The notes under the pieces: generated by a model | What the model was told of the DNA's origin: nothing | Databases searched by the model: none | Seen by the model: the letters and a program-made list of their open reading frames with translations, nothing else | Shown here: one piece after another, positions 1 through 64,000 of the stretch | Position numbering within the stretch: position 1 is the stretch's first letter | Layout: the number at the start of each line of letters is the position of its first letter | Made by a program: the position numbers and the translations under genes | DNA from: Candidatus Planktophila lacus | Lineage (GTDB): Bacteria; Pseudomonadota; Gammaproteobacteria; Steroidobacterales; Steroidobacteraceae | DNA length: 64,000 nucleotides | Direction: 5' to 3' | Assembly: GCA_943331345.2 (NCBI GenBank) | Contig: CALQLF020000001.1 | Location: forward strand, 1 to 64,000

Positions 1-549
1 CAGTTCGGAAACGCGCAGACCGGTGGCATAGAGCACCTCCAGCATGGTGCGGTCCCGGTGGCCAAGCGGTTCGGAGGTTTCCGGCGCCCGAAGCAACGCT
101 TCAACTTGAGTCTCTGCCATGGTTTTAGGCAGCGAACGACCAATCTTCGGGGTGGAAATCTGGGTGGTCGGGTCTTCGGGGAGGGCGCCTTCGCGCACCA
201 GGAACCGGAAGAACCGCCGGAAGCTCGACAACTGGCGAGCCGTGGAACGGGGCTGAGCGCCTTGGTCTACCCGCCAAGCGATGTAGCCCTGGAGTTCTTC
301 ACGCACGGTGGTTTCGATGGCGCGCCCTTGCGCTTTCTGCCAACGGGCCAGCGTGAGCAAGTCCGCCTTGTAGGCAGACAGGGTGTTTTCCGAAAGCCCG
401 CGCTCCATCCAGATGGAGTTCAGGAAACGGGCAATGACAGGGCCACCCTCATCCGAGGGACCGATGGGGGGCTTGGCGACACGGAGCCGCGACGCTGCAG
501 GCACAGCGGCGGTTCGGGAAGCCAGCGACAGTTTGACCGCGGAACTCAT
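1..549 (-). CDS. xerD: Tyrosine recombinase XerD, N-terminal part (cut by window edge)
   Basis: Site-specific tyrosine recombinase that, with XerC, resolves chromosome dimers at dif. The minus-strand frame opens at ATG 549 and runs 183 codons off the left edge. Visible are the SAM-like core-binding domain (a stretch like FLNSIWMERGLSENTLSAY, then RQLSSFRRFFRFL) and the start of the catalytic domain, ending in ATGLRVSEL, which carries the first catalytic Arg of the family. The remaining catalytic residues, including the Tyr, lie outside the window. It is divergent from the acyltransferase gene with a 57-nt gap. XerD is preferred over XerC from the wording of the core-binding domain; that choice is inference. 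Confidence 0.85.
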   Translation of the reverse strand, partial: MSSAVKLSLASRTAAVPAASRLRVAKPPIGPSDEGGPVIARFLNSIWMERGLSENTLSAYKADLLTLARWQKAQGRAIETTVREELQGYIAWRVDQGAQPRSTARQLSSFRRFFRFLVREGALPEDPTTQISTPKIGRSLPKTMAETQVEALLRAPETSEPLGHRDRTMLEVLYATGLRVSEL

Positions 550-606
550 GTGGCTGAGTATGTTGCCCACCTGCTCGATACAGCGTGACCGGAATCACAT
601 TCGCCC

Positions 607-1365
607 GTGGTAGTTAACATTAAGAGACCTCCATCACAAACCGCGAGGCTGGTTGGCGCCGCCCATGGCGTCTGGAGCAACCTCTGGTTCGTCTCCCTGG
701 CCCTGGTTGCGCTGGCCGGCGTGGTAGTGCTACCCCGCCTGCACTGGCGTAGACACTGTACCCGTTTCTTCTCCCGGGTCTTTTTTGCGGGCACCGGCAT
801 GCGCGTGAAGGTAGTGGGCTTGCACCACCTCCCCGCCGGCACCTGTGTGGTGGTGGCGAACCATGCCAGCTACCTAGATGGCCCCTTGATGCATGCCGCC
901 CTCCCCGCGCATTTTGCCTTTGTTATCAAGGGTGAAATGGCTCGCGTGCCCTTGGCCGGCTTCCTGCTGCGGCGCATCGGCAGCGAGTTCGTGGAACGCC
1001 AGAACCGTCACCGGGGCGGCCGCGACACCCAGCGCATTCTCGGCAAGGCGGCCGAAGGGCAGGCGCTGGGGGTGTTCCCGGAAGGCACTTTCTTCGCCCC
1101 ACCCGGCCTGCAGAAGTTCCAATCCGGGGCCTTCCTCGCTGCGGCCCGCGCCGGCTTGCCCATCGTCCCGGCCGTCATTCGCGGCACGCGCCAGGCATTG
1201 GACGCAGACTCTTGGCTACCGGCACCCGCACGCATTACCGTGGAACTGCTGCCCCCCCTGCCGCCACCGGCCAATGAAAAACCGGCCATCGTCGCCGCCC
1301 GCGAAGCGGCCCGTGCCGCCATCCTGGCAAGGCTCGACGAACCCGATGCCACCACGAGTGGATAA
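607..1365 (+). CDS. 1-acyl-sn-glycerol-3-phosphate acyltransferase-like (PlsC family)
   Basis: Membrane-associated acyltransferase that would esterify lysophosphatidate or a related lysolipid. The 252-residue product has an N-terminal hydrophobic segment (about residues 19-40), the HX4D-type motif in NHASYLDG and the FPEGTF motif, both diagnostic of PlsC-like enzymes. The start is uncertain: GTG 607 gives full length but has only a weak Shine-Dalgarno. The 3' end overlaps the downstream transporter gene by 20 nt, so the two are probably co-translated. Several PlsC paralogues usually exist per genome, and which lipid this one acylates cannot be told. Confidence 0.85.
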   Translation: MVVNIKRPPSQTARLVGAAHGVWSNLWFVSLALVALAGVVVLPRLHWRRHCTRFFSRVFFAGTGMRVKVVGLHHLPAGTCVVVANHASYLDGPLMHAALPAHFAFVIKGEMARVPLAGFLLRRIGSEFVERQNRHRGGRDTQRILGKAAEGQALGVFPEGTFFAPPGLQKFQSGAFLAAARAGLPIVPAVIRGTRQALDADSWLPAPARITVELLPPLPPPANEKPAIVAAREAARAAILARLDEPDATTSG

Positions 1366-2644
1366 ACCTCTGCAGAAGAACCAGCGCCGTCGTTGGTGGA
1401 ATTCCCTCGGCCCCGGATTGGTCACGGGCGCGGCAGATGACGACCCGAGCGGCATCGTCACCTATACGCAAGCCGGCGCCCAGTTCGGCTGTGGACTCCT
1501 CTGGACCGTGGTGCTCACCACCCCACTCATGGTGGCCGTGCAACTCGCCAGCGCTCGCCTCGGCTGGGCCACGCGCAGCGGCATTGGTACCAGCCTACGC
1601 CGGCACTATCCGCAACCTCTGGTCTTGGCACTGGTGGCGCTGCTGGCCGCTGCCAACATCTTCAATCTAGGCGCAGACCTCGCGGCGATGGTGGAAGTGG
1701 CGCATCTGGCCACCGGCCTCAACCATCCGGCGGCCTGGCTACTGGGTATTGCCGGTGGCTCCCTGCTGCTGGAGGTTTTGGTGCCCTTCGACCGCTACGC
1801 CCCAGTGCTGAAACTACTCACGTTCGCGCTGCTGTCCTACGCCGGCGTGCTGTTCGTGGTGGCCGTGCCCTGGGTGGATGTCTTGCTCGGCGCGCTTGGC
1901 TTGGCCATCAGCCCACTGCATGGGCGGGCCGCGGGCTTCAACCTCGATACGGGCTTGATGGTCTGCGCCGTATTCGGCACCACCATCAGCCCCTATCTGT
2001 TCTTCTGGCAAGCCTCACACGAAGCTGAAGACGGCAATTTCCTCGGTGGCACCAGTTCACCCCCGGCGGCTGCGGATTGGGCAGCCATTCGCTTCGACAC
2101 CGTCGTAGGCATGGCTTTCTCGAACGGCGTAGCGCTGGCAGTGATGGTGGCAGCAGCCGCCACGCTTTATGGCGCGGGCGGTGCCCAGGTGAGTACTGCG
2201 GGGCAAGCGGCAGCGGCCTTGCGCCCGGTAGCGGGTGAAGCTGCATTCCTCATGTTCACTGTCGGCATGCTCGGCGCGGGCTTGCTGGCTGTGCCTGTGC
2301 TGGCCGGTAGTACCGCATACGCGGTGGCCGAAGCGTTCGGCTGGAAGGCCAGCCTGGAACTCCCTTTCTGGCGGGCGCCGCGGTTCTACGCCTTGCTGTG
2401 CGGCACGGTAGGCGCTGCGGTGCTGCTCCAAGTCGTGGATACCGACCCGATGCGCATGCTGTTCTGGGCGGCCGTCATCAATGGTCTGGTGGCGGTGCCC
2501 ATTTTGGTGGCCCTCCTGCTGCTGGTGCGCCGCGCAGACGTCATGGGGGCTTGGCGGGCCAGCCGCCGCCTGATGGCAGTCAGTTGGCTGGCGGTAGCCG
2601 TGATGACAGTCGTGGCCGCCATGCTGGTAGCCACGTCACTGTAA
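1346..2644 (+). CDS. Nramp (SLC11)-family metal ion transporter with altered metal site
   Basis: Polytopic inner-membrane transporter of 432 residues with about eleven hydrophobic segments. ATG 1346 was chosen because the Nramp homology begins right after it (LGPGLVTGAADDDPSGIVTY, about residues 21-40); the frame is open further upstream but overlaps the acyltransferase. Canonical Nramp Mn/Fe transporters carry DPGN in helix 1 and MPH in helix 6. Here helix 1 reads DPSG (residues 33-36) and the helix 6 equivalent reads TISPYLFF, so the metal-coordinating Asn and Met appear replaced. This resembles the Nramp-related Mg2+ transporter subgroup more than MntH, so substrate choice (Mg2+, Mn2+ or other) stays open. 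It is coupled to the upstream acyltransferase by a 20-nt overlap. Confidence 0.85.
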   Translation: MPPRVDKPLQKNQRRRWWNSLGPGLVTGAADDDPSGIVTYTQAGAQFGCGLLWTVVLTTPLMVAVQLASARLGWATRSGIGTSLRRHYPQPLVLALVALLAAANIFNLGADLAAMVEVAHLATGLNHPAAWLLGIAGGSLLLEVLVPFDRYAPVLKLLTFALLSYAGVLFVVAVPWVDVLLGALGLAISPLHGRAAGFNLDTGLMVCAVFGTTISPYLFFWQASHEAEDGNFLGGTSSPPAAADWAAIRFDTVVGMAFSNGVALAVMVAAAATLYGAGGAQVSTAGQAAAALRPVAGEAAFLMFTVGMLGAGLLAVPVLAGSTAYAVAEAFGWKASLELPFWRAPRFYALLCGTVGAAVLLQVVDTDPMRMLFWAAVINGLVAVPILVALLLLVRRADVMGAWRASRRLMAVSWLAVAVMTVVAAMLVATSL

Positions 2645-2709
2645 CGGCTGAAGCCTGAATTGACCGACAGCGCTGCCGGCGGCCACCCAACCTCAGCGGC
2701 CGTCTGCGG

Positions 2710-5700
2710 TTACATGTTGCGGCGGTAGCGACCACCCACCGCATACAGGGCATTAGACACCTGTCCGAGCGAGGCAACCTTCATCGTCTCCATCAGTTGC
2801 TCGAACACGTTGCCACCCGTCGCTGCCACCTGCTGAAGCGTCGCGAGCGCCGCTGGCGCACGGCCCGCATTGCGCGTCTGCCAGGTATGTACCGCCAACA
2901 CTTGCTGGTCCTTCTCTTCGTCTGTGGAACGGATGAGGTCGGCGGTAACACTCTGGGCCTCGCTACCGGGCGCGAGGAAAGTATTCACACCGATGAGCGG
3001 CAGCGTGCCGTCATGCTTCAGATGTTCGTAGTGCAGGCTTTCTTCCTGAATCTTGCCACGCTGATACATGGTTTCCATGGCGCCCAGTACGCCACCGCGT
3101 TCGCTGATGGCCTCGAACTCGCGGTAGACAGCCTCTTCTACCAAGTCCGTGAGGTACTCGATGGCGAACGAGCCCTGCCATGGATTCTGGTTCTTGTTCA
3201 GCCCCAGTTCGCGATTGATGATGAGCTGGATAGCCACTGCGCGGCGCACGCTTTCTTCAGTCGGTGTGGTCAGCGCCTCGTCGTAGGCGTTGGTGTGCAA
3301 GCTGTTGCAGTTGTCGAACAACGCATACAGCGCCTGCAGCGTGGTGCGGATGTCGTTGAACTGGATTTCGCGAGCGTGCAATGAACGCCCACTGGTCTGA
3401 ATGTGGTACTTCAGCATCTGGCTGCGCGCATCCGCGCCGTAGCGGTCGCGCATGGCACGTGCCCAAATACGGCGAGCCACACGCCCAATAACTGCGTATT
3501 CCGGGTCCATGCCGTTGGAGAAGAAGAAGCTCAGGTTCGGCGCGAAGTCGTCCACCTGCATGCCACGCGCCAGGTAGTACTCCACGATGGTGAAGCCATT
3601 GGCCAACGTGAACGCCAACTGCGATACAGGGTTCGCCCCGGCTTCGGCGATGTGGTAGCCGGAGATGGATACGGAGTAGAAGTTCTTCACCTGATGGTTG
3701 GTGAAGTACTGGGCTACGTCGCCCATCATGCGCAGCGCGAATTCCGTGGAGAAGATGCAGGTGTTTTGCGCTTGGTCTTCCTTAAGGATGTCTGCCTGCA
3801 CGGTGCCACGCACCAAACGCAGGGTGTCCGCCTTGATGCGCGCATAAGTCTCGGCATCCACCAACTGGTCGCCGGTCACCCCGAGCAGACCCAGGCCATA
3901 GCCATCGTTGGTTTGGGGAAGTTCACCGCGATACACCGGGCGCTTATCGCCGAGCAAGGTCGCGATGCGCTCCTGCGCCGCTGCCCACTGCCCGGTCTCG
4001 TGCAAGTGCCGCTCAATCCGCTGATCGATGGCGGTGTTCATGAACATGGCCAGAATCATTGGCGCCGGGCCGTTGATGGTCATGGACACCGAAGTGAACG
4101 GCGAGCAGAGATCGAAACCTGAGTACAGGCGCTTCATGTCGTCGAGCGTGGCGATGGATACCCCGGAATTGCCGATGCGGCCATAAATGTCCGGACGGGT
4201 GTCGGGGTCTTCGCCGTAAAGCGTCGTGCTGTCGAAGGCCGTGGAAAGACGCTTGGCCTTGGAGCCCGCTGCCAGCAAGTGGAAGCGACGGTTGGTGCGT
4301 TCCGGCATACCCTCGCCCGCAAACATGCGGATAGGGTCCTCTTCCTCGCGACGATACGGATACACGCCAGCGGTATACGGATAAGCACCCGGCAGATTTT
4401 CCTGCATCAGGAAGTTCAGCAGGTCGCCCCAGCCACGGAACTTCGGCACGGCGAGTTTGGGAACCACGTTATGACTGAGCGTGCCGGTGTAGTTGTCACC
4501 ACGCACTTCCTTGCCGCGTACCAGATAGGTGTACTGCTCTTCCGTAGCGCCGCGAGCACGTTCGGGCCAGCCCTTCAGCAGCTTCACCCCTTCGCTGCCG
4601 ATGGCCTCGAGCGCGTCGTTATAGGCGCGACGCAGCATGCCGATACCAGCTTCAGCCGACTCCAACTGTGCAGCGGTATAAGCCTCCAGCGCCGCAGGGC
4701 GCTCGGCGTCGCCCAGCGTGCCGAGCGTTTCCCACACCCCTTGCGCGCGCGTAGCGGCGGCTGCGGCCTTCTCGGCGCCGGTGTGCGCCTGTCGGCCACC
4801 CTGGGCAATCTCGGCGAGGTAACGCACGCGTTCGCCCGGCACCAGTGCCGCGCGCTTCGGCGCAGTCAGTGGCGACAGCCCTTCCACCTTCCACGGCTGC
4901 AGGTTGCCCCACTTCGCATCCACGCGCTGCATCAGCGCCGCGAACAGGCAGTTCACACCACCGTCGTTGAACTGGCTGGCGATGGTGGGGAATACGGGTA
5001 CTTCCTCGTCCGGCAAACCGAAGCAGTCCGGATGGTTACGCTTCCACTGCTTGCGCACATCGCGCAGCGCATCTTCGGCGCCGCGTTTCTCGAACTTGTT
5101 CAGCACCACTAGGTCCGCGAAATCGATCATGTCGATTTTCTCGAGCTGGCTGGGCGCACCGAACTCGGAGGTCATCACGTACATCGACAGGTCGACCATG
5201 TCGACAATCTCGGTGTCGCTCTGGCCAATGCCAGCCGTCTCGACCACGATAAGGTCGAAGCCGGCATATTTCAGCAACTGGATGCAGTCCTTCAGCACGG
5301 CACTGGTGGCCATGTGCTGCCGGCGCGTAGCCAGCGAGCGCATGAAGATTTGTGGCGCGGTGAGCGCATTCATGCGGATGCGGTCGCCGAGCAAGGCACC
5401 GCCCGAACGACGCCGCGTCGGGTCCATCGCCAAGACGGCAATCTGCCGGTCCGGGAAGAATCGCACCAGCCGGTTCAGCAACTCATCGGTGAGGGAACTC
5501 TTGCCGGCACCGCCGGTACCGGTAATGCCGACCACCGGCGGATGACGCAGCGTCTGCCCCGCTGCAACCCGCAGCGCAGCCACTTCAGTGCCTTCGCCCT
5601 CTTCAAGTACCGAGATGGCGCGCCCCAGCGCGCGATGGTCAGTGGCACTTAGTGCTTCGCCGGCATAAGCAGGCTTCGGCCAGGCACGAACGCGCTTGAA

Positions 5701-6138
5701 CACGTCTTCGATCATGCCGTTCAGACCGAGGCGCATGCCGTCGTCAGGCGTGTAAATCTTCTCTACGCCGTGCGCTTCCAGCATGGCGATTTCATCAGGC
5801 GCAATGGTACCGCCGCCGCCCACGACAATGCGGATGTGCTCGGCACCCTGCTCGCGCAGCATGTCGACCATGTACTTGAAGTATTCATTGTGGCCGCCCT
5901 GGTAAGTCGAGCACGCGATGCCATCCGCATTTTCCTGAATGGCCGCACGGACGATTTCCGCTACCGAGCGGTTGTGCCCGAGGTGGACCACTTCCGCACC
6001 GTGCTGCTGCAGCAAGCGGCGAATGATGTTGATGGCCGCGTCGTGCCCATCGAACAGGGACGCCGCGCTGACGAACCGCAGGGGCGCGGTCTCGACACGG
6101 TCGGCAGGAGTATTCACGGGGGCGGCAGACACAGACAT
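2710..6138 (-). CDS. icmF: Fused isobutyryl-CoA mutase (IcmF-type, B12-dependent)
   Basis: Adenosylcobalamin-dependent acyl-CoA mutase that interconverts isobutyryl-CoA and n-butyryl-CoA; family members can also act on isovaleryl- or pivalyl-CoA. From ATG 6138 it has 1142 residues, the usual IcmF length. Domains in order: B12-binding (LFDGHDAAINIIRRLL, with the DxH base-off motif), a MeaB-like G-protein chaperone (Walker A GTGGAGKSS, then NKFEKRG), a linker, and the mutase barrel. The fused chaperone separates it from ordinary methylmalonyl-CoA mutase. An in-frame ATG at 6189 would add 17 residues but runs into the regulatory region, so 6138 is preferred. It is divergent from a TetR gene with palindromes between them, suggesting local control. 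Confidence 0.93.
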   Translation of the reverse strand: MSVSAAPVNTPADRVETAPLRFVSAASLFDGHDAAINIIRRLLQQHGAEVVHLGHNRSVAEIVRAAIQENADGIACSTYQGGHNEYFKYMVDMLREQGAEHIRIVVGGGGTIAPDEIAMLEAHGVEKIYTPDDGMRLGLNGMIEDVFKRVRAWPKPAYAGEALSATDHRALGRAISVLEEGEGTEVAALRVAAGQTLRHPPVVGITGTGGAGKSSLTDELLNRLVRFFPDRQIAVLAMDPTRRRSGGALLGDRIRMNALTAPQIFMRSLATRRQHMATSAVLKDCIQLLKYAGFDLIVVETAGIGQSDTEIVDMVDLSMYVMTSEFGAPSQLEKIDMIDFADLVVLNKFEKRGAEDALRDVRKQWKRNHPDCFGLPDEEVPVFPTIASQFNDGGVNCLFAALMQRVDAKWGNLQPWKVEGLSPLTAPKRAALVPGERVRYLAEIAQGGRQAHTGAEKAAAAATRAQGVWETLGTLGDAERPAALEAYTAAQLESAEAGIGMLRRAYNDALEAIGSEGVKLLKGWPERARGATEEQYTYLVRGKEVRGDNYTGTLSHNVVPKLAVPKFRGWGDLLNFLMQENLPGAYPYTAGVYPYRREEEDPIRMFAGEGMPERTNRRFHLLAAGSKAKRLSTAFDSTTLYGEDPDTRPDIYGRIGNSGVSIATLDDMKRLYSGFDLCSPFTSVSMTINGPAPMILAMFMNTAIDQRIERHLHETGQWAAAQERIATLLGDKRPVYRGELPQTNDGYGLGLLGVTGDQLVDAETYARIKADTLRLVRGTVQADILKEDQAQNTCIFSTEFALRMMGDVAQYFTNHQVKNFYSVSISGYHIAEAGANPVSQLAFTLANGFTIVEYYLARGMQVDDFAPNLSFFFSNGMDPEYAVIGRVARRIWARAMRDRYGADARSQMLKYHIQTSGRSLHAREIQFNDIRTTLQALYALFDNCNSLHTNAYDEALTTPTEESVRRAVAIQLIINRELGLNKNQNPWQGSFAIEYLTDLVEEAVYREFEAISERGGVLGAMETMYQRGKIQEESLHYEHLKHDGTLPLIGVNTFLAPGSEAQSVTADLIRSTDEEKDQQVLAVHTWQTRNAGRAPAALATLQQVAATGGNVFEQLMETMKVASLGQVSNALYAVGGRYRRNM

Positions 6139-6215
6139 GGCGCTACTCACAAATGCGATGGGAGCAAATTCGATGGAGACCGGGGGCAACTCCCCCAGCC
6201 GAAAAAATAAAAGCT

Positions 6216-6251
6216 TTACTCAGTAGTAACGCCTTTACTGGTGAGTATACT
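6216..6251. promoter_or_regulatory. Putative TetR operators and promoter between icmF and tetR
   Basis: The icmF/tetR intergenic region holds two dyads: TTACTCAGTAGTAA at 6216-6229 (5-bp arms, 4-nt centre) and AGTATACT at 6244-6251. The second contains a TATACT -10-like box that could serve tetR, so a bound repressor would block transcription. The position between divergent genes is typical for TetR autoregulation. The binding protein is inferred to be the adjacent TetR product. Confidence 0.5.
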
Positions 6252-6287
6252 AGTCATCCAGTACAGGTCAATGTCATCCCTCTAAAC

Positions 6288-6923
6288 ATGGTTGCTCCGG
6301 AAAACCCCTCGCCCGCCGACTCCCCCTGGAAGCCCAGTGGCGACCGTGCGCGCGACCGCGCCATGAAACGCGATGCCGTCATCCGGGCCGCCGCGCGCCT
6401 GTTCCGCGAACGCGGCTACCACCGCACTTCCCTTGACGACCTCGCACTGGCGCTGAACGTCACCAAGCCCACGCTTTACCGTTACGTGGAAAACAAGGAA
6501 GAAATCTTGTTCGAGTGCTTTCGGCTGGGTGTAGAGCGAATTCTGGCCGCCTTGCACTCCCCGCCCCCCGAGGCCACCACGGCCCGCGAACGCTTGCGCG
6601 CCTTGGTGCTCGGCTATGTCGGCGCCATCACTTCCGAATTTGGCTGGTGCATGGTGCGCGCCGAAGACCAGGACCTCGGCCCGGAAATGAGCCAAGCCAT
6701 CAAGGCCGCCAAAACCGAAATCGACCAAGGCATCCGCCGACTCGTGCGCGACGGCATTGACGAGGGCACGTTTCGCGCCCACGACCCGAAGATGGTCGCC
6801 TTTGCCCTGGCTGGCGCCTTGAACTGGATTACCCATTGGCACCGCGAGGACGCCGCCCTCACGCCGGACGAAATTGCCGAGCGGTTCTTCGCGCTGTTCG
6901 ATGGCGGCCTGAGCGCCACCTAA
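6288..6923 (+). CDS. TetR/AcrR-family regulator, probable regulator of icmF
   Basis: DNA-binding transcriptional regulator of 211 residues. The N-terminal helix-turn-helix is clear: AAARLFRERGYHRTSLDDLA followed by LNVTKPTLYRYVENKEEIL (about residues 35-75). The C-terminal ligand domain is helical. ATG 6288 is chosen over the longer open frame from 6153 because the extra residues would read through the operator region and are not TetR-like. Divergence from icmF suggests it senses an acyl-CoA linked to that pathway; the ligand is unknown. Confidence 0.88.
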   Translation: MVAPENPSPADSPWKPSGDRARDRAMKRDAVIRAAARLFRERGYHRTSLDDLALALNVTKPTLYRYVENKEEILFECFRLGVERILAALHSPPPEATTARERLRALVLGYVGAITSEFGWCMVRAEDQDLGPEMSQAIKAAKTEIDQGIRRLVRDGIDEGTFRAHDPKMVAFALAGALNWITHWHREDAALTPDEIAERFFALFDGGLSAT

Positions 6924-7017
6924 CCCCCCGGACTTGTTTTTTTTGCAATGCACAAATAGTCTGTCGCCCCCTTAACAGGCGACTACAACGCACCACCACC
7001 TCCTCGAGGACGCCGTC

Positions 7018-8199
7018 ATGACCACCGAATCCATCGTCATTCTCGCTGCCAAGCGCACCCCCATCGGCAGCTTTCAGGGCGTGCTGTCGGCCGCCACGGC
7101 TTCCCAACTCGGCGGTGCCGCCATTAGCGGTGCACTCGCCGCCAGCGGCCTTGCGCCGGCACTGGTGAACGAAGTCATCATGGGTTGCGTGCTGCCCGCC
7201 GGCCAGGGCCAAGCCCCAGCGCGTCAGGCGGCACTGAAGGCCGGCATCCCCGATTCCGTGCCGGCGACCACCATCAACAAGATGTGCGGCTCGGGCATGA
7301 AGGCCGTGATGATGGCCGCCGATGGCCTGCGCAGTGGCGACAGCGACTTCGCCGTCGCGGGCGGCCTCGAGTCGATGACCAACGCGCCTTACCTGCTGCT
7401 GAAGGCTCGCGGCGGCTACCGCATGGGCCATGGCGAACTGCTCGACCACATGTTCTACGACGGTCTGCAAAGCCCGTTCGACGGCAAGTTGATGGGCTGC
7501 TTCGGCGATGCTACTGCCGCCAAGTACGGCTTCACCCGTGAACAGCAAGACGCGTTCGCCGCCGAATCCGTGCGCCGTGCGCAGGCTTCGGTTGCCGAAG
7601 GCCGCTTTGCCGCAGAAATCGTCCCAGTCACTGTGAAGGGCCGCAAGGGCGACACCGTCGTGAACGTCGACGAAACCCCGGGCGCCTGCGACCTCGCCAA
7701 GATCCCCACGCTGAAGGCTGCGTTCAGCAAAGATGGCACCGTCACGGCCGCCAGTTCTTCTTCCATCTCGGACGGCGCGGCCGCCGTGGTCATGGCACGC
7801 GCCAGTGCCGCCGCTGCCCACGGCCTGCAGCCGGTAGCGCGTATCGTCTCGTACGCCAGCCACGCGAATGCGCCGGAGTGGTTCACCACCGCTCCCGTCG
7901 GTGCGCTGCACAAGGTGCTGGCCAAGGCCGGCTGGCAGGCCAGCGAAGTGGACCTCTACGAAATCAACGAGGCCTTCGCCACCGTCGCCATGGCCGCCAT
8001 GCACGACTTGAAGCTCGACCACGCCAAGGTGAACGTGAACGGGGGTGCTTGCGCTCTCGGCCACCCGGTCGGTGCCACCGGTGCCCGTATTCTTGCCACG
8101 CTCATTTCCGCCCTGCAGGCCCGCGGCGGCAAGCGCGGTGTCGCGGCGCTGTGTATCGGCGGCGGCGAAGCCACGGCCATCGCCATCGAACTGGTCTGA
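7018..8199 (+). CDS. Acetyl-CoA acetyltransferase (thiolase)
   Basis: Degradative/biosynthetic thiolase that condenses two acetyl-CoA or cleaves acetoacetyl-CoA. The 393-residue length and motifs match family II thiolases: nucleophile Cys in NKMCGSGMKA, His in NEAFA/GGACALGHPVGATGARI, and the second Cys in CIGGGEATAIAIEL. A GAGG ribosome site lies about 10 nt upstream of ATG 7018. It follows the TetR gene by 94 nt; that gap carries a T-rich tract and a weak AATAGT -10-like box, so it may have its own promoter. Confidence 0.93.
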   Translation: MTTESIVILAAKRTPIGSFQGVLSAATASQLGGAAISGALAASGLAPALVNEVIMGCVLPAGQGQAPARQAALKAGIPDSVPATTINKMCGSGMKAVMMAADGLRSGDSDFAVAGGLESMTNAPYLLLKARGGYRMGHGELLDHMFYDGLQSPFDGKLMGCFGDATAAKYGFTREQQDAFAAESVRRAQASVAEGRFAAEIVPVTVKGRKGDTVVNVDETPGACDLAKIPTLKAAFSKDGTVTAASSSSISDGAAAVVMARASAAAAHGLQPVARIVSYASHANAPEWFTTAPVGALHKVLAKAGWQASEVDLYEINEAFATVAMAAMHDLKLDHAKVNVNGGACALGHPVGATGARILATLISALQARGGKRGVAALCIGGGEATAIAIELV

Positions 8200-8254
8200 G
8201 ACCGGCTTTTGCGGTTAGGCTCTTCCCGGGGAATGGTTCCCGGGGAGAGCGACG

Positions 8255-8881
8255 ATGAAAGAAAGCGTTAAGTATCCCGACTACATCGGGGTTTCCGAAG
8301 TGACCACGCGCTCGTTCGAGCATATGCGTGTGGAGTCCTACTTCGATGGGCAACCCAGCCTCATGTTCGACGAGCCAGCCGGCTTCGACATCACTAACGG
8401 CCCCGATGACAAAACCAAGCTTAGCGGCCAGTCGCGCGGCTGGACCCCGGTGCATGCGCAGCTCGCGGCCCTAGCCGGCTGCACTTCCATCACCGTGCGC
8501 GTGGTAGCACGCGATCAGAAATTCCGTTTGGCAGGCCTCGAAACCAAGCTGCGTTCGCTCATCGATATCCGCGGCTTTTTCTTCGACCTGCACCTGCGCC
8601 CGCAGTACGAACAATTGGACTTCGACCTGATCCTGAACACCAAAGAAAGCGTGAAGAAAGTACGCGCCCTCGCCGCCGAAACGCATCGCCGCTGCCCGCA
8701 GTTGGGCTTGTTTGCGCTCGCGAAAATTCCGCTGGTGGTCAGTTGGTACCGCGCTGGCGACGCGACCCCACTCTACGAGGAAAAGCTGCATTGCCCGGAA
8801 GGCACACTGCCGGCCGACCGGCTCGCGGCGGCGGCCAGTCCGCCACGCAAGAAGCGCGCGAAAGGCAAGGCTAAGGCCTGA
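8255..8881 (+). CDS. OsmC/Ohr-like family protein
   Basis: Probable OsmC-like protein of 208 residues. The core has LAALAGCTSITVR near residue 75, the position of the first redox Cys in OsmC, and HRRCPQLGLFAL near residue 145, matching the second Cys motif. Family members reduce organic hydroperoxides with these two cysteines. The C-terminus is a Lys/Ala-rich tail. Upstream, TTCCCGGGG occurs twice (8223-8231 and 8237-8245). It lies 55 nt after the thiolase and is probably co-transcribed. The true substrate is not known. Confidence 0.72.
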   Translation: MKESVKYPDYIGVSEVTTRSFEHMRVESYFDGQPSLMFDEPAGFDITNGPDDKTKLSGQSRGWTPVHAQLAALAGCTSITVRVVARDQKFRLAGLETKLRSLIDIRGFFFDLHLRPQYEQLDFDLILNTKESVKKVRALAAETHRRCPQLGLFALAKIPLVVSWYRAGDATPLYEEKLHCPEGTLPADRLAAAASPPRKKRAKGKAKA

Positions 8882-8889
8882 ATGCCGTC

Positions 8890-8918
8890 GGCTGAAAAAA
8901 GTCAGCCCCGCTTTTTTT
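8890..8918 (+). terminator. Rho-independent terminator after the OsmC-like gene
   Basis: GGCTGA/TCAGCC forms a 6-bp stem around an A-rich loop and is followed 4 nt later by a run of seven T. It sits 8 nt after the OsmC-like stop codon. Confidence 0.6.
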
Positions 8919-8949
8919 GCGCCGCACAAACTGCTAGGCTCCGGTCCCC

Positions 8950-8993
8950 ATGGTGTACCCCAGAGTCTTCTGGGGGCACCGTGTGGACACCAT
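8950..8993 (+). promoter_or_regulatory. Structured leader upstream of the SDR gene (nested hairpins)
   Basis: An inner hairpin CCCCAGA-GTCT-TCTGGGG (8958-8975) is flanked by GGTG (8952-8955) and CACC (8977-8980). A competing outer pairing joins ATGGTGT (8950-8956) with ACACCAT (8987-8993). The element lies 27 nt before the SDR start, so it may influence translation or transcript stability. No known riboswitch class is recognised. Confidence 0.35.
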
Positions 8994-9019
8994 GAACTAC
9001 TGACTGGGGGTTTCCCGCA

Positions 9020-9787
9020 ATGGATCTGAACGGCAAGACGGTGGTCATCACCGGTGGTGCGCGTGGCCTTGGCCGTGCGATGGCGTCTAGTTTCGGCGCC
9101 AAGGGCGCCACACTCGCCCTGCTCGACTTGAACCCGGCGGACCTCGACGCGGCACGCGCCTCGCTCGAAGCGGAAATCCCGGGCGTGAAGGTCGTTACCA
9201 CGCCGGTGAACGTGACCGATGAGGCCGGCGTCATTGCCGCCATGGACGCCGTGGTGGCTGCCACGGGTCGCCTGGATGTCCTCGTCAACAATGCCGGCAT
9301 CGTCAAGGACGGCATGCTCATCAAGGTGAAGGACGGCGTCGTCACCGGCAAGATGGGCTACGACCAGTGGAGCGCGGTCATCAACGTCAACCTGAACGGC
9401 GTGTTCCTGTGTGGCCGCGAAGCGGCTGAGCGCATGATCAAGCTCGGTAGCGGCGGCGTCATCATCAACATCTCGTCCATCTCGCGTAACGGCAACGTGG
9501 GCCAGACCAACTACTGCGCCACCAAGGCCGGTGTGGTCGCCATGGCCGAAGTGTGGGCGAAGGAACTGGCTCGCTACGGCATCCGCACGGGCGCCATCGC
9601 GCCGGGCTTCTGCGCCACGGAAATCCTCTCGGCGATGACGCCGGAAACGCTGGCGAAGGTGACGGCACCCGTGCCGCTCAAGCGCCTCGGCCAACCCGCC
9701 GAAATTGCCAGCACCGCCGTTTTCATCGCCGAAAACGACTTTTTCAGCGGTCGCTGCATCGGCGTCGACGGCGGTCTGCGCTTCTGA
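9020..9787 (+). CDS. Short-chain dehydrogenase/reductase (FabG-like)
   Basis: NAD(P)-dependent oxidoreductase of 255 residues in the classical SDR fold. Visible are the cofactor motif TGGARGLG, NNAG, and the catalytic Ser plus YCATK (Tyr-x3-Lys). A short insert (VKDGVVTGKMGYD) lies between NNAGI and the alpha-4 helix. The start ATG 9020 follows GGGGG at a good distance. Substrate is unknown; 3-hydroxyacyl-CoA or 3-oxoacyl-ACP are typical for the group. It has its own structured leader and is not tightly linked to either neighbour. Confidence 0.88.
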   Translation: MDLNGKTVVITGGARGLGRAMASSFGAKGATLALLDLNPADLDAARASLEAEIPGVKVVTTPVNVTDEAGVIAAMDAVVAATGRLDVLVNNAGIVKDGMLIKVKDGVVTGKMGYDQWSAVINVNLNGVFLCGREAAERMIKLGSGGVIINISSISRNGNVGQTNYCATKAGVVAMAEVWAKELARYGIRTGAIAPGFCATEILSAMTPETLAKVTAPVPLKRLGQPAEIASTAVFIAENDFFSGRCIGVDGGLRF

Positions 9788-9806
9788 TTCGGCCAGTGAA
9801 TCGGCC

Positions 9807-9866
9807 AGCGGGGTCACGCCCCGCTTGAGCGCCGGACGGCAAGGCCGCATCATGCCGGCCTTGCCG
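9807..9866 (+). terminator. Two hairpins in the SDR-to-peptidase gap
   Basis: AGCGGGG/CCCCGCT (9807-9825) and an 11-bp perfect stem CGGCAAGGCCG/CGGCCTTGCCG (9837-9866, 8-nt loop). Neither is followed by a U-tract, so termination is possible but not shown; a transcript-stability role is equally likely. Confidence 0.4.
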
Positions 9867-9899
9867 TGGGGTTCCTGCCCCGCCTCCAGGAGTTTGCCG

Positions 9900-11408
9900 A
9901 TGCCCACTTCCCGGTCCCCGTTCCTGCCTTTGGTTGCCGCGCTCGCGGCAGCCGTGCTGGTCACCAGCGCCCCGCCTGCCGCTGCCCGCAAGCACCGTGC
10001 TGCTGCGCCAGCAGCAACGGCCGCCGCTGGTCTGCGAGTCCCCGTCGAGTACTACCGCCTGCCCAACGGCCTGCGCGTAGTTCTCTCGCGTGACACCACG
10101 CTGCCCACCACCACAGTTGGTGTGTACTACCAGATCGGCTTCCGTATCGAACCGAAAGGCCGCACCGGCTTTGCGCACCTGTTCGAACACATGATGTTCC
10201 AGGGAACGCCCAACCTGAAGAAGGGCGGCCTCGACCAGATCGTGTCCGGGAACGGTGGCGCCATCAACGGCAGCACGCGTTTCGACTACACCAACTACTA
10301 CGAAGTGGTTCCGGCCCATGCGCTGGAGTCCGTCCTCTGGGTAGAAGCGGACCGTATGCGTGGCCTCGACATCAACGCCGCCAGCCTTGCCAACCAGCAG
10401 GGTGTGGTGAAGAACGAAGTGCGCGTGAACGTCCTGAACCGCCCCTATGGCGGCTTCCCTTGGCTGAGCCTGCCGCAGTACGCGAACACCAACTGGAACA
10501 ACGCGCACAACTTCTACGGCGACCTCACCGAACTCGATGCCGCCAACCTCGAGGACGTGAAGAGCTTCTTCGACAGCTATTACACGCCGTCGAATGCGGT
10601 GCTCGTGGTGGCTGGTGATTTCGAAACCGCACCCGCGAAGGAATGGATTACCAAGTACTTCGGCAGCCTGCCCGCACGCGCAACGCCCGCGCGTCCGGAC
10701 ATCACCGAGCCTGCGCAGACGGCCGAGAAGCGCGCGTCATACGTCGACAAGTTCGCCCCGCGCCCAGCGCTGGCGGTGGGCTGGCACATGCCGGACCGCA
10801 ACACCCGCGATTGGCTCGCCATGGGCGTCGTCGATGAACTGCTCTTGCAGGGCGATGCCAGCCTGCTGCGCCAGCGCCTCGTGCGCGACCGCGGCATGAG
10901 CAGCAGCATCGACGGCGGCGTCAACCTGCTGGGCAACTTGTACAACTACAACGGCCCCATGCTGTTTACCGCGTACCTCATCCACGACCCGAGCAACACG
11001 CCGGATGCCGTGCTCGGCGCCATCGACTCCGCCGTGGAAGAGTTCAAGGCCAAGCCACCGACGCAAGAAGACATGGACCGTGCCATCACCACGCTGCGCT
11101 CCGGCCTCTATGACGTGGTCGGCAGCAGCACGCGCTTCGGCCTCGTCGACCTACTGGCGTCGTTCGCCTTGTTTGACGACGACCCGGCACGCATCAACCG
11201 CCTCGAGGCGGAGCTGCGCAGCGTGAAGCCAGAAGAAGTTCAGGCCGCTGCCCAGCGCTATCTGCGCAAGGAAAACCGCACCATCCTCACCGTGGAAGCC
11301 GGCGCGGCGCCGAAGGCCAAGGCACCGGAGCCAGCATCGCCCCCGGCGTCGTCAGTAACGCCGGCATCGGCCCCCGCCAAGCCCAGCACCACCGGAGGTG
11401 CCAAGTGA
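9900..11408 (+). CDS. Secreted M16 zinc metallopeptidase (catalytic subunit)
   Basis: Exported insulinase-type metallopeptidase of 502 residues. ATG 9900 follows CCAGGAG and opens a signal peptide (hydrophobic core about residues 8-22, ending APPAAA). The inverted zinc motif HxxEH is intact (HLFEH, residues 93-97), with a downstream Glu in the VEADRM region expected as third ligand. The C-terminus is a long Pro/Ala/Ser-rich tail. It overlaps the next gene, a motif-less paralogue, by 4 nt (GTGA), as expected for an M16B heterodimer in which one subunit carries zinc. Periplasmic location is inferred. Confidence 0.9.
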   Translation: MPTSRSPFLPLVAALAAAVLVTSAPPAAARKHRAAAPAATAAAGLRVPVEYYRLPNGLRVVLSRDTTLPTTTVGVYYQIGFRIEPKGRTGFAHLFEHMMFQGTPNLKKGGLDQIVSGNGGAINGSTRFDYTNYYEVVPAHALESVLWVEADRMRGLDINAASLANQQGVVKNEVRVNVLNRPYGGFPWLSLPQYANTNWNNAHNFYGDLTELDAANLEDVKSFFDSYYTPSNAVLVVAGDFETAPAKEWITKYFGSLPARATPARPDITEPAQTAEKRASYVDKFAPRPALAVGWHMPDRNTRDWLAMGVVDELLLQGDASLLRQRLVRDRGMSSSIDGGVNLLGNLYNYNGPMLFTAYLIHDPSNTPDAVLGAIDSAVEEFKAKPPTQEDMDRAITTLRSGLYDVVGSSTRFGLVDLLASFALFDDDPARINRLEAELRSVKPEEVQAAAQRYLRKENRTILTVEAGAAPKAKAPEPASPPASSVTPASAPAKPSTTGGAK

Positions 11409-12811
11409 ACCGCTTGAATCGTTGCGCGGCCTGGTTGCTGGCCGCTACCGCCCTTTTCACCCTGCCCGCGCAGGCTGCCGTCGACCTCTCGAAGGTGCCA
11501 GCCGTCGGCACCCCGAAGGACTTCGTCCTGCCTGCCCGCGAAACCATCACGCTGCCCAATGGCTTGAAGGTCAGCTTCATCCCGTTCGGGACGCTGCCGA
11601 AGGTGACGCTGGTGGCTTCCGTGCGCACTGGCAACATCGATGACGGCACACACCCGGGCTTGGCGGACATCACCGCCGACCTGATGGCAGAAGGCGCTGG
11701 CGACCGCGACGGCGCGGCGCTAGACCGCTATGTGGCCGGCATGGGTGGCAGCCTTGGCGTAGGCAGTGGCGAAACGCAGTTCAGCGTTTCTCTCGACGTG
11801 CTCGCCGAGCGCGGCCCCGATGCACTGCGCGTCATCGCCGATGTCCTGCGTCGTCCGAAGTTGCCGGCGAGTGAACTCGAACGCTTGCGCGGCGACATGG
11901 CCCGCAACATCAGCATTGCGCGTTCGCAGGCGCAAACGCAGGCCGGTGAGGCCTTCCAGAGCCTCATGTTCCCCGGTCACCCGTATGGCCAGGGCATGCC
12001 CTCGGATGCGGACATCGCCGGCTACACGCTCGCGGACGTGAAGCAGTTCGTCGCCACGCAGTTTGGCGCGGCGCGCACGCAGGTCTATGTGGCTGGCAAC
12101 TTCGACCGCGTAGCCATGGAAGCCGCCATTCGTGCGGCTTTCGGTGACTGGGCTACCGGCCCGGCCCCCACCGCCATTCCGCCGGTGCCCAAGGCACAGT
12201 TGGGCGTGCGCTTGGTGGACCGCAAGGACGCGCCGCAGAGCACACTGGTCCTTGGCTTGCCGGTGGTGACGCCCGACCATCCGGACTGGATGGCCCTGCA
12301 GGTAGCGAACAGCTTGCTCGGTGGTGCGTTCTTCTCGCGCATCACGCTGAATATCCGCGAAGCGAAGGGCTATGCGTATTCCCCGGGTAGCGGCATTTCT
12401 CCGCGTACCGGCAGCGCCGTGTGGGCACAGAATGCCGACGTGACGCGTGAAGAAACGGCCAACGCGTTGAAGGAAATCTTCCACGAGGTGGAGCGCCTGC
12501 AGACCGAAGCGCCGCCGCTCGACGAATTGCAGCGCAACCAGAACCTGCTCGTCGGCCGCCTCGCTCTCAGCGTCTCGACGCGGCAGGGCTTGGTGGGGCG
12601 GGTAGCGTTCCTCGACCAGTTCGGCCTGCCCGACAGCTGGCTGTCCAATTACATCTCAGCCGTGCGCGCGGTAACGCCGCAGCGGTTGGTGGAAGTGATG
12701 CAAACCCACCTCGCCCCAGCGAAGATGTCGCTGGTGGTAGTGGGTGACATGAACAAAGTGCGGGACAGCGTGAAGGCGCTGCCGCAAATCCAGACCCTGC
12801 CGGAGACTTGA
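11405..12811 (+). CDS. Secreted M16-family partner subunit lacking the zinc motif
   Basis: M16 peptidase homologue of 468 residues that begins at GTG 11405, overlapping the upstream stop. It has a signal peptide (MNRLNRCAAWLLAATALFTL, then PAQA). The region aligned to HxxEH reads GLADITADLM, so the catalytic Glu and His ligands are missing. It retains the family fold, including the R/Y substrate motif region (REAKGYAYSPGS). In characterised M16B pairs the inactive chain binds substrate beside the active chain; that role is inferred from the gene pairing. Confidence 0.88.
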   Translation: MNRLNRCAAWLLAATALFTLPAQAAVDLSKVPAVGTPKDFVLPARETITLPNGLKVSFIPFGTLPKVTLVASVRTGNIDDGTHPGLADITADLMAEGAGDRDGAALDRYVAGMGGSLGVGSGETQFSVSLDVLAERGPDALRVIADVLRRPKLPASELERLRGDMARNISIARSQAQTQAGEAFQSLMFPGHPYGQGMPSDADIAGYTLADVKQFVATQFGAARTQVYVAGNFDRVAMEAAIRAAFGDWATGPAPTAIPPVPKAQLGVRLVDRKDAPQSTLVLGLPVVTPDHPDWMALQVANSLLGGAFFSRITLNIREAKGYAYSPGSGISPRTGSAVWAQNADVTREETANALKEIFHEVERLQTEAPPLDELQRNQNLLVGRLALSVSTRQGLVGRVAFLDQFGLPDSWLSNYISAVRAVTPQRLVEVMQTHLAPAKMSLVVVGDMNKVRDSVKALPQIQTLPET

Positions 12812-12814
12812 GCG

Positions 12815-14422
12815 ATGAGCGACCGTGACGTGATGGAGTATGACGTTGTCATCGTGGGCGGTGGCCCGGGCGGTCTCGCCTGTGCAGTGCGTCTGAAGCA
12901 ACTCGATGCCAACCTGAATGTCTGCGTGCTGGAGAAGGCTTCGAGCGTCGGCGCCCATGCCCTGTCGGGCTGCGTCATGGACCCCGGCCCGCTCGACGCG
13001 CTGCTGCCTGCTTGGCGCGACCACATGCCGCACACCTGTGTGCCGGCCAAGCGCGACGAGTTCAAGCTCCTGAGCCGCGACAAGGCCTGGAACCTGCCGT
13101 ACATTCCGCCGACGCTGCACAATGACGGCAACTTCATCATCTCGCTAGGACAGCTCACGCCGTGGATTGCAGCGCAAGCGGAAGCCCTGGGCGTGGACGT
13201 GTTCCCCGGCTTTGCCGCTGCGGAAGCCATCTATGACGATGCCGGCGCCGTCAAGGGCGTCCGTATCGGCGACATGGGCATCACCAAGGCTGGCGAGCAA
13301 GGCCCGAACTACACGCCGGGCGCGGACATTCATGCGCGCCTTACCGTGTTCGCCGAAGGCAGCCGCGGCCACGTTACCAAGACGCTCATCGAACGCTACA
13401 AGCTGGACGAGGGCCGTAACCCGCCCACCTTCGGCCTCGGCTTCAAGGAACTGTGGCAGTTGCCGCCGGGCCGCGTCGAGCCGGGCCTCATCCAGCACGC
13501 CTTCGGCTACCCGCTGGACAACGGCACCTACGGCGGCAGCTTCATCTATCACCTGAACGATGACCGCGTGTACGTGGGCTATGTGGTCGGCCTCGACTAC
13601 AGCGACCCGCGCCTGAAGCCCTTCGAGGCGTTCCAGCAGTTCAAGGCCCACCCGACGGTGGCGCCGCTGCTCGAAGGTGGCGAACTGGTGCAGTACGGCG
13701 CCCGCACCATCAACGCTGGCGGCTGGCAGTCGCAGCCGAAGATGGACATGCCTGGCGCGTTGCTCATCGGTTGCGCCGCGGGCACCTTGAACGTGCCGCG
13801 CGTGAAGGGCGTGCACCAAGCCATCCGTTCGGGCGTACTCGCCGCGGAACACTGGGTAGCCACGGGCAGCACCGCCGGCTTCGACGAAGCCTGGCGGGCC
13901 TCGCCGGGCGGTCAGGAGCTGAAGGCCGTGCGCAACTTCAAGCCCGGCTTCAAGAAGGGTTTGTGGTGGGGCCTCATCAACGCCGGCATCGAAACCGTGT
14001 TGGGCGGTCGCACGCCTTGGACGTTGAAGAACAAGGCCAACCATCTGGCGCTGAAGAAGCTGGACGAAGTGTCCGAGATGGACCGCGGCTGGCGTGCCGA
14101 CCGCACGCTCGCTCCGCGTGACCGCTTGGCCGCCGTGTTCAACGCGGGCAACCAGCACGAGGAGGACCAGCCGGTTCATCTGCGCGTGACGGACACCACG
14201 TTGTGCGCCACCACCTGTGCGAAGGAATATGGCAACCCCTGCCAGAACTTCTGCCCGGCCGGTGTGTACGAGATGGTGGACGACGGTGCCGGTGGCAAGC
14301 GTCTGCAGATTAACGCGGCCAACTGCGTGCACTGTAAGGCCTGCGACATCAAGGACCCTTACGCGCAGATCACTTGGGTCACGCCGGAAGGCGGTTCCGG
14401 CCCCAACTACCAGGCGATGTAA
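12815..14422 (+). CDS. Electron transfer flavoprotein-ubiquinone oxidoreductase (ETF-QO)
   Basis: Membrane-associated FAD and 4Fe-4S protein that passes electrons from ETF to ubiquinone, serving acyl-CoA dehydrogenases. The 535-residue protein opens with the FAD motif DVVIVGGGPGGLACAVRLKQ and ends with the cluster region (TTLCATTCAKEYG, NFCPAGVYE, NCVHCKACDIKDP) and the conserved GGSGPNYQAM. It starts 3 nt after the M16 partner gene, though the functions are unrelated. Its presence fits the acyl-CoA dehydrogenase found elsewhere in the window. Confidence 0.95.
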   Translation: MSDRDVMEYDVVIVGGGPGGLACAVRLKQLDANLNVCVLEKASSVGAHALSGCVMDPGPLDALLPAWRDHMPHTCVPAKRDEFKLLSRDKAWNLPYIPPTLHNDGNFIISLGQLTPWIAAQAEALGVDVFPGFAAAEAIYDDAGAVKGVRIGDMGITKAGEQGPNYTPGADIHARLTVFAEGSRGHVTKTLIERYKLDEGRNPPTFGLGFKELWQLPPGRVEPGLIQHAFGYPLDNGTYGGSFIYHLNDDRVYVGYVVGLDYSDPRLKPFEAFQQFKAHPTVAPLLEGGELVQYGARTINAGGWQSQPKMDMPGALLIGCAAGTLNVPRVKGVHQAIRSGVLAAEHWVATGSTAGFDEAWRASPGGQELKAVRNFKPGFKKGLWWGLINAGIETVLGGRTPWTLKNKANHLALKKLDEVSEMDRGWRADRTLAPRDRLAAVFNAGNQHEEDQPVHLRVTDTTLCATTCAKEYGNPCQNFCPAGVYEMVDDGAGGKRLQINAANCVHCKACDIKDPYAQITWVTPEGGSGPNYQAM

Positions 14423-14431
14423 GCGCCGGCG

Positions 14432-15610
14432 ATGTCAGTCGCCGCGCGTTACCACGCTGCTCTAGCGGCATCGGGCCATGTGCCCGATGCTGCCCAGTTA
14501 CAGGCAGTGGCGCGTTTCGATGCGCTGCTCGGGCAACTGCAGTCGGCGGCAGCGAAAGCGAACGTGGCAAAGCCTTGGTGGCAAGCGCCATTCACGAGTC
14601 TTGGCTTGGGTACCCGTTCGCAGCCTGCGGCCACGCCGGGCTTGTACCTGCACGGCGGCGTAGGCCGTGGCAAGACCTTCCTCATGGATCTGTTCCATGC
14701 GGCGTTGCCTCCCGTGCAGGCAAGACGCGTTCACTTCAATCGCTTCATGCAAGAAGTACACGCGCGGCTACGCGCGCTAGGCGAAATACCCGACCCGGTA
14801 CAGCAGGTGGCCAAAGACCTCGCTTGCGATGCCCGGGTACTGTGCTTCGATGAACTGCACGTGAACGACATTGCCGATGCCATGCTGCTCGGCGGCTTGT
14901 TCGGTGCACTGGTCGACGCCGGCACCACCTTGGTATTCACCTCCAACGTGCCACCCGCCGGGCTGTATCGCGATGGGCTACAGCGTGCGCGCTTCCTGCC
15001 CGCCATCGCTTTGCTGGAACAGCACTGCGAAGTATTGGCTGTGGATGGCGGACAAGACTATCGCCTGCGCGAACTCGAACGCGCACCGCTTTATCTCGAC
15101 AGCGCCGCTCCCGGAACGACTGCAGCGCTGGCTGCACGGTTCCAGTCGCTGACTGGTACCGGCGGGGCTGGCAGTGAGCCCCCTAAACGCAGCGCCGGCG
15201 CTGGCGCGAAAGAAGGTGCCGAGGAGTGCGCGACCGAGTGCGCCGTGGAACTCGCGGGGCGCCAAGTGCCCTGCATGCGCCACGCGGGCGATGTCATCTG
15301 GTTCACTTTTGCGGCCCTGTGCGAAGGGCCACGCGGCCAGGCCGACTACATCGAACTGGCTTGCGATTACGGCACGGTGTTTCTGCAAGACATACCAGTG
15401 CTTTCCGCCGAGCAAGACAACGCCGCCCGGCGCTTGGTGAGCCTCGTCGACGAGTTCTACGACCGCGGCGTGAAACTGGTGGTATCCGCGGCTGCGCCGC
15501 CCACGGCGCTCTATACAGGCGAACGTCTGGCCTTCGAATTCCAGCGCACGGCCAGCCGCCTCATCGAGATGCAGTCGCACGACTACCTGGCGCGTCCGCA
15601 CCAACCTTGA
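14432..15610 (+). CDS. zapE: AFG1-family ATPase ZapE
   Basis: Cytoplasmic P-loop ATPase of 392 residues that in E. coli associates with FtsZ under stress. Walker A is GGVGRGKTFLMD (about residues 73-84) and Walker B is VLCFDELHVND. The sensor region FTSNVPP and the C-terminal FEFQRTASRLIEMQS match the AFG1/ZapE family. An Ala/Glu-rich insert of about 30 residues near residue 245 is longer than usual. It starts 9 nt after the ETF-QO stop. Confidence 0.9.
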   Translation: MSVAARYHAALAASGHVPDAAQLQAVARFDALLGQLQSAAAKANVAKPWWQAPFTSLGLGTRSQPAATPGLYLHGGVGRGKTFLMDLFHAALPPVQARRVHFNRFMQEVHARLRALGEIPDPVQQVAKDLACDARVLCFDELHVNDIADAMLLGGLFGALVDAGTTLVFTSNVPPAGLYRDGLQRARFLPAIALLEQHCEVLAVDGGQDYRLRELERAPLYLDSAAPGTTAALAARFQSLTGTGGAGSEPPKRSAGAGAKEGAEECATECAVELAGRQVPCMRHAGDVIWFTFAALCEGPRGQADYIELACDYGTVFLQDIPVLSAEQDNAARRLVSLVDEFYDRGVKLVVSAAAPPTALYTGERLAFEFQRTASRLIEMQSHDYLARPHQP

Positions 15611-15695
15611 CGGCAAACCGCCAAGCCAAATTGCCTAAGGGTTTCCCGTAATCCTTGCCCCGACTACCCTACCGGGCAAGGCTCAGGCCTAGAAT

Positions 15696-15718
15696 ATATG
15701 CACCAAAAAGGAGCATAT
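15696..15718 (+). promoter_or_regulatory. Inverted repeat around the glutamate dehydrogenase ribosome site
   Basis: ATATGC (15696-15701) and GCATAT (15713-15718) flank AAAAAGGAG, the Shine-Dalgarno of the GTG start at 15720. A hairpin would place the ribosome site in its loop and the stem next to the start codon. A longer dyad, CTTGCCC/GGGCAAG, lies just upstream. Confidence 0.35.
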
Positions 15719-15719
15719 C

Positions 15720-18700
15720 GTGCTGGGTACCCTTCCCGCCTCTCGTCTTGCCCTTCTCCAACGCATAGCGCGTTTTGCGCACACGCCTACCGACAAAGCC
15801 TTCCTCCGCGTGTACCTGCGCGGTGTCGACGAAGCGGACCTCGCCGCCGCCCCACCCGCTGCGCGCGCTAGCCTCGCCCTGCAGCACCTGGCCGCCGGTC
15901 AAAAACGCCAACCCGGCGAAATTCTGCTGCGGGTGTGGAACCCGCCCGCCGACGACCCCCGCGACGGGAGCCCGCATACCCGCATTTTGCTGGTCATGGA
16001 CGACATGCCGTTTCTGGTGGACTCGTTGGCTATCGTGCTGCGCGATGCCGGCACCCTTCACCTGTTGGTGCATCCCGTCCTGAATGTTCGTCGCGACCGT
16101 CGCGGCCGGTTGCTGGGCGTCGCCGCCGAGCCGGCGGCCGGCGCTAGCGCCGAATCGTGGCAACTCTACGAAGTCGACCGCGAACTGGACCCCTTGCGAT
16201 TGGCGCAATTGGAGCGCCGGTTACGGCAAGCGCTGGAAGACGTTACCGCGGCGGTGAAAGATTGGCGTCCCATGCGCGAAATGGCGGCCAATCTCGCCGC
16301 CACGCTGGGGGAGCGCCACCCGGCCGGTCTGACGGAAGAAGTCCGCGAAGCCCGCGCCTTGCTGGGCTGGATGGCAGACGACCGCTTCACCTTTCTGGGC
16401 TACCGCTACCAGCGCCTGGAGCGCGGCCGCACCACGGACCGCTTGGTGGCCGAAGCAAACACGGGCCTCGGCGTGCTGCGGGAACCTGCCTTAAACCGCA
16501 CCAACGACAGCGCAGGCGTGGTGCTGAGCGGCGCGCAACGCGCCCTTGCGCGGTCTGCTGAACCGCTGTTTGTGACGAAAGCGAACCGCCTGGCTACCGT
16601 CCATCGCGCCACCTACCTCGACTATGTCGGCGCAAAAGAATTCGACCATCGCGGCACCGTGGTCGGCGAGCATCGTTTCCTCGGTCTCTGGACAGCGGGC
16701 ATCTATCGCGAACCCACCCGCGAAATTCCCCTGCTGCGACACAAGGTGGCCCGCGTCATGGCCGAACTCGGCGTAGGCAGCCATGGGCATGATGCCAAAG
16801 CCGTGCAGCACGTCTTGGAAACCTATCCACGCGACGAGTTGTTCCAGTCTTCGGTGGCAGAGGTAGTCGATACCGTTCGCGGCACCGTCAACCTTTACGA
16901 GCGGCGACAAGTCCGGTTGTTCCCGCGCCGCGATCCCTTCGGGCGTTTCTGGTCGTGCCTGTTGTATGTGCCACGAGACCGTTACAACACGCTGGCCCGG
17001 GAATACATCGAACTGATCGTGCTGGCCGCCTATGGCGGCACTGACATCGAAACTCAGGTGCAGTTGGGGGAAAGCACGCTCGCTCGGCTGCATCTGCGTA
17101 TTCGCACTCCGGATGCCGCCCACCCGACGCCATCCGTGGCAGAAGTGGAACAGCGCATCAGTGAAGCGCTGCGGACCTGGGCGGACCGGTTGCGCGCAGC
17201 GCTACTGCAGCACCACCCTGAAGCCCTGGCGCTGGGCTTGGCCGCGCGTTACGGCAACGCTTTTCCGCTCGCCTATCAGGAAGACAGCACAGCAGCGAAT
17301 GCCGTTGAAGATATCGCCGCGCTGGAAGCAGCCATCGCAACACCCCATCAGTGGCATTGGCGGCCCTACCAATTGGTCACCGACTCACCGGGCTCGTTGC
17401 GTCTGAAACTTTTCCGCAGTGGCAAACCAGTACCGGTAGCCGACATGCTGCCGCTGTTCGAGTCGCTCGGGCTGAAACTGCTGAGCGAGCGCCCCTATGG
17501 CCTGCGACAACTGGACCTGCCGTGCTGGGTGCAAGACTTTGAATTGCAGCCACGGCAAGGCGGCGTATTGACGCTCGACACCGACGCCCCCCGCCTGCTG
17601 GCCGCGCTTACGGCGATGGCAGAAGGCCGGGCGGAAACGGATGGCTTCAATCGTTTGGTCTTGCGCGCCGGCCTGCACTGGCGCGAAGTCATGGTGCTGC
17701 GTGCCTATGCCAAGTGGCTATTGCAGACCGGCCTGCCCTTTTCGCAGCCCTACATGGAGCAGATTCTCGAACAACAGGCGCCGCTGGCAGCGGCTTTCAT
17801 CGCACTGTTCAAAGCACAGTTCGACCCGGCCTTGCCGCCCATGGTCCGCGAAAACGATGCAGCCAAAGCGCGGGCAACCATAGATGCCCATCTCGCCGCC
17901 GTAACCCGCTTGGACGAGGACCGCATTCTGCGCGGCTTCCGTGACGCGGTACTGCACACCCTGCGTACCAACTACCACCAACGCACCAGCGACGACCAAC
18001 CCAAGGCATGGCTGTCGTTCAAACTCGATGCCGCCAACCTGCCGGACCTGCCGTTGCCGAAGCCGCAGTTCGAAATTTTTGTCTATTCACCTCGAGTGGA
18101 AGGTGTTCACCTGCGCAAGGGCCTAGTGGCCCGTGGCGGCCTGCGCTGGTCGGATCGTCGCGAGGACTTCCGCACGGAAGTGCTCGGCCTGATGAAAGCG
18201 CAGAACGTGAAGAACACGGTCATCGTGCCGGTCGGAGCCAAAGGTGGCTTCTACTGCAAGCAGTTACCCACCGACCGCGAAGGCATGCAACGCGAAGGCA
18301 TTGCCTGCTACCAAACCTTCATCCGTGGCTTGCTGGACCTGACTGACAACCGCATTAACGGCAAGGTGTTACCACCGCCGCAAGTCGTGCGCCGCGATGG
18401 CGACGACTCTTACCTCGTGGTGGCCGCGGACAAGGGTACCGCTACGTTCTCCGACATCGCCAATGCCATTTCCCTGGAATACGGACACTGGCTAGGCGAT
18501 GCCTTTGCTTCGGGTGGTAGCGCCGGCTACGACCACAAGAAGATGGCCATTACCGCGCGCGGCGCCTGGGAAAGCGTCAAGCGTCACTTCCGCGAACTCG
18601 GCCACGATACGCAGACCACCCCCTTCACTTGCGCCGGTATCGGCGACATGGCAGGTGACGTGTTTGGCAACGGTATGTTGCAGTCACCGCAAATACGCTT

Positions 18701-20498
18701 GGTGGCTGCGTTCAACCATCAGCATATCTTCCTCGACCCACTTGCCGATGAGGCCCGCGGGTACAAGGAACGTGCGCGCCTGTTCGCGCTGCCACGCTCC
18801 GGTTGGGACGACTATGACCGCAAGGCGCTGGGCGCTGGCGGTGGCATCCATCTGCGTAGCGCCAAGGCGCTGGCACTTTCCCCGCAAGCGCAAACGCTGC
18901 TCGGGTTGCCGGCGAGTACTACCCCCAACGAGGTCATTCGCGCCATCCTGCGGCTGCAGGTGGACCTGTTGTGGAACGGCGGCATCGGCACCTACGTGAA
19001 GGCTGCTAGCGAGAGTCATCTCGAGGTAGGCGACCGTAGCAACGATAGCGTCCGCATTGACGGACACGAACTGCGCGCGCGCGTCGTGGGAGAAGGCGGC
19101 AACCTCGGCATGACGCAACTCGGCCGCGTGGAATATGCGCTGCAGGGCGGACGGCTGAATACCGACTTTATCGACAACTCTGCCGGCGTGAACTGCAGTG
19201 ACGTGGAAGTGAACACGAAAATCCTGCTCGGCATGGCCGTAGAGCGCAAGCAACTGCGCGCCGGTAACCGCAACGCCCTACTCGCCCGCATGACCGACGA
19301 AGTGGCGGCCCTGGTACTGCGCAACAACACCCTGCAAGGACAGGCACTAACCTTGCTGGCCGCGGAGTCCCGTTCGCGCGGCATCGAGCAGGCGGAGTTT
19401 ATCCGCGCACTGGAACGCAGCGGTGACCTGAACCGCAGCATCGAGTTCCTGCCCAGCGACGAGGTGCTGCAGGAACGGCTGCGCAGCGGCCAAGGTCTGA
19501 CGCGACCGGAACTGTCCGTGGTGCTGTCGTACGCGAAGATCTGGCTCGACCAACAACTGCTGGCCTCCGATATCCCGGAGGACCCGTGGCTGGCCGGCGA
19601 ACTGGACCGCTATTTTCCGCGGCCCCTGCGCCGTCGCTTTGGCGCTCTGGCCAAGGAGCATCCGCTGCGTCGCGAAATTATCGCCACGGCCGTCACCAAC
19701 CTGCTGGTCAATCGCTCGGGCCCTACGTTCGCACCAAGACTTGCCGGCGAAACCTCGGCCACCGTGCCGCAAGTGGCACGCGCCTGGGCCATCGCCCACG
19801 AAGTACTGGAACTGGCGAAGGTGTGGCCTGCCATCGAAGCGCTAGACGGGCGGGTGCCCACCGCCGTGCAGACAGACCTGCTACTGGCGGTGACGCGACA
19901 ACTGCGCCATGCCACGCACTGGGTCATCACACAACGTAGACACCAGAGCGGCATTGCCGCGGCGGTAGCGGCGCTACAACCCGGTCTGGCAGCCTTCTGG
20001 CAGGCTGCGCCCGATGCCCTGCCCCAAGCCATGGCAGAGCGCCAAGCGGCGCGGGTGGCGCGTTACGCGACCGCTGGCGTGCCAACCACGCTCGCTACCC
20101 GCGTGGCCATGCTGGAACTGACCTTGCCTGCTCTGCAGGTAGCGACGTTGGGCGGCGGTACTACGCCTGAGGCCACGGCCCTTTACCTGCAACTGGGCAG
20201 CAGTATCGGGCTCAGTTGGCTGCAGGAGCAGGTAGAAGCCTTACAGGTTGTCGGGCGCTGGCCTGCACTGGCGCGCAGCAGCCTGCGCGACGAACTCCAT
20301 GCCTTTCAGTTGCTTTTCACGGCGGCGGCGCTGGCACTCCCCGGCAAGACGGCAGCGCAGCGCTTCAACGTTTGGCAAGCCCGCCACGCCACGGGCCTCG
20401 CCGGGTTGAAGCAAACCCTCGCCGAGATGCAAAGCGCCGGTGCCGCGGATTTCGCCACGCTCAGCGTCGCCCTGCAGGCGGTGCGCCGCGTGGTATAA
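15720..20498 (+). CDS. NAD-specific glutamate dehydrogenase, large (GDH-180) type
   Basis: Oxidative deamination of glutamate to 2-oxoglutarate with NAD. At 1592 residues it matches the large GDH family known from Streptomyces and Pseudomonas. The catalytic region is near residues 795-860 ([36 protein letters not shown]), and the nucleotide-binding region includes [14 protein letters not shown]. The long N-terminal regulatory region has the typical DDMPFLVDS and FTFLGYRY motifs. The start is GTG 15720 with AAAAAGGAG 7 nt upstream; a small hairpin may cover this site. It stands alone and precedes gpmA by 34 nt. Confidence 0.95.
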
Positions 20499-20532
20499 AT
20501 CGCCGTCACGAATTCCGGTGGGAGAAGCGGCG

Positions 20533-21285
20533 TTGAGCGGAAAATTGGTTTTGGCCCGACATGGGCAGAGCACATGGAACCTCGAAAACCTGTTTACGGG
20601 TTGGACCGACGTCGACCTGACCGAACAAGGCCGCGCCGAGGCCCGCGAAGCGGGTCGGTTGCTGCAAGCAGCGGGCTTTACCTTCGACGTGGCCTACACC
20701 TCAGTGCTGAAGCGCGCCATACGCACGCTGTGGTGTGTGTTGGACGAGATGGACCTGATGTGGATTCCGGTCATTCGCGCCTGGGAACTGAACGAGCGCC
20801 ATTACGGCGCGCTGCAGGGCCTGAACAAGGCACAGACCGTGGAGCAGCATGGCGAAGCCCAAGTGAAAGTTTGGCGGCGCAGCTACGACATTCCGCCGCC
20901 GCCACTGGCCAACAGCGACGAGCGCCACCCCATCCACGACCGCCGCTACGCTGGTGTAGCACCGGCCTTGCTGCCGGCCACCGAGTCGTTGAAAGATACG
21001 CTGGCGCGCGTGGAGCCATATTTCCAAGCGCATATCGCGCCGGAATTACGCGCTGGCCGCAACGTGCTGGTGGTGGCGCACGGCAACAGCCTGCGCGCGC
21101 TGGTGAAGATGTTAGATGGCATGACCGATGAGGAAATTATCGAGTTCAACATCCCCACGGGCGTGCCGCTGGTCTATGACCTCGATGACGACCTGAAGCC
21201 GCGCAGCCGCGCGTTCCTAGGCGACCCCGCCAAGATTGCTGCTGCCGCGGCCGCCGTAGCGGCGCAAGCGAGCGCGAAGAAGTAG
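20533..21285 (+). CDS. gpmA: 2,3-bisphosphoglycerate-dependent phosphoglycerate mutase
   Basis: Glycolytic enzyme interconverting 3- and 2-phosphoglycerate. Starting at TTG 20533 (GGGAGAAG about 7 nt upstream) it has 250 residues, the length of E. coli GpmA. The phosphohistidine motif [10 protein letters not shown] is at residues 7-16, and [12 protein letters not shown] plus [10 protein letters not shown] carry the other active-site residues. The frame is open upstream, but the added residues overlap the dehydrogenase gene and are not conserved. REP elements follow its stop codon. Confidence 0.95.
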
Positions 21286-21313
21286 CCGCCGGAGCAGGCT
21301 CCTGACTGGAATA

Positions 21314-21424
21314 GTCGGGAGCAAGCTCCCTCCCACAAAGCAGCAAGGAGCCTCCCACAAAGAATCGGGAGCAAGCTCCCTCCTACAACAACCAGATGGC
21401 CTGTGGGAGCGAGCTTGCTCGCGA
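21314..21424. repeat. REP-like element cluster (locus 1)
   Basis: Between the convergent gpmA and crotonase genes lie two forward units (21314-21337 and 21365-21387, core GGGAGCAAGCTCCCTCC) and one reverse unit (21402-21424, core GGGAGCGAGCTTGCTCGCGA). Each unit is an imperfect palindrome with a GTGGGAG-type end, like pseudomonad REP sequences. No RAYT transposase gene is in the window. Confidence 0.85.
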
Positions 21425-21435
21425 CTCTTCTGGAT

Positions 21436-22212
21436 TTACCGGGGGTAGCTGGGCTTGCGCTTCTCGAGGAAGGCCGTGATGCCTTCCTTGCCTTCGGCCG
21501 AAGCACCATGCGTGGCAATGGTCTGGCTTTCCAGCGCTAGCTGGGTCTCGAAGCCGCCTGCCGAGGCCAGCATCAGGCGCTTGGTGGCACCAAAGGCCTG
21601 CGTCGGACCCGCCGCCAAACGCGCGGCGAGTTTGCCCGCCGTAGCCAGCAGTTCCTCATCCGCTACCACCTGGTTCACCAAGCCCCACTGCAGACACTCG
21701 TCCGCGCTCAAGGTGCGGTTGGTCAGCAGCAGTTCCATGGCCCGCTTGTGCCCCACCGCCCGTGGCAGCAGGAACGACGTAGCGCCATCAGGCGTCAGGC
21801 CGACACCCGTGTAAGCCAGCGACACCTTGGCCGACTGTGCGGCAATGGCCAGGTCCGCGGCGAGCACGAGGCCCACGCCAGCGCCGGCTGCAGTACCGTT
21901 CACGGCAGCGATGAGCGGTGCATCCATACGCGCCAGCGCGCTCAAGCCCGCATGCAGGTTCGAGGTGAGTTCACGCAGGTAGTGCTCCACGTTGTCGCTG
22001 CCGGCCATCATGCCGCGCAGGTCACCGCCGAAGCAGAAGGCCTTGCCCGCGCCCGTCAGAATGACGGCGCGAATGGCGGGGTCGGTAGCCACTTGCACCG
22101 CCGCCGCATGAAAATCGCGGCCGAATGCCTGGTCCATGGTGTTGGCGACATCGGGGCGGTTCAGCGTCAAAGTGGCGACGGAATCCGCCACCGTGAGGGT
22201 CACGGTGCTCAT
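21436..22212 (-). CDS. Enoyl-CoA hydratase/isomerase family protein
   Basis: Crotonase-fold enzyme of 258 residues, at the left end of the catabolic island. The oxyanion-hole residues lie in FCFGGDL and NGTAAGAGVGL. The position of the first catalytic Glu of enoyl-CoA hydratases is occupied by a non-acidic residue (GAGVGLVLA), while an acid is present in LTPDGAT (Asp 142). This pattern resembles PaaG-like isomerases rather than true hydratases, so double-bond isomerisation is plausible. It lies 18 nt downstream of the TetR gene on the same strand, so they likely form one operon. Confidence 0.88.
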   Translation of the reverse strand: MSTVTLTVADSVATLTLNRPDVANTMDQAFGRDFHAAAVQVATDPAIRAVILTGAGKAFCFGGDLRGMMAGSDNVEHYLRELTSNLHAGLSALARMDAPLIAAVNGTAAGAGVGLVLAADLAIAAQSAKVSLAYTGVGLTPDGATSFLLPRAVGHKRAMELLLTNRTLSADECLQWGLVNQVVADEELLATAGKLAARLAAGPTQAFGATKRLMLASAGGFETQLALESQTIATHGASAEGKEGITAFLEKRKPSYPR

Positions 22213-22230
22213 TGTGAAAACTCCAGAGGG

Positions 22231-22878
22231 TTACTTGCCAAGCAGTTGGTGGAACTGCTTCTCGAGGTAGGCCATTAGGCGATGGTCTCGCTCGCTTTCC
22301 TTGTGGGTAAGGTAGGCAATGGCCATGCCTTCCATCAGGTAGCGGCACAAGTCCAGCGCCACATTGAAAGCCTCCTCGCGTCCTTCCCACTCGGGGAACA
22401 GTTCGCGGGCGGTGTGGGACCAGGCTTCCTCGAAGGACTCCTGTGCCGGACGCAGAATTTCAGCCAGTTCCGGCTCGGTGCGCGAAGCGACACTAAGTTC
22501 AAAAAACGCCACGAACATCGGGTGCCGCACGTGCGCCCACATGGCTTCCACACCCTGCCGGACATGGTCGCCGTGTTCGGGCAAACCACGCGACATGGCT
22601 TTGCGGAACGCGCGCAGGCGCTTCGCGTGGAGGTGGTCCACGGCCGCCCGCACGATGTCGAGCTTCGAGGGGAAGTGGTGCAGCATGGCCCCGCGGGACA
22701 GCCCGGCCTTCTCGGCAATGGCCGTAGTGGTGGTCTGGGCGTAGCCCAGTTCCACGAAGCACTTGATGGCCGCCTCGATGATGAGGTTGCGGGTGGCGGC
22801 GCTCTTCTGGGCTTGCCAGCCGACCGGGTCGGCGGCGGAAGCGTCGGGCACTGCGGAAAGCGGGGACTTGCTGGCCAT
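22231..22878 (-). CDS. TetR/AcrR-family regulator of the catabolic island (putative)
   Basis: Regulator of 215 residues with a clear helix-turn-helix: AAIKCFVELGYAQTTTTAIA followed by KAGLSRGAMLHHFPSKLDIV (about residues 35-75). The C-terminal domain is of the type that binds small ligands. It is transcribed with the crotonase gene and is divergent from an SDR gene. It is the only regulator gene inside the island, so it is the best candidate for the shared AAACAGTCA operator; this link is inference. Confidence 0.88.
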   Translation of the reverse strand: MASKSPLSAVPDASAADPVGWQAQKSAATRNLIIEAAIKCFVELGYAQTTTTAIAEKAGLSRGAMLHHFPSKLDIVRAAVDHLHAKRLRAFRKAMSRGLPEHGDHVRQGVEAMWAHVRHPMFVAFFELSVASRTEPELAEILRPAQESFEEAWSHTARELFPEWEGREEAFNVALDLCRYLMEGMAIAYLTHKESERDHRLMAYLEKQFHQLLGK

Positions 22879-22927
22879 GTTGGGAAAGCAGAATGCGGCG
22901 GCTGTCGAAAAAAGTCAAAGGTGATTG

Positions 22928-22946
22928 AAACAAGCAGCGCTGACTG
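22928..22946. promoter_or_regulatory. Degenerate operator-like site in the tetR/SDR intergenic region
   Basis: AAACAAGC (22928-22935) and TGACTG (22941-22946) match the two halves of the reverse complement of the site at 39042, but with four extra bases between them. It sits in the 143-nt gap between divergent tetR and SDR genes. The changed spacing makes true binding uncertain. Confidence 0.3.
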
Positions 22947-23021
22947 ATAGCGTCCCCCACGGGTAGCCTTTCCGGCTATCCCTGACCGACCAATCCAGTA
23001 CCGTTAAAGCGAGGGGGCGAC

Positions 23022-23780
23022 ATGGGCCGTTTGACAGGCAAAGTAGCAATCGTGACAGGCGCGGCTTCCGGGCTCGGCAAAGCCGACTGCGAGGCCTTGG
23101 TGCGCGAAGGCGCCCATGTCATGGTCACGGACATCAACGAGGCGGGTGCTGCAGCCGTGGCTGCCGCCCTGAACGCCACTCGCGAAGGCTCCGCGGCTTC
23201 CATGAAGCATGACGTGCGCGATGAGGCCCAGTGGGCCATCGTCGTGGCGACCACGGTGAAGATGTTCGGCAAGTTGAACGTGCTGGTGAACAACGCCGGC
23301 GTCGTGGTGGTGGCCACCCCGGAAACCACCACCCTTGAGCAGTTCCGCTTTGCCAACAGCGTGATGAGCGAGGGCGTGTTCCTCGGGTGCAAGACGGCCA
23401 TTCCGGCCATGCGCGAATCCGGCGGCGGCTCCATCATCAACATGTCGTCGGTGGCTTCTTACCTCGGCTACCCGGTGTTCTTCGCCTACAGCGCCGCCAA
23501 GGGCGCCGTTGCCGGCATGACGAAGTCCATTGCCATTCACTGCCAGATGAACAAGATGAACATCCGCTGCAACAGCCTGCACCCGGGTGCCATCGACACC
23601 GCGATGGTGGCCAGCGCCAACGAGCAACTCGGGCTAACGAAGGAAGCCTTCACCGAATCGCCGTGGGGCCTCGGCGTGCCAGAGGACGTAGCGAACCTAG
23701 TCGTGTTCCTGGCTTCGGATGAATCGCGGTTCATCAACGGTACGGAACAGTTGATCGACAACGCCCTCACCATTCAGTAA
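23022..23780 (+). CDS. Short-chain dehydrogenase/reductase
   Basis: NAD(P)-dependent SDR of 252 residues. It shows TGAASGLG, NNAG, Ser in NMSSVAS and YSAAK for catalysis, and the C-terminal NGTEQLIDNALTIQ typical of the FabG/7-alpha-hydroxysteroid dehydrogenase-like group. GAGGGGG lies 6 nt before ATG 23022. It is divergent from the island TetR gene, and its stop codon lies within the first unit of a 43-bp tandem repeat. Substrate unknown; oxidation of a ring or side-chain alcohol is plausible. Confidence 0.88.
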   Translation: MGRLTGKVAIVTGAASGLGKADCEALVREGAHVMVTDINEAGAAAVAAALNATREGSAASMKHDVRDEAQWAIVVATTVKMFGKLNVLVNNAGVVVVATPETTTLEQFRFANSVMSEGVFLGCKTAIPAMRESGGGSIINMSSVASYLGYPVFFAYSAAKGAVAGMTKSIAIHCQMNKMNIRCNSLHPGAIDTAMVASANEQLGLTKEAFTESPWGLGVPEDVANLVVFLASDESRFINGTEQLIDNALTIQ

Positions 23781-23935
23781 GGGCCGTCGGGAGCAAGCTC
23801 CCTCCCACAAGGAAACCCAGTAAGGGCTGTCGGGAGCGAGCTCCCTCCCACAAGGAAACCCAGTAAGGGCTGTCGGGAGCGAGCTCCCTCCTACAAGAAA
23901 TCCAACATTCCTGTGGGAGGCAGCTTGCTGCCGAC
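23775..23935. repeat. 43-bp tandem repeat carrying REP units (locus 2)
   Basis: Three direct copies of a 43-bp unit start at 23775, 23818 and 23861. Each begins CAGTAAGGGC and contains one REP core (23786-23809, 23829-23852, 23872-23895). The first copy includes the last sense codon and stop of the SDR gene, so the duplication unit took in gene sequence. A reverse REP (23912-23935, core GGGAGGCAGCTTGCTGCC) closes the array. The third copy has diverged at its end. Confidence 0.9.
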
Positions 23936-23942
23936 TCTTGGC

Positions 23943-24257
23943 TTACTCGTCCGGCGCGATGGTGACACGGATGCCAGCCAGGCTGGCCTCGAACGGCACC
24001 TGGCAAGACAGGCGCGACGTCGGCTTGTAGCCGCTAAGTTCCACCAGCAGCTCTTTCTCGTCGCCCTGAATGGGCGCCAGACGCGAGAGGGAGGCCTCGT
24101 CCACGTAGACGTGGCAGGTGGCGCAAGAGCACATGCCGCCACAAATGGCCGGGCTGCCATAGTCCAGGTCCCGCAGGGTTTCCATCAGCGAAACGCCCTC
24201 CTTCGCCTCGACTTCGTGTTCCACGCCGTCCCGGTCGACCACCACAATCCCAGCCAT
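23943..24257 (-). CDS. 2Fe-2S ferredoxin (adrenodoxin/putidaredoxin type)
   Basis: Small electron carrier of 104 residues. Cluster ligands follow the C-x5-C-x2-C pattern (ICGGMCSCATCHVY, with one extra Cys) plus the distal Cys in RLSCQVP. ATG 24257 gives the usual length; longer open frame upstream is not conserved. In this setting it may supply electrons to a Rieske oxygenase or a cytochrome P450, but no P450 and no ferredoxin reductase gene is present in the window. It is divergent from an SDR gene across the first AAACAGTCA operator. Confidence 0.92.
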   Translation of the reverse strand: MAGIVVVDRDGVEHEVEAKEGVSLMETLRDLDYGSPAICGGMCSCATCHVYVDEASLSRLAPIQGDEKELLVELSGYKPTSRLSCQVPFEASLAGIRVTIAPDE

Positions 24258-24398
24258 CGTCTTCCCCTGTTGCCGGGCCACAGGGGCCGCGGAATGTTGC
24301 CAAACGGCGCGCAGGTGGCGCACCGGAAACCTACTGAAGGCGCGCAGTTTGCGGTGTTGCCGCCCGCCACGCAATCCATCGGCACCCTGACAAGAAAA

Positions 24399-24443
24399 AA
24401 ACAGTCATGACTGTTTCTTCTGCAATCGGCTAACGGCTATACT
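24399..24443 (+). promoter_or_regulatory. Island operator A (perfect palindrome) and promoter
   Basis: AAACAGTCATGACTGTTT (24399-24416) is a perfect 18-bp palindrome in the 253-nt gap between the divergent ferredoxin and SDR genes. A TATACT -10-like box is at 24438-24443, 21 nt after the palindrome, so the palindrome covers the expected -35 area. The same left half and TGTTTCTT right end occur at 32809 and 39042. Nothing else is recognised in this gap. Confidence 0.65.
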
Positions 24444-24510
24444 CTTAGGTCGGTTAAACCGGACATTCACCAGTTTTTGCGGGCCCGACCAGGGCCGCGG
24501 GGAGTTCGCC

Positions 24511-25272
24511 ATGGATCTCGGATTGCGCGGAAAGAAGGCCATCGTTACCGGTGCCACCAAGGGCATTGGTCGAGCCATCGTCGAACTGCTGGCGGCGGAA
24601 GGCGCCGACATCGGCTTCTGTGCCCGCAACGAGGACGAAGTGGCCGAGGCCACCATCGCTCTGAAGCAGCGTGATGTGAACGTGGTGGGTGGCAGCGTGA
24701 ACGTGCGCGATGCCGACGCCTACAAGGCCTGGCTCGAATCCACTGCCGAGGCCCTTGGTGGCTGCGACATCTTCATCCCTAACGTCTCCGCCGGTGCCGG
24801 CATGGACTCGGAAAAGAACTGGTGGCGTTCTTTCGAAGTGGACGTACTCCACACCGTGCGCGGCTGCGAAACGCTCATGGAGCGCATGAAGGCCAGCGGC
24901 TCCGGCTCGGTGGTCATCATCAGTTCTACGAATGCTCTCGAAACCTTCGGCGGGCCGATGGCCTATAACGCCATGAAAGCCGGCCTCATCAACTACGCGA
25001 AAAACCTCGCGCAGTTCGTGGGCCGCCACAATGTGCGTGTGAACACCGTTTGCCCGGGCCCCATCTATTTCGAGGGTGGCGCTTGGGAAATGATTAAGGG
25101 CACCAACCCGAAGTTCTACGAAGCCACGGAAAAAGCCATGCCCAACCGTCGCTTCGGCAGCCCCGAGGAAATTGCACGTACTGTGGCGTTCCTGGCCAGC
25201 CCGGCAGCTAGCATCATCACCGGTGCCAACGTGGTGGCCGACAACGGCTATACCAAGGGCATCCGCTTCTAA
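24511..25272 (+). CDS. Short-chain dehydrogenase/reductase
   Basis: SDR of 253 residues with TGATKGIGRAI (cofactor), a catalytic Ser in ISSTNALETFGG and YNAMKAG for Tyr and Lys. The usual NNAG is replaced by PNVSAG (residues 90-95), as seen in some SDR subgroups. The start ATG 24511 follows GGGGAG. It is the first gene of a rightward operon that continues through ThuA-like, Rieske oxygenase and E1-E2 genes, and lies downstream of operator A. Confidence 0.87.
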   Translation: MDLGLRGKKAIVTGATKGIGRAIVELLAAEGADIGFCARNEDEVAEATIALKQRDVNVVGGSVNVRDADAYKAWLESTAEALGGCDIFIPNVSAGAGMDSEKNWWRSFEVDVLHTVRGCETLMERMKASGSGSVVIISSTNALETFGGPMAYNAMKAGLINYAKNLAQFVGRHNVRVNTVCPGPIYFEGGAWEMIKGTNPKFYEATEKAMPNRRFGSPEEIARTVAFLASPAASIITGANVVADNGYTKGIRF

Positions 25273-25284
25273 GAGCTGCCACTC

Positions 25285-26058
25285 ATGGGAACCCCTGCCC
25301 CGCGCACTGTCGATGCCTGGCTGGTCTGTGGTGGCCGCTACCACGACATTGACCATGCCCGCCTTGAGCTGCTCCGCCTGTTCGCGGAGCATCCCCACAT
25401 CCGTGTGCGGGTACGCGAGGACTATCGCGACCTCGAAGGCCTAGAGCAGGCCGACTTTCTCGTCACGTACACCGTGGACATGGCGCCGGATGACGCGGGT
25501 GCCGAACGCCTGCGCAACTTCGTGGCTGGCGGCAAGCGTTGGCTGGCGCTGCACGGCACCAACTCGCTGCTGCAACTGGAAGGCAAGCGCTGGGTAGCAC
25601 CGCGCACCGCACCCGTGTTCATGGAAACCCTCGGCAGCCAGTTTCTCGCGCATCCGCCCATCAAGCCGTACCGCGTGGAAGTCACGGATCCTACCCATCC
25701 GCTGGTGGCCGACATCGAGCCGTTCATGGCCGATGACGAGCTTTACCTGAGCGCGCTGCACGGTCCGCTGCAAGTACTGCTGCATACGCAGTGGAGCGGC
25801 ACCAGCCGCTTGTTCGCCGATGGCGACTGGACGGACAACGAGCCACGGCCCGTCATGTACCTCAAGCAGGTCGAGGCAGGTGAGGTGCTGTACTTCACGC
25901 TGGGTCATAGCCGTGGTCGGCACGACATGCGCCCGCTGATGGACAGCTATCCGCAGGAAGAGCGCGGCAGCTGGAAAGTACCGGCCTTCCATCGTCTGTT
26001 GCGCCGCAGCTTGCGCTGGGCCGCCGGCCTGCCGCTTGAAGCCCCGGTCGAGCGCTGA
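25285..26058 (+). CDS. ThuA-like domain protein
   Basis: Protein of 257 residues with the ThuA (trehalose-utilisation/glutamine amidotransferase-like) fold: WLVCGGRYHDIDHARLELL at the N-terminus, then LRNFVAGGKRWLALHG, HPLVADIEPF, DELYLSAL and VLYFTLGHSRGRHDM. No catalytic triad can be assigned with confidence. It starts 12 nt after the SDR and precedes a Rieske oxygenase gene by 23 nt, so it belongs to the catabolic operon. What it does there is unknown; ThuA proteins usually sit in carbohydrate loci. Confidence 0.8.
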   Translation: MGTPAPRTVDAWLVCGGRYHDIDHARLELLRLFAEHPHIRVRVREDYRDLEGLEQADFLVTYTVDMAPDDAGAERLRNFVAGGKRWLALHGTNSLLQLEGKRWVAPRTAPVFMETLGSQFLAHPPIKPYRVEVTDPTHPLVADIEPFMADDELYLSALHGPLQVLLHTQWSGTSRLFADGDWTDNEPRPVMYLKQVEAGEVLYFTLGHSRGRHDMRPLMDSYPQEERGSWKVPAFHRLLRRSLRWAAGLPLEAPVER

Positions 26059-26081
26059 CCGGGCACCCAGGACAGAACCTC

Positions 26082-27473
26082 ATGAGCATCATCCCGCCGA
26101 ACATTCCGCTGGACCGTGAGGCACTCGCTGCGGCTTCGCGCACGCCGGCCTACAAGAAAGTGGCGCGCGTCTCTGGCGAGCAGAGCGCCGTGAACGCCAA
26201 AGCGCCGGACCCCGGTATCGCGCCGGTGCTCATCCCGAAGGAACGCTATACCTCGCGCGAGTTCATGCAGCGCGAATGGGACCACATGTGGTCGAAGGTG
26301 TGGCTGCTCGGCGGTCTCCTGCAAGACCTGCAGGAAGCCGGCGACTACATCTGTACGGAAATTGGCAAAGAGTCTGTGCTCATCGTGCGCCAGCAAGATG
26401 GCGGCGTGCGCGCGTTCTACAACGTGTGTCTCCACCGCGGCAACCGCCTGCGCCCAGAAGGACACTCGAGCGCCGACTCGTTCAAGTGCCAGTACCACCA
26501 TTGGGAATACGAGATTGACGGCCGCTTCAAGCGCATTCCCGACCTCGACACCTACCCGCAAGGCGCGCCGAACTGTCGCGGGCTGCGCGAGCTGCCCTGC
26601 GCCACCTGGAACGGCTTCGTGTTCTTCAGCCTGAACCCGGAAGCGGAACCGCTCGAACAGTTCCTCGACCCAGTGGGCGAGCATCTGCAGGCGTACAACA
26701 TCCACAAGATGGCGCTCGTGAAGGACGTGACCGTCGAGTGGGACTGCAACTGGAAGACGTCCGTGGACGCTTTCAACGAGACCTATCACGTGCAGGGCAT
26801 CCACCCGCAACTCATGTGGTACTTGCATGACCTCGACGTGCAGGTGGACTGCTACGAGCGGCATAACCGCTATCTCATTCCGTTCGGCACGTTGTCGCCG
26901 CGCGTGCGTACGCCCAACACCATTCCCGAGCCGATCAAGACCATCATGAAAGGCGCGGGCATGGACCCGGCGGACTACGACAACCCCATCAGCCAGATTC
27001 GCCGCGATGTGCAGAAGTTCAAGCGCAAGCATGGGCCGGCACAGGGCAAGGACTACTCGAAGCTTAACGACGACCAACTGACGGACGATTACCACTACAC
27101 CATCTTCCCGAACGTGCAACTGAACACGCATGCGGACGACGTGATGTTGTTCCGGCAGCGTCCTCATGCCACGGACCCGGACAAGATGCTGTACGACATC
27201 TGGGTGCTGGAACTTGTGCCGGACGGCAAAGAATGGCCCGAGCGGCCGCGCCATCTGCAGTTCCGCCATGGCGACAAGTCCATCGGGCTCGTGCTTGACC
27301 AAGACGCCGCGAACTTGCCCGGTGTGCAGGCCGGCATGCACTCGGCCGGCTTTGACGGCCTGTGGATTGGTGAGCAGGAACTGCGTATCCGCCACCACCA
27401 CAAGGTCATTGACGATTATCTCGAGGGCCGTCAGGGCCGTGGCAACCCGCCACCCGCCCCGGCGACCCCGTAG
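26082..27473 (+). CDS. Rieske non-heme iron oxygenase, alpha subunit (1 of 3)
   Basis: Ring-hydroxylating oxygenase component of 463 residues. The Rieske site is CLHRGN...CQYHHWEY (C-x-H and C-x2-H, about residues 117-140). The mononuclear iron site is in DAFNETYHVQGIHP, giving the two His, with the Asp ligand expected in the C-terminal half. It is paralogous to the product of 43754-45109 (shared LTDxxxxxxFPNVQ and RPHATDP/VPHATDP). No beta subunit gene is adjacent, suggesting an alpha-only (homotrimeric) enzyme. Electrons would come from the ferredoxins at 24257 or 32857. Substrate unknown. Confidence 0.92.
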   Translation: MSIIPPNIPLDREALAAASRTPAYKKVARVSGEQSAVNAKAPDPGIAPVLIPKERYTSREFMQREWDHMWSKVWLLGGLLQDLQEAGDYICTEIGKESVLIVRQQDGGVRAFYNVCLHRGNRLRPEGHSSADSFKCQYHHWEYEIDGRFKRIPDLDTYPQGAPNCRGLRELPCATWNGFVFFSLNPEAEPLEQFLDPVGEHLQAYNIHKMALVKDVTVEWDCNWKTSVDAFNETYHVQGIHPQLMWYLHDLDVQVDCYERHNRYLIPFGTLSPRVRTPNTIPEPIKTIMKGAGMDPADYDNPISQIRRDVQKFKRKHGPAQGKDYSKLNDDQLTDDYHYTIFPNVQLNTHADDVMLFRQRPHATDPDKMLYDIWVLELVPDGKEWPERPRHLQFRHGDKSIGLVLDQDAANLPGVQAGMHSAGFDGLWIGEQELRIRHHHKVIDDYLEGRQGRGNPPPAPATP

Positions 27474-27497
27474 CCCGGTCATCCAGAGGAGATTCTC

Positions 27498-28499
27498 TTG
27501 GCCACCCCGCCCATCCATCCCACGACACTCGCGCCACTGACGCACGAGCAGTTGTTGCGTGCCTACCGGCAGATGAAGACGATTCGCGAGTTCGAGGAAC
27601 GGCTCCACGTCGAAATCCAGACCGGCGAGATTCCCGGCTTCACGCACCTCTACTCCGGCCAAGAGGCCGTGGCAGTAGGCGTGTGCGAACTGTTGAGCGA
27701 TGCGGACTACATCGTCAGCACGCACCGCGGCCATGGCCACTGCATCGCCAAGGGCTGCGACGTGGTGGGCATGATGAAGGAGATCTACGGCCGTCACGAC
27801 GGCCTTTGCAAGGGCAAGGGCGGCTCCATGCACATCGCGGACTTCGACAAGGGCATGCTCGGCGCCAACGGCATCGTGGGCGGTGGCCAGCCGCTCGCCG
27901 TGGGCGCTGCCATCGCCTGCCGCAACCGCGGCAATGGCACGGTCTCCATCGCTTTCGGTGGTGACGGCAGCAGCAACCAGGGCACCGTCTTCGAGGCCAT
28001 GAACCTCGCCGTGGTACTCAAGGTTCCCGCGCTGTTCGTGTGGGAAAACAACGGCTACGGCGAACACACCGGTGCCGATTACTCCGTCGGCAGCCGTGAC
28101 ATCGCCGGCCGTTGCCGCGGCTTTGGCATGCCGGCCGAAGTCTGCGACGGCAGCGACTTCTTCGCGGTCTTCGAAACCATGGGCCGCATGGTTGCCCGCG
28201 CCCGCGCTGGCGAAGGCCCGGCCGCTATCGAAGCCCGCATCACGCGCTTCTTCGGCCACTTTGAAGGAGACCCGCAGTTGTACCGCGCCAAGGACGAGAC
28301 CAAGCGCCTGCGCGAAAGCATGGACTGCCTGAAGATTTTCCGGGCCCGCGTCACCGCCGAGGGCTGGCTGGAAGCTGGCGAACTCGACGCCATCGACAGC
28401 GAAGTGCTCGCCCTCATCGACCGTGCGGTCGCCGAAGCCAGGGCCTCGTCGCCGCCGGCCGAAGCCGACTTGTACGCCGACGTCTACGCCGAATACTGA
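27498..28499 (+). CDS. TPP-dependent 2-oxoacid dehydrogenase E1, alpha subunit
   Basis: Alpha chain of a pyruvate/acetoin/branched-chain-type dehydrogenase. The 333-residue product has YSGQEAVAVGV, HRGHGHCIAKG and the thiamine diphosphate motif GDGSSNQG...EAMNLA, with RYRA-like C-terminal elements. Translation starts at TTG 27498, supported by AGAGGAGA 6-8 nt upstream. It forms an operon with E1-beta and E2 and follows a Rieske oxygenase. Length and order most resemble acetoin dehydrogenase (AcoABC), but the substrate could be another 2-oxoacid made by the pathway. Confidence 0.92.
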   Translation: MATPPIHPTTLAPLTHEQLLRAYRQMKTIREFEERLHVEIQTGEIPGFTHLYSGQEAVAVGVCELLSDADYIVSTHRGHGHCIAKGCDVVGMMKEIYGRHDGLCKGKGGSMHIADFDKGMLGANGIVGGGQPLAVGAAIACRNRGNGTVSIAFGGDGSSNQGTVFEAMNLAVVLKVPALFVWENNGYGEHTGADYSVGSRDIAGRCRGFGMPAEVCDGSDFFAVFETMGRMVARARAGEGPAAIEARITRFFGHFEGDPQLYRAKDETKRLRESMDCLKIFRARVTAEGWLEAGELDAIDSEVLALIDRAVAEARASSPPAEADLYADVYAEY

Positions 28500-28508
28500 G
28501 GACTTCCC

Positions 28509-29519
28509 ATGCCAGTCAAATCTATGCGCGACGCCATCAACGACGCGCTGCATCTCGAAATGGCCCGGGACCCGTCCATCATCGTGCTCGGTGAGGACGT
28601 GTCGGGTGGTGCCGGCGGTACCAGCGGCGAGCGCGAAGCCTCCGGCGGCATCTTCGGTGTCACGAAGGGCTTGCTGCCCCGCTTCGGCGACCACCGGGTC
28701 ATCGATACGCCCATCACCGAGAGCGCCATCATCGGCGCAGCCGGCGGTGCAGCGCTCGCGGGCCTCCGCCCCGTCGCGGAACTGATGTTCGCCGACTTCG
28801 TCGGCGTCAGCCTCGACCAGATCTTCAATCAGCTGGCGAAGTTCCGTTACATGTTCGGCGGCAAGACCAACTGCCCAGCGGTCATCCGTTTAGCCATGGG
28901 TGCCGGCATGAACATGGGTGCGCAGCATTCGCAGACCATGTATTCCATGCTCACCAGCGTGCCGGGCTTGAAGGTTGTCATCCCTTCAAACGCTTACGAC
29001 GCGAAGGGCCTGATGATTACCGCACTGCGCGGCAACGACCCGGTGTTGTTCTTCGAGCACAAGGCCCTCTACCCGCGCAAGGGCGAAGTACCCGATGGCG
29101 CCTACACCATCCCCTTCGGCGAGGCCGCGCTGGTCCGCGAAGGCGAGCATGTCACGGTAGTGGCACTTGCCCGCATGGTGCCCTTCGCTGAGAAGGCCAT
29201 CGATGCGCTAGCGAAGGATGGCATCACCTGCGACCTCATCGATCCGCGCACCACTTCCCCGATGGACGAAGACACCATCCTCGAGAGTGTCGAGAACACC
29301 GGGCGCTTGGTGGTGGTGGACGAGAGCAACCCGCGCTGCAGCGTCGCCAGCGATATCGCCGGCATGGTTGCCGCACGCGGATTCCACAGCCTGAAGGCGC
29401 CGGTACAACTGGTCACCGCCCCACACACACCCGTGCCTTTCGCGCGTGAACTGGAACGTGCCTACGTGCCCAGCCCCACCCGTATCGAGGCCGCCATCCG
29501 TGCCGTGATGAAGGATTGA
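28509..29519 (+). CDS. TPP-dependent 2-oxoacid dehydrogenase E1, beta subunit
   Basis: Beta chain of 336 residues with the transketolase pyrimidine-binding part (VLGEDVSGGAGGTSGEREAS, PITESAIIGAAGGAALAGLRPVAE) and the C-terminal transketolase domain (IDPRTTSPMDEDTI, VVVDESNPRCSVASDIA). It pairs with the preceding alpha subunit to form the alpha2-beta2 E1. Gap to the alpha gene is 9 nt and to E2 12 nt. Confidence 0.93.
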   Translation: MPVKSMRDAINDALHLEMARDPSIIVLGEDVSGGAGGTSGEREASGGIFGVTKGLLPRFGDHRVIDTPITESAIIGAAGGAALAGLRPVAELMFADFVGVSLDQIFNQLAKFRYMFGGKTNCPAVIRLAMGAGMNMGAQHSQTMYSMLTSVPGLKVVIPSNAYDAKGLMITALRGNDPVLFFEHKALYPRKGEVPDGAYTIPFGEAALVREGEHVTVVALARMVPFAEKAIDALAKDGITCDLIDPRTTSPMDEDTILESVENTGRLVVVDESNPRCSVASDIAGMVAARGFHSLKAPVQLVTAPHTPVPFARELERAYVPSPTRIEAAIRAVMKD

Positions 29520-29531
29520 GGTAAAAAATCA

Positions 29532-30836
29532 ATGAGCAAAATCAACGCCATAACGATGCCTAAATGGGGCATCGAAATGCAGGAAGGGACCATCAACGGC
29601 TGGCATGCCACGGCGGGCCAAGTGCTCGGTAAAACCGAACCCCTGCTGGATGTGGAAACGGAAAAAATCGTCAACACGGTCGAGACGCCAGTGGCCGGAA
29701 CGCTCCGCCGCATCATCGGCCAAGTGGGTGACACCCTCGCGGTGGGTGCGCTCATCGGGTTGATGGCGGATGCCGCAGTTAGCGAGGAAGAACTGGACCA
29801 GTTCATCGCCAACTTCAAAGGCGCAGACACCTCGTTCGAACCAGCGGGCGACGCTGCTCCTGCCGCAACGGCTACCGCCGCTGTACCCGAGGAGAGCAGC
29901 GGCGAGGCCCGCGTCAGCCCCATCGCACGCCGCGTGGCGGAACGTCTCGGCGTGGACATCGCCAAGGTCGTCGGTACGGGCCGCAATGGTCGCGTGTCGA
30001 AGGAAGACGTAGAGGCTTATCACGCCGCCCAAGCGGGCGCTGCCGCCGGGGAAGTCGCGAGCAAGCTCGCTCCCACAATGGATGGTGCTGCTGCAGCAGC
30101 CAGTTCACTGCCCAGCAGCCAACCCACTGTGGGAGGCAGCTTGCTGCCGACAGAGGCTGGCACCAACCCAGCCACTCGCGAAAAAATGACGTCGATGCGT
30201 CTGACGATTGCGCGGCGTCTAAGCGAGAGCAAGCAGACCATCCCGCATTACCGCCTCGCGGCCGATGTGGATTTCACAGGTCTCTTCGCGCGTCGTGCCG
30301 AGCTCGTGGCTGCTGGCCAGAAAGTGTCCGTGAACGACCTGCTGTTGCGCGGTGTGGCGCTCACACTCGGCAAGCACCCGCAACTGAACGCGCACTTCGC
30401 CGGCGATGAAGTGGTGAAGTTCGCTCGCGCAGATATTTGCGTAGCTGTCTCCACCGACGGCGGTCTGTCGACTCCCGTGCTGCGCGATGTAGCGAACAAG
30501 ACTGCGGCGGAAGTGGCCAGCGGTGTTGCCGATCTCGCTCAGCGCGCCCGCAACGGCAAGCTGGTACGCGAAGAAATCACCGGCGGCACATTCACCGTGT
30601 CCAACCTCGGCATGTTTGGCATCGACCAGTTCGACGCCATCATCAACCCGCCCCAGGTAGCCATCCTGGCCGTGGGCGCTGCCCGCGAACGTATCACCGC
30701 CCGCAACGGCGCGGCCGTGGTCGCCAAGGTGGCTACCCTCACGCTGTCCTGCGACCACCGCGTGGTGGATGGGGCCGTGGGCGCTGCCTTCCTGGCGGAC
30801 CTGCGCGGCTGCCTGGAGTCCCCGGCGTCCCTCTAG
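29532..30836 (+). CDS. Dihydrolipoamide acyltransferase (E2) with REP-encoded linker
   Basis: Core acyltransferase of the 2-oxoacid dehydrogenase complex, 434 residues. Domains in order: lipoyl domain (residues 3-78; lipoyl-lysine is Lys 45 in VETEKIV), E1/E3-binding domain (VSPIARRVAERLGVDIAKVV, residues 128-162), and the catalytic domain (about 215-434) with LSCDHRVVDGAVG near the end. The linker at residues 174-207 is encoded by two REP elements in opposite orientation and reads EVASKLAPT...TVGGSLLPT. No E3 (lipoamide dehydrogenase) gene follows; a hairpin terminator does. E3 is presumably shared with another complex. Confidence 0.93.
   Translation: MSKINAITMPKWGIEMQEGTINGWHATAGQVLGKTEPLLDVETEKIVNTVETPVAGTLRRIIGQVGDTLAVGALIGLMADAAVSEEELDQFIANFKGADTSFEPAGDAAPAATATAAVPEESSGEARVSPIARRVAERLGVDIAKVVGTGRNGRVSKEDVEAYHAAQAGAAAGEVASKLAPTMDGAAAAASSLPSSQPTVGGSLLPTEAGTNPATREKMTSMRLTIARRLSESKQTIPHYRLAADVDFTGLFARRAELVAAGQKVSVNDLLLRGVALTLGKHPQLNAHFAGDEVVKFARADICVAVSTDGGLSTPVLRDVANKTAAEVASGVADLAQRARNGKLVREEITGGTFTVSNLGMFGIDQFDAIINPPQVAILAVGAARERITARNGAAVVAKVATLTLSCDHRVVDGAVGAAFLADLRGCLESPASL
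30054..30151. repeat. REP pair inside the E2 gene (locus 3)
   Basis: A forward unit (30054-30077, core GCGAGCAAGCTCGCTCCC) and a reverse unit (30128-30151, core GGGAGGCAGCTTGCTGCC) lie inside the E2 coding sequence. Both are read in frame without a stop and encode the peptides VASKLAPT and VGGSLLPT in the linker between the E3-binding and catalytic domains. Confidence 0.9.
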
Positions 30837-30914
30837 GGACTGCGGGTCTAGGCAGTAGGCCTGGCTGGCTGCGGCAGTTTGCCGCGGCCGGCTTCATTTC
30901 GCCTACATGCCTTT

Positions 30915-30952
30915 GTAGCGAAAGGACTTTTCGGTCCTTGCTACCGCTTTTC
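30915..30952 (+). terminator. Terminator after the E1-E2 operon
   Basis: GTAGC-(G)-AAAGGAC with TTTTC loop and GTCCTT-GCTAC forms a strong hairpin followed by CGCTTTTC. It lies about 80 nt after the E2 stop, inside a 223-nt gene-free gap. The rest of that gap presumably holds the PhzF promoter. Confidence 0.6.
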
Positions 30953-31059
30953 ATTGAAAAAAGCCCCCCCGCTTCCTATGCTTGGGGTAACGGCGCCCTT
31001 CAGGGCAGTTCCGCCTCACCGTAGCGCCAACCCTTCCCCGAATAGGAATCCCCTCCGAA

Positions 31060-31959
31060 ATGTCTCGTCAGGTCACCATTTTCCAGGTCGATGCCTTCAC
31101 CCAAACGCTGTTCGCCGGTAACCCCGCCGGCGTAGTTCTCGGCGCCGAAGTCCTCACCGATGCCGAGATGCAGGCGATTGCCCGCGAACTGAACAACACC
31201 GATACCGCCTTCGTGCTTCCCGGAGATGGCAGCGACCACGACCTGCGTTTGCGCTTTTTCAATCCGTACAACGAAACCGGTTTCGTTGGTCATGCCACCG
31301 TTGCGGCTCATATCGCGCGCTTGGCCGCCGGCCAAGGCACCGTCGGCATGGTGCGTCAGAAGTCCACTACCGGCCTCTATGAGGTAGAAGTGACGGGCGG
31401 CGACACGCCAAGCGTCAGCGTGGCCTACTCGGCTCCACAGTTGCTGGCGCCGCTAGGCGAAAAAGAACGCTCGATGCTGCTGGACGCCATGGGCCTGAGC
31501 AGCGTGGCGCTGGATGCGAAGTGCCCACTCGCCATCGCTCGACGCACCAGCACGCGCTTGATGATTGGCCTGCGCGAACCCGAGGCACTGGCTGCGCTGT
31601 CGCCGGACCCGGAGGCGCTGAAGCGCCTGAGTGCGCACCTCGGCGCCGATGCCTACTTCGCGTTCGTGCGTGACGCGCATGGCCCAGCCACTACGGCCTC
31701 GCGCTTGTTCTGCCCACACTTCGGCATGCCGGAAGACCCTGTCAGCGGCAACGCGCACGGCATGCTGGGCGCGTACCTCGTGGCACACGGCTTGCTGCCA
31801 GTGCGCGCCGGGCGCGCCTCGTTCCACGGACGCCAAGGCGAATCGCTGGGGCGCGCGGGCGAGGTGGATGTGGAAATCGAGGGCGAGAGCGGTCACCCCC
31901 GCCGCGTGCGCGTCAGTGGCACCGCGCGCATCGTCTACCAGGCCAGCCTGACCTTGTAA
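31060..31959 (+). CDS. PhzF-family isomerase/epimerase-like protein
   Basis: Two-domain diaminopimelate-epimerase-fold protein of 299 residues. Family features: FQVDAFTQTLFAGNPAGVV at the N-terminus, ETGFVGHATVAAHI, and FGMPEDPVSGNAHG in the C-terminal half. The catalytic acid of PhzF is a Glu in an N-x-S-E-T motif; here the matching segment is LNNTDTAFV with Asp 48. PhzF isomerises a phenazine precursor, but most family members have unknown substrates, and this one is separated from the E2 gene by a terminator. Its link to the island is only positional. Confidence 0.85.
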   Translation: MSRQVTIFQVDAFTQTLFAGNPAGVVLGAEVLTDAEMQAIARELNNTDTAFVLPGDGSDHDLRLRFFNPYNETGFVGHATVAAHIARLAAGQGTVGMVRQKSTTGLYEVEVTGGDTPSVSVAYSAPQLLAPLGEKERSMLLDAMGLSSVALDAKCPLAIARRTSTRLMIGLREPEALAALSPDPEALKRLSAHLGADAYFAFVRDAHGPATTASRLFCPHFGMPEDPVSGNAHGMLGAYLVAHGLLPVRAGRASFHGRQGESLGRAGEVDVEIEGESGHPRRVRVSGTARIVYQASLTL

Positions 31960-31961
31960 GA

Positions 31962-32053
31962 GTCGCGAGCAAGCTCGCTCCCACAAGTGTGTATTTCATT
32001 GTAGGAGGCAGCTTGCTGCCGACCGAAGAGTCGCGAGCAAGCTCGCGCCGACA
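31962..32053. repeat. REP-like element cluster (locus 4)
   Basis: Three units in alternating orientation (31962-31985 forward, 32000-32023 reverse, 32030-32053 forward) fill the gap between the convergent PhzF and ABM-domain genes. The last unit ends in GCGCCGACA instead of the usual GCTCCCACA. Confidence 0.85.
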
Positions 32054-32059
32054 ACGAAT

Positions 32060-32350
32060 TCAGGCGACGTAGTCGAAGAACTGCAGGTCCATGTCTTCGG
32101 AAAGTGCCGCGAGGATAGGCGGCACCAGACGGTCGTGGGAGGGCGCCTGCATGTGTAGCTGGAACGCTGCGTCGTCCTTGAAGCGTGCGTACACGATATA
32201 GGTGCCCGCCTTCTCCTTGTGACGAATCACGTCGTAGACGAGCATATCCGGCTCTTCGGCATGCGAGAGCTGCGACAGTTCTGTCTGCAGGCGCTCGAAT
32301 TCAGCCTCGTGGCCCGGCTTCACTTTCAGCGTGGCAATGAACGTCGTCAT
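32060..32350 (-). CDS. ABM-domain (antibiotic biosynthesis monooxygenase-like) protein
   Basis: Small dimeric alpha-beta barrel protein of 96 residues: FIATLKVKPGHEAEFERL, YDVIRHKEKAGTYIVYARFKDDAAFQLHM. ABM proteins include cofactor-free monooxygenases and detoxifying enzymes, but many have unknown roles. It lies downstream of a second ABM gene on the same strand (84-nt gap). A role in handling an oxidised or quinone-like intermediate is possible inference. Confidence 0.75.
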   Translation of the reverse strand: MTTFIATLKVKPGHEAEFERLQTELSQLSHAEEPDMLVYDVIRHKEKAGTYIVYARFKDDAAFQLHMQAPSHDRLVPPILAALSEDMDLQFFDYVA

Positions 32351-32434
32351 GGAGGTCTTCCTCTAGGCTTGGCGCCGTCGCGAACGGCAGCGCAGTATCG
32401 GTTTCGTAGGCGTTTGCCGCCAGCGGGGCTGACG

Positions 32435-32731
32435 TTACTGGTACTCGTCGAGGTATTCGCGGACGTAGGTGCCATCAAGGCACTCGATAATGCTCGACAC
32501 CGCGTCCTTGAACCACGGGGTTTCCAAGTGCGCGTGCTCGGCCGCCAGATTGGGGAAGCTTTCCAGCACGGCATAGCGGCGCTCTTCGCGCAGCTTGAAG
32601 AACTCGTAGTAGATGGCGTCTTTTTCGTTCGCCTTCGTGGCCACCTGCAGGGCCATGGTGGCGCGCTCGAACTGTTCCTCGAAACCGGCCTTCACTGTCA
32701 TACGCGACAGGAACGTAATGCGTTCGGACAT
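32435..32731 (-). CDS. ABM-domain-like small protein, paralogue of the next gene
   Basis: 98-residue protein starting at ATG 32731, supported by GGAGGGGG just upstream. It has the same layout as its neighbour (ITFLSRMTVKAGFEEQFERA, YYEFFKLREERRYAVLESF). Its promoter region is shared with the divergent Rieske ferredoxin and contains operator B, so both are probably island genes. Exact function unknown. Confidence 0.75.
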   Translation of the reverse strand: MSERITFLSRMTVKAGFEEQFERATMALQVATKANEKDAIYYEFFKLREERRYAVLESFPNLAAEHAHLETPWFKDAVSSIIECLDGTYVREYLDEYQ

Positions 32732-32808
32732 GCCCCCTCCGGATAAATTCTTGGGTCGGCGTGGTGCCAACAGTGAGGCTGATGTTAGCCCACCCCAAGG
32801 GCAGAAAG

Positions 32809-32850
32809 AAACAGTCAAGCCTGTTTCTTTTTAAGCGGCGCTGATAGGCT
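32809..32850 (+). promoter_or_regulatory. Island operator B and promoter
   Basis: AAACAGTCAAGCCTGTTT (32809-32826) sits within a longer dyad with 10-bp arms AAAGAAACAG/CTGTTTCTTT (32805-32830). A TAGGCT box at 32845-32850 could be a -10 element; it ends only 6 nt before ATG 32857, so the transcript may be leaderless. The site lies between the divergent ABM and Rieske ferredoxin genes. Confidence 0.6.
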
Positions 32851-32856
32851 TTGCGC

Positions 32857-33234
32857 ATGAGCAACCATGACAGCCAACCGGGCGCGGACAGCCCGGAACA
32901 GAACGCCGCCGCCGGTGCCCCCTGGCACGAAGTGGCGGCCACCACGGACTTCACCGCCGGCAGCATGCGCGGCTTCGTAGTGGGTGGGCGGGACGTGGTG
33001 GTATGCCACACCAAGGAAGGCGGTTGGCATGCGCTGGACAACATTTGCACGCACGGGTTCGTGAAAATGGACGAGGGCCGCTTGCGCGGCGTGCGGCTCA
33101 TTTGCCCCCTGCACGGTGCCTCTTTCGACTGCCGCACTGGCGCGGTGTTGGGCGCCCCCGCCAGCAAGCCCTTGGCCTGCTGGCAGGTGAAGGTGGAAGG
33201 CGAGCGCGTACTTGTCGCCCCGCCGACCGCTTAG
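32857..33234 (+). CDS. Rieske-type 2Fe-2S ferredoxin
   Basis: Electron-transfer ferredoxin of 125 residues for ring-hydroxylating oxygenases. The cluster motif is ICTHGFVKM...CPLHGASFDCRTG (C-x-H and C-x2-H), followed by the PASKPLACWQVKVEGE strand typical of BphF/NdoA-like ferredoxins. The first 20 residues are a polar extension. ATG 32857 is preferred over TTG 32851. No NAD(P)H:ferredoxin reductase gene is adjacent, so a reductase from elsewhere must serve it. Nine nt separate its stop from the convergent VOC gene. Confidence 0.93.
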   Translation: MSNHDSQPGADSPEQNAAAGAPWHEVAATTDFTAGSMRGFVVGGRDVVVCHTKEGGWHALDNICTHGFVKMDEGRLRGVRLICPLHGASFDCRTGAVLGAPASKPLACWQVKVEGERVLVAPPTA

Positions 33235-33243
33235 CTTTTCCGC

Positions 33244-33810
33244 CTAGTCTTTTTTCTTCGGGATACGCACCGGACGTTCACCCGTCCAGGCGCGTGCGGT
33301 CTGCTTCATGTACTCAAAGGCACTGCGAGCCTGCGCCGAGGCCTCAATTAGTTCAATCATGGCGCCTTCGTGCCCGCCATAGCCGGCCGCAAAGTTCGGC
33401 CCGCCCACGCCACGCAGGTCGCAGTACGCAAAACGCTGCCCTACTACGGTTTCGCCGCCCTGAACTACCTGCGGGTGCCAGCCCAGCTGCGTCAACGTGG
33501 CTTCCAAGTCATCCACTAGCACACCCACGTGCTGCAGGCCTTCCGGCGCTTTAGCGAGGAACTCCGTGTAAATGCTCGGCGTGTCGCAGTGCTGCTGCAC
33601 CAGTTCTATCTGGTGTTCGCCGCTGTAGGCGATGGCTACGCTCATGTCCAACTGCAGCGGCTTGCCACGGAAGTGGCACTGACCGAACTGCAGATGTTCC
33701 ATGACGAAGAACGGGCCCACGCCCATCACATCGCTCCACCATTCGGCCGCAGCGCGCCAGTCGCGCACCACGTAGCCGTTTTGCATGATAGGCCCAAGCA
33801 AGCGACTCAT
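33244..33810 (-). CDS. VOC (glyoxalase/bleomycin-resistance) superfamily protein
   Basis: 188-residue VOC-fold protein: GPIMQNGYVVRDWRAAAEWW, QIELVQQHCDTPSIYTEF, LQHVGVLVDDLEATLTQLGW and GAMIELIEAS near the C-terminus. His and Glu at the usual metal positions (QHVGV, MIELIE) suggest a metal site. It is too short for a two-domain extradiol dioxygenase; isomerase, epimerase or lyase activity is more likely. The start is ATG 33810 or possibly 33828. It is downstream of the acyl-CoA dehydrogenase on the same strand. Confidence 0.78.
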   Translation of the reverse strand: MSRLLGPIMQNGYVVRDWRAAAEWWSDVMGVGPFFVMEHLQFGQCHFRGKPLQLDMSVAIAYSGEHQIELVQQHCDTPSIYTEFLAKAPEGLQHVGVLVDDLEATLTQLGWHPQVVQGGETVVGQRFAYCDLRGVGGPNFAAGYGGHEGAMIELIEASAQARSAFEYMKQTARAWTGERPVRIPKKKD

Positions 33811-33847
33811 GGAGCCGCCCGATGGCAAGCACTGGCACCCATACTGC

Positions 33848-35008
33848 TCAACGCCGCTGGTCGAAGCGACGACCGACCATGGCGCTGGCGATGTTTACCT
33901 TCTGGATATCCACGGCGCCACCGGCAATGCCCCAGCCCCAGGCATCGCGCAGACGACGTTCCATCGGGTATTCACGCGAATAGCCGTAGCCGCCCATCAA
34001 CTGCACCGCATGGCCGCAGACTTCGCGGGCAATTTCGTTGGCGAAGCACTTCGCCACCGACGACTCAAGGATGCTGGGCAAGCCGGCCTGCGAATTCACC
34101 GCAGCGCGATGGATGAGCAAGCGCGCGGCGTCGACGCGGATTTGCATCTCCGCCAGCTTGATCTGCACTGCCTGGAAATCGACCAGCGGCTTGCCGAACT
34201 GGATGCGCTCCTGCACGTACGGCAGGACATCTTCCAGTGCACCACTCGCCTGCCCCAGCGCCATGGTGGCGTTGCCGCAGCGCTCAAGGTCGAAGGCCTC
34301 CATCAACTGCTTGAAGCCACCGGCCGGGACGACGATGTCATCCACGGAAATTTCACAATTGTCGAAATACAGGTCGCAGGAAGGCACGCCACGGAACCCC
34401 ATGAGATGTTCGGGCTTGCCGAAGCGCATGCCGGGGTTGTCCTTTTCGACATACACGGCGCCAATGCCCTTCGGACCGGGCGCGTCGGACAAGCGACAGT
34501 AGACGACGTAACCGTCCGCATGGCCACCACCCGAACACCAACGCTTGGTGCCGTTCACCACCACCTTGTCGCCAGTGATGACGCCACGCGTGGTGAGGTC
34601 CGTTAGCGCCGAACCGGCGGCCGGCTCGGACATGGACACCGCCACCACTTTTTCGCCACGGCATACGGCAGGGACCACGCGCTGCTTCAGCTTTTCGCCG
34701 GCAAAACGCTCGATGGCGCGCACGGGGCCCACGCAGCTTTCAAACACCGGAAAGGCAACAGCGCCCGATACTTTCGCGAATTCTTCGATAACCAACAGGG
34801 CCTCGAGGTTGCCAAGGCCCAGACCACCGTATTGCTCGGGGATGTTGATGCCCAGAAAACCCATCGACCCATATTCATGGATGAGTTCATGCGACGGCGG
34901 TTCGCCGGTTTCCTCGATCTCCTTCGCCAGCGCCGGCAACCGCTCCCGGGCGTACTTGCGCGCTGCTTCCTGGAGGGCCTTCTGCTCGTCAGTCAACTGA
35001 AAGTTCAT
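33848..35008 (-). CDS. Acyl-CoA dehydrogenase family flavoprotein lacking the usual catalytic Glu
   Basis: FAD-dependent acyl-CoA dehydrogenase-like protein of 386 residues (ATG 35008). N-terminal helices (MNFQLTDEQKALQEAARKYA), beta domain (VSMSEPAAGSALTDLTTRG, KRWCSGGGHADGYV) and C-terminal GGYGYSREYPMERRLRDA match the family. In short/medium-chain enzymes the catalytic base is the Glu of YEGT; here the matching segment is GIAGGAVDIQ, with Gly 363 at that place. The base may lie on another helix, as in isovaleryl-CoA dehydrogenase, or the reaction may differ. Electrons would go through ETF to the ETF-QO encoded at 12.8 kb. Confidence 0.88.
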   Translation of the reverse strand: MNFQLTDEQKALQEAARKYARERLPALAKEIEETGEPPSHELIHEYGSMGFLGINIPEQYGGLGLGNLEALLVIEEFAKVSGAVAFPVFESCVGPVRAIERFAGEKLKQRVVPAVCRGEKVVAVSMSEPAAGSALTDLTTRGVITGDKVVVNGTKRWCSGGGHADGYVVYCRLSDAPGPKGIGAVYVEKDNPGMRFGKPEHLMGFRGVPSCDLYFDNCEISVDDIVVPAGGFKQLMEAFDLERCGNATMALGQASGALEDVLPYVQERIQFGKPLVDFQAVQIKLAEMQIRVDAARLLIHRAAVNSQAGLPSILESSVAKCFANEIAREVCGHAVQLMGGYGYSREYPMERRLRDAWGWGIAGGAVDIQKVNIASAMVGRRFDQRR

Positions 35009-35096
35009 GAACTCGTCCTCGTCGGTAATGGTCTCGAACCTGATTGTGCCATCATCCGAGCACACGGCAGCAGTGGCGCTGCCCGGCGAGGAAAAG

Positions 35097-36326
35097 ATGA
35101 CTGTGAATGCAATGATGGAAGGCGCGCCGCAAGGCATTCTCGCTGGTGTGCGAGTTCTGGACTTTGGCCGCTATGTGGCCGGCCCCTACTGCGCCACTTT
35201 GCTGGGCTATCTGGGCGCCGAAGTCATTCGCGTGGAACGCCGCGAAGGTGGTGAAGACCGTTATATCGCCCCCGTCACCCCGCAGGGTGAAGGCGCCGTA
35301 TTCCTGCAATGCAGCCCCAACAAGCGCTCGCTCACGCTGGACCCCACCACGCCGCAAGGCCGTGAAGTGGTGCATCGCTTGGTAGCTACCGCCGATATCG
35401 TCGTGGCGAATTTGCCGGCCGCCGCCCTGCGCCAGTTCGGGCTCGATTACGCCACGCTCTGCACGGTAAAGCCGGACATCATTCTGGTGACGCAAAGTGC
35501 CTTTGGGGATGGCGGCCCTTACGCCACGCGTGGCGGCTTCGATGGCGTGGGCCAAGCCATGAGTGGCTCCATGTACATCACGGGCACGCCGGGCAATCCG
35601 GTGAAGGGTGCGGCACCGTACGTCGACTACACCACCGCTTCGCTCTCCGCTTTCGGTGCTTTGGCTGCATTGCTGGAAAAGCGGCAGACCGGCCGTGGCC
35701 AGCACGTGCAGGCGGCGCTGCTGTCCACCGCTCTCGCGGTCTTCAACTCGCATCTCGTCGAACAAGGCGTCACCGGCATCAATCGCGTAGGCACCGGCAA
35801 CCGCGTGCAGACCTCGGCCCCTTCCGATGTTTTCGCCACCAGCGACGGCCATGTGCTGATGCACACCGTCGGCAACGGCCTCTTCAAACGCTGGGCCAAG
35901 CTGATGGCCAAGGACGGCGACGACCCGGCGCACTGGACAGACGACCCGCTGTTCCAATCGGACCAATCCCGCGCGGACCATGCCGAACCTATCCTCGAGC
36001 GCACGCGCCAATGGTGCGCGGCGCGCACTACCGCCGAGGCGGTGCTTCAACTGGAAGCCATCGGCCTGCCCGGCGGGCCCGTGTACACCCCGCAGCAAGC
36101 GCTGGACGACCCACAGGTGGCTGCGATGGGGTTCCTCCGTGCTGTGGATTACCCCGGCTTGCCGCGCCCCGCTCCGGTGGCCGACATTCCGCTGAAGTTC
36201 TCGCACTCGCCCGTGGGTATTCGCACTTCGCCCCCCACCCTCGGCGCGGATACGGACAGCGTGTTGGCGGAACTGGGCTACGACAACGCCGCCATCGCCG
36301 CACTGCGAACTGCCCAAGTGGTCTGA
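35097..36326 (+). CDS. Family III (CaiB/BaiF) CoA transferase
   Basis: CoA transferase of 409 residues that would activate an acid by moving CoA from another thioester. Motifs: GVRVLDFGRYVAGPYCATLLGYLGAEVIRVE at the N-terminus, SAFGDGGPYATRGGFDGVGQAMSG, and the catalytic Asp in YVDYTTASLSAFGAL. ATG 35097 follows CGAGGAAAAG; the open frame upstream overlaps the divergent dehydrogenase gene. With the dehydrogenase it could form the CoA entry point of the pathway. No recognisable operator is seen between them. Confidence 0.92.
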   Translation: MTVNAMMEGAPQGILAGVRVLDFGRYVAGPYCATLLGYLGAEVIRVERREGGEDRYIAPVTPQGEGAVFLQCSPNKRSLTLDPTTPQGREVVHRLVATADIVVANLPAAALRQFGLDYATLCTVKPDIILVTQSAFGDGGPYATRGGFDGVGQAMSGSMYITGTPGNPVKGAAPYVDYTTASLSAFGALAALLEKRQTGRGQHVQAALLSTALAVFNSHLVEQGVTGINRVGTGNRVQTSAPSDVFATSDGHVLMHTVGNGLFKRWAKLMAKDGDDPAHWTDDPLFQSDQSRADHAEPILERTRQWCAARTTAEAVLQLEAIGLPGGPVYTPQQALDDPQVAAMGFLRAVDYPGLPRPAPVADIPLKFSHSPVGIRTSPPTLGADTDSVLAELGYDNAAIAALRTAQVV

Positions 36327-36385
36327 AAGAACCTCGGCGAGACCCGGAACCATCAGACCATCACCAAGCCCGAGTAGCGCCGATT

Positions 36386-37324
36386 TCAAACCGGCGTGAT
36401 GCGGTAACCCAGCCGCGGGAAGTGCACCACCACCTCGCCCACGGCGGAGTGTTCACGGCGCAAGGCAATGCGCGTTGGCGTTGCCACTACTACCTGTCCC
36501 ACCACTTCGCCGCGACGGGTGTCGTCCGGGGTAACAGCCACGGTTTGCCCGGCTTGCAATCCCTGCACATCAGCGGGGTCCACTTGCTCTGCCGTCAGCG
36601 GCGCCGAGGCCAGCGCCACAGCAAGCGCATCAGCTGCTGGCAGTTCAGTGCGCTTCCCGTGCCCGATGGCTGCGCAACGTGCTTCCCAGGCGTGCAACGC
36701 CGGAAAGCCCGCCAGCAAAGCAGCCGCTTGGTCGGGCAGGTTCTGCCGCAACATCCATGTGAAGGGCCAGGCCTGTATGTCCGCCAGCCCCGGCCGTCCG
36801 CCCATCAGGTATGGCCGGCCATCCTGCAATTGCTCTTCGAGTAGCGAGGCGTGTGCACGGTACTGGCTACGGGCCTGCACGAGGTTTTCAGCGGCAGCGC
36901 CGAAGTCGATGTCCGGAAACAGTTGCTCGCGGTCCTTGCGGAATTCGTCAGGCCAGAACGGCAAGGCCACGCCGAGAACCACGCCGAGGCCGGTGCGAAA
37001 AAACGCATCGGCCCAACGCACCATCATCCGTTCCATCGCGCCGTGCACCACGGGCACCAACGGCGGCTCCGGCAGCAACCGGTCCAGTTCGCGGGCGATG
37101 AGCTGCGAGTCGACATACACATCGCTGCCGACCTGCAACACTGGTGTGCCGCGGTAACCTCCCGTCAAGGCCATCACCGCATCCTTCGGCGGCATCATGG
37201 GCATTTCTACCGAATGGTAAGCAGCACCCTTGATGCCAAGCATCATGAGGGCCTTCTGCGAAAACGGCGAGGCATCGTACTGATGCAGGATGAGGCTGGT
37301 AGCAGTGGGTGCGTTTTCCATCAT
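36386..37324 (-). CDS. Glutathione S-transferase-like protein (third of three)
   Basis: 312-residue protein with an N-terminal thioredoxin-fold GST domain (LILHQYDASPFSQKALMMLG, GGYRGTPVLQVGSDVYVDSQLIARELDRLLP) and a helical C-terminal domain, followed by an extra beta-rich tail of about 80 residues. It overlaps the middle GST gene by 4 nt, so translation is coupled. It is about 35% similar by eye to the first GST of the operon, with the same extended C-terminus. Substrate unknown. Confidence 0.85.
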   Translation of the reverse strand: MMENAPTATSLILHQYDASPFSQKALMMLGIKGAAYHSVEMPMMPPKDAVMALTGGYRGTPVLQVGSDVYVDSQLIARELDRLLPEPPLVPVVHGAMERMMVRWADAFFRTGLGVVLGVALPFWPDEFRKDREQLFPDIDFGAAAENLVQARSQYRAHASLLEEQLQDGRPYLMGGRPGLADIQAWPFTWMLRQNLPDQAAALLAGFPALHAWEARCAAIGHGKRTELPAADALAVALASAPLTAEQVDPADVQGLQAGQTVAVTPDDTRRGEVVGQVVVATPTRIALRREHSAVGEVVVHFPRLGYRITPV

Positions 37325-38049
37325 TTCTCTCCAGCAGTCGGTTCGTTGTTCGCATCACTACGCTGACGGAGCTCATCCATCTTCGCAGCGGTTTGGCCAT
37401 AGAGGTGCGTATCGCCAATGGCATCAGAATGCCGCACGCGCCCATGCAGCATGGCGCGCTGCACCGCGGGTCGCTCACCAATCGCTTCATACCATCGCTT
37501 CACATTCGGGAAGTCGTCCAGCGACTGCCCTTGCCAATCGTGGTGGACCACCCACGGCCAGCAAGCCATGTCGGCGATGGAATAATCGTCAGCGATGAAT
37601 TCGCGGCCCTTTAACTGGTGGTTCAGCACGCCGTACAAACGGTTCACTTCATCGGTGTAGCGCTGGATGCCATAAGGCACTTTTTCCTTGGCGAACTGGC
37701 GAAAGTGATGCGCCTGCCCCGCCATGGGGCCGAGCCCCGCCATTTGCCAGAACAGCCACTGCAAAGTGCTGTGGCGTCGCAAGGGGTCATGTGGCAGAAA
37801 CCGGCCACTCCGCTCTGCCAAGTACAGCAAGATGGCACCGGACTCGAACAAGGCCAGCGGCTCACCTGGCGTATCGTGATCGATGATTGCCGGAATTTTA
37901 TTGTTCGGGCTGACCGCCAGAAATTCGGGCGTGAACTGCATGCCGCGCGTGATATCGACATACGTCAACTTCCAAGGAAGATCCATCTCTTCCAGCGCGA
38001 TGGCCACTTTCTGCCCATTGGGCGATGGATAGAACAGCAGCTCGATCAT
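37321..38049 (-). CDS. Glutathione S-transferase (YfcG/Ure2-like)
   Basis: 242-residue GST: MIELLFYPSPNGQKVAIALEE, SPNNKIPAIIDHD, LFESGAILLYLAERSG in the thioredoxin domain and a helical C-terminal domain (DYSIADMACWPWV). The Ser/Asn positions in PSPNGQKV match YfcG-type enzymes, which act as disulfide reductases or peroxidases. It overlaps both neighbours by 4 nt and is clearly a different GST subfamily from them. Confidence 0.9.
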   Translation of the reverse strand: MIELLFYPSPNGQKVAIALEEMDLPWKLTYVDITRGMQFTPEFLAVSPNNKIPAIIDHDTPGEPLALFESGAILLYLAERSGRFLPHDPLRRHSTLQWLFWQMAGLGPMAGQAHHFRQFAKEKVPYGIQRYTDEVNRLYGVLNHQLKGREFIADDYSIADMACWPWVVHHDWQGQSLDDFPNVKRWYEAIGERPAVQRAMLHGRVRHSDAIGDTHLYGQTAAKMDELRQRSDANNEPTAGEK

Positions 38050-38975
38050 GCGCGCTCCACGCGGTACTGCGCGCGCGGGAAATGTACCACCACGTTACCG
38101 GCGCGCTCATCCGTGCGCTGCACGGCTACTTCATGCATTGTGTAGCTGTACAGTTTGCCGGTCACTGGCGTCTTGCCATAGTCGTCCGGGGTGACCTGTA
38201 CCGTATCGCCGGCCTGCAAATTCAGGGCAGTGGCCACCTCGTCGCGCAGCGTGACACCTGCCCCCGGCAGTGGTGTGGCGGCACGCGCCACGGCAAGTGC
38301 GTCGGTTGCCGAAAGTTCGCTGCGCTGACCATGCCCCAAGGCCAACATGCGGTCGGCAAAAGCGCGTACCAGCGGGAAGGGCGCTAGCACGTCCGCAACA
38401 TTGGCCAAGTTGCCGCGCACCATCCAGACGGGGAAGTAGGCGCCAATGTCTGCCCAACCCGGCGCGCTGCCACCGAGGAAATCCGTCCCCACTGCCAAGG
38501 CCTGCTCGAGCGTATCGAGTTGGCTGCGCAACTGGGTATACATATGGGGCACGTCTTCGCCGAGGCGCGAGAAGTCCATGAAGTTGAAGAAGGCCTTGCG
38601 GTCCGCGAGCAGCGGCTCCGGCAACAGACCCAGGTTCGTGCCCATGGCCAATGCCGCACCGGGGTCGAAGAAACTGCGGTCGGCCCAACTGGCCAGCGCC
38701 AGCGCCAAACCACGAGTAGCGCCCGGAAACAGGGTGGGGTTAGGGAACCGGCGTTCCAGTTCCAGCGCGATCAGGCGGGTGTCGCAATAGATGTCAGCCC
38801 CTACCTGCAGCACCGGCGTGCGGCGGTAGCCGCCGGTCAGTGCGGTCAGGTCCGGCTTGGGCGGCACCATGGGAATGTCGACCGACCGCCAAGCGAGGCC
38901 TTTCAGTCCGAACACCAGCCGAATCTTCTCGGCGAACGGCGATGGGTCGAAGTGGTGCAGGATCAAGTCAGACAT
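38046..38975 (-). CDS. Glutathione S-transferase-like protein (first of three)
   Basis: 309-residue protein starting at ATG 38975 (AGGGGGA upstream). N-terminal GST domain: LILHHFDPSPFAEKIRLVFGLKG, GGYRRTPVLQVGADIYCDTRLIALELERRFP. The C-terminal helical domain is followed by a beta-rich tail (LQAGDTVQVTPDDYGKTPVTG) shared with the third GST. First gene of a three-GST operon whose promoter faces operator C. Glutathione-dependent ring opening, isomerisation or detoxification of an epoxide are possibilities, none shown. Confidence 0.87.
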   Translation of the reverse strand: MSDLILHHFDPSPFAEKIRLVFGLKGLAWRSVDIPMVPPKPDLTALTGGYRRTPVLQVGADIYCDTRLIALELERRFPNPTLFPGATRGLALALASWADRSFFDPGAALAMGTNLGLLPEPLLADRKAFFNFMDFSRLGEDVPHMYTQLRSQLDTLEQALAVGTDFLGGSAPGWADIGAYFPVWMVRGNLANVADVLAPFPLVRAFADRMLALGHGQRSELSATDALAVARAATPLPGAGVTLRDEVATALNLQAGDTVQVTPDDYGKTPVTGKLYSYTMHEVAVQRTDERAGNVVVHFPRAQYRVERA

Positions 38976-39041
38976 GGTTCCCCCTGAACCCATGGCCACC
39001 CCTTGGCCTCCCCTGATAGTACATACCGCAGACGAGAAAAA

Positions 39042-39086
39042 AAACAGTCAGGCTTGTTTCTTTCACGAGAGGGCATCCCCTATACT
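39042..39086 (+). promoter_or_regulatory. Island operator C and promoter
   Basis: AAACAGTCAGGCTTGTTT (39042-39059) followed by CTTT and, after exactly 21 nt, TATACT (39081-39086). The spacing to the -10-like box equals that of operator A. It lies between the divergent GST operon and Rieske oxygenase gene. Confidence 0.62.
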
Positions 39087-39141
39087 CGGTGTGGTCGGCG
39101 GCCCTCGGGTCGGCTGGCGTTTTCTTGTCGGAGGTCTACCC

Positions 39142-40416
39142 GTGTCCACGCCCACTCCCAGCCCGTCCCGCGAAGAGGTCATGGACCTGCTGCGCGCCGG
39201 GATGCAGTACGAATTCGGCCGCACGGGGCCACCGGCAGGCTTCCCGCAGTTTCCAGTCATCCCCGCCGGCCGCTACACGGACCCGACCTTTCTCGAACTC
39301 GAGATGTCGGCCATGTGGAAACGCTCTTGGGTTTACGCCTGCCACCTCGACGAAATTCCCGAACCCGGTCACTTCCTGCTGTTCACGCGTCTGGGTTCGC
39401 CGGTGCTCATCGTGCACGGCAAGGACGGCGTGGTTCGCGCCTTCTACAACACCTGCGCGCACCGCGGCGCCCCGTTGGTGCAAACGCCCAGCGGCAAGGT
39501 GGAAGGGCTGGTCTGTCAATACCACGGCTGGACCTATGGCCTCGATGGCCGCCTGATGAACCTGCGCGACAAGCGCGACTTCGTGGGCCTCGACCTGAAC
39601 TGCCATTCGCTGGCACCAGTGCGCTGCGAACGGTTCGGCAACTGGATCTTCGTGAACGAAGACGCCAATGCGCCAACGCTCGCCGAAAACCTTGGACACA
39701 TCCCGGGATTCTTCGCGGAGCTGGCACCCGAACAAACGCGCTTCGTGCACAAGAAGAGTTACCACGTGAAGTGCAACGTGAAGGTGCTGCTAGACGCCTT
39801 CCTCGAGGTGTACCACCTGAAGTCCATCCACCAGCACACGGTGGACCGCTTCCTCGACCATCGCGGCACCACCATTCAGCTGTGGGCTGGTGGCAATTCG
39901 CTCATGTTCACGCCGAACCGCCGGCCCGACTGGGAAGACCCAGGCACGCGCGGCATGCCCAAGGTGCCGGGCGTCTCCGAGGTCATTGCCAAGAACAATC
40001 CCTCGTTCATGTCGTACCCGAACCTCGTCACGCCCGTGGCGGACAGCGGCATCCCATTCATCTTGTTCTGGCCCTGCGGCACGCGCGAGATGGAAATCGA
40101 AGTAGTGTGGTTCGCGCCGGGAAACAACGGCGAACCGCTGTCTCCGCTGTGGGAAACGCGCATCGCGAATTTCGAGCGTATCCTCTACGAAGACACGCAG
40201 TTCGCGGAGTTCATCCAGCAGTCGGTCGAATCACCGGGCTTCCGCGGGCTGACGCTGAACTATCAGGAGCGTCGCATCTACCACTGGCACGAAGAACTGG
40301 ACCGTCGCATCGGCATCGACCGCGTGCCGGAACACTTGCGCGTGCAGCAAGTGCTGGCGCCGTTCGTCTCGGCGGCTCCCGTGTCACCACCGCCCGCCGA
40401 AGCGGCGACTCCCTAA
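39142..40416 (+). CDS. Rieske non-heme iron oxygenase, alpha subunit (2 of 3)
   Basis: 424-residue oxygenase starting at GTG 39142 with GGAGG 7 nt upstream. Rieske site: CAHRGAPLV...CQYHGWTYGLDG. Mononuclear iron site: LLDAFLEVYHLKSIHQHTVD, with the two His; the C-terminal domain is SRPBCC-like. It belongs to a different subgroup from the other two alpha subunits here. First gene of a rightward operon with HMGCS-like/DUF35, thiolase, CMD and the third Rieske gene. Ferredoxin partner and substrate unknown. Confidence 0.92.
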   Translation: MSTPTPSPSREEVMDLLRAGMQYEFGRTGPPAGFPQFPVIPAGRYTDPTFLELEMSAMWKRSWVYACHLDEIPEPGHFLLFTRLGSPVLIVHGKDGVVRAFYNTCAHRGAPLVQTPSGKVEGLVCQYHGWTYGLDGRLMNLRDKRDFVGLDLNCHSLAPVRCERFGNWIFVNEDANAPTLAENLGHIPGFFAELAPEQTRFVHKKSYHVKCNVKVLLDAFLEVYHLKSIHQHTVDRFLDHRGTTIQLWAGGNSLMFTPNRRPDWEDPGTRGMPKVPGVSEVIAKNNPSFMSYPNLVTPVADSGIPFILFWPCGTREMEIEVVWFAPGNNGEPLSPLWETRIANFERILYEDTQFAEFIQQSVESPGFRGLTLNYQERRIYHWHEELDRRIGIDRVPEHLRVQQVLAPFVSAAPVSPPPAEAATP

Positions 40417-40419
40417 GCC

Positions 40420-41913
40420 ATGCGCGCGCTGCTCTCTGCCGGTGTCTACCTGCCGCGAGCACGTCTGCCCCGCAGCACCATTGCCGCGGGCCACGCTTGG
40501 TTCAACCCGAACCTGCCGAAAGGCGGCGAACGTACTTACGCCGCTTGGGACGAAGACAGCCTGACGTTGGCGGTGGAAGCCGTCCGTGCCTGTACGGCCG
40601 ATGTATTGGCGAACGGCATTGCCGGTAGTCATCGCCAGTTCGGCGCACTCGCCTTCGCTTCCACCACCTTCCCCTTCGCCGACCGCAGCAACGCGGGCCT
40701 CGTGGCCGCAGCGCTCGGCCGTGAAGGCTTGCTGCAAGCACGCGACCATGGCGGTTCGCTGCGCGCCGGCACCTCGGCGTTACTCGCGGCCCTGCAGGCA
40801 CTAGCCGACCCGGCCTGCCCCGAAACGGTCGTGGTTGCCAGCGACACGCGCCAAGCCAAGCCCGCCAGCCCGCAGGAAAGCCAGTACGGCCACGGCGCCG
40901 CAGCCTTCCGTATGGGCCGTGCAACAGATGGCACCGCTGTGCTGGCGGAATACCTTGGTGGCGCTGCCATCACCGCGGACTTTGTCGACCACCATCGCAG
41001 CGATGGCGAAGACTTCGACTACACGCTGGAAGAGCGCTGGGTGCGTGACGAAGCCTGGGGCAAACTGCTGCCCGGTGCCGTTGGGCCCGCATTGGCGGCT
41101 GCGGGTATTGCCGCCAACGCTATCGACCACTGCGTGGTCAACGCTCCTGCCGCCGCGCAAAAGAAACTCGCCGCACAACTCGGCCTGCGCGAAGGTGTCT
41201 TCGTCGACACGCTCGGCAAGACCGTAGGCGACACAGGGACGGCGCAGCCCTTGGTGCTACTGGCCGCAGCTTTGGAGAAGGCCACGCCAAGTGCCCTGCT
41301 GTTGCTCATCGGCTTTGGCCAAGGCATCGATGCTCTGGTGTTCCGCGCGGGCGCGCTTGCTGGTTGTTCGGCCGCCAGTAATTTCAGCGCGGCGTTGGCC
41401 GCTGGCCGGCAAGAGCCCAGCTACACGCGGTACTTGGCGCACCAAGGTCTGCTGGCGATGGAACTGGGCATGCGTGGCGAGCGCGACAACCGCACGGCGC
41501 AGAGCGTGGCTTGGCGTAAGCGCCGCACGGTCACGGCGCTCATCGGTGGCAAGTGCCGCGATTGCAGCACCGTGCAATATCCTCTTACGCGCGCCTGCGT
41601 AAACCCCGACTGCCGCGCTTTCGACACGCAGGAAGAGTTTCCGCTCGCCGATTGTGCCGCGAAGGTGAAGACCTTCACCGAAGACTGGCTGGCGTTCACG
41701 CCGGCGCCACCACTGGTGTATGGCAACGTCGCCTTCGCCGCTGGCGGCAATGCCTTCATCGAATTCACCGATGCCGCGCCTGGCGAAACCGCTGTCGGCC
41801 AGCCCGTGCGCTTCGTGTTCCGCCTGAAGGACCGCGACGCATTACGTGGTTTCCATCGCTACTTCTGGAAAGCCGTGCCCGTGTCCCTACACGACCACGG
41901 CGAAGGGAACTGA
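40420..41913 (+). CDS. HMG-CoA synthase-like protein fused to a DUF35 zinc-ribbon/OB-fold domain
   Basis: 497-residue fusion. Residues 1-340 have the thiolase fold of the HMG-CoA synthase/KAS III group; residues about 370-497 are DUF35, with a zinc ribbon (CRDC and CVNPDC) and an OB-fold (VKTFTEDWLAFTPAPP, YGNVAFAAGGNAFIEF). By eye, the catalytic residues of HMG-CoA synthases are replaced: Cys by Leu 114 (GGSLRAGTSAL), Glu by Thr (FASTTF), His by Asn (VVNAPAAAQKKLA). It is 3 nt from a thiolase gene. In archaea, separate thiolase, HMGCS and DUF35 proteins form one complex; this looks like a reduced version in which the synthase may be structural. Confidence 0.8.
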   Translation: MRALLSAGVYLPRARLPRSTIAAGHAWFNPNLPKGGERTYAAWDEDSLTLAVEAVRACTADVLANGIAGSHRQFGALAFASTTFPFADRSNAGLVAAALGREGLLQARDHGGSLRAGTSALLAALQALADPACPETVVVASDTRQAKPASPQESQYGHGAAAFRMGRATDGTAVLAEYLGGAAITADFVDHHRSDGEDFDYTLEERWVRDEAWGKLLPGAVGPALAAAGIAANAIDHCVVNAPAAAQKKLAAQLGLREGVFVDTLGKTVGDTGTAQPLVLLAAALEKATPSALLLLIGFGQGIDALVFRAGALAGCSAASNFSAALAAGRQEPSYTRYLAHQGLLAMELGMRGERDNRTAQSVAWRKRRTVTALIGGKCRDCSTVQYPLTRACVNPDCRAFDTQEEFPLADCAAKVKTFTEDWLAFTPAPPLVYGNVAFAAGGNAFIEFTDAAPGETAVGQPVRFVFRLKDRDALRGFHRYFWKAVPVSLHDHGEGN

Positions 41914-41916
41914 CCC

Positions 41917-43128
41917 ATGGCCCGTGGTATTCGCGACCAGGTCGCCATCGTCGGCATGGGCTGCTCCCGCTTCGGCGAACGCTGGGATGCCGGCCCCGAT
42001 GACCTGATGATCGAAGCCTTTCAGGAGGCATCTGCCGACGCCGGTATCGAACGTGACCGCATCGAAGCGGCATGGCTCGGTGTGTTCTACCAGGAACAGT
42101 CCACCTCGAAGTCTGGCCTGCCGCTGTCCATGGCGCTGCGCCTGCCGAACGTTCCCGTTACGCGCGTCGAGAACCTCTGCGCTACCGGCACGGAAGCGCT
42201 ACGCGGTGCGGTCTACGCCGTGGCCTCAGGCGCGGTGGATATCGCACTCGCCATGGGCGTGGAAAAACTGAAGGACACGGGTTTCGGCGGTCTGCCGGAA
42301 CGCGCCAAGGGTACCTTCGAAGACTTGTGGCAGCCGGGCTTCACTCCGCCCGGCGCCTTCGCGCAATTGGGCGCTGCTTACGCCGCCAAGCATGGGCTGT
42401 CCATGCAGGACGTGAAGCGCGCGATGGCGCATGTATCGTGGAAGAGCCACGAAAACGCGGCGCTGAACCCGAAAGCGCATCTGCGTAACCGCATCACTAT
42501 CGAGCAGGCCTTGGGCGCGCCAATGATCGCCTACCCGCTTGGCACCTTTGACTGCTGCGGCGTCAGCGACGGCGCTGCCTGCGCTATCGTCACTACGCCA
42601 GAAATTGCTCGCAGCCTTGGCCGCACCGAAGCGGTCACGGTGAAGTCGCTGCAACTCGCGCCGTCCAACGGTGTGGAACTTTCCCATGGCAGTTGGGATG
42701 GCGCGCATACGCCGACCACCCGCCTGGCCGCCGCACGCGCCTATGCAGAAGCCGGCATCGCTGGCGCCGAAGCCATCGACCTGTTCGAGGTGCACGACTG
42801 CTTCTCCATCACCGAACTGGTGCTGATGGAAGACCTCGGCTTCTCGGCCGAAGGCCGTGCGGTCTACGATATTTTGGATGGCCGCTATGACCGCAGCGGC
42901 GCCAAGCCCTGCCAGATTGACGGTGGCCTGAAGTGCTTCGGCCACCCGGTGGGGGCCTCCGGCCTGCGCATGGCCTATGAGATGTACCTGCAGTTGCTCG
43001 GGCGCGCCGGGGCAAGGCAGCATTCGCCACAAGGCAAAGCGCCGGCGCTCGGCTTGACGCACAATCTGGGTGGCATACCGAACCGCAATGTTGCCGCCAT
43101 CGGCATCTTCGGCCTGATGGACGTCTAG
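41917..43128 (+). CDS. SCP-x-type thiolase
   Basis: 403-residue thiolase of the lipid-transfer (SCP-x) group: nucleophile Cys 88 in ENLCATGTEAL, the HDCFSITELV motif, and GGLKCFGHPVGASGLRM near the C-terminus. Members cleave branched or cyclic 3-oxoacyl-CoAs in sterol and terpenoid breakdown, often with a DUF35 partner, which here is encoded immediately upstream. A thiolytic or retro-aldol step late in the pathway is the best guess. Confidence 0.9.
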   Translation: MARGIRDQVAIVGMGCSRFGERWDAGPDDLMIEAFQEASADAGIERDRIEAAWLGVFYQEQSTSKSGLPLSMALRLPNVPVTRVENLCATGTEALRGAVYAVASGAVDIALAMGVEKLKDTGFGGLPERAKGTFEDLWQPGFTPPGAFAQLGAAYAAKHGLSMQDVKRAMAHVSWKSHENAALNPKAHLRNRITIEQALGAPMIAYPLGTFDCCGVSDGAACAIVTTPEIARSLGRTEAVTVKSLQLAPSNGVELSHGSWDGAHTPTTRLAAARAYAEAGIAGAEAIDLFEVHDCFSITELVLMEDLGFSAEGRAVYDILDGRYDRSGAKPCQIDGGLKCFGHPVGASGLRMAYEMYLQLLGRAGARQHSPQGKAPALGLTHNLGGIPNRNVAAIGIFGLMDV

Positions 43129-43136
43129 ACCACGGC

Positions 43137-43154
43137 CAGTGGCCTAGGCCACTG
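43137..43154. promoter_or_regulatory. Perfect 18-bp palindrome between thiolase and CMD genes
   Basis: CAGTGGCCTAGGCCACTG begins 8 nt after the thiolase stop and ends 19 nt before the CMD start. It has no central loop, so as RNA it would make only a short stem; it may be a protein site or a processing hairpin. It differs from the AAACAGTCA operator. Confidence 0.4.
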
Positions 43155-43173
43155 CATTTACTGTCGAGGGGGG

Positions 43174-43743
43174 ATGATGATCAACACACTGCTGACGCGC
43201 GTACCACCCGACCAGCTCGGCGACTGGCGTGGCGCTTATGACACCCTGCAAGGGCTCACGGGCGATGCCACGTTCGTGGAAGTCTTCGCGCAAGCCCCGG
43301 AACTGCTGCAGTTCGTCATGGGCCAGTTCTACATGCCGCTGTTCTTCGGCGGCCGAGTGGAGCAGCGCTACAAGCAACTGGCTCGCCTGAAGCTGTCGCT
43401 GGAACACGGCTGTCTCACCTGCAACAAGCAGAACGTACCTGGCGCCTTGGCTGCCGGCATTACGCAGGCGCAGGTGGACGCCATGGACGCCTATGAGACG
43501 GGCCCCTTCACTGAAGCCGAAAAGGCGGTCATCGCTTATGCGGACCAAGTGAAAATGACTAACCACCAAGGGCATATGACGCCCGAACTGTTGGCGCGCC
43601 TGCGCGCGAACTTCAGCGAACCCGAAATTCTTGAACTCGGCGTGGTCATGGCGGTCATCTCCGGCATGGCAAAGCTTAGCTTCGTGCTCGAATTGGTCGA
43701 GCGCGAACCCACTTGTCCTTTCAACCCAGACGTTGCCGCCTAG
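43174..43743 (+). CDS. Carboxymuconolactone decarboxylase (CMD/AhpD) family protein
   Basis: 189-residue all-helical protein. The CMD core has YKQLARLKLSLEHGCLTCNKQNV, with a CxxC pair and a conserved His nearby, as in AhpD-type alkylhydroperoxidases. This favours a redox role over lactone decarboxylation. ATG 43174 follows GAGGGGGG. It sits between thiolase and Rieske oxygenase genes of the same operon; the pathway role is unknown. Confidence 0.82.
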   Translation: MMINTLLTRVPPDQLGDWRGAYDTLQGLTGDATFVEVFAQAPELLQFVMGQFYMPLFFGGRVEQRYKQLARLKLSLEHGCLTCNKQNVPGALAAGITQAQVDAMDAYETGPFTEAEKAVIAYADQVKMTNHQGHMTPELLARLRANFSEPEILELGVVMAVISGMAKLSFVLELVEREPTCPFNPDVAA

Positions 43744-43753
43744 GGAGGCTGCC

Positions 43754-45109
43754 ATGTACGACTATCGCAATCCCATCGTGCTGAATCCCGCCGCGCCAGA
43801 AGGCGCCTTGGATGCAAAACTGCCTCCCGCGGATGACGGACTGGATGTTGTCGACCCTGCACGCTACTACTCCAAGGAGTTCATGCAGAAGGAGTGGACC
43901 CATCTATGGCCCCGCGTCTGGATTCTCGTGGGCGTCACGCCAGACATCAAGGAGCCGGGCGACTATTTGGTGCATGAGCACGGCCACGAAAGCTTCTTGG
44001 TGGTGCGCCAAGACGATAACAGCATCAAGGCTTTCTACAACGTCTGCCCGCACCGGGCGAACCAGATTGCGCTGAACACGCAAGGCTCGGTCGACAAGTT
44101 CACCTGTGCCTTCCATGGCTGGCAGTTCGGCAAGGACGGCAAGCTGAAGTGCATCACCGATGAGCAGACGTTCCACCCCAATCTCGTCGCACACCGCCCG
44201 GGCCTGACCGAACTGCGCTGCGACACCATCGGCGGCCTCATCTTCGTGAACATGGACGGCAAGGCTCCTCCCCTCAAGGAGTGGATTGGCCTACCCCCGG
44301 GTTACATCGAGAACTACGAAATCGAGCAGATGAACGTGGTCCACCATGTCAGCACCGAGTGGCTGGCCAACTGGAAGACCGGTGTCGATGCCTTCTACGA
44401 GACCTACCACCTCCCCCACATCCACCCGCAGACGCAGGGTGTGATGGAGGACTTCTCGCAGATTGACAGCTACCCGAACGGCTTCACGCGCATGATCGTG
44501 CCCATCTGCACGAAGAGCCACCGCATGGAAGACGGCTCCGTGAACCCCGGCCTGCAGTACATGATGATGGAAGCGGGCATGGACCCGGCTAGCTACACTG
44601 GCGATGCGGATGGCGTCCGCGCCGCCGTGCAGCAAGCCAAGCGGGCCCGCGCTGCACGCCTCGGCATGACCCACTACGAGAAGTTCACGGACAGCCAACT
44701 GACGGACAGCTGGGCTACCGGGTTCTTCCCGAACGTGCAGATCGGCATGCACCCGGAAGGCGTGTTCATCATGCGCTTCGTACCGCACGCGACGGACCCC
44801 GAGCGCTACTACTACGACAACATGATCATGTTCCGGCACGTGGATGACCCGAACTACTTCGTGCCCGGCTGGATGGGGCTGCCGAAGGATACAGATGTGA
44901 CCGGCGCTACCCGCCCAGCGGTGAAGCGCTACACGGCTGGTAACCTCTGCGACTTGGGTGAAGTGCTCAACCAGGACGTGGAACTGGTGGCCACCGTGCA
45001 GAAGGGCTCCAAGTCACGTGGTTTCCGTGGTCCGCTGTGGTCCGAGCAGGAAGGCCGCCTGCGCCACTACCAGCGCGAAATCGACCGTTACCTGAACGGC
45101 GAGAAGTAA
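43754..45109 (+). CDS. Rieske non-heme iron oxygenase, alpha subunit (3 of 3)
   Basis: 451-residue oxygenase with Rieske site CPHRANQIA...CAFHGWQFGKDG and iron site VDAFYETYHLPHIHPQ. ATG 43754 follows GGGAGG; open frame upstream overlaps the CMD gene. It is a paralogue of the alpha subunit at 26082 (shared KxWxLGG/RVWILVG, SQLTDSWATGFFPNVQIG, VPHATDP). Last gene of the rightward operon; a hairpin follows. Substrate unknown. Confidence 0.92.
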   Translation: MYDYRNPIVLNPAAPEGALDAKLPPADDGLDVVDPARYYSKEFMQKEWTHLWPRVWILVGVTPDIKEPGDYLVHEHGHESFLVVRQDDNSIKAFYNVCPHRANQIALNTQGSVDKFTCAFHGWQFGKDGKLKCITDEQTFHPNLVAHRPGLTELRCDTIGGLIFVNMDGKAPPLKEWIGLPPGYIENYEIEQMNVVHHVSTEWLANWKTGVDAFYETYHLPHIHPQTQGVMEDFSQIDSYPNGFTRMIVPICTKSHRMEDGSVNPGLQYMMMEAGMDPASYTGDADGVRAAVQQAKRARAARLGMTHYEKFTDSQLTDSWATGFFPNVQIGMHPEGVFIMRFVPHATDPERYYYDNMIMFRHVDDPNYFVPGWMGLPKDTDVTGATRPAVKRYTAGNLCDLGEVLNQDVELVATVQKGSKSRGFRGPLWSEQEGRLRHYQREIDRYLNGEK

Positions 45110-45134
45110 GCGGCAGCGGTGCTGCTAACGGTGT

Positions 45135-45165
45135 GCCGGCACAGGTCAACCAACCTGTGCCCGGC
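45135..45165. terminator. Hairpin between convergent Rieske and ABC genes
   Basis: GCCG-GCACAGGT (45135-45146), loop CAACCA, ACCTGTGC-(C)CGGC (45153-45165). A 12-bp stem between two converging genes, without a T-run; likely a bidirectional terminator. Confidence 0.55.
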
Positions 45166-45178
45166 CACCGCGGTAACG

Positions 45179-46849
45179 CTAACGTGAGGCCGGGAAATAC
45201 GCCCGGCCACCGCGCAGCACCAGCTCGCGCTGCACCACGGCGGGAATATCCGTGGTGTGGTGCACCGCCAGCACCAGCGTGGTGCCGGCAGCAGCACGAC
45301 GCTCCATCTCTTCCAGCATTCGTGTACGCGCAACGCGGTCCAGCCCGGTGAAGGGCTCGTCCAGCAGCAAGAGTTCCGGGTTGCGGATAAGCGCGCGCGC
45401 CAGCAGCGCCAGCCGCAATTGCCCATACGACACTTCCCGCGGGTAGCGTCCCGCCAAAGGCGCCAAGCCAAACCAATCGAGCGCTTCCAGAGCGCGGCGC
45501 TTTTCGCCCGCTGAAGGCTTCCAGTCCAGCCCAAGGCTGCCGCGCCAACCGCCAATCACCAAATCCAGCAAGCTGCCCGCGCCCATCGCGTCGTCTACCG
45601 CCCGTGTCTGCAGCTCCGGCGAAACGTAGCCGCAGCGCCGCTTCCACAGTTCAATAGGCGTGCCTTTCGGAAAACGCGCGCGGCGTACCTCGCCGCCCAG
45701 CGCCGGCCAACGCGAGCCATGCAGCAATTGCAGCAGCGTCGACTTGCCACTGCCCGTGGCGCCCTTCACCACCCAGTGCTCGCCGCGGCGGACAGTCCAA
45801 TCCAACCCGCGCACCACCGGCCGCCACTCGCGGTAAATATCCACGTTGCGCAGTTCAACGAGTGCGGCAGAAGGCTTGCTTGTAGGAGCGAGCTTGCTCG
45901 CGACTCTTAATGTAGGAGCGAGCTTGCCTGGGGAATCAACCTTGCTTGTGGAATCAACCTTGCTTGTGGGAGCGAGCTTGCTCGCGACTCTTACTGTAGG
46001 AGCGAGCTTGCTCGCGACTGTCGGCAGCAAGCTGCCTCCCACAGGCTCCACAATCACTCGCCCTCGCTCCACGCGCGCACGGCGCGTGAAGCCAGCCGGC
46101 ATCTCTTCATCGCGGTGCGTAGTAATGACCACCGTGCAACGCCGCTTCAACAACACGCGCAGCGCCGCCTGCACCGCGCGACGGTGTGCGCTATCGAGAC
46201 CGTTGAAGGGCTCGTCGAGCAATAGCAGCGCCGGCTTCGCCACCCAAGCACGTGCCAGCAAGACGCGGCGACGCTCGCCGTAGGAAAGCTCCAAAAAACC
46301 GCGCCGCTCAAGCTTTTTCAAACCGAACAAGGCCACGGCTTGCGTCACTTCCGCGGACTTGGCGCGCGTCAATTTCCGCAGCGGAATATCCGTGCGATCG
46401 AAACCGGTACCAATGACTTCGCGCAGGCGAAGGTTCCAGTCACGCCGGGCATATCGGTCCTGATGTTCACCAGAGACGTGCAATACGCGCGGCAGCACAT
46501 CGACGGCATCAACCTCATTTCCACGGACGTCAATCCAACTGAGACCATCGCCAGCGCCACGACGCTTGCCTACCGGCGTCGGCCAGCGTTCGCCCGCCAT
46601 TAGCTTGCAGAGCTGCGTCTTGCCGGCGCCATTGCCACCTTCCAGCACCCAGCGTTCGCCGGGCCGAATCTCCCAGCGCACTCCGCGCAAAATGGCGCTG
46701 TCGCCCAGTGTCAGATGAACGCGATCGAAGCGGACCCCCAACGCACCGAGGGAGGCAGCTTGCTGCCGAATGTCGCGAGCAAGCTCGCTCCCACAAGCAT
46801 CAACTTCTCTGTGGGAGGCAGCTTGCTGCCGACTGCCGGAATCAATCAC
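45179..46849 (-). CDS. Twin-ATPase ABC protein (ModF/PhrA-like) with REP-encoded linkers
   Basis: Cytoplasmic protein of 556 residues with two ABC ATPase domains. Domain 1: Walker A GGNGAGKT (residues 71-78), signature LSYGERRR, Walker B LLLLDEPFNGLD. Domain 2: Walker A GATGSGKST, signature VSYGQLRL, LLLLDEPFTGLD. No membrane segments. This layout matches ModF, whose role is unclear but tied to molybdate genes, and a molybdenum cofactor operon lies 1 kb away. Residues about 6-34 and 269-323 are REP-derived. The start is GTG 46849, overlapping the MBL gene stop (GTGA). Confidence 0.85.
   Translation of the reverse strand: MIDSGSRQQAASHREVDACGSELARDIRQQAASLGALGVRFDRVHLTLGDSAILRGVRWEIRPGERWVLEGGNGAGKTQLCKLMAGERWPTPVGKRRGAGDGLSWIDVRGNEVDAVDVLPRVLHVSGEHQDRYARRDWNLRLREVIGTGFDRTDIPLRKLTRAKSAEVTQAVALFGLKKLERRGFLELSYGERRRVLLARAWVAKPALLLLDEPFNGLDSAHRRAVQAALRVLLKRRCTVVITTHRDEEMPAGFTRRARVERGRVIVEPVGGSLLPTVASKLAPTVRVASKLAPTSKVDSTSKVDSPGKLAPTLRVASKLAPTSKPSAALVELRNVDIYREWRPVVRGLDWTVRRGEHWVVKGATGSGKSTLLQLLHGSRWPALGGEVRRARFPKGTPIELWKRRCGYVSPELQTRAVDDAMGAGSLLDLVIGGWRGSLGLDWKPSAGEKRRALEALDWFGLAPLAGRYPREVSYGQLRLALLARALIRNPELLLLDEPFTGLDRVARTRMLEEMERRAAAGTTLVLAVHHTTDIPAVVQRELVLRGGRAYFPASR
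45881..46043. repeat. REP array inside the twin-ATPase gene (locus 5)
   Basis: Five units in the inter-domain linker: reverse at 45881-45904, a truncated one at 45911-45930, reverse at 45965-45988 and 45995-46018, then forward at 46020-46043. On the coding strand all are read in frame and encode repeats such as VASKLAPT and GGSLLPT, about 55 residues in total. Confidence 0.9.
46748..46833. repeat. REP array inside the twin-ATPase gene N-terminus (locus 6)
   Basis: A partial reverse unit (46748-46770), a forward unit (46772-46795) and a reverse unit (46810-46833) lie just after the GTG start of the twin-ATPase gene. Read in frame they encode SRQQAAS, GSELARD and RQQAAS. They use a different frame of the REP from locus 5, so the peptides differ. 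Confidence 0.85.
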
Positions 46850-47760
46850 GGTGCAGGAATACCAAAGCGGCGGTGATCTGGCTCGCTACCTGCCGGCGCG
46901 GTTCCCACGCACAGCGCGCGGTCCTCGTTCACCAGCTTCAACAAATGCGCTAGCAGCGAATACCGCGCCCAGGCATGCATGGCCACCGGCACATCGTCAT
47001 AGGCAACCGGCAACAACTCTTCAACCGGCACCGCGCCTTGCGCTGCTACCGCACCCAACGCCGCCAGCACCTTGGCTTCACGCTTCAAGCGGTGCGCGAC
47101 GAGCGCTGAGAGGTTGGCGTGCGGATCCGTGATGAGCCCACCATGGCCCGGGGCAATGGCTCGCAGCGGCAAGGTTTGCAGGCGCGCAAGAGAGGCGAGG
47201 TACTCACCCATGTCGCCATCGGGCGGCAGGATGACGGGTGTCACGCCTTGCAGCACATGGTCGCCAGTGAACAGCACACCGGCCGCCGGCCACCAAGGGC
47301 AGATATGGTTGGAGGCATGCCCCGGCGTGGCCAGCAATTGCACTTCGCCCACATCCGTTTCGAGTACGTAGCCGTCGTCCGGAATCACTTCCGCAACAAA
47401 CGTCGGGTCCTGGTACGCGGCATGCCGCGCCAGCCTGCCGATGCGCGGCGCACCCGTGCGTTCATGCAGCCAAGCAGCGAGTGGCGAATGGTCGCCATGG
47501 GTGTGCGTCACGACGATGCCGCGCACCGGGCGGCCAGCAATGGCTACGAGCAGCGCTTCCCCATGCACAGGCATGGCCGGGCCCGGGTCAATGACCCAAA
47601 CCTCGCGCTCGCCTAGCAGGTACGTGTTCGTACCGGGCCCGGTCATAGGGCCGGCGTTGGGGACCACCAGGCGCTGCAACCCCGGCGCCAACGACAGAGC
47701 TTGGCCGGGGGTGAATTGGCCAGAGTCCGCCAAGGGAAAGTCGCCCGCTCGCTCGCGCAT
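46846..47760 (-). CDS. Metallo-beta-lactamase-fold hydrolase
   Basis: 304 residues from ATG 47760 (GGAGTGG upstream); open frame extends to 47847 but without support. The metal motif is THTHGDHSPL (HxHxDH), with further His in GHASNH and APGHGG, as in the LACTB2-like group that acts on RNA or thioesters. The last 60 residues form a winged-helix-like tail (LSALVAHRLKREAKVLAAL). It is upstream of and overlaps the twin-ATPase gene. Substrate unknown. Confidence 0.85.
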   Translation of the reverse strand: MRERAGDFPLADSGQFTPGQALSLAPGLQRLVVPNAGPMTGPGTNTYLLGEREVWVIDPGPAMPVHGEALLVAIAGRPVRGIVVTHTHGDHSPLAAWLHERTGAPRIGRLARHAAYQDPTFVAEVIPDDGYVLETDVGEVQLLATPGHASNHICPWWPAAGVLFTGDHVLQGVTPVILPPDGDMGEYLASLARLQTLPLRAIAPGHGGLITDPHANLSALVAHRLKREAKVLAALGAVAAQGAVPVEELLPVAYDDVPVAMHAWARYSLLAHLLKLVNEDRALCVGTAPAGSEPDHRRFGIPAP

Positions 47761-47864
47761 CAAAATTTCCACTCCGGCAGCACGCCCACCACCACGCAGG
47801 CTAGAGCTTAAGGGTATCATCGGGGGGTCCGGGCCCGGGGGGCCCACTGCGGAGAACCATACCC

Positions 47865-48254
47865 ATGTTCCGTCCTGTTACTCGTCTCGCCCTGCCGGTC
47901 TTCGGCGCCCTGCTTCTCGCTGCCCCGCTCGCCCAGGCGGCCTGCCCCTACCCGACGGCGCCCACCGCCCTGCCGGACGGTGCCACCGCTTCCCGCGACG
48001 AGATGATGGCCGGCAAGGCCGCCGTCTCGAAGTTCAACCAGGACGTGGAGGCGTACAACGCCTGCCTCGACACCGAACTGCAAGCACAGTTGGCCGACGC
48101 GTCTCTGACCGACGACCAGAAGAAGAACGTGCAGTCGATGGCGAATGCCAAGCACGACGCTGCCGTGGACGAACTGACCGCGATTGCTGCTCGTTTCAAC
48201 GAGCAGGTGAAGGCCTACAAGGCCAAGATCGCGGCGGCCGCTCCCGCCAAGTGA
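47865..48254 (+). CDS. Small exported protein of unknown function
   Basis: 129-residue protein with a signal peptide (residues 1-25, ending APLAQA). The mature part has two Cys (in ACPYPT and NACLDTE) that could form a disulfide, and is otherwise helical and Lys/Ala-rich (FNQDVEAYN, IAARFNEQVKAYKAKI). GGAGAA lies 9 nt before the ATG. It is 4 nt from moeA but shows no resemblance to molybdenum genes; I do not recognise the family. Confidence 0.75.
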   Translation: MFRPVTRLALPVFGALLLAAPLAQAACPYPTAPTALPDGATASRDEMMAGKAAVSKFNQDVEAYNACLDTELQAQLADASLTDDQKKNVQSMANAKHDAAVDELTAIAARFNEQVKAYKAKIAAAAPAK

Positions 48255-48258
48255 GCCG

Positions 48259-49527
48259 ATGAGGCCCACCCCGCCGCCGGCACCGGAAGCGGCCCTGGCC
48301 GCGATGCTGGCGGCGCTGGGCCTTTCCGAGACTGCGTCCAAGCACGCCCCTGCAGCTAACGCTGCCGGGGGTTTGCTTATGTCTCCCGTTTTCGCCGAAC
48401 GGGACCAGCCCCCCTTTGACCGCGTCATGATGGATGGCATGGCTGTCCGCGCTGCCGCGATCGCTCAAGGCCAGCGTCGCTTCCGCATCGCCGGCATGGC
48501 AGCGGCGGGCCACGCCGTGCCAAAGCTCACCGCCGACACGGATGCCATCGAGGCCATGACCGGCGCGATGGTGCCCGAAGGCGCCGACTGCGTTATTCCG
48601 GTCGAAGAGCTGACGCGCGAAGGCGACCATCTGTTAGTGAGTGAAGCCGCTGCCAGCATCGCCCAAGCCGGCCAGAACATTCACCCGCGCGGCAGCGACT
48701 GTGTGGCAGGTGCCACCGTGCTGGCACCCGGGCAACGCCTCGGCGCCGTAGACATCGCCATCGCCACCGGCGCTGGCGCTGCAATGCTGGAAGTGCACCG
48801 GCAACCGCGCATCGCCATCATCTCCACGGGCGACGAACTCGTCGAAGCTGGCGCCCCCATCGCCCCATGGCAAGTGCGCCGCTCCAATGCCCATGCCGTG
48901 GCTACGGCACTACGCGCTGCCGGGCACACGCAGCTTTCCGACCATCATCTGCCCGACGACCTGCCGCTATTGCAGGCCGCGCTAGGCGAGTTGCTCGCCA
49001 GCCACGACGTGCTCGTGCTTTCGGGTGGCGTCTCTATGGGCCAGTTCGACCACGTGCCAGCGGCCTTGCGCGCACTCGGCGTCGAGCAGGTGCTGCACCG
49101 TATCGCGCAGCGCCCAGGCCAGCCGCTCTGGTTCGGCCGCGGTAGCGCGGGCCAAGCCGTGTTCGGCCTGCCGGGCAACCCAGTTAGTACCTTCGTCTGC
49201 GCCATCCGCTACGTATTGCCGGTGTTGGCACACCTCGAAGGTGCCACCGCTCGCCAACGAGGGCTACCCGTGCAACTCGCGGCGCCCGCGAAAACCTTGA
49301 AGGTGACGCGCTTGCTGCCGGTTCGTCTCGGCGTCAGCGCCACGGGCCAACTGCTGGCTACCCCTCGACCGCCGGCGAACTCCGGCGACTTCCTGACACT
49401 GGCTGGCACCACGGGCCTCGTGGAACTCCCAAGCATGGAAGGTCCGTTGCCGGCCGGCAGCGTCGTTCCCTATTGGCCTTGGCCCGACAGCGTCTGGCCT
49501 GACAGTACTTGGCCAGAACTTTCGTGA
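48259..49527 (+). CDS. moeA: Molybdopterin molybdenumtransferase MoeA
   Basis: Inserts molybdate into adenylylated molybdopterin. The 422-residue protein shows FDRVMMDGMAV, IHPRGSDCVAGATVLAPG, IAIISTGDELVEAG, LVLSGGVSMGQFDHVP and FGLPGNPVSTFV, all MoeA landmarks, plus the C-terminal domain. First molybdenum gene of the operon; moaA follows after 10 nt. Confidence 0.95.
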   Translation: MRPTPPPAPEAALAAMLAALGLSETASKHAPAANAAGGLLMSPVFAERDQPPFDRVMMDGMAVRAAAIAQGQRRFRIAGMAAAGHAVPKLTADTDAIEAMTGAMVPEGADCVIPVEELTREGDHLLVSEAAASIAQAGQNIHPRGSDCVAGATVLAPGQRLGAVDIAIATGAGAAMLEVHRQPRIAIISTGDELVEAGAPIAPWQVRRSNAHAVATALRAAGHTQLSDHHLPDDLPLLQAALGELLASHDVLVLSGGVSMGQFDHVPAALRALGVEQVLHRIAQRPGQPLWFGRGSAGQAVFGLPGNPVSTFVCAIRYVLPVLAHLEGATARQRGLPVQLAAPAKTLKVTRLLPVRLGVSATGQLLATPRPPANSGDFLTLAGTTGLVELPSMEGPLPAGSVVPYWPWPDSVWPDSTWPELS

Positions 49528-49537
49528 AGCCAACTTG

Positions 49538-50563
49538 ATGCGCACTACCGTCACCGACCAATTCCATCGCCCCCTGCAGGACCTGCGCCTGTCGGTCATG
49601 GACCGCTGCAATTTCCGCTGCCCCTATTGCATGCCTAAAGAAGCGTTCGGCGATGGCTATCGTTTTCTGTCGAGCCAAGAGCGTCTGTCCTCCCCCGAGA
49701 CACTGCGTCTCGCGCGTTTGTTCGCCGGGCTGGGTGTGCGCAAGCTGCGCATCACCGGTGGCGAGCCCCTGCTGCGCGCGGGCCTTGCCGACCTTATCGG
49801 CGACCTCTCGTTGGTACCGGGCATCGAGGACATCGCACTCACCACCAACGGCGTGTTGCTGAAGCAGCATGCCGCTGCACTGCAAGCAGCGGGCCTGCGA
49901 CGCGTAACGGTTAGCCTCGACAGTGTCGACCCAGCCGTATTCCGCCAGTTGTCGGGCGGCTTCGACGGTTTGCCTCAAGTACTGGAAGGCATCGAGGCCG
50001 CGCTGCTCGCGGGCCTTTCGCCCGTAAAACTGAATTGCGTGGTGCAACGCGGCGTGAACGAGACCGGCGTGCTGGACCTCGTCGAGCGCTTCCGTGGCAC
50101 TGGCGTGACCGTCCGCTTCATCGAATACATGGACGTGGGCGAACGCCATCGCTGGGACCGCAGCAAGCTGGTGCCGACTGCAGAACTCCATGCCCGCATT
50201 CACGAGCGCTGGCCACTGCAACCGCTGCAGCCCAGCCATCGCGGCGAAGTGGCGGAACGCCATGCCTTCGTCGATGGCCAAGGCGAAGTTGGTTTTATCT
50301 CCTCCGTGTCGCAGCCGTTCTGCGGCGGCTGCACGCGGGCACGCATGTCTTCAGCGGGTGTGCTCTATACCTGCCTGTTCGCCACGCAGGGCATCGACCT
50401 GCGCGCACCGCTGCGGGCTGGCGCTTCGGATGAAGACTTGGTGGCGCTCATCACTGGCCGTTGGCAAGCCCGCGAAGACCGCTACAGCGAACTGCGTGGT
50501 CAGCCGTCAACCGAAGCGACTGCGGACCCGCGCAAGGTTGAAATGCACCACATTGGTGGTTGA
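49538..50563 (+). CDS. moaA: GTP 3',8-cyclase MoaA
   Basis: Radical SAM enzyme for the first step of molybdenum cofactor synthesis. The N-terminal cluster motif is CNFRCPYC (preceded by LRLSVMDR), the C-terminal cluster has FCGGCTRARMSSAGVLYTC, and the protein ends in GG, needed for activity in MoaA. 341 residues from ATG 49538; a TTG three nt upstream is less likely. Confidence 0.96.
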   Translation: MRTTVTDQFHRPLQDLRLSVMDRCNFRCPYCMPKEAFGDGYRFLSSQERLSSPETLRLARLFAGLGVRKLRITGGEPLLRAGLADLIGDLSLVPGIEDIALTTNGVLLKQHAAALQAAGLRRVTVSLDSVDPAVFRQLSGGFDGLPQVLEGIEAALLAGLSPVKLNCVVQRGVNETGVLDLVERFRGTGVTVRFIEYMDVGERHRWDRSKLVPTAELHARIHERWPLQPLQPSHRGEVAERHAFVDGQGEVGFISSVSQPFCGGCTRARMSSAGVLYTCLFATQGIDLRAPLRAGASDEDLVALITGRWQAREDRYSELRGQPSTEATADPRKVEMHHIGG

Positions 50564-50574
50564 GGCGAATACCC

Positions 50575-51054
50575 ATGAACGAACCCACACTCACCCATGT
50601 CGATGAAGCTGGCGCCCCAGCGATGGTGGACGTCCATGGCAAGGCCGTGAGCTGGCGTCTCGCCACTGCCGAAGCATGCGTAGTGTTCCCCCCAGCGGCT
50701 GCGGCGGCGCTCCGTCAACAGGGCTTTTCCACGGCGAAGGGCCCGGTGTTCCACACCGCCATCATCGCCGGCACGCAGGCCGCCAAGCAGACGCACCACC
50801 TCATCCCCTTCTGCCATGCCCTGCAGCTCGAGCGCTGCAAGGTCGCCATCACGATGGAAGGTGATACGGCTGTCGTGCGTTGCGAGGCGGGTTCGCACCA
50901 CCGCACGGGCGTGGAAATGGAAGCCCTTACCGGCGCCACCGTGGCAGCACTGACCATCTACGACATGTGCAAAGCGCTGACGCACGGTCTGCGCATCGAA
51001 GCCGTGCGCTTGCTCGAGAAGACCGGCGGCAAGGCGGATTACCGTGCCGACTGA
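50575..51054 (+). CDS. moaC: Cyclic pyranopterin monophosphate synthase MoaC
   Basis: Works with MoaA to make cyclic pyranopterin. 159 residues from ATG 50575, with MVDVHGKAVSWRLA, HHLIPFCHALQL and the C-terminal GVEMEALTGATVAALTIYDMCKAL motifs. Its last 11 nt overlap mobA. Confidence 0.95.
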   Translation: MNEPTLTHVDEAGAPAMVDVHGKAVSWRLATAEACVVFPPAAAAALRQQGFSTAKGPVFHTAIIAGTQAAKQTHHLIPFCHALQLERCKVAITMEGDTAVVRCEAGSHHRTGVEMEALTGATVAALTIYDMCKALTHGLRIEAVRLLEKTGGKADYRAD

Positions 51055-51715
51055 GCCCAGCACTGTCGCCGACGACGTCGATAGCCCGCCGGTGTTATCG
51101 GCAGCCGCACCCGTGGCCGGACTCGTGCTCGCTGGCGGCGAAAGCCGCCGCATGGGGCGTGACAAAGCAGCCTTGGAACTGGCAGGCAGCAGCCAACTCG
51201 AACGCACCATGGCTTTGCTCTCGCGGCACCTCGCACAGGTGTTCGTGTCCGTCCGCGCAAGCCAGCAGCAAGACCCGTTGCGTGCACGCTTCGCGCAGGT
51301 AGTGGACGCGCCCGCTTTTTCCGCCGCGGAACTCAGTGGTCCCATTGCCGGCATACTCGGCGCTTTCGCCGCCAAGCCCGACCATGCCTGGCTGGTAGTG
51401 GCCTGCGACCTGCCCCTGCTGGACGATGCTGCCATCGCCGGGTTGCTCGTTGGCCGCCGTGCAGACAGCGTAGCCACCGCCTACACCAGCGCCTACGACG
51501 GGCTTCCGGAACCCTTGTGCGCCATCTGGGAACCCCAAGCTGCCGCCATGCTGCGTGAGCATGTGGCTGGCGGCAATCTGTGCCCTCGCAAATTTCTGCT
51601 GCGTAACGGCGCGTACTTTCTCCCAGCGATGGCGAGCGTCTCCACCAACGTCAATACGCCGGCGGAACTCGCCGCGTTGTCCCAGCCCGGGAACACTTCC
51701 CAGGAAACCGCATGA
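51044..51715 (+). CDS. mobA: Molybdenum cofactor guanylyltransferase MobA
   Basis: Adds GMP to the cofactor to give the MGD form. The 223-residue product has LVLAGGESRRMGRDKAAL (nucleotide-binding), and VVACDLPLLDDAAI. Start GTG 51044, inside moaC. Its presence implies the host has DMSO-reductase-family enzymes, none of which is in the window. Confidence 0.92.
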   Translation: MPTEPSTVADDVDSPPVLSAAAPVAGLVLAGGESRRMGRDKAALELAGSSQLERTMALLSRHLAQVFVSVRASQQQDPLRARFAQVVDAPAFSAAELSGPIAGILGAFAAKPDHAWLVVACDLPLLDDAAIAGLLVGRRADSVATAYTSAYDGLPEPLCAIWEPQAAAMLREHVAGGNLCPRKFLLRNGAYFLPAMASVSTNVNTPAELAALSQPGNTSQETA

Positions 51716-51957
51716 GCCAGACCTACACTCTGCAGTACTTCGCCGTGCTGCGTGAACAAGCGCGTTGCCGTGAAGAGCAGGTGACCACCACCGCCACCAC
51801 GCCCGACGAGTTGTATGCGGAAGTTCGCGCACGCCACGGCTTCACGCTCGAAGCCAACTTCCTGCGCGTGGCCGTGAACGATGAATTCGCGGACTGGAAT
51901 GTGCCACTGCGCGATGGCGACCACATCGTGTTCATCCCGCCCGTGGCTGGAGGCTGA
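51712..51957 (+). CDS. moaD: Molybdopterin synthase small subunit MoaD
   Basis: 81-residue ubiquitin-like sulfur carrier ending in the required Gly-Gly (FIPPVAGG). It overlaps mobA by 4 nt (ATGA) and is 4 nt upstream of the fused gene that would supply both its activating enzyme (MoeB) and its partner (MoaE). Confidence 0.93.
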   Translation: MSQTYTLQYFAVLREQARCREEQVTTTATTPDELYAEVRARHGFTLEANFLRVAVNDEFADWNVPLRDGDHIVFIPPVAGG

Positions 51958-51961
51958 ACGG

Positions 51962-53644
51962 ATGAGCAGCTCTTCCATCGCTACGCCGGGAGCTGAAACT
52001 TCGCCGGACGCAGGCGGAGCCTTCAGTTTCCGTGTCAGCGAAGACCCCATCGATGTACCCGCCGAACAAGCCACGCTAGGCGACCCCGGCGCGGGCGGCT
52101 ATGTGGCGTTCGAAGGCTGGGTACGCGAAACGAACGAAGGGCGGCGCGTAGTACGCCTCGCCTATGAGGCTTACCCCATGCTGGCGAACCGCGAGGGCCG
52201 CCGCATCATCGAAGAAGCACGCCAGCGTTTTGGCCTGAAGTCGGCCAGTTGCATCCACCGCACCGGCTTGCTGGAAATTGGTGGGCTTGCCGTGTGGGTG
52301 GGCGTCAGTGCCGCCCATCGTGGCGAAGCTTTCGCTGCATGCCGCTACATCATCGACGAAGTAAAACACCGCGTTCCGGTATGGAAGCAGGAGTTTTACG
52401 AGGACGGCGACAGCGGTTGGGTGAACTGCGAGCGTTGCGCTGCGGCGGCCGGACCTTCACACGGCAACGCGACCAGCACAGCAGCCAACGCCAGTCATGG
52501 CCACACGCATGCGCATTCGCATGGGCATGCCCACGACCATGCCCACGACCACGACCACGACCACGGCCACGGCCACGGCCACGCGCAGCCAGCGGCGGTA
52601 ACGGACGCCCCTGTCCCCTCACGCTTGCCGGACTACGCACGTCAGATGGCGCTACCGGAAGTAGGTGCCGCAGGCCAAGCCAAACTCGGCGCCGCTAAAG
52701 TCTTGGTCATCGGCTGCGGCGGCCTTGGCGTACCGGTCGCCACCTATCTCGCTGGTGCCGGCATCGGCTCGCTGACCTTGGTAGACCCGGACGTCCTCGA
52801 AGCCACCAACCTGCACCGGCAAATTGCTTATGCCGCGGCGGATTGCGGGCAGGCCAAGGTACTCTTGTTGGCCGCACGCCTGCGCGCCTTGAACCCGTCC
52901 ATCGGGCTGCACACCCATGCGGAAGCCGCGGATGCCGCCTTGCTTGACGCCCTAGTGCCACGTCACGACGTGGTCGTCGACTGCACGGACCGCTTGTCCG
53001 TGAAGTTCGCCGTGAACGATGCGGCCGTGCGCCATGGCATTCCGGCCGTGCTGGCGAGCGTGCACCAGTACGAAGGGCAGGTGCAGGTGGTGCGCCCCGG
53101 TGGCAGTTGCCTGCGTTGTGTCTGGCCGCAAGCGCCGCGCGATGGCGTGGTCGGCAATTGCGCCGAAGCCGGCGTACTGGGCCCCGTGCCCGGCCTCGTG
53201 GGTACTTGGCAAGCGTTTGAAGTCCTGCGTTTGCTGTTGGGTCTGGAAGCCCCTCGCGAAGGCGTGCTAACGGTCGACCTGCTCGCCGGCCAGACGCGCT
53301 TCCTCCGCGCGCCACGCGCCGCAGATTGCCCTGAACATGCCTTGAAGCATTCAGTGGCGCCCGGCGCACCGCTGGAGTTGCCAAGCTTGGCCGAAGGCCT
53401 CGCTCGTGGCTTGTGCGTGGTGGACGTGCGTGATGCTACAGAAGCCGCCGCCAACCCATTGCCCGTGGCGCATCACCACCTGCCCATGGCGACTTTGCTA
53501 AAAGACTTGAAGCAGTTACCTGCTACCGAGAATGGCTGGCTGTTCGTTTGCGTTCGCGGTATTCGCAGCCGCAGCGTGGCGGAGGCGTGTCGCGAGGCCG
53601 GGCATGCCGCAGCGTATTCGCTCAGCGGCGGCGCGCCGCACTAA
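51962..53644 (+). CDS. MoaE-(His-rich linker)-MoeB/ThiF-rhodanese fusion protein
   Basis: 560 residues joining three steps of molybdopterin sulfur transfer. MoaE domain: residues about 22-158, with Lys 135 and Lys 142 in VKHRVPVWKQEFY. Linker: residues 179-207 have 15 His, one at every second position. MoeB/ThiF domain: about 220-455, with RQMALPEVG, the nucleotide motif GCGGLG (251-256), DPDVLEATNLHRQ and one CxxC (CLRC, 383-386); the second zinc pair is CPEH (456-459) rather than CxxC. Rhodanese domain: about 475-560, catalytic Cys 530 in VCVRGIRSRS. It follows moaD by 4 nt. ATG 51962 is chosen since MoaE starts shortly after it. Confidence 0.92.
   Translation: MSSSSIATPGAETSPDAGGAFSFRVSEDPIDVPAEQATLGDPGAGGYVAFEGWVRETNEGRRVVRLAYEAYPMLANREGRRIIEEARQRFGLKSASCIHRTGLLEIGGLAVWVGVSAAHRGEAFAACRYIIDEVKHRVPVWKQEFYEDGDSGWVNCERCAAAAGPSHGNATSTAANASHGHTHAHSHGHAHDHAHDHDHDHGHGHGHAQPAAVTDAPVPSRLPDYARQMALPEVGAAGQAKLGAAKVLVIGCGGLGVPVATYLAGAGIGSLTLVDPDVLEATNLHRQIAYAAADCGQAKVLLLAARLRALNPSIGLHTHAEAADAALLDALVPRHDVVVDCTDRLSVKFAVNDAAVRHGIPAVLASVHQYEGQVQVVRPGGSCLRCVWPQAPRDGVVGNCAEAGVLGPVPGLVGTWQAFEVLRLLLGLEAPREGVLTVDLLAGQTRFLRAPRAADCPEHALKHSVAPGAPLELPSLAEGLARGLCVVDVRDATEAAANPLPVAHHHLPMATLLKDLKQLPATENGWLFVCVRGIRSRSVAEACREAGHAAAYSLSGGAPH
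52532..52583 (+). repeat. Hexanucleotide repeat encoding the His-rich linker
   Basis: Tandem CACGAC and CACGGC hexamers encode the alternating His-Asp and His-Gly part of the linker. The repeat unit is a multiple of three, so slippage would change linker length without shifting frame. Confidence 0.75.
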
Positions 53645-53647
53645 AGC

Positions 53648-53710
53648 GTCGCGAGCAAGCTCGCTCCCACAAAAACCGCTATGCCCTGTGGGAGGGAGCT
53701 TGCTCCCGAC
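53648..53710. repeat. REP pair (locus 7)
   Basis: Forward unit 53648-53671 (core GCGAGCAAGCTCGCTCCC) and reverse unit 53687-53710 (core GGGAGGGAGCTTGCTCCC) between the convergent fusion gene and proA. The pair could form a large hairpin and act as a terminator. Confidence 0.88.
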
Positions 53711-53713
53711 TCT

Positions 53714-55012
53714 TCACACCGGCCGGGTTTGCCCGCTGCCGCGAACCACGTACTTGTAGCTAGTCAACTGCTCCACGCCCACCGGGCCGCGTGCGTGGAA
53801 GCGGTCCGTGGAGATGCCTATCTCCGCGCCGAAACCGAACTCACCCCCATCCGCAAACTGCGTGGAGGCGTTATGCAACACAATGGCGCTATCCACCAGC
53901 GCCAGAAAGCGCTCGGCGACCGCAGCGTCTGCCGTGATGATGCTTTCGGTGTGCCCCGAACCCTTCTCGCGGATGTGTCGCACGGCTTCTTCCAAGCCTT
54001 CAACCACGCGTGCGGCAATGATGGGCGCCAGGAACTCGTGGCCAAAGTCTTCGGGCTTCGCCGCTACTACCCGCGCATCGGCCTGCTGACAGGCGGCATC
54101 GCCACGCACCTCGCAACCGGCGTCGAGCAAAGCCTGCAGCAATGCAGTGCGCTCGGCTTCCGGCCACGCCGCATCTATCAACAGCGTTTCGGCGGAACCA
54201 CAAACACCCGTGCGCCGCAGTTTCGCGTTCAGCACCACTTCGCGCGCCATCGCGGGCTCTGCCGCTGCATGAACGTACACATGGCAGATGCCATCGAGAT
54301 GCCCGATGACGGGCACACGCGCTTCCTGCTGCACGCGAGCCACCAATCCCTTGCCACCGCGCGGCACGACGACGTCGATGACACCGCGTGCTGCCAGCAA
54401 AGCACCCACCACCGCGCGGTCGCGCGTGGGAACCAGTTGTACTGCCGCCACCGGCAAGCCTGCTGCGACCAGTCCCTGCGCCAGACACGCATGCAGGGCT
54501 ACCGAAGAATTCAGGCTTTCACTGCCTCCACGCAAGATGGCCGCATTGCCGCTCTTCAGGCACAGGGCACCGGCATCCACCGTCACATTGGGGCGGCTTT
54601 CGTAAATGATGGCGATGACGCCCAGGGGCACACGAACCCGCTGGAAATGCAGCCCATTGGGCCGGGTCCATTCGCCGGTGATGGAGCCGACCGGGTCCGG
54701 CAGGGCCGCCACCTGCTCCAAACCTTGCGCAATGCCCTCGAGACGCTTCGCGTCCAGCGCCAAGCGGTCCAGCATGGCGGGTGACAGGCCTGCCGTACGC
54801 GCGGCCATCAAGTCCTGTTCATTCGCGGCCAAAATCTCCGCGGCACCAGCGCGCATGGCGGCGGCCGCCGCCAGCAAAGCCGCATTCTTCTGTGCCGTGG
54901 AGGCAGCAGCCAAGGCAGGCAAAGCGGCACGAGCCGCAGCTCCCATCTCGGCGACCAAAGCCGTAGCCGCAGAGGCGGCCATGGACGCGGTCGGCAGCTC
55001 GTTACTTGCCAT
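53714..55012 (-). CDS. proA: Glutamate-5-semialdehyde dehydrogenase (gamma-glutamyl phosphate reductase)
   Basis: Second enzyme of proline synthesis. 432 residues from ATG 55012, which has AAGGGAG 7 nt upstream; a GTG at 55018 is the alternative. Landmarks: [36 protein letters not shown] and the catalytic Cys in [15 protein letters not shown]. Follows proB with near-overlap. Confidence 0.95.
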
Positions 55013-55014
55013 GT

Positions 55015-56181
55015 TCACGCTCCCTTGCCGCGCGCCGCAGGTACCAGCATGACGAGATCGTCGCGATGCACCAGTTCTTCGCGACCACGGAAGCCGACGA
55101 GACTTTCAATATCGGCGCTTTTGCGACCACGGATGCGTAGCGCATCAGCGGCCGAGTAAGCCGCCAGGCCACGGGCAATCTCGCGGCCTTCCGGATCCAG
55201 AATGCTCACGGCATCGCCACGTTCGAAGCGCCCGGCGACCGCCAAGACACCCGCTGGGAGCAGACTCTTGCCACGAGCGAGTGCCGCTGCTGCGCCGGCA
55301 TCCACCGCTACTTTGCCGGCAGGCTGCAAGGCACCAGCAATCCACTGCTTGCGCGCTGCGCGCGGCGTAGTGGTGGGCAGGAACCAAGTAGAGCGGGCTC
55401 CGGAAGCGACGGCACGCAACGGATTTTCCACATGACCGCTGGCCACGCACATGGCACAGCCAGCCTCTACTGCAATGCGGGCAGCCGCCACCTTGGTAGC
55501 CATGCCGCCTGAACCGACACCAGAAGTGGGCCCGGTGGCCATGGCCTCGATTTCCGCCGTGATCTCCCGGACCTCGGGAATAAAGGTGGCCGTAGGATCT
55601 TTGCCGGGGTCGGCGGTATACAAGCCATCGATGTCCGACAGCAGCATGAGGCAGTCTGCGCTCGCCATCTGCGCCACTCGCGCAGCAAGGCGGTCGTTGT
55701 CGCCGTAGCGAATCTCGGCGGTGGCCACCGTATCGTTTTCGTTGATGACCGGGATGGCGCCCAACGACAGCAGTGTGTCGAGCGTGCGTCGGGCGTTCAG
55801 GTAACGACGGCGTTGCTCGGTGTCGTCCAAGGTGAGCAGCAACTGCGCCACCTGCAGGCCACGGCTTTCCAGCACTTCCTTCCAGGCATGGGCGAGACGA
55901 ATCTGGCCGACGGCAGCCGCAGCCTGACTTTCCTCCAAACGCAACTTTCCGGCCGGCAAGCCCAACTGCCGACGCCCGAGCGCGATTGCCCCAGAGGACA
56001 CAAGAATGACCTGCGCCCCACGCTCACGCGCAGCCAACAAGTCGTCTGCGAGCGCCTCCAGCCACTGTCGGTTGATGCGGCCATTGCGACTGTCTACCAA
56101 CAGCGCCGACCCCACCTTGACCACCAACCGGCGGGATTGGAGCAGGCGCTTGGCGCGAGCCTTGAATTCAGCAGGTTTCAT
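55015..56181 (-). CDS. proB: Glutamate 5-kinase
   Basis: First enzyme of proline synthesis, forming gamma-glutamyl phosphate. 388 residues from ATG 56181: amino-acid kinase domain ([63 protein letters not shown]) and a C-terminal PUA domain ([21 protein letters not shown]). Open frame upstream to 56244 lacks conservation. Confidence 0.95.
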
Positions 56182-56404
56182 CTTCGCGACTCTTTTCCTG
56201 GCTGTGTTGGCAAGCGCACCGCACCCACCAACTGTCCCGTACAACTCTTAAGGGCATTCATTTTCGCATGTTTTTCCAAGGGGATTCACGGCAAACCGTA
56301 GGCCGCTGGCGGGTTGTACCTATTCATCGGCATCAGGGCTATCCCTAACATTAGCCACATCCCTGCACAGCGTTGCGGGCAACAATAAAAACGAGGCTGG
56401 AAAC

Positions 56405-57829
56405 ATGCAGCAAACCGAACACTACAACGACCGCGTGGTTAGGCAGTTCGCCCTGATGACCGTGGTCTGGGGCATCGTGGGCATGTTGGTCGGGGTGATT
56501 ATCGCCTCCCAGTTGCTCTGGCCGGCGCTGAACTTCGACATCCCCTGGCTAACCTATTCCAGGCTTCGGCCGCTCCACACGAACGCCGTCATCTTCGCTT
56601 TCGGCGGTTCGGCGCTCTTCGCCACCAGCTACTACATCGTCCAGCGCACCTGCCATGTCCGCTTGTTCGCAGACAAACTAGCTGGCTTCACGTTCTGGGG
56701 CTGGCAAGCCATCATCCTGTCGGCGGCTATCACTCTGCCGCTGGGCATTACCAGCGGCAAGGAATACGCCGAACTGGAATGGCCCATCGATATCCTCATC
56801 ACCATCGTCTGGGTGTCCTACGCCGTGGTGTTCTTCGGCACTCTCGCCAAGCGCCGCGTACAGCACATCTATGTAGCCAACTGGTTCTTCGCGGCCTACA
56901 TAATCACCATCGCCGTCCTGCACCTCGTGAATAGCGCCGCCATGCCTGCGACTCTGTTCCGCTCGTATAGCATCTACCCAGGCGTGGTCGACGCCATGGT
57001 CCAGTGGTGGTACGGGCACAACGCCGTAGGCTTCTTCCTCACCGCCGGCTTCCTCGGCATGATGTACTACTTCATTCCGAAGCAGGCGGGTCGCCCAATC
57101 TTCAGCTACCGCCTATCGGTAGTGCACTTCTGGGCGCTCATCTCACTGTACATGTGGGCCGGCCCCCATCATCTGATCTACACCTCGCTGCCGGACTGGG
57201 TGCAATCGCTAGGCATGGTGTTCAGCCTCATGCTTATCGCGCCGAGTTGGGGCGGCATGATCAATGGCGTCATGACGCTCTCGGGCGCCTGGCACAAGCT
57301 CCGCACGGACCCCATCCTGAAGTTCCTCGTGGTCTCGCTGTCGTTTTACGGCATGTCGACATTCGAGGGCCCGATGATGTCCATCAAGAGCGTCAATGCT
57401 CTCTCGCACTACACGGACTGGACCATCGGTCATGTGCACTCCGGCGCGCTGGGTTGGGTGGCCATGATCTCTGTGGGCTCCCTCTACGCGCTCATCCCGC
57501 GTCTCTACGGTCTCGACCGTATGTACAGCATCAAGGCTATCGACATCCACTTCTGGACCACCACGATTGGCATCGTGCTGTATGTGGCGGCCATGTGGAT
57601 TGCCGGCCTGATGCAAGGCCTGATGTGGCGCGCGTTGAATGCCGACGGCACGCTCACCTACACCTTTGTCGAAGCCCTCAAAGCGACCTACCCGTATTAC
57701 GCGGTGCGTGTGCTGGGTGGCTTCATGGTATTCAGCGGCATGCTGCTCATGGCCTGGAACGTGTGGAAAACGGTCAGTAGCGTCAAGCGTGGGCCGGACA
57801 TCCCCGTTCTCGCCCCGACTGCGCACTGA
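56405..57829 (+). CDS. ccoN: cbb3-type cytochrome c oxidase subunit I (CcoN)
   Basis: Catalytic heme-copper subunit of the high-affinity terminal oxidase, 474 residues, about 12 membrane helices. Heme and CuB ligands are seen in [34 protein letters not shown] and [14 protein letters not shown]. It is divergent from proB across a 223-nt gap; no clear FNR/ANR box (TTGAT-N4-ATCAA) is visible there, so oxygen control is not evident from sequence. First gene of the cco operon. Confidence 0.96.
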
Positions 57830-57854
57830 ACCCCACAGGACAAGGAACAGCAAC

Positions 57855-58466
57855 ATGAACCATGACCTGATTGAACGTCGTATCGGCCTGATGGGTGTGC
57901 TGGTGGCTATCGTCATCAGCATCGGTGGTCTGGTCGAGATTGTGCCGCTCTATGCGGAAGGCATCGTCACCAAACCGGCAGCGGGCGTTAAACCCGGTAG
58001 TGCCTTGGAAGTGGCTGGTCGTGACATCTATCGTCGAGAGGGCTGCTATAACTGCCACTCGCAGATGATTCGGCCCCTACGCGCCGAGACGGAGCGTTAC
58101 GGTCACTACTCCGTGGCCGGCGAGTCGGTCTATGACCATCCGTTCCAGTTCGGCTCGAAGCGTACGGGGCCGGACCTCGCCCGCGTCGGCGGTCGGTACT
58201 CGGACGAATGGCATCGCATCCACCTCAACAATGCTCGTGATGTCGTGCCCGAGTCCAACATGCCCGGCTATCCGTGGCTGGCTGAAAACACGCTGGATGG
58301 CGCCGATATCGCGGCCTCCATGAAGGCGCTGCAACGAGTAGGCGTTCCCTATACCGCCGAGCAAATCGCGGCGGCCCCTGCAGAAGTAGCCGGCAAGACC
58401 GAGCAAGACGCGCTAATCGCCTACCTGCAGAGCCTAGGCACCGCGTCCAAGACCTGGGAGCGCTGA
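57855..58466 (+). CDS. ccoO: cbb3 oxidase monoheme cytochrome c subunit (CcoO)
   Basis: 203 residues with one N-terminal membrane anchor ([16 protein letters not shown]) and a single heme site [24 protein letters not shown] 57855 starts after AAGGAACAG. Confidence 0.95.
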
Positions 58467-58469
58467 GCC

Positions 58470-58631
58470 ATGAACGGACTTCTCTCGGGCATCAGCACGG
58501 CTTTGGCCATGCTCGCTTTCGTGGGCACCGTGGTCTGGGCTTATAGCCACCGGCGCAATGGCGAATTCGAGGCGCTATCCAAAGTGCCTCTGGAAGAAGA
58601 TGCCAAAGCGCTACAGGAGAAACAACCGTGA
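58470..58631 (+). CDS. ccoQ: cbb3 oxidase subunit CcoQ
   Basis: 53-residue protein with one membrane helix (LAMLAFVGTVVWAYS) and a charged tail, typical of CcoQ/FixQ, which stabilises the complex. It starts 3 nt after ccoO and overlaps ccoP by 4 nt. Confidence 0.85.
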   Translation: MNGLLSGISTALAMLAFVGTVVWAYSHRRNGEFEALSKVPLEEDAKALQEKQP

Positions 58632-59620
58632 ACGGCTTCTGGAGCTACTGGGTCATCATCCTCACGAGCATCAATATCGCCGGGGCACTCTGGTTGCTGT
58701 GGACCACCTCGCGCAAGCGCCCTGGCGACCAAGGGCCTTCAGAGGAAACCACCGGGCACACCTGGGACGGCGACCTCAGCGAATACAACAATCCGTTGCC
58801 ACGCTGGTGGCTGTGGGGCTTCTACGCCTCCGTCATCTTCGGTCTAGGCTACTTGGCCTTCTACCCCGGCCTTGGCAACTTTGCCGGTCGCCTCGGCTGG
58901 ACCCAGGAGAATGCCTGGGCTGCCGATGTTGCCCTAGCGCGCAAACAGAGCGATTTCCAACTCGCCCACTACGATCATATGAATTTGCATACGCTGCGGC
59001 ATGATGCGAATGCCATGCGGACGGCACGCAACCTGTTCGCCAACAACTGCGCAGCCTGCCACGGCACAGACGCGCACGGCAGCAAGGGCTTCCCCAATCT
59101 CACCGATGCCGACTGGCTGCATGGCGGCGACCCCACCGCCATCACCACCACCATCACGCAAGGCCGCGTGGCTGTCATGCCAGCCTGGGAAGCCGTCATC
59201 GGCCCTGAAGGCGTAGAGCAGGTGTCCAGTTACGTGCTGGCACTCTCTGGACACCCCGGTGATGCGCAGATGCAAGTGCAGGCCAAGGCCGGTGCAGAGA
59301 AGTTCGCCACAGTATGCGCGGCCTGCCATGGTGCCGATGGGCGCGGCAATACCGCGTTGGGTGCACCGAATCTCACCGACAACATCTGGCTCTACGCCGG
59401 CAACGTGGAAACCATTCGCGAAACGGTAGGCAAAGGCCGCAACAACCAGATGCCGGCCCACGCAGCCAAGCTCGGCGCGACGCGCGTCAAGTTGCTAACT
59501 GCTTACGTCTTGAATCTCTCCGGCGCACCGGATGAGGAAAATGAAGAACCAGAAGCGAACAGCTTGCTCGAGGGGAGCACGCATGAACCAACCAACACCG
59601 CAGGCACCCAAGCCCACTGA
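58628..59620 (+). CDS. ccoP: cbb3 oxidase diheme cytochrome c subunit (CcoP)
   Basis: 330 residues starting at GTG 58628 (AGGAG 8 nt upstream). Two N-terminal helices, then two heme sites NNCAACHGTD and TVCAACHGAD with a Met ligand after each. The end overlaps the next small gene by 38 nt. Confidence 0.95.
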   Translation: MNGFWSYWVIILTSINIAGALWLLWTTSRKRPGDQGPSEETTGHTWDGDLSEYNNPLPRWWLWGFYASVIFGLGYLAFYPGLGNFAGRLGWTQENAWAADVALARKQSDFQLAHYDHMNLHTLRHDANAMRTARNLFANNCAACHGTDAHGSKGFPNLTDADWLHGGDPTAITTTITQGRVAVMPAWEAVIGPEGVEQVSSYVLALSGHPGDAQMQVQAKAGAEKFATVCAACHGADGRGNTALGAPNLTDNIWLYAGNVETIRETVGKGRNNQMPAHAAKLGATRVKLLTAYVLNLSGAPDEENEEPEANSLLEGSTHEPTNTAGTQAH

Positions 59621-59924
59621 GCGGGACGCCGTGGAAGACGAACTGCCGGAGGCCACACCCGCCACGTGGCCGCCGGCGGGCCGCAACCTAGCAATGGTCC
59701 TGTGGCCATCGTTCTTGGCGGCTGGCATGGCCACCATGTTCATGTTCGCGTGGGTAGACCCACTGGCTCTGGAGGCCTGCGCCCTGCCCTCCCCCCTGCT
59801 GAGTAGTCGCCTGACCGGTTACGGGTTAGGTTTCTTCTTTTTCTGGGGCATCTCGGCGAGCGCCAGCGGCATCACGCTATACCTCGCCTCCACGCTGCGC
59901 AGCCCCACTGACGAGCCAAAATGA
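59583..59924 (+). CDS. Small membrane protein inside the cco operon, function unknown
   Basis: 113 residues, a charged Pro-rich N-terminus and two hydrophobic segments (LAMVLWPSFLAAGMATMFMF and LTGYGLGFFFFWGISASASG). It overlaps ccoP by 38 nt and ccoG by 4 nt, so it is fixed in the operon. I do not recognise the family; a role in oxidase assembly is inferred from position only. Confidence 0.75.
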   Translation: MNQPTPQAPKPTERDAVEDELPEATPATWPPAGRNLAMVLWPSFLAAGMATMFMFAWVDPLALEACALPSPLLSSRLTGYGLGFFFFWGISASASGITLYLASTLRSPTDEPK

Positions 59925-61312
59925 CCCACGCCAACGACGCAGCCCCGGCCGAAAGCTACTACGCCAAGCATCACAAAATTTATCCGCGCGAAGTAAAAGG
60001 GCGTTTTGCCCGCCTCCGCACCATCGCCGTGTTTGCACTGCTTGGCCTGTACTACCTGCTCCCGTGGATGAACTGGAACGGTCGACAGGCCATCCTGTTC
60101 GACCTCCCCGCCCGCCAATTCCACCTGTTTGGCCTCGTCATGTGGCCGCAGGACTTCATCTTTCTCACCCTGCTGCTGGTCATCGCCGGCTTGACGCTCT
60201 TCTTCAGCACCGCCATGGCCGGGCGTCTATGGTGCGGCTTTGCTTGTCCGCAAACCGTATGGACCGACGTATTCCTGTGGATGGAACGTGCCATTGAAGG
60301 CGACCGCGCACGGCGACTGAAACTGGACCGCGCGCCATGGACTCTGCAAAAGCTTTTGCGCAAGGGCGGAAAACAGTTAGCGTGGATCACCTTCGCGCTG
60401 TGGACAGGCTTCACGTTCGTTGGCTTCTTCACCCCTATCCGCTCGTTACTACCTAGCGCCTTGGCTTTTCAACTCGGCCCCTGGGAAACCTTCTGGAGCT
60501 TGTTCTACGGCTTTGCCACCTACGGCAACGCCGGCTACCTGCGCGAGCAAGTGTGCAAGTACATGTGCCCTTACGCGCGCTTTCAGAGCGCGATGTTCGA
60601 CAAGGATACTTTGGTCATTACCTACGACGCGCGCCGTGGCGAGCCGCGCGGCAGTCGTCCACGCGGCGTGGACGCACGCAGTCGCGGACAGGGCGACTGT
60701 ATCGACTGCAAAGCCTGCGTGCAGGTTTGTCCGACCGGCATCGACATCCGCGAGGGCCTCCAATACGAATGTATTTCCTGCGCCGCATGTATCGACGCCT
60801 GCGACAGCGTGATGGACCAGATGCAGAGCCCACTTGGGCTCATTCGTTTCACCACCCAACACGCCCTCGACGGCAAGGCCACCCAACTGCTGCGGCCCAG
60901 AGTCATCGTCTACGGCACCATACTCGCTCTACTCTGCGTCGCGTTCGTGGTTTCGCTAAGCCTCCGCAAGCCCTTGGCCATGGATGTTCTACGTGACCGC
61001 AGCACGCTTTACCGCGAATTGCAGGACGCCAACGGTGAGCAGTGGTTCGAAAACGCCTACGAACTGCGCGTCATGAACAAGGACAGCGTCGCCCATCACT
61101 ACCTGCTGACGGTTGCCGGTCTCGAAGGACTCACCGTGGATACCGCGGGTACACAGTTGGAGGCCGGTCCCGGCGAAGCAGATTCCATTCCAGTGCGCTT
61201 GCGCGCGCCCGGCAGTAGCGCCCATGGTTCACGCCCGGTGCAGTTCATGCTGCAGCAGGTGGAAGGCAACCAGAGCACTGTGACCGAAAAATCCCGCTTC
61301 ATCGCTCCTTAA
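59921..61312 (+). CDS. ccoG: Cytochrome c oxidase accessory protein CcoG
   Basis: 463-residue membrane protein with two 4Fe-4S ferredoxin motifs (CIDCKACVQVCPTGIDI and CISCAACIDACD), several helices and a C-terminal IgG-like domain. GRLWCGFACPQTVWTD is the family signature. CcoG is thought to reduce copper for delivery to the oxidase. Confidence 0.95.
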   Translation: MTHANDAAPAESYYAKHHKIYPREVKGRFARLRTIAVFALLGLYYLLPWMNWNGRQAILFDLPARQFHLFGLVMWPQDFIFLTLLLVIAGLTLFFSTAMAGRLWCGFACPQTVWTDVFLWMERAIEGDRARRLKLDRAPWTLQKLLRKGGKQLAWITFALWTGFTFVGFFTPIRSLLPSALAFQLGPWETFWSLFYGFATYGNAGYLREQVCKYMCPYARFQSAMFDKDTLVITYDARRGEPRGSRPRGVDARSRGQGDCIDCKACVQVCPTGIDIREGLQYECISCAACIDACDSVMDQMQSPLGLIRFTTQHALDGKATQLLRPRVIVYGTILALLCVAFVVSLSLRKPLAMDVLRDRSTLYRELQDANGEQWFENAYELRVMNKDSVAHHYLLTVAGLEGLTVDTAGTQLEAGPGEADSIPVRLRAPGSSAHGSRPVQFMLQQVEGNQSTVTEKSRFIAP

Positions 61313-61330
61313 GACTGCTTGGACCCCCCC

Positions 61331-61495
61331 ATGAACACCACCGCCGCCGCCCGCCCTTGGTACCGTGAAGCCATGGTGTGGCTGGTCATCCTCTTCCCCT
61401 TCCTGGCACTCTGCGCAGGTGTGTGGACCGTATGGGTCGCCACGCACGGTGCCGATACGCCCGTCGAGCGCGTGGAACCGGTCGCGCGTGGCTGA
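61331..61495 (+). CDS. Very short FixH/CcoH-like membrane protein
   Basis: 54 residues: MNTTAAARPWYREAMVWLVI begins the single helix, then a short tail with VERVEPVARG. It has the place and N-terminal form of FixH (CcoH), but normal FixH has about 150 residues with a periplasmic domain, which is missing here. It overlaps ccoI by 8 nt. Confidence 0.7.
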   Translation: MNTTAAARPWYREAMVWLVILFPFLALCAGVWTVWVATHGADTPVERVEPVARG

Positions 61496-64000
61496 TTGCT
61501 TTCACTGCGGTGAGCTCATCCCAGAGGGCACGCGGTTTCGCGTGGCCTTCGACGAACGGCGCGAGGAAGTGTGCTGCGCTGGCTGCGCGGCAGCAGCCGA
61601 GGCCATTCGCGATGCGGGCCTTGCCGACTACTACCGTTTCCGTTCCGCGCCCGCGCCACGTGCCGCGGTGGCACGAACGGACCCCTACAGCCATTACGAA
61701 GCCCCTGCCGTTCAGGCGCGCTGGACACAGTCGGCGGCTGACGGCACGACCACAGCCCACCTGCTACTCGAGGGCGTTTCCTGCGCCGCCTGCACTTGGT
61801 TGGTGGAAAAACGTCTGGGGCAACTGCCTGGCATTTGCACGGCCTCGGCGAACCCAGCCACGGCCAGAGTCGCGGTTCGTTTCAATCCCGCCATCATCGG
61901 GCTCGCCGCGGTCTTGCGCGCTATCGATGCCGTCGGATTTCGCCCGCATGTGCTGGGCAATACCGATACCCGCAGTCTGGCGCGTCGCGAGCGTGCCGCG
62001 TTGCTGCGACGGTTGGCGGTAGCTGGCTTCGGCATGATGCAAGTAATGATGTTCGCACTGGCACTTTATGCCGGCGCATTCGATGGCATGGACCCGGTGA
62101 CGCGGCGTTTCTTTCAGCTCGTCAGCCTGCTCATCACGGTACCGGTGGCGTTCTATGCCGGCAGCCCGTTCCTGCACGGTGCCTTGCGCTCCTTGCGGGC
62201 TGGCGAGATCGGCATGGATGTCACCGTGTCGCTGGCCATTCTCGTGGCTTTTTTCGGTAGTGCGTGGCAGGCGCTCACTGGTGCCAGCGAAGTCTGGTTC
62301 GACTCGGTGGTCATGTTCGTCTTCCTCCTGCTGGTGGCACGCTTTGCTGAAATGAGCGTCAGGCACGCTGCCGGCAGCACCACAGAGGCTCTGTTGCGCC
62401 TGTTGCCGGCGGCAGCGCGTAAGCGCACGGCCGATGGCATGGAACTGGTGCCCGCTGAAACGCTGCAACCCGACGACCTGATCCTCGTTCCCGGTGGCGA
62501 GACTTTCCCCGCCGATGCCATTGTCACCAGTGCGCCCACCCGCGCCGATGAATCGTTGGTTACGGGCGAAGCTGCGCCCGTAGCCAAACCCATAGGTAGT
62601 GCAGTACTCGCGGGCAGCATGAACGCGGGAGAGACGGTGGAATGTCGCGTCACGGCCGTAGGCGATGGCACCACTTTGTCCGCCGTGGTGCGCCTCATCG
62701 ACAGAGCACAAGCCGGGCGCCCCGCCATGGCCAGTCGCGCCGACCGTCTCGCCAGTCGCTTCCTCGCTGCCCTACTCGGCCTTGCTGTCATCGTGGCGCT
62801 GGTCTGGGCGTGGCTGGACCCTTCGCGTCTCATCCCTACCGTTATCGCTGTGCTGGTAGTCGCCTGCCCTTGCGCCCTGTCGCTGGCGGTTCCGACAGTT
62901 CTCACCGCCGCACTGCGGCGCTTGGCGCATCAGGGCGTGTTGGTAGTCAACCCCGATGCCCTCGAACGCTTGGCCGGAGCCACGGACGTGGTCTTCGACA
63001 AGACCGGTACGCTCACAGCCGGGCACCCGATGGTCACCGCTGTCATGCTGCTGCCCGCTGGCAAGGGTGGCATCTCAGGGCCACCCAGTACCGCACTTTC
63101 GCCTACACCGGCTGCCGTGTTGCAGCTGGCCGCAGCGCTCGAAGCCGGTGCTGCCCATCCACTGGCGCGCGCTTTTCCGCCGCGCGGCCCGGTACCTGCC
63201 GTAGAGCAGTTATTGCAAATCACCGGCGAGGGACTCGAAGGCATTGTGGAAGGGCAACGCCTGCGAATAGGCCGGGCGTCGTTCGTCGCTGGGCTCGCAG
63301 GGCCCATGCCCGGCGTTACCGCCGAATACAATCTCTTCCTCGGCAGCGAACACGGCTGGCTGGCGGCATTCACCGTACGCGATGAACTGCGCCCGGGCGT
63401 CAACCCATTACTGGCCCGCCTGCGCACCGCAGGCCTGCGCATTCATCTGGTGAGCGGCGACCGCACGGCCGCCGTTGCTAACGTAGCGGCAGAACTGGGC
63501 CTGAGCCACTGGCAGGCCGAAGCACGTCCGGCGGATAAAGTGGCTTATGTGCAAGCACTGCAGGTGCGTGGTTGCCGCGTAGCCATGGTGGGCGATGGAC
63601 TGAACGATGCGCCCGTGCTTGCTGCGGCCGATGTGTCCCTCGCCCTGCAGGAGGGCACCGCCTTGGCGCGCGCGCAAGCGGATCTGATTCTCGGTGGTGA
63701 CGGTCCGCGCGGGCTGTGGACTGCCTGGGTCATCGCACGCCGCGGCATGAACTTGATGCAGCAAAACTTGCGTTGGTCTGCTACTTACAATCTTCTAGCA
63801 GTGCCTGCCGCGGCGATGGGGCTCGTTCCCCCTTGGCTGGCAGCCATTGGTATGTCCGCCAGTTCACTGGGCGTGGTGCTCAACGCCTTGCGCATAGGCC
63901 AACCTGTTTCTTTCACCGAGGTACCCGATGGACAGCCTGCTGTGGATCGTGCCGCTCAGCCTGTTGCTGGTAGCAGTGGCCTTGTGGGCGTTCTTCTGGG
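61488..64000 (+). CDS. ccoI: Copper-transporting P-type ATPase CcoI (FixI/CopA2), cut by window edge
   Basis: P1B-type ATPase that supplies copper to the cbb3 oxidase. The frame begins at GTG 61488 and stays open to the window end (about 837 codons). Features: N-terminal cysteine pairs (DCFHCGE, CCAGC), a heavy-metal domain CAAC (99-102), TGE in DESLVTGEAAP, CPC in VVACPCALS, the DKTGTLT phosphorylation site, HP in GAAHPLARA, and GDGLNDAPVLAAAD. The reading frame runs on past the ccoS start at 63928, so the C-terminus overlaps ccoS by at least 73 nt. Confidence 0.93.
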   Translation, partial: MADCFHCGELIPEGTRFRVAFDERREEVCCAGCAAAAEAIRDAGLADYYRFRSAPAPRAAVARTDPYSHYEAPAVQARWTQSAADGTTTAHLLLEGVSCAACTWLVEKRLGQLPGICTASANPATARVAVRFNPAIIGLAAVLRAIDAVGFRPHVLGNTDTRSLARRERAALLRRLAVAGFGMMQVMMFALALYAGAFDGMDPVTRRFFQLVSLLITVPVAFYAGSPFLHGALRSLRAGEIGMDVTVSLAILVAFFGSAWQALTGASEVWFDSVVMFVFLLLVARFAEMSVRHAAGSTTEALLRLLPAAARKRTADGMELVPAETLQPDDLILVPGGETFPADAIVTSAPTRADESLVTGEAAPVAKPIGSAVLAGSMNAGETVECRVTAVGDGTTLSAVVRLIDRAQAGRPAMASRADRLASRFLAALLGLAVIVALVWAWLDPSRLIPTVIAVLVVACPCALSLAVPTVLTAALRRLAHQGVLVVNPDALERLAGATDVVFDKTGTLTAGHPMVTAVMLLPAGKGGISGPPSTALSPTPAAVLQLAAALEAGAAHPLARAFPPRGPVPAVEQLLQITGEGLEGIVEGQRLRIGRASFVAGLAGPMPGVTAEYNLFLGSEHGWLAAFTVRDELRPGVNPLLARLRTAGLRIHLVSGDRTAAVANVAAELGLSHWQAEARPADKVAYVQALQVRGCRVAMVGDGLNDAPVLAAADVSLALQEGTALARAQADLILGGDGPRGLWTAWVIARRGMNLMQQNLRWSATYNLLAVPAAAMGLVPPWLAAIGMSASSLGVVLNALRIGQPVSFTEVPDGQPAVDRAAQPVAGSSGLVGVLL
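63928..64000 (+). CDS. ccoS: cbb3 oxidase maturation protein CcoS, N-terminal part
   Basis: Starts MDSLLWIVPLSLLLVAVALW, a single N-terminal membrane helix as in CcoS/FixS, in a different frame inside the end of ccoI. Only 24 codons are in the window. Confidence 0.75.
   Translation, partial: MDSLLWIVPLSLLLVAVALWAFFW

Follow-up and report, generated by a model that had tools for sequence, protein, structure and literature searches.

The window analysed here, a stretch of 64,000 nucleotides, carries a gene for a 434-residue E2 acyltransferase with three Pfam domains (Biotin_lipoyl, residues 6-76; E3_binding, 127-161; 2-oxoacid_dh, 213-433). Two E1-like genes lie upstream of it (27498-28499 and 28509-29519), and the gene content points to an operon for a dehydrogenase of the 2-oxoacid/acetoin type; none of the NCBIfam models searched gave the E2 protein a name above its cut-off. 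Between residues 161 and 213 the protein contains an insert laid out as VASKLAPT, 17 residues and VGGSLLPT, in which the two octapeptides are encoded by REP units of opposite orientation. A sequence-only reading of this DNA had described two opposite REP-like units in the E2 gene, and their frame, both peptides and their position between the E3-binding and catalytic domains were all borne out. AlphaFold2 gave residues 171-210 a pLDDT of 29-33, and the REP-encoded stretch is predicted to be a disordered linker between these two domains. The features of the locus are as follows.

29532-30836, plus strand: E2 acyltransferase gene, 434 aa (open reading frame list; Pfam domains)
30054-30077, plus strand: left REP unit, GTCGCGAGCAAGCTCGCTCCCACA, exact family consensus, reading VASKLAPT (residues 175-182)
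30078-30127, plus strand: spacer between the REP units, 50 nt, reading MDGAAAAASSLPSSQPT; the spacers of other listed pairs are 11-99 nt
30128-30151, minus strand: right REP unit, GTCGGCAGCAAGCTGCCTCCCACA, exact second stem variant, VGGSLLPT on the coding strand (residues 200-207)
30090-30161, plus strand: 72 nt (24 codons, 187-210) missing in both sister species, ends uncertain by about 4 nt, covering the right REP unit and the greater part of the spacer

The REP family and its apparent transposase

REP palindromes are normally intergenic and are copied by a RAYT transposase. Within the E2 gene the arms of the inverted repeat (30054-30081 and 30124-30151, 28 nt each) are 82% complementary, and the 98-nt pair has a folding energy of -57.7 kcal/mol (z = -6.2). 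The left-unit pattern was found at 307 places in the genome when up to three mismatches were allowed, while the reversed pattern used as a control was found at none; counting stem variants there are about 429 units. Within the window itself a related pattern gave 23 matches against 0.08 expected. A chance palindrome at 30054-30151 is ruled out by the complementarity of the arms, the copy number in the genome and the excess of matches in the window.

The units vary by compensatory change, with the stems CG/CG, GG/CC and GC/GC accounting for most of 225 units. Read as the reverse complement, each begins with GTGG or GTAG plus GA, followed by the stem and a GAC tail, and one foot of the imperfect hairpin carries a GTAG-like tetranucleotide. 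In a 2013 catalogue (BMC Genomics, PMC3733652), GTAG-1 and GTAG-2 REPs are listed with GW extra bases and a 3-bp tail, and the REPs of this genome match them in both. Units mostly have neighbours in clusters: plus/minus pairs no more than 120 nt apart numbered 51 in 1.53 Mb, where isolated units numbered only 17. The element at 30054-30151 can accordingly be classed by its structure as an inverted REP pair (REPIN) of GTAG-1-like type.

The genome containing the window (G000) consists of 184 contigs, and all genomes compared appear to be metagenome assemblies. Three congeners (G001, G002 and G003) contain 49, 53 and 25 copies against 429 here, a roughly tenfold expansion, and among other genomes of the family only 1 of 146 gave a match. 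Within its bacterial family, the REP family is thus essentially confined to one gammaproteobacterial genus. A gene for a RAYT of 174 aa was identified on another contig of the window genome (C19:119-643, minus strand, also L201:119-643; NF047646, 114 bits, cut-off 80). REPs of the window family flank it on both sides, and it is apparently their cognate enzyme. A RAYT was not found in any of the three congeners; completeness is 99-100% for two of them.

Relics of the insertion in sister species

In the two nearest sister species, G001 and G002 (95% and 94% protein identity), 24 codons of the E2 segment are missing, while the flanks of the insert remain orthologous. At the codons where the window has VASKLAPT, both sisters have VASKPAPA, encoded by GTTGCCAGCAAACCCGCTCCGGCA, which is identical to the REP unit at 18 of 24 bases in the same frame; four of the six differences are synonymous. 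Of 456,571 in-frame windows from coding DNA of the species' own genome, and of 32,000 linker-like windows, not one reached an identity of 18/24. The E2 linkers of the third congener, G003 (77%), and of ten outgroups are unrelated and contain nothing REP-like, their best REP identity being 11-15 of 24 at any position and in either orientation. Because the sister sequence matches the REP at 18 of 24 bases and the match is absent further out, VASKPAPA is an eroded REP relic and not ancestral host linker. The sisters thus carry a worn REP, and the insertion is older than the split between them and the window lineage.

These comparisons bear on the earlier proposal that REP elements had inserted into an older linker. 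The alignment of E2 orthologues showed that the segment does vary, with the 24 codons absent in two sisters and no REP in the third congener or the outgroups, and an in-frame REP within a pre-existing linker was upheld; the left unit, though, is not peculiar to this genome. That proposal had counted the same residues written in divergent codons in all related E2 proteins as a sign of ancestry that would refute a REP insertion. The sisters' VASKPAPA shows this in part, and G003 and the outgroups are without a REP. A clean, recent insertion into an unrelated linker was rejected in view of the REP relic in the sisters. Separately, the metagenome bins L037 and L049, titled Janthinobacterium lividum and Klebsiella pneumoniae, have E2 genes closest to this Steroidobacteraceae-like group, and their titles look mislabelled.

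REP units inside other genes

In-gene REPs were surveyed in 2.145 of the 3.166 Mb of the window genome (68%), using gene calls from a simple custom hexamer-score predictor and gene names based on Pfam domain content and our own reading of the sequences (e.g. GltX, IleS, ModF-like). The surveyed DNA held 300 units in 105 loci. Six open reading frames with N-terminal REPs (C19:10474, C20:33814, C27:14086, C29:3676, C55:2818 and C62:5972) were set aside as probable start mis-calls, as were units fewer than 40 codons from a start. With these doubtful start sites excluded, 52 of the 300 units, in 21 loci, lie within 20 genes and keep the frame. The other 84 loci are not internal to genes and the E2 copy is itself inside an open reading frame; an extragenic location is not a strict criterion for a REP, since the published catalogue accepts intragenic copies (PMC3733652).

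The genes hit include enzymes such as IleS, GltX, glucose-6-phosphate isomerase (PGI), TilS, RibD and MurI, together with a pyruvate-dehydrogenase E2, the adjacent lipoyl-bearing E3, a branched-chain-type E2, an exosortase and two ABC-type ATPases. Recurrent peptides are VASKLAPT, VGGSLLPT, VGASLLAT, CGSELARD and SREQARSH. It had been suggested that the E2 peptides might recur in other proteins, and so they do: VASKLAPT in the ModF-like protein, BCKDH E2, IleS and RibD, and VGGSLLPT in the ModF-like protein, BCKDH E2, PGI and PPTase. Three of the loci are listed here.

45881-46043, minus strand: four consensus units and one degenerate unit, in frame, that form the linker joining both ATPase domains of a ModF-like ABC protein (encoded at 45182-46849, minus strand, inside the window)
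G000, C19:19856-21370, minus strand: GltX gene, with a GSELAR[D/E] peptide and a REPIN beside it
L213:1766-3502, minus strand: exosortase gene with five REPs, four of them in tandem at a 36-nt period

The exosortase REPs are translated as a repetitive 12-residue linker, GSGASSLLQGAD, that joins the exosortase domain to a DUF3485 domain. At L125:4654-7739 the pyruvate-dehydrogenase E2 and the lipoyl-bearing E3 genes are adjacent, with REPs in the linkers of both.

Comparison with the congeners revealed several states of such insertions. REPs at orthologous codons are shared with G001 in IleS, the ModF-like gene (where the first three units of the cluster have counterparts) and BCKDH E2. In the linker of pyruvate-dehydrogenase E2, G000, G001 and G002 each have a REP set of their own, indicating REP turnover. 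In GltX, the four genomes of the genus all encode the peptide GSELAR[D/E], and the window genome has a fresh REPIN there. The corresponding stretch matches the REP at 18, 17 and 19 of 24 bases in the three congeners, and no such peptide aligned in GltX of ten family outgroups; it has the look of a REP relic that the genus as a whole has retained. At one codon of this site the three congeners agree on a non-consensus GGC, where the window genome has the consensus GGG. In PGI, a multi-REP insert abuts a REP-like stretch that is present in the sisters. The alignment of PGI with its best solved homologue runs on either side of the REP insert, and the GltX insert lies between its two matched stretches.

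REP loci occur at 57.5 per 100 kb of non-coding DNA and 1.05 per 100 kb of coding DNA, making them about 55-fold rarer in genes. Insertions into genes are therefore mostly purged, with survivors where they are tolerated. Among 18 insertions, 10 fell in gaps between Pfam domains against 3.9 expected (P about 0.001), a count that left out GltX and one gene without Pfam hits and in which some domain limits were set by hand, toward 'inside' when in doubt. Five of the six reading frames through a REP unit contain almost no stops. The remaining Trp/Cys frame is used by none of the 52 in-gene units; selective avoidance of that frame was not upheld, as 132 of the 300 REPs have a stop there anyway.

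Origin and fate of the E2 insertion

We consider it very probable that a REPIN entered the E2 linker in frame, before the split from the two nearest sisters. The RAYT would have made the insertion, and the insert could have persisted with five frames nearly stop-free and a linker that tolerates 24-33 extra residues. The sisters, in which no RAYT was detected, would then have let the REP erode, and in the window lineage the complete pair would have been retained or renewed. The presence of RAYT here and its absence from the congeners fits active renewal in the one and erosion in the others, and does not prove it.

For an old event to have left a perfect copy in the window, decay must have been slow, or the copy must have been renewed by conversion or through a second insertion onto the relic. 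In one version of the last step, a single eroded REP was already present in the common ancestor, and recombination or a targeted REPIN insertion then added the complete pair at this relic in the window lineage; we give this close to an even chance, though slightly less. From the measured distances, about 1.4 changes per 24 nt would be expected on the path from sisters to window by our arithmetic, against six observed, none of which separates the two sisters. The GGC codon of the GltX congeners and the position of the PGI insert beside a REP-like stretch point the same way. On the other hand, linker positions change fast in general and codons 165-174 differ too, the states in common are preferred codons that may have arisen in parallel, and the literature regards most REP singlets as what is left of decayed pairs (PMC8049555), which favours loss in the sisters.

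Selection for the insert, either because it gives the swinging arm more length or flexibility or through an mRNA hairpin that pauses ribosomes at the domain boundary, seems unlikely. Three E2 proteins and one lipoyl-bearing E3 have REPs in inter-domain linkers, the hairpin of the REP pair is strong and most relic differences are synonymous; yet the sisters manage without the extra 24 residues, many unrelated enzymes are also hit, REPs are depleted from genes genome-wide and the sites are too few for a selection test. It is very unlikely that VASKPAPA is host linker resembling a REP by chance, with a recent, clean REPIN replacing about 26 nt in the window. Ala/Pro/Lys-rich linkers are typical of E2 proteins, and the window copy is pristine in a genome with an expanded REP population. 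Against this stand the resemblance at orthologous codons, at a level that no control window reached, the lower identities of the outgroup linkers and the independent repetition of the pattern in GltX, where again no control reached 18. That REPs produced a chimeric join in the metagenome assembly is hardly credible: repeats are common break points and the genome is in many contigs, but the frame is kept in 20 genes, the IleS, ModF-like and BCKDH E2 units lie at identical codons in independently assembled sisters, and the flanks of the E2 insert are still orthologous.

Returning to an in-frame insertion that predates the sister split, we regard it as most likely near-neutral rather than selected as a linker; since REPs are depleted in coding DNA, it may not be harmless. 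The sequence-only reading had suggested that such palindromes are tolerated or even used as linker cassettes. Tolerance is the best reading of our data, since the strong depletion of REPs from genes agrees better with it than with use as a cassette. A broader scenario, possible but doubtful, is that REP units are a recurrent source of new protein linkers in this genus, inserting in frame at domain boundaries, eroding to ordinary-looking peptides (VASKPAPA, GSELAR[D/E]) and serving as landing sites for further REPINs, with some relics coming under selection.

The classic parallel for the in-frame insertion of palindromes is provided by the Rickettsia palindromic elements (RPEs). Here too, palindromic repeats lie in frame in unrelated protein genes (20 in this genome); they differ in sequence and host, being of GTAG-1 type in a gammaproteobacterial genus and not in Rickettsiales, and in the presence of a RAYT. 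PMC3733652 lists no association with a transposase for the CGTC class, to which some RPEs belong. The E2 REPIN behaves as an RPE does but is not one.

Intragenic GTAG and CGTC REPs, as units or dimers in open reading frames encoding about 20-30 (up to 82) residues, have been catalogued in repair, tRNA-synthetase and other genes, with flexible linkers or loops proposed as tolerant sites (PMC3733652). The present case is alike in having units and dimers in open reading frames, with tRNA-synthetase genes among the hosts. It differs in genome and REP population and in that the genes hit are mostly metabolic and translational enzymes; here, sister relics, shared units and turnover are documented and the preference for linkers is counted. 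The architecture also resembles the REPIN/RAYT system of Pseudomonas, with an inverted doublet, a REP-flanked RAYT and hundreds of copies (PLoS Genet 2011, PMC3116915). In P. fluorescens SBW25, 14 of 1,067 copies of the commonest 16-mers overlap genes (PMC3116915), compared with 52 of 300 units inside genes here.

The E2 locus offers a clear case, datable in relative terms, in which mobile non-coding palindromes have become protein sequence in an uncultured bacterium of freshwater type. With the sister species at hand, a fresh pair, a shared unit, an eroded relic and an empty site can be set side by side for each gene, and the fate of the REP elements can be related to whether a RAYT is present. 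That a mobile palindrome can become protein is already published for in-gene REPs and RPEs; what is unusual here is the density of insertions, the hits in four lipoyl-bearing dehydrogenase subunits and the graded series in the sisters.
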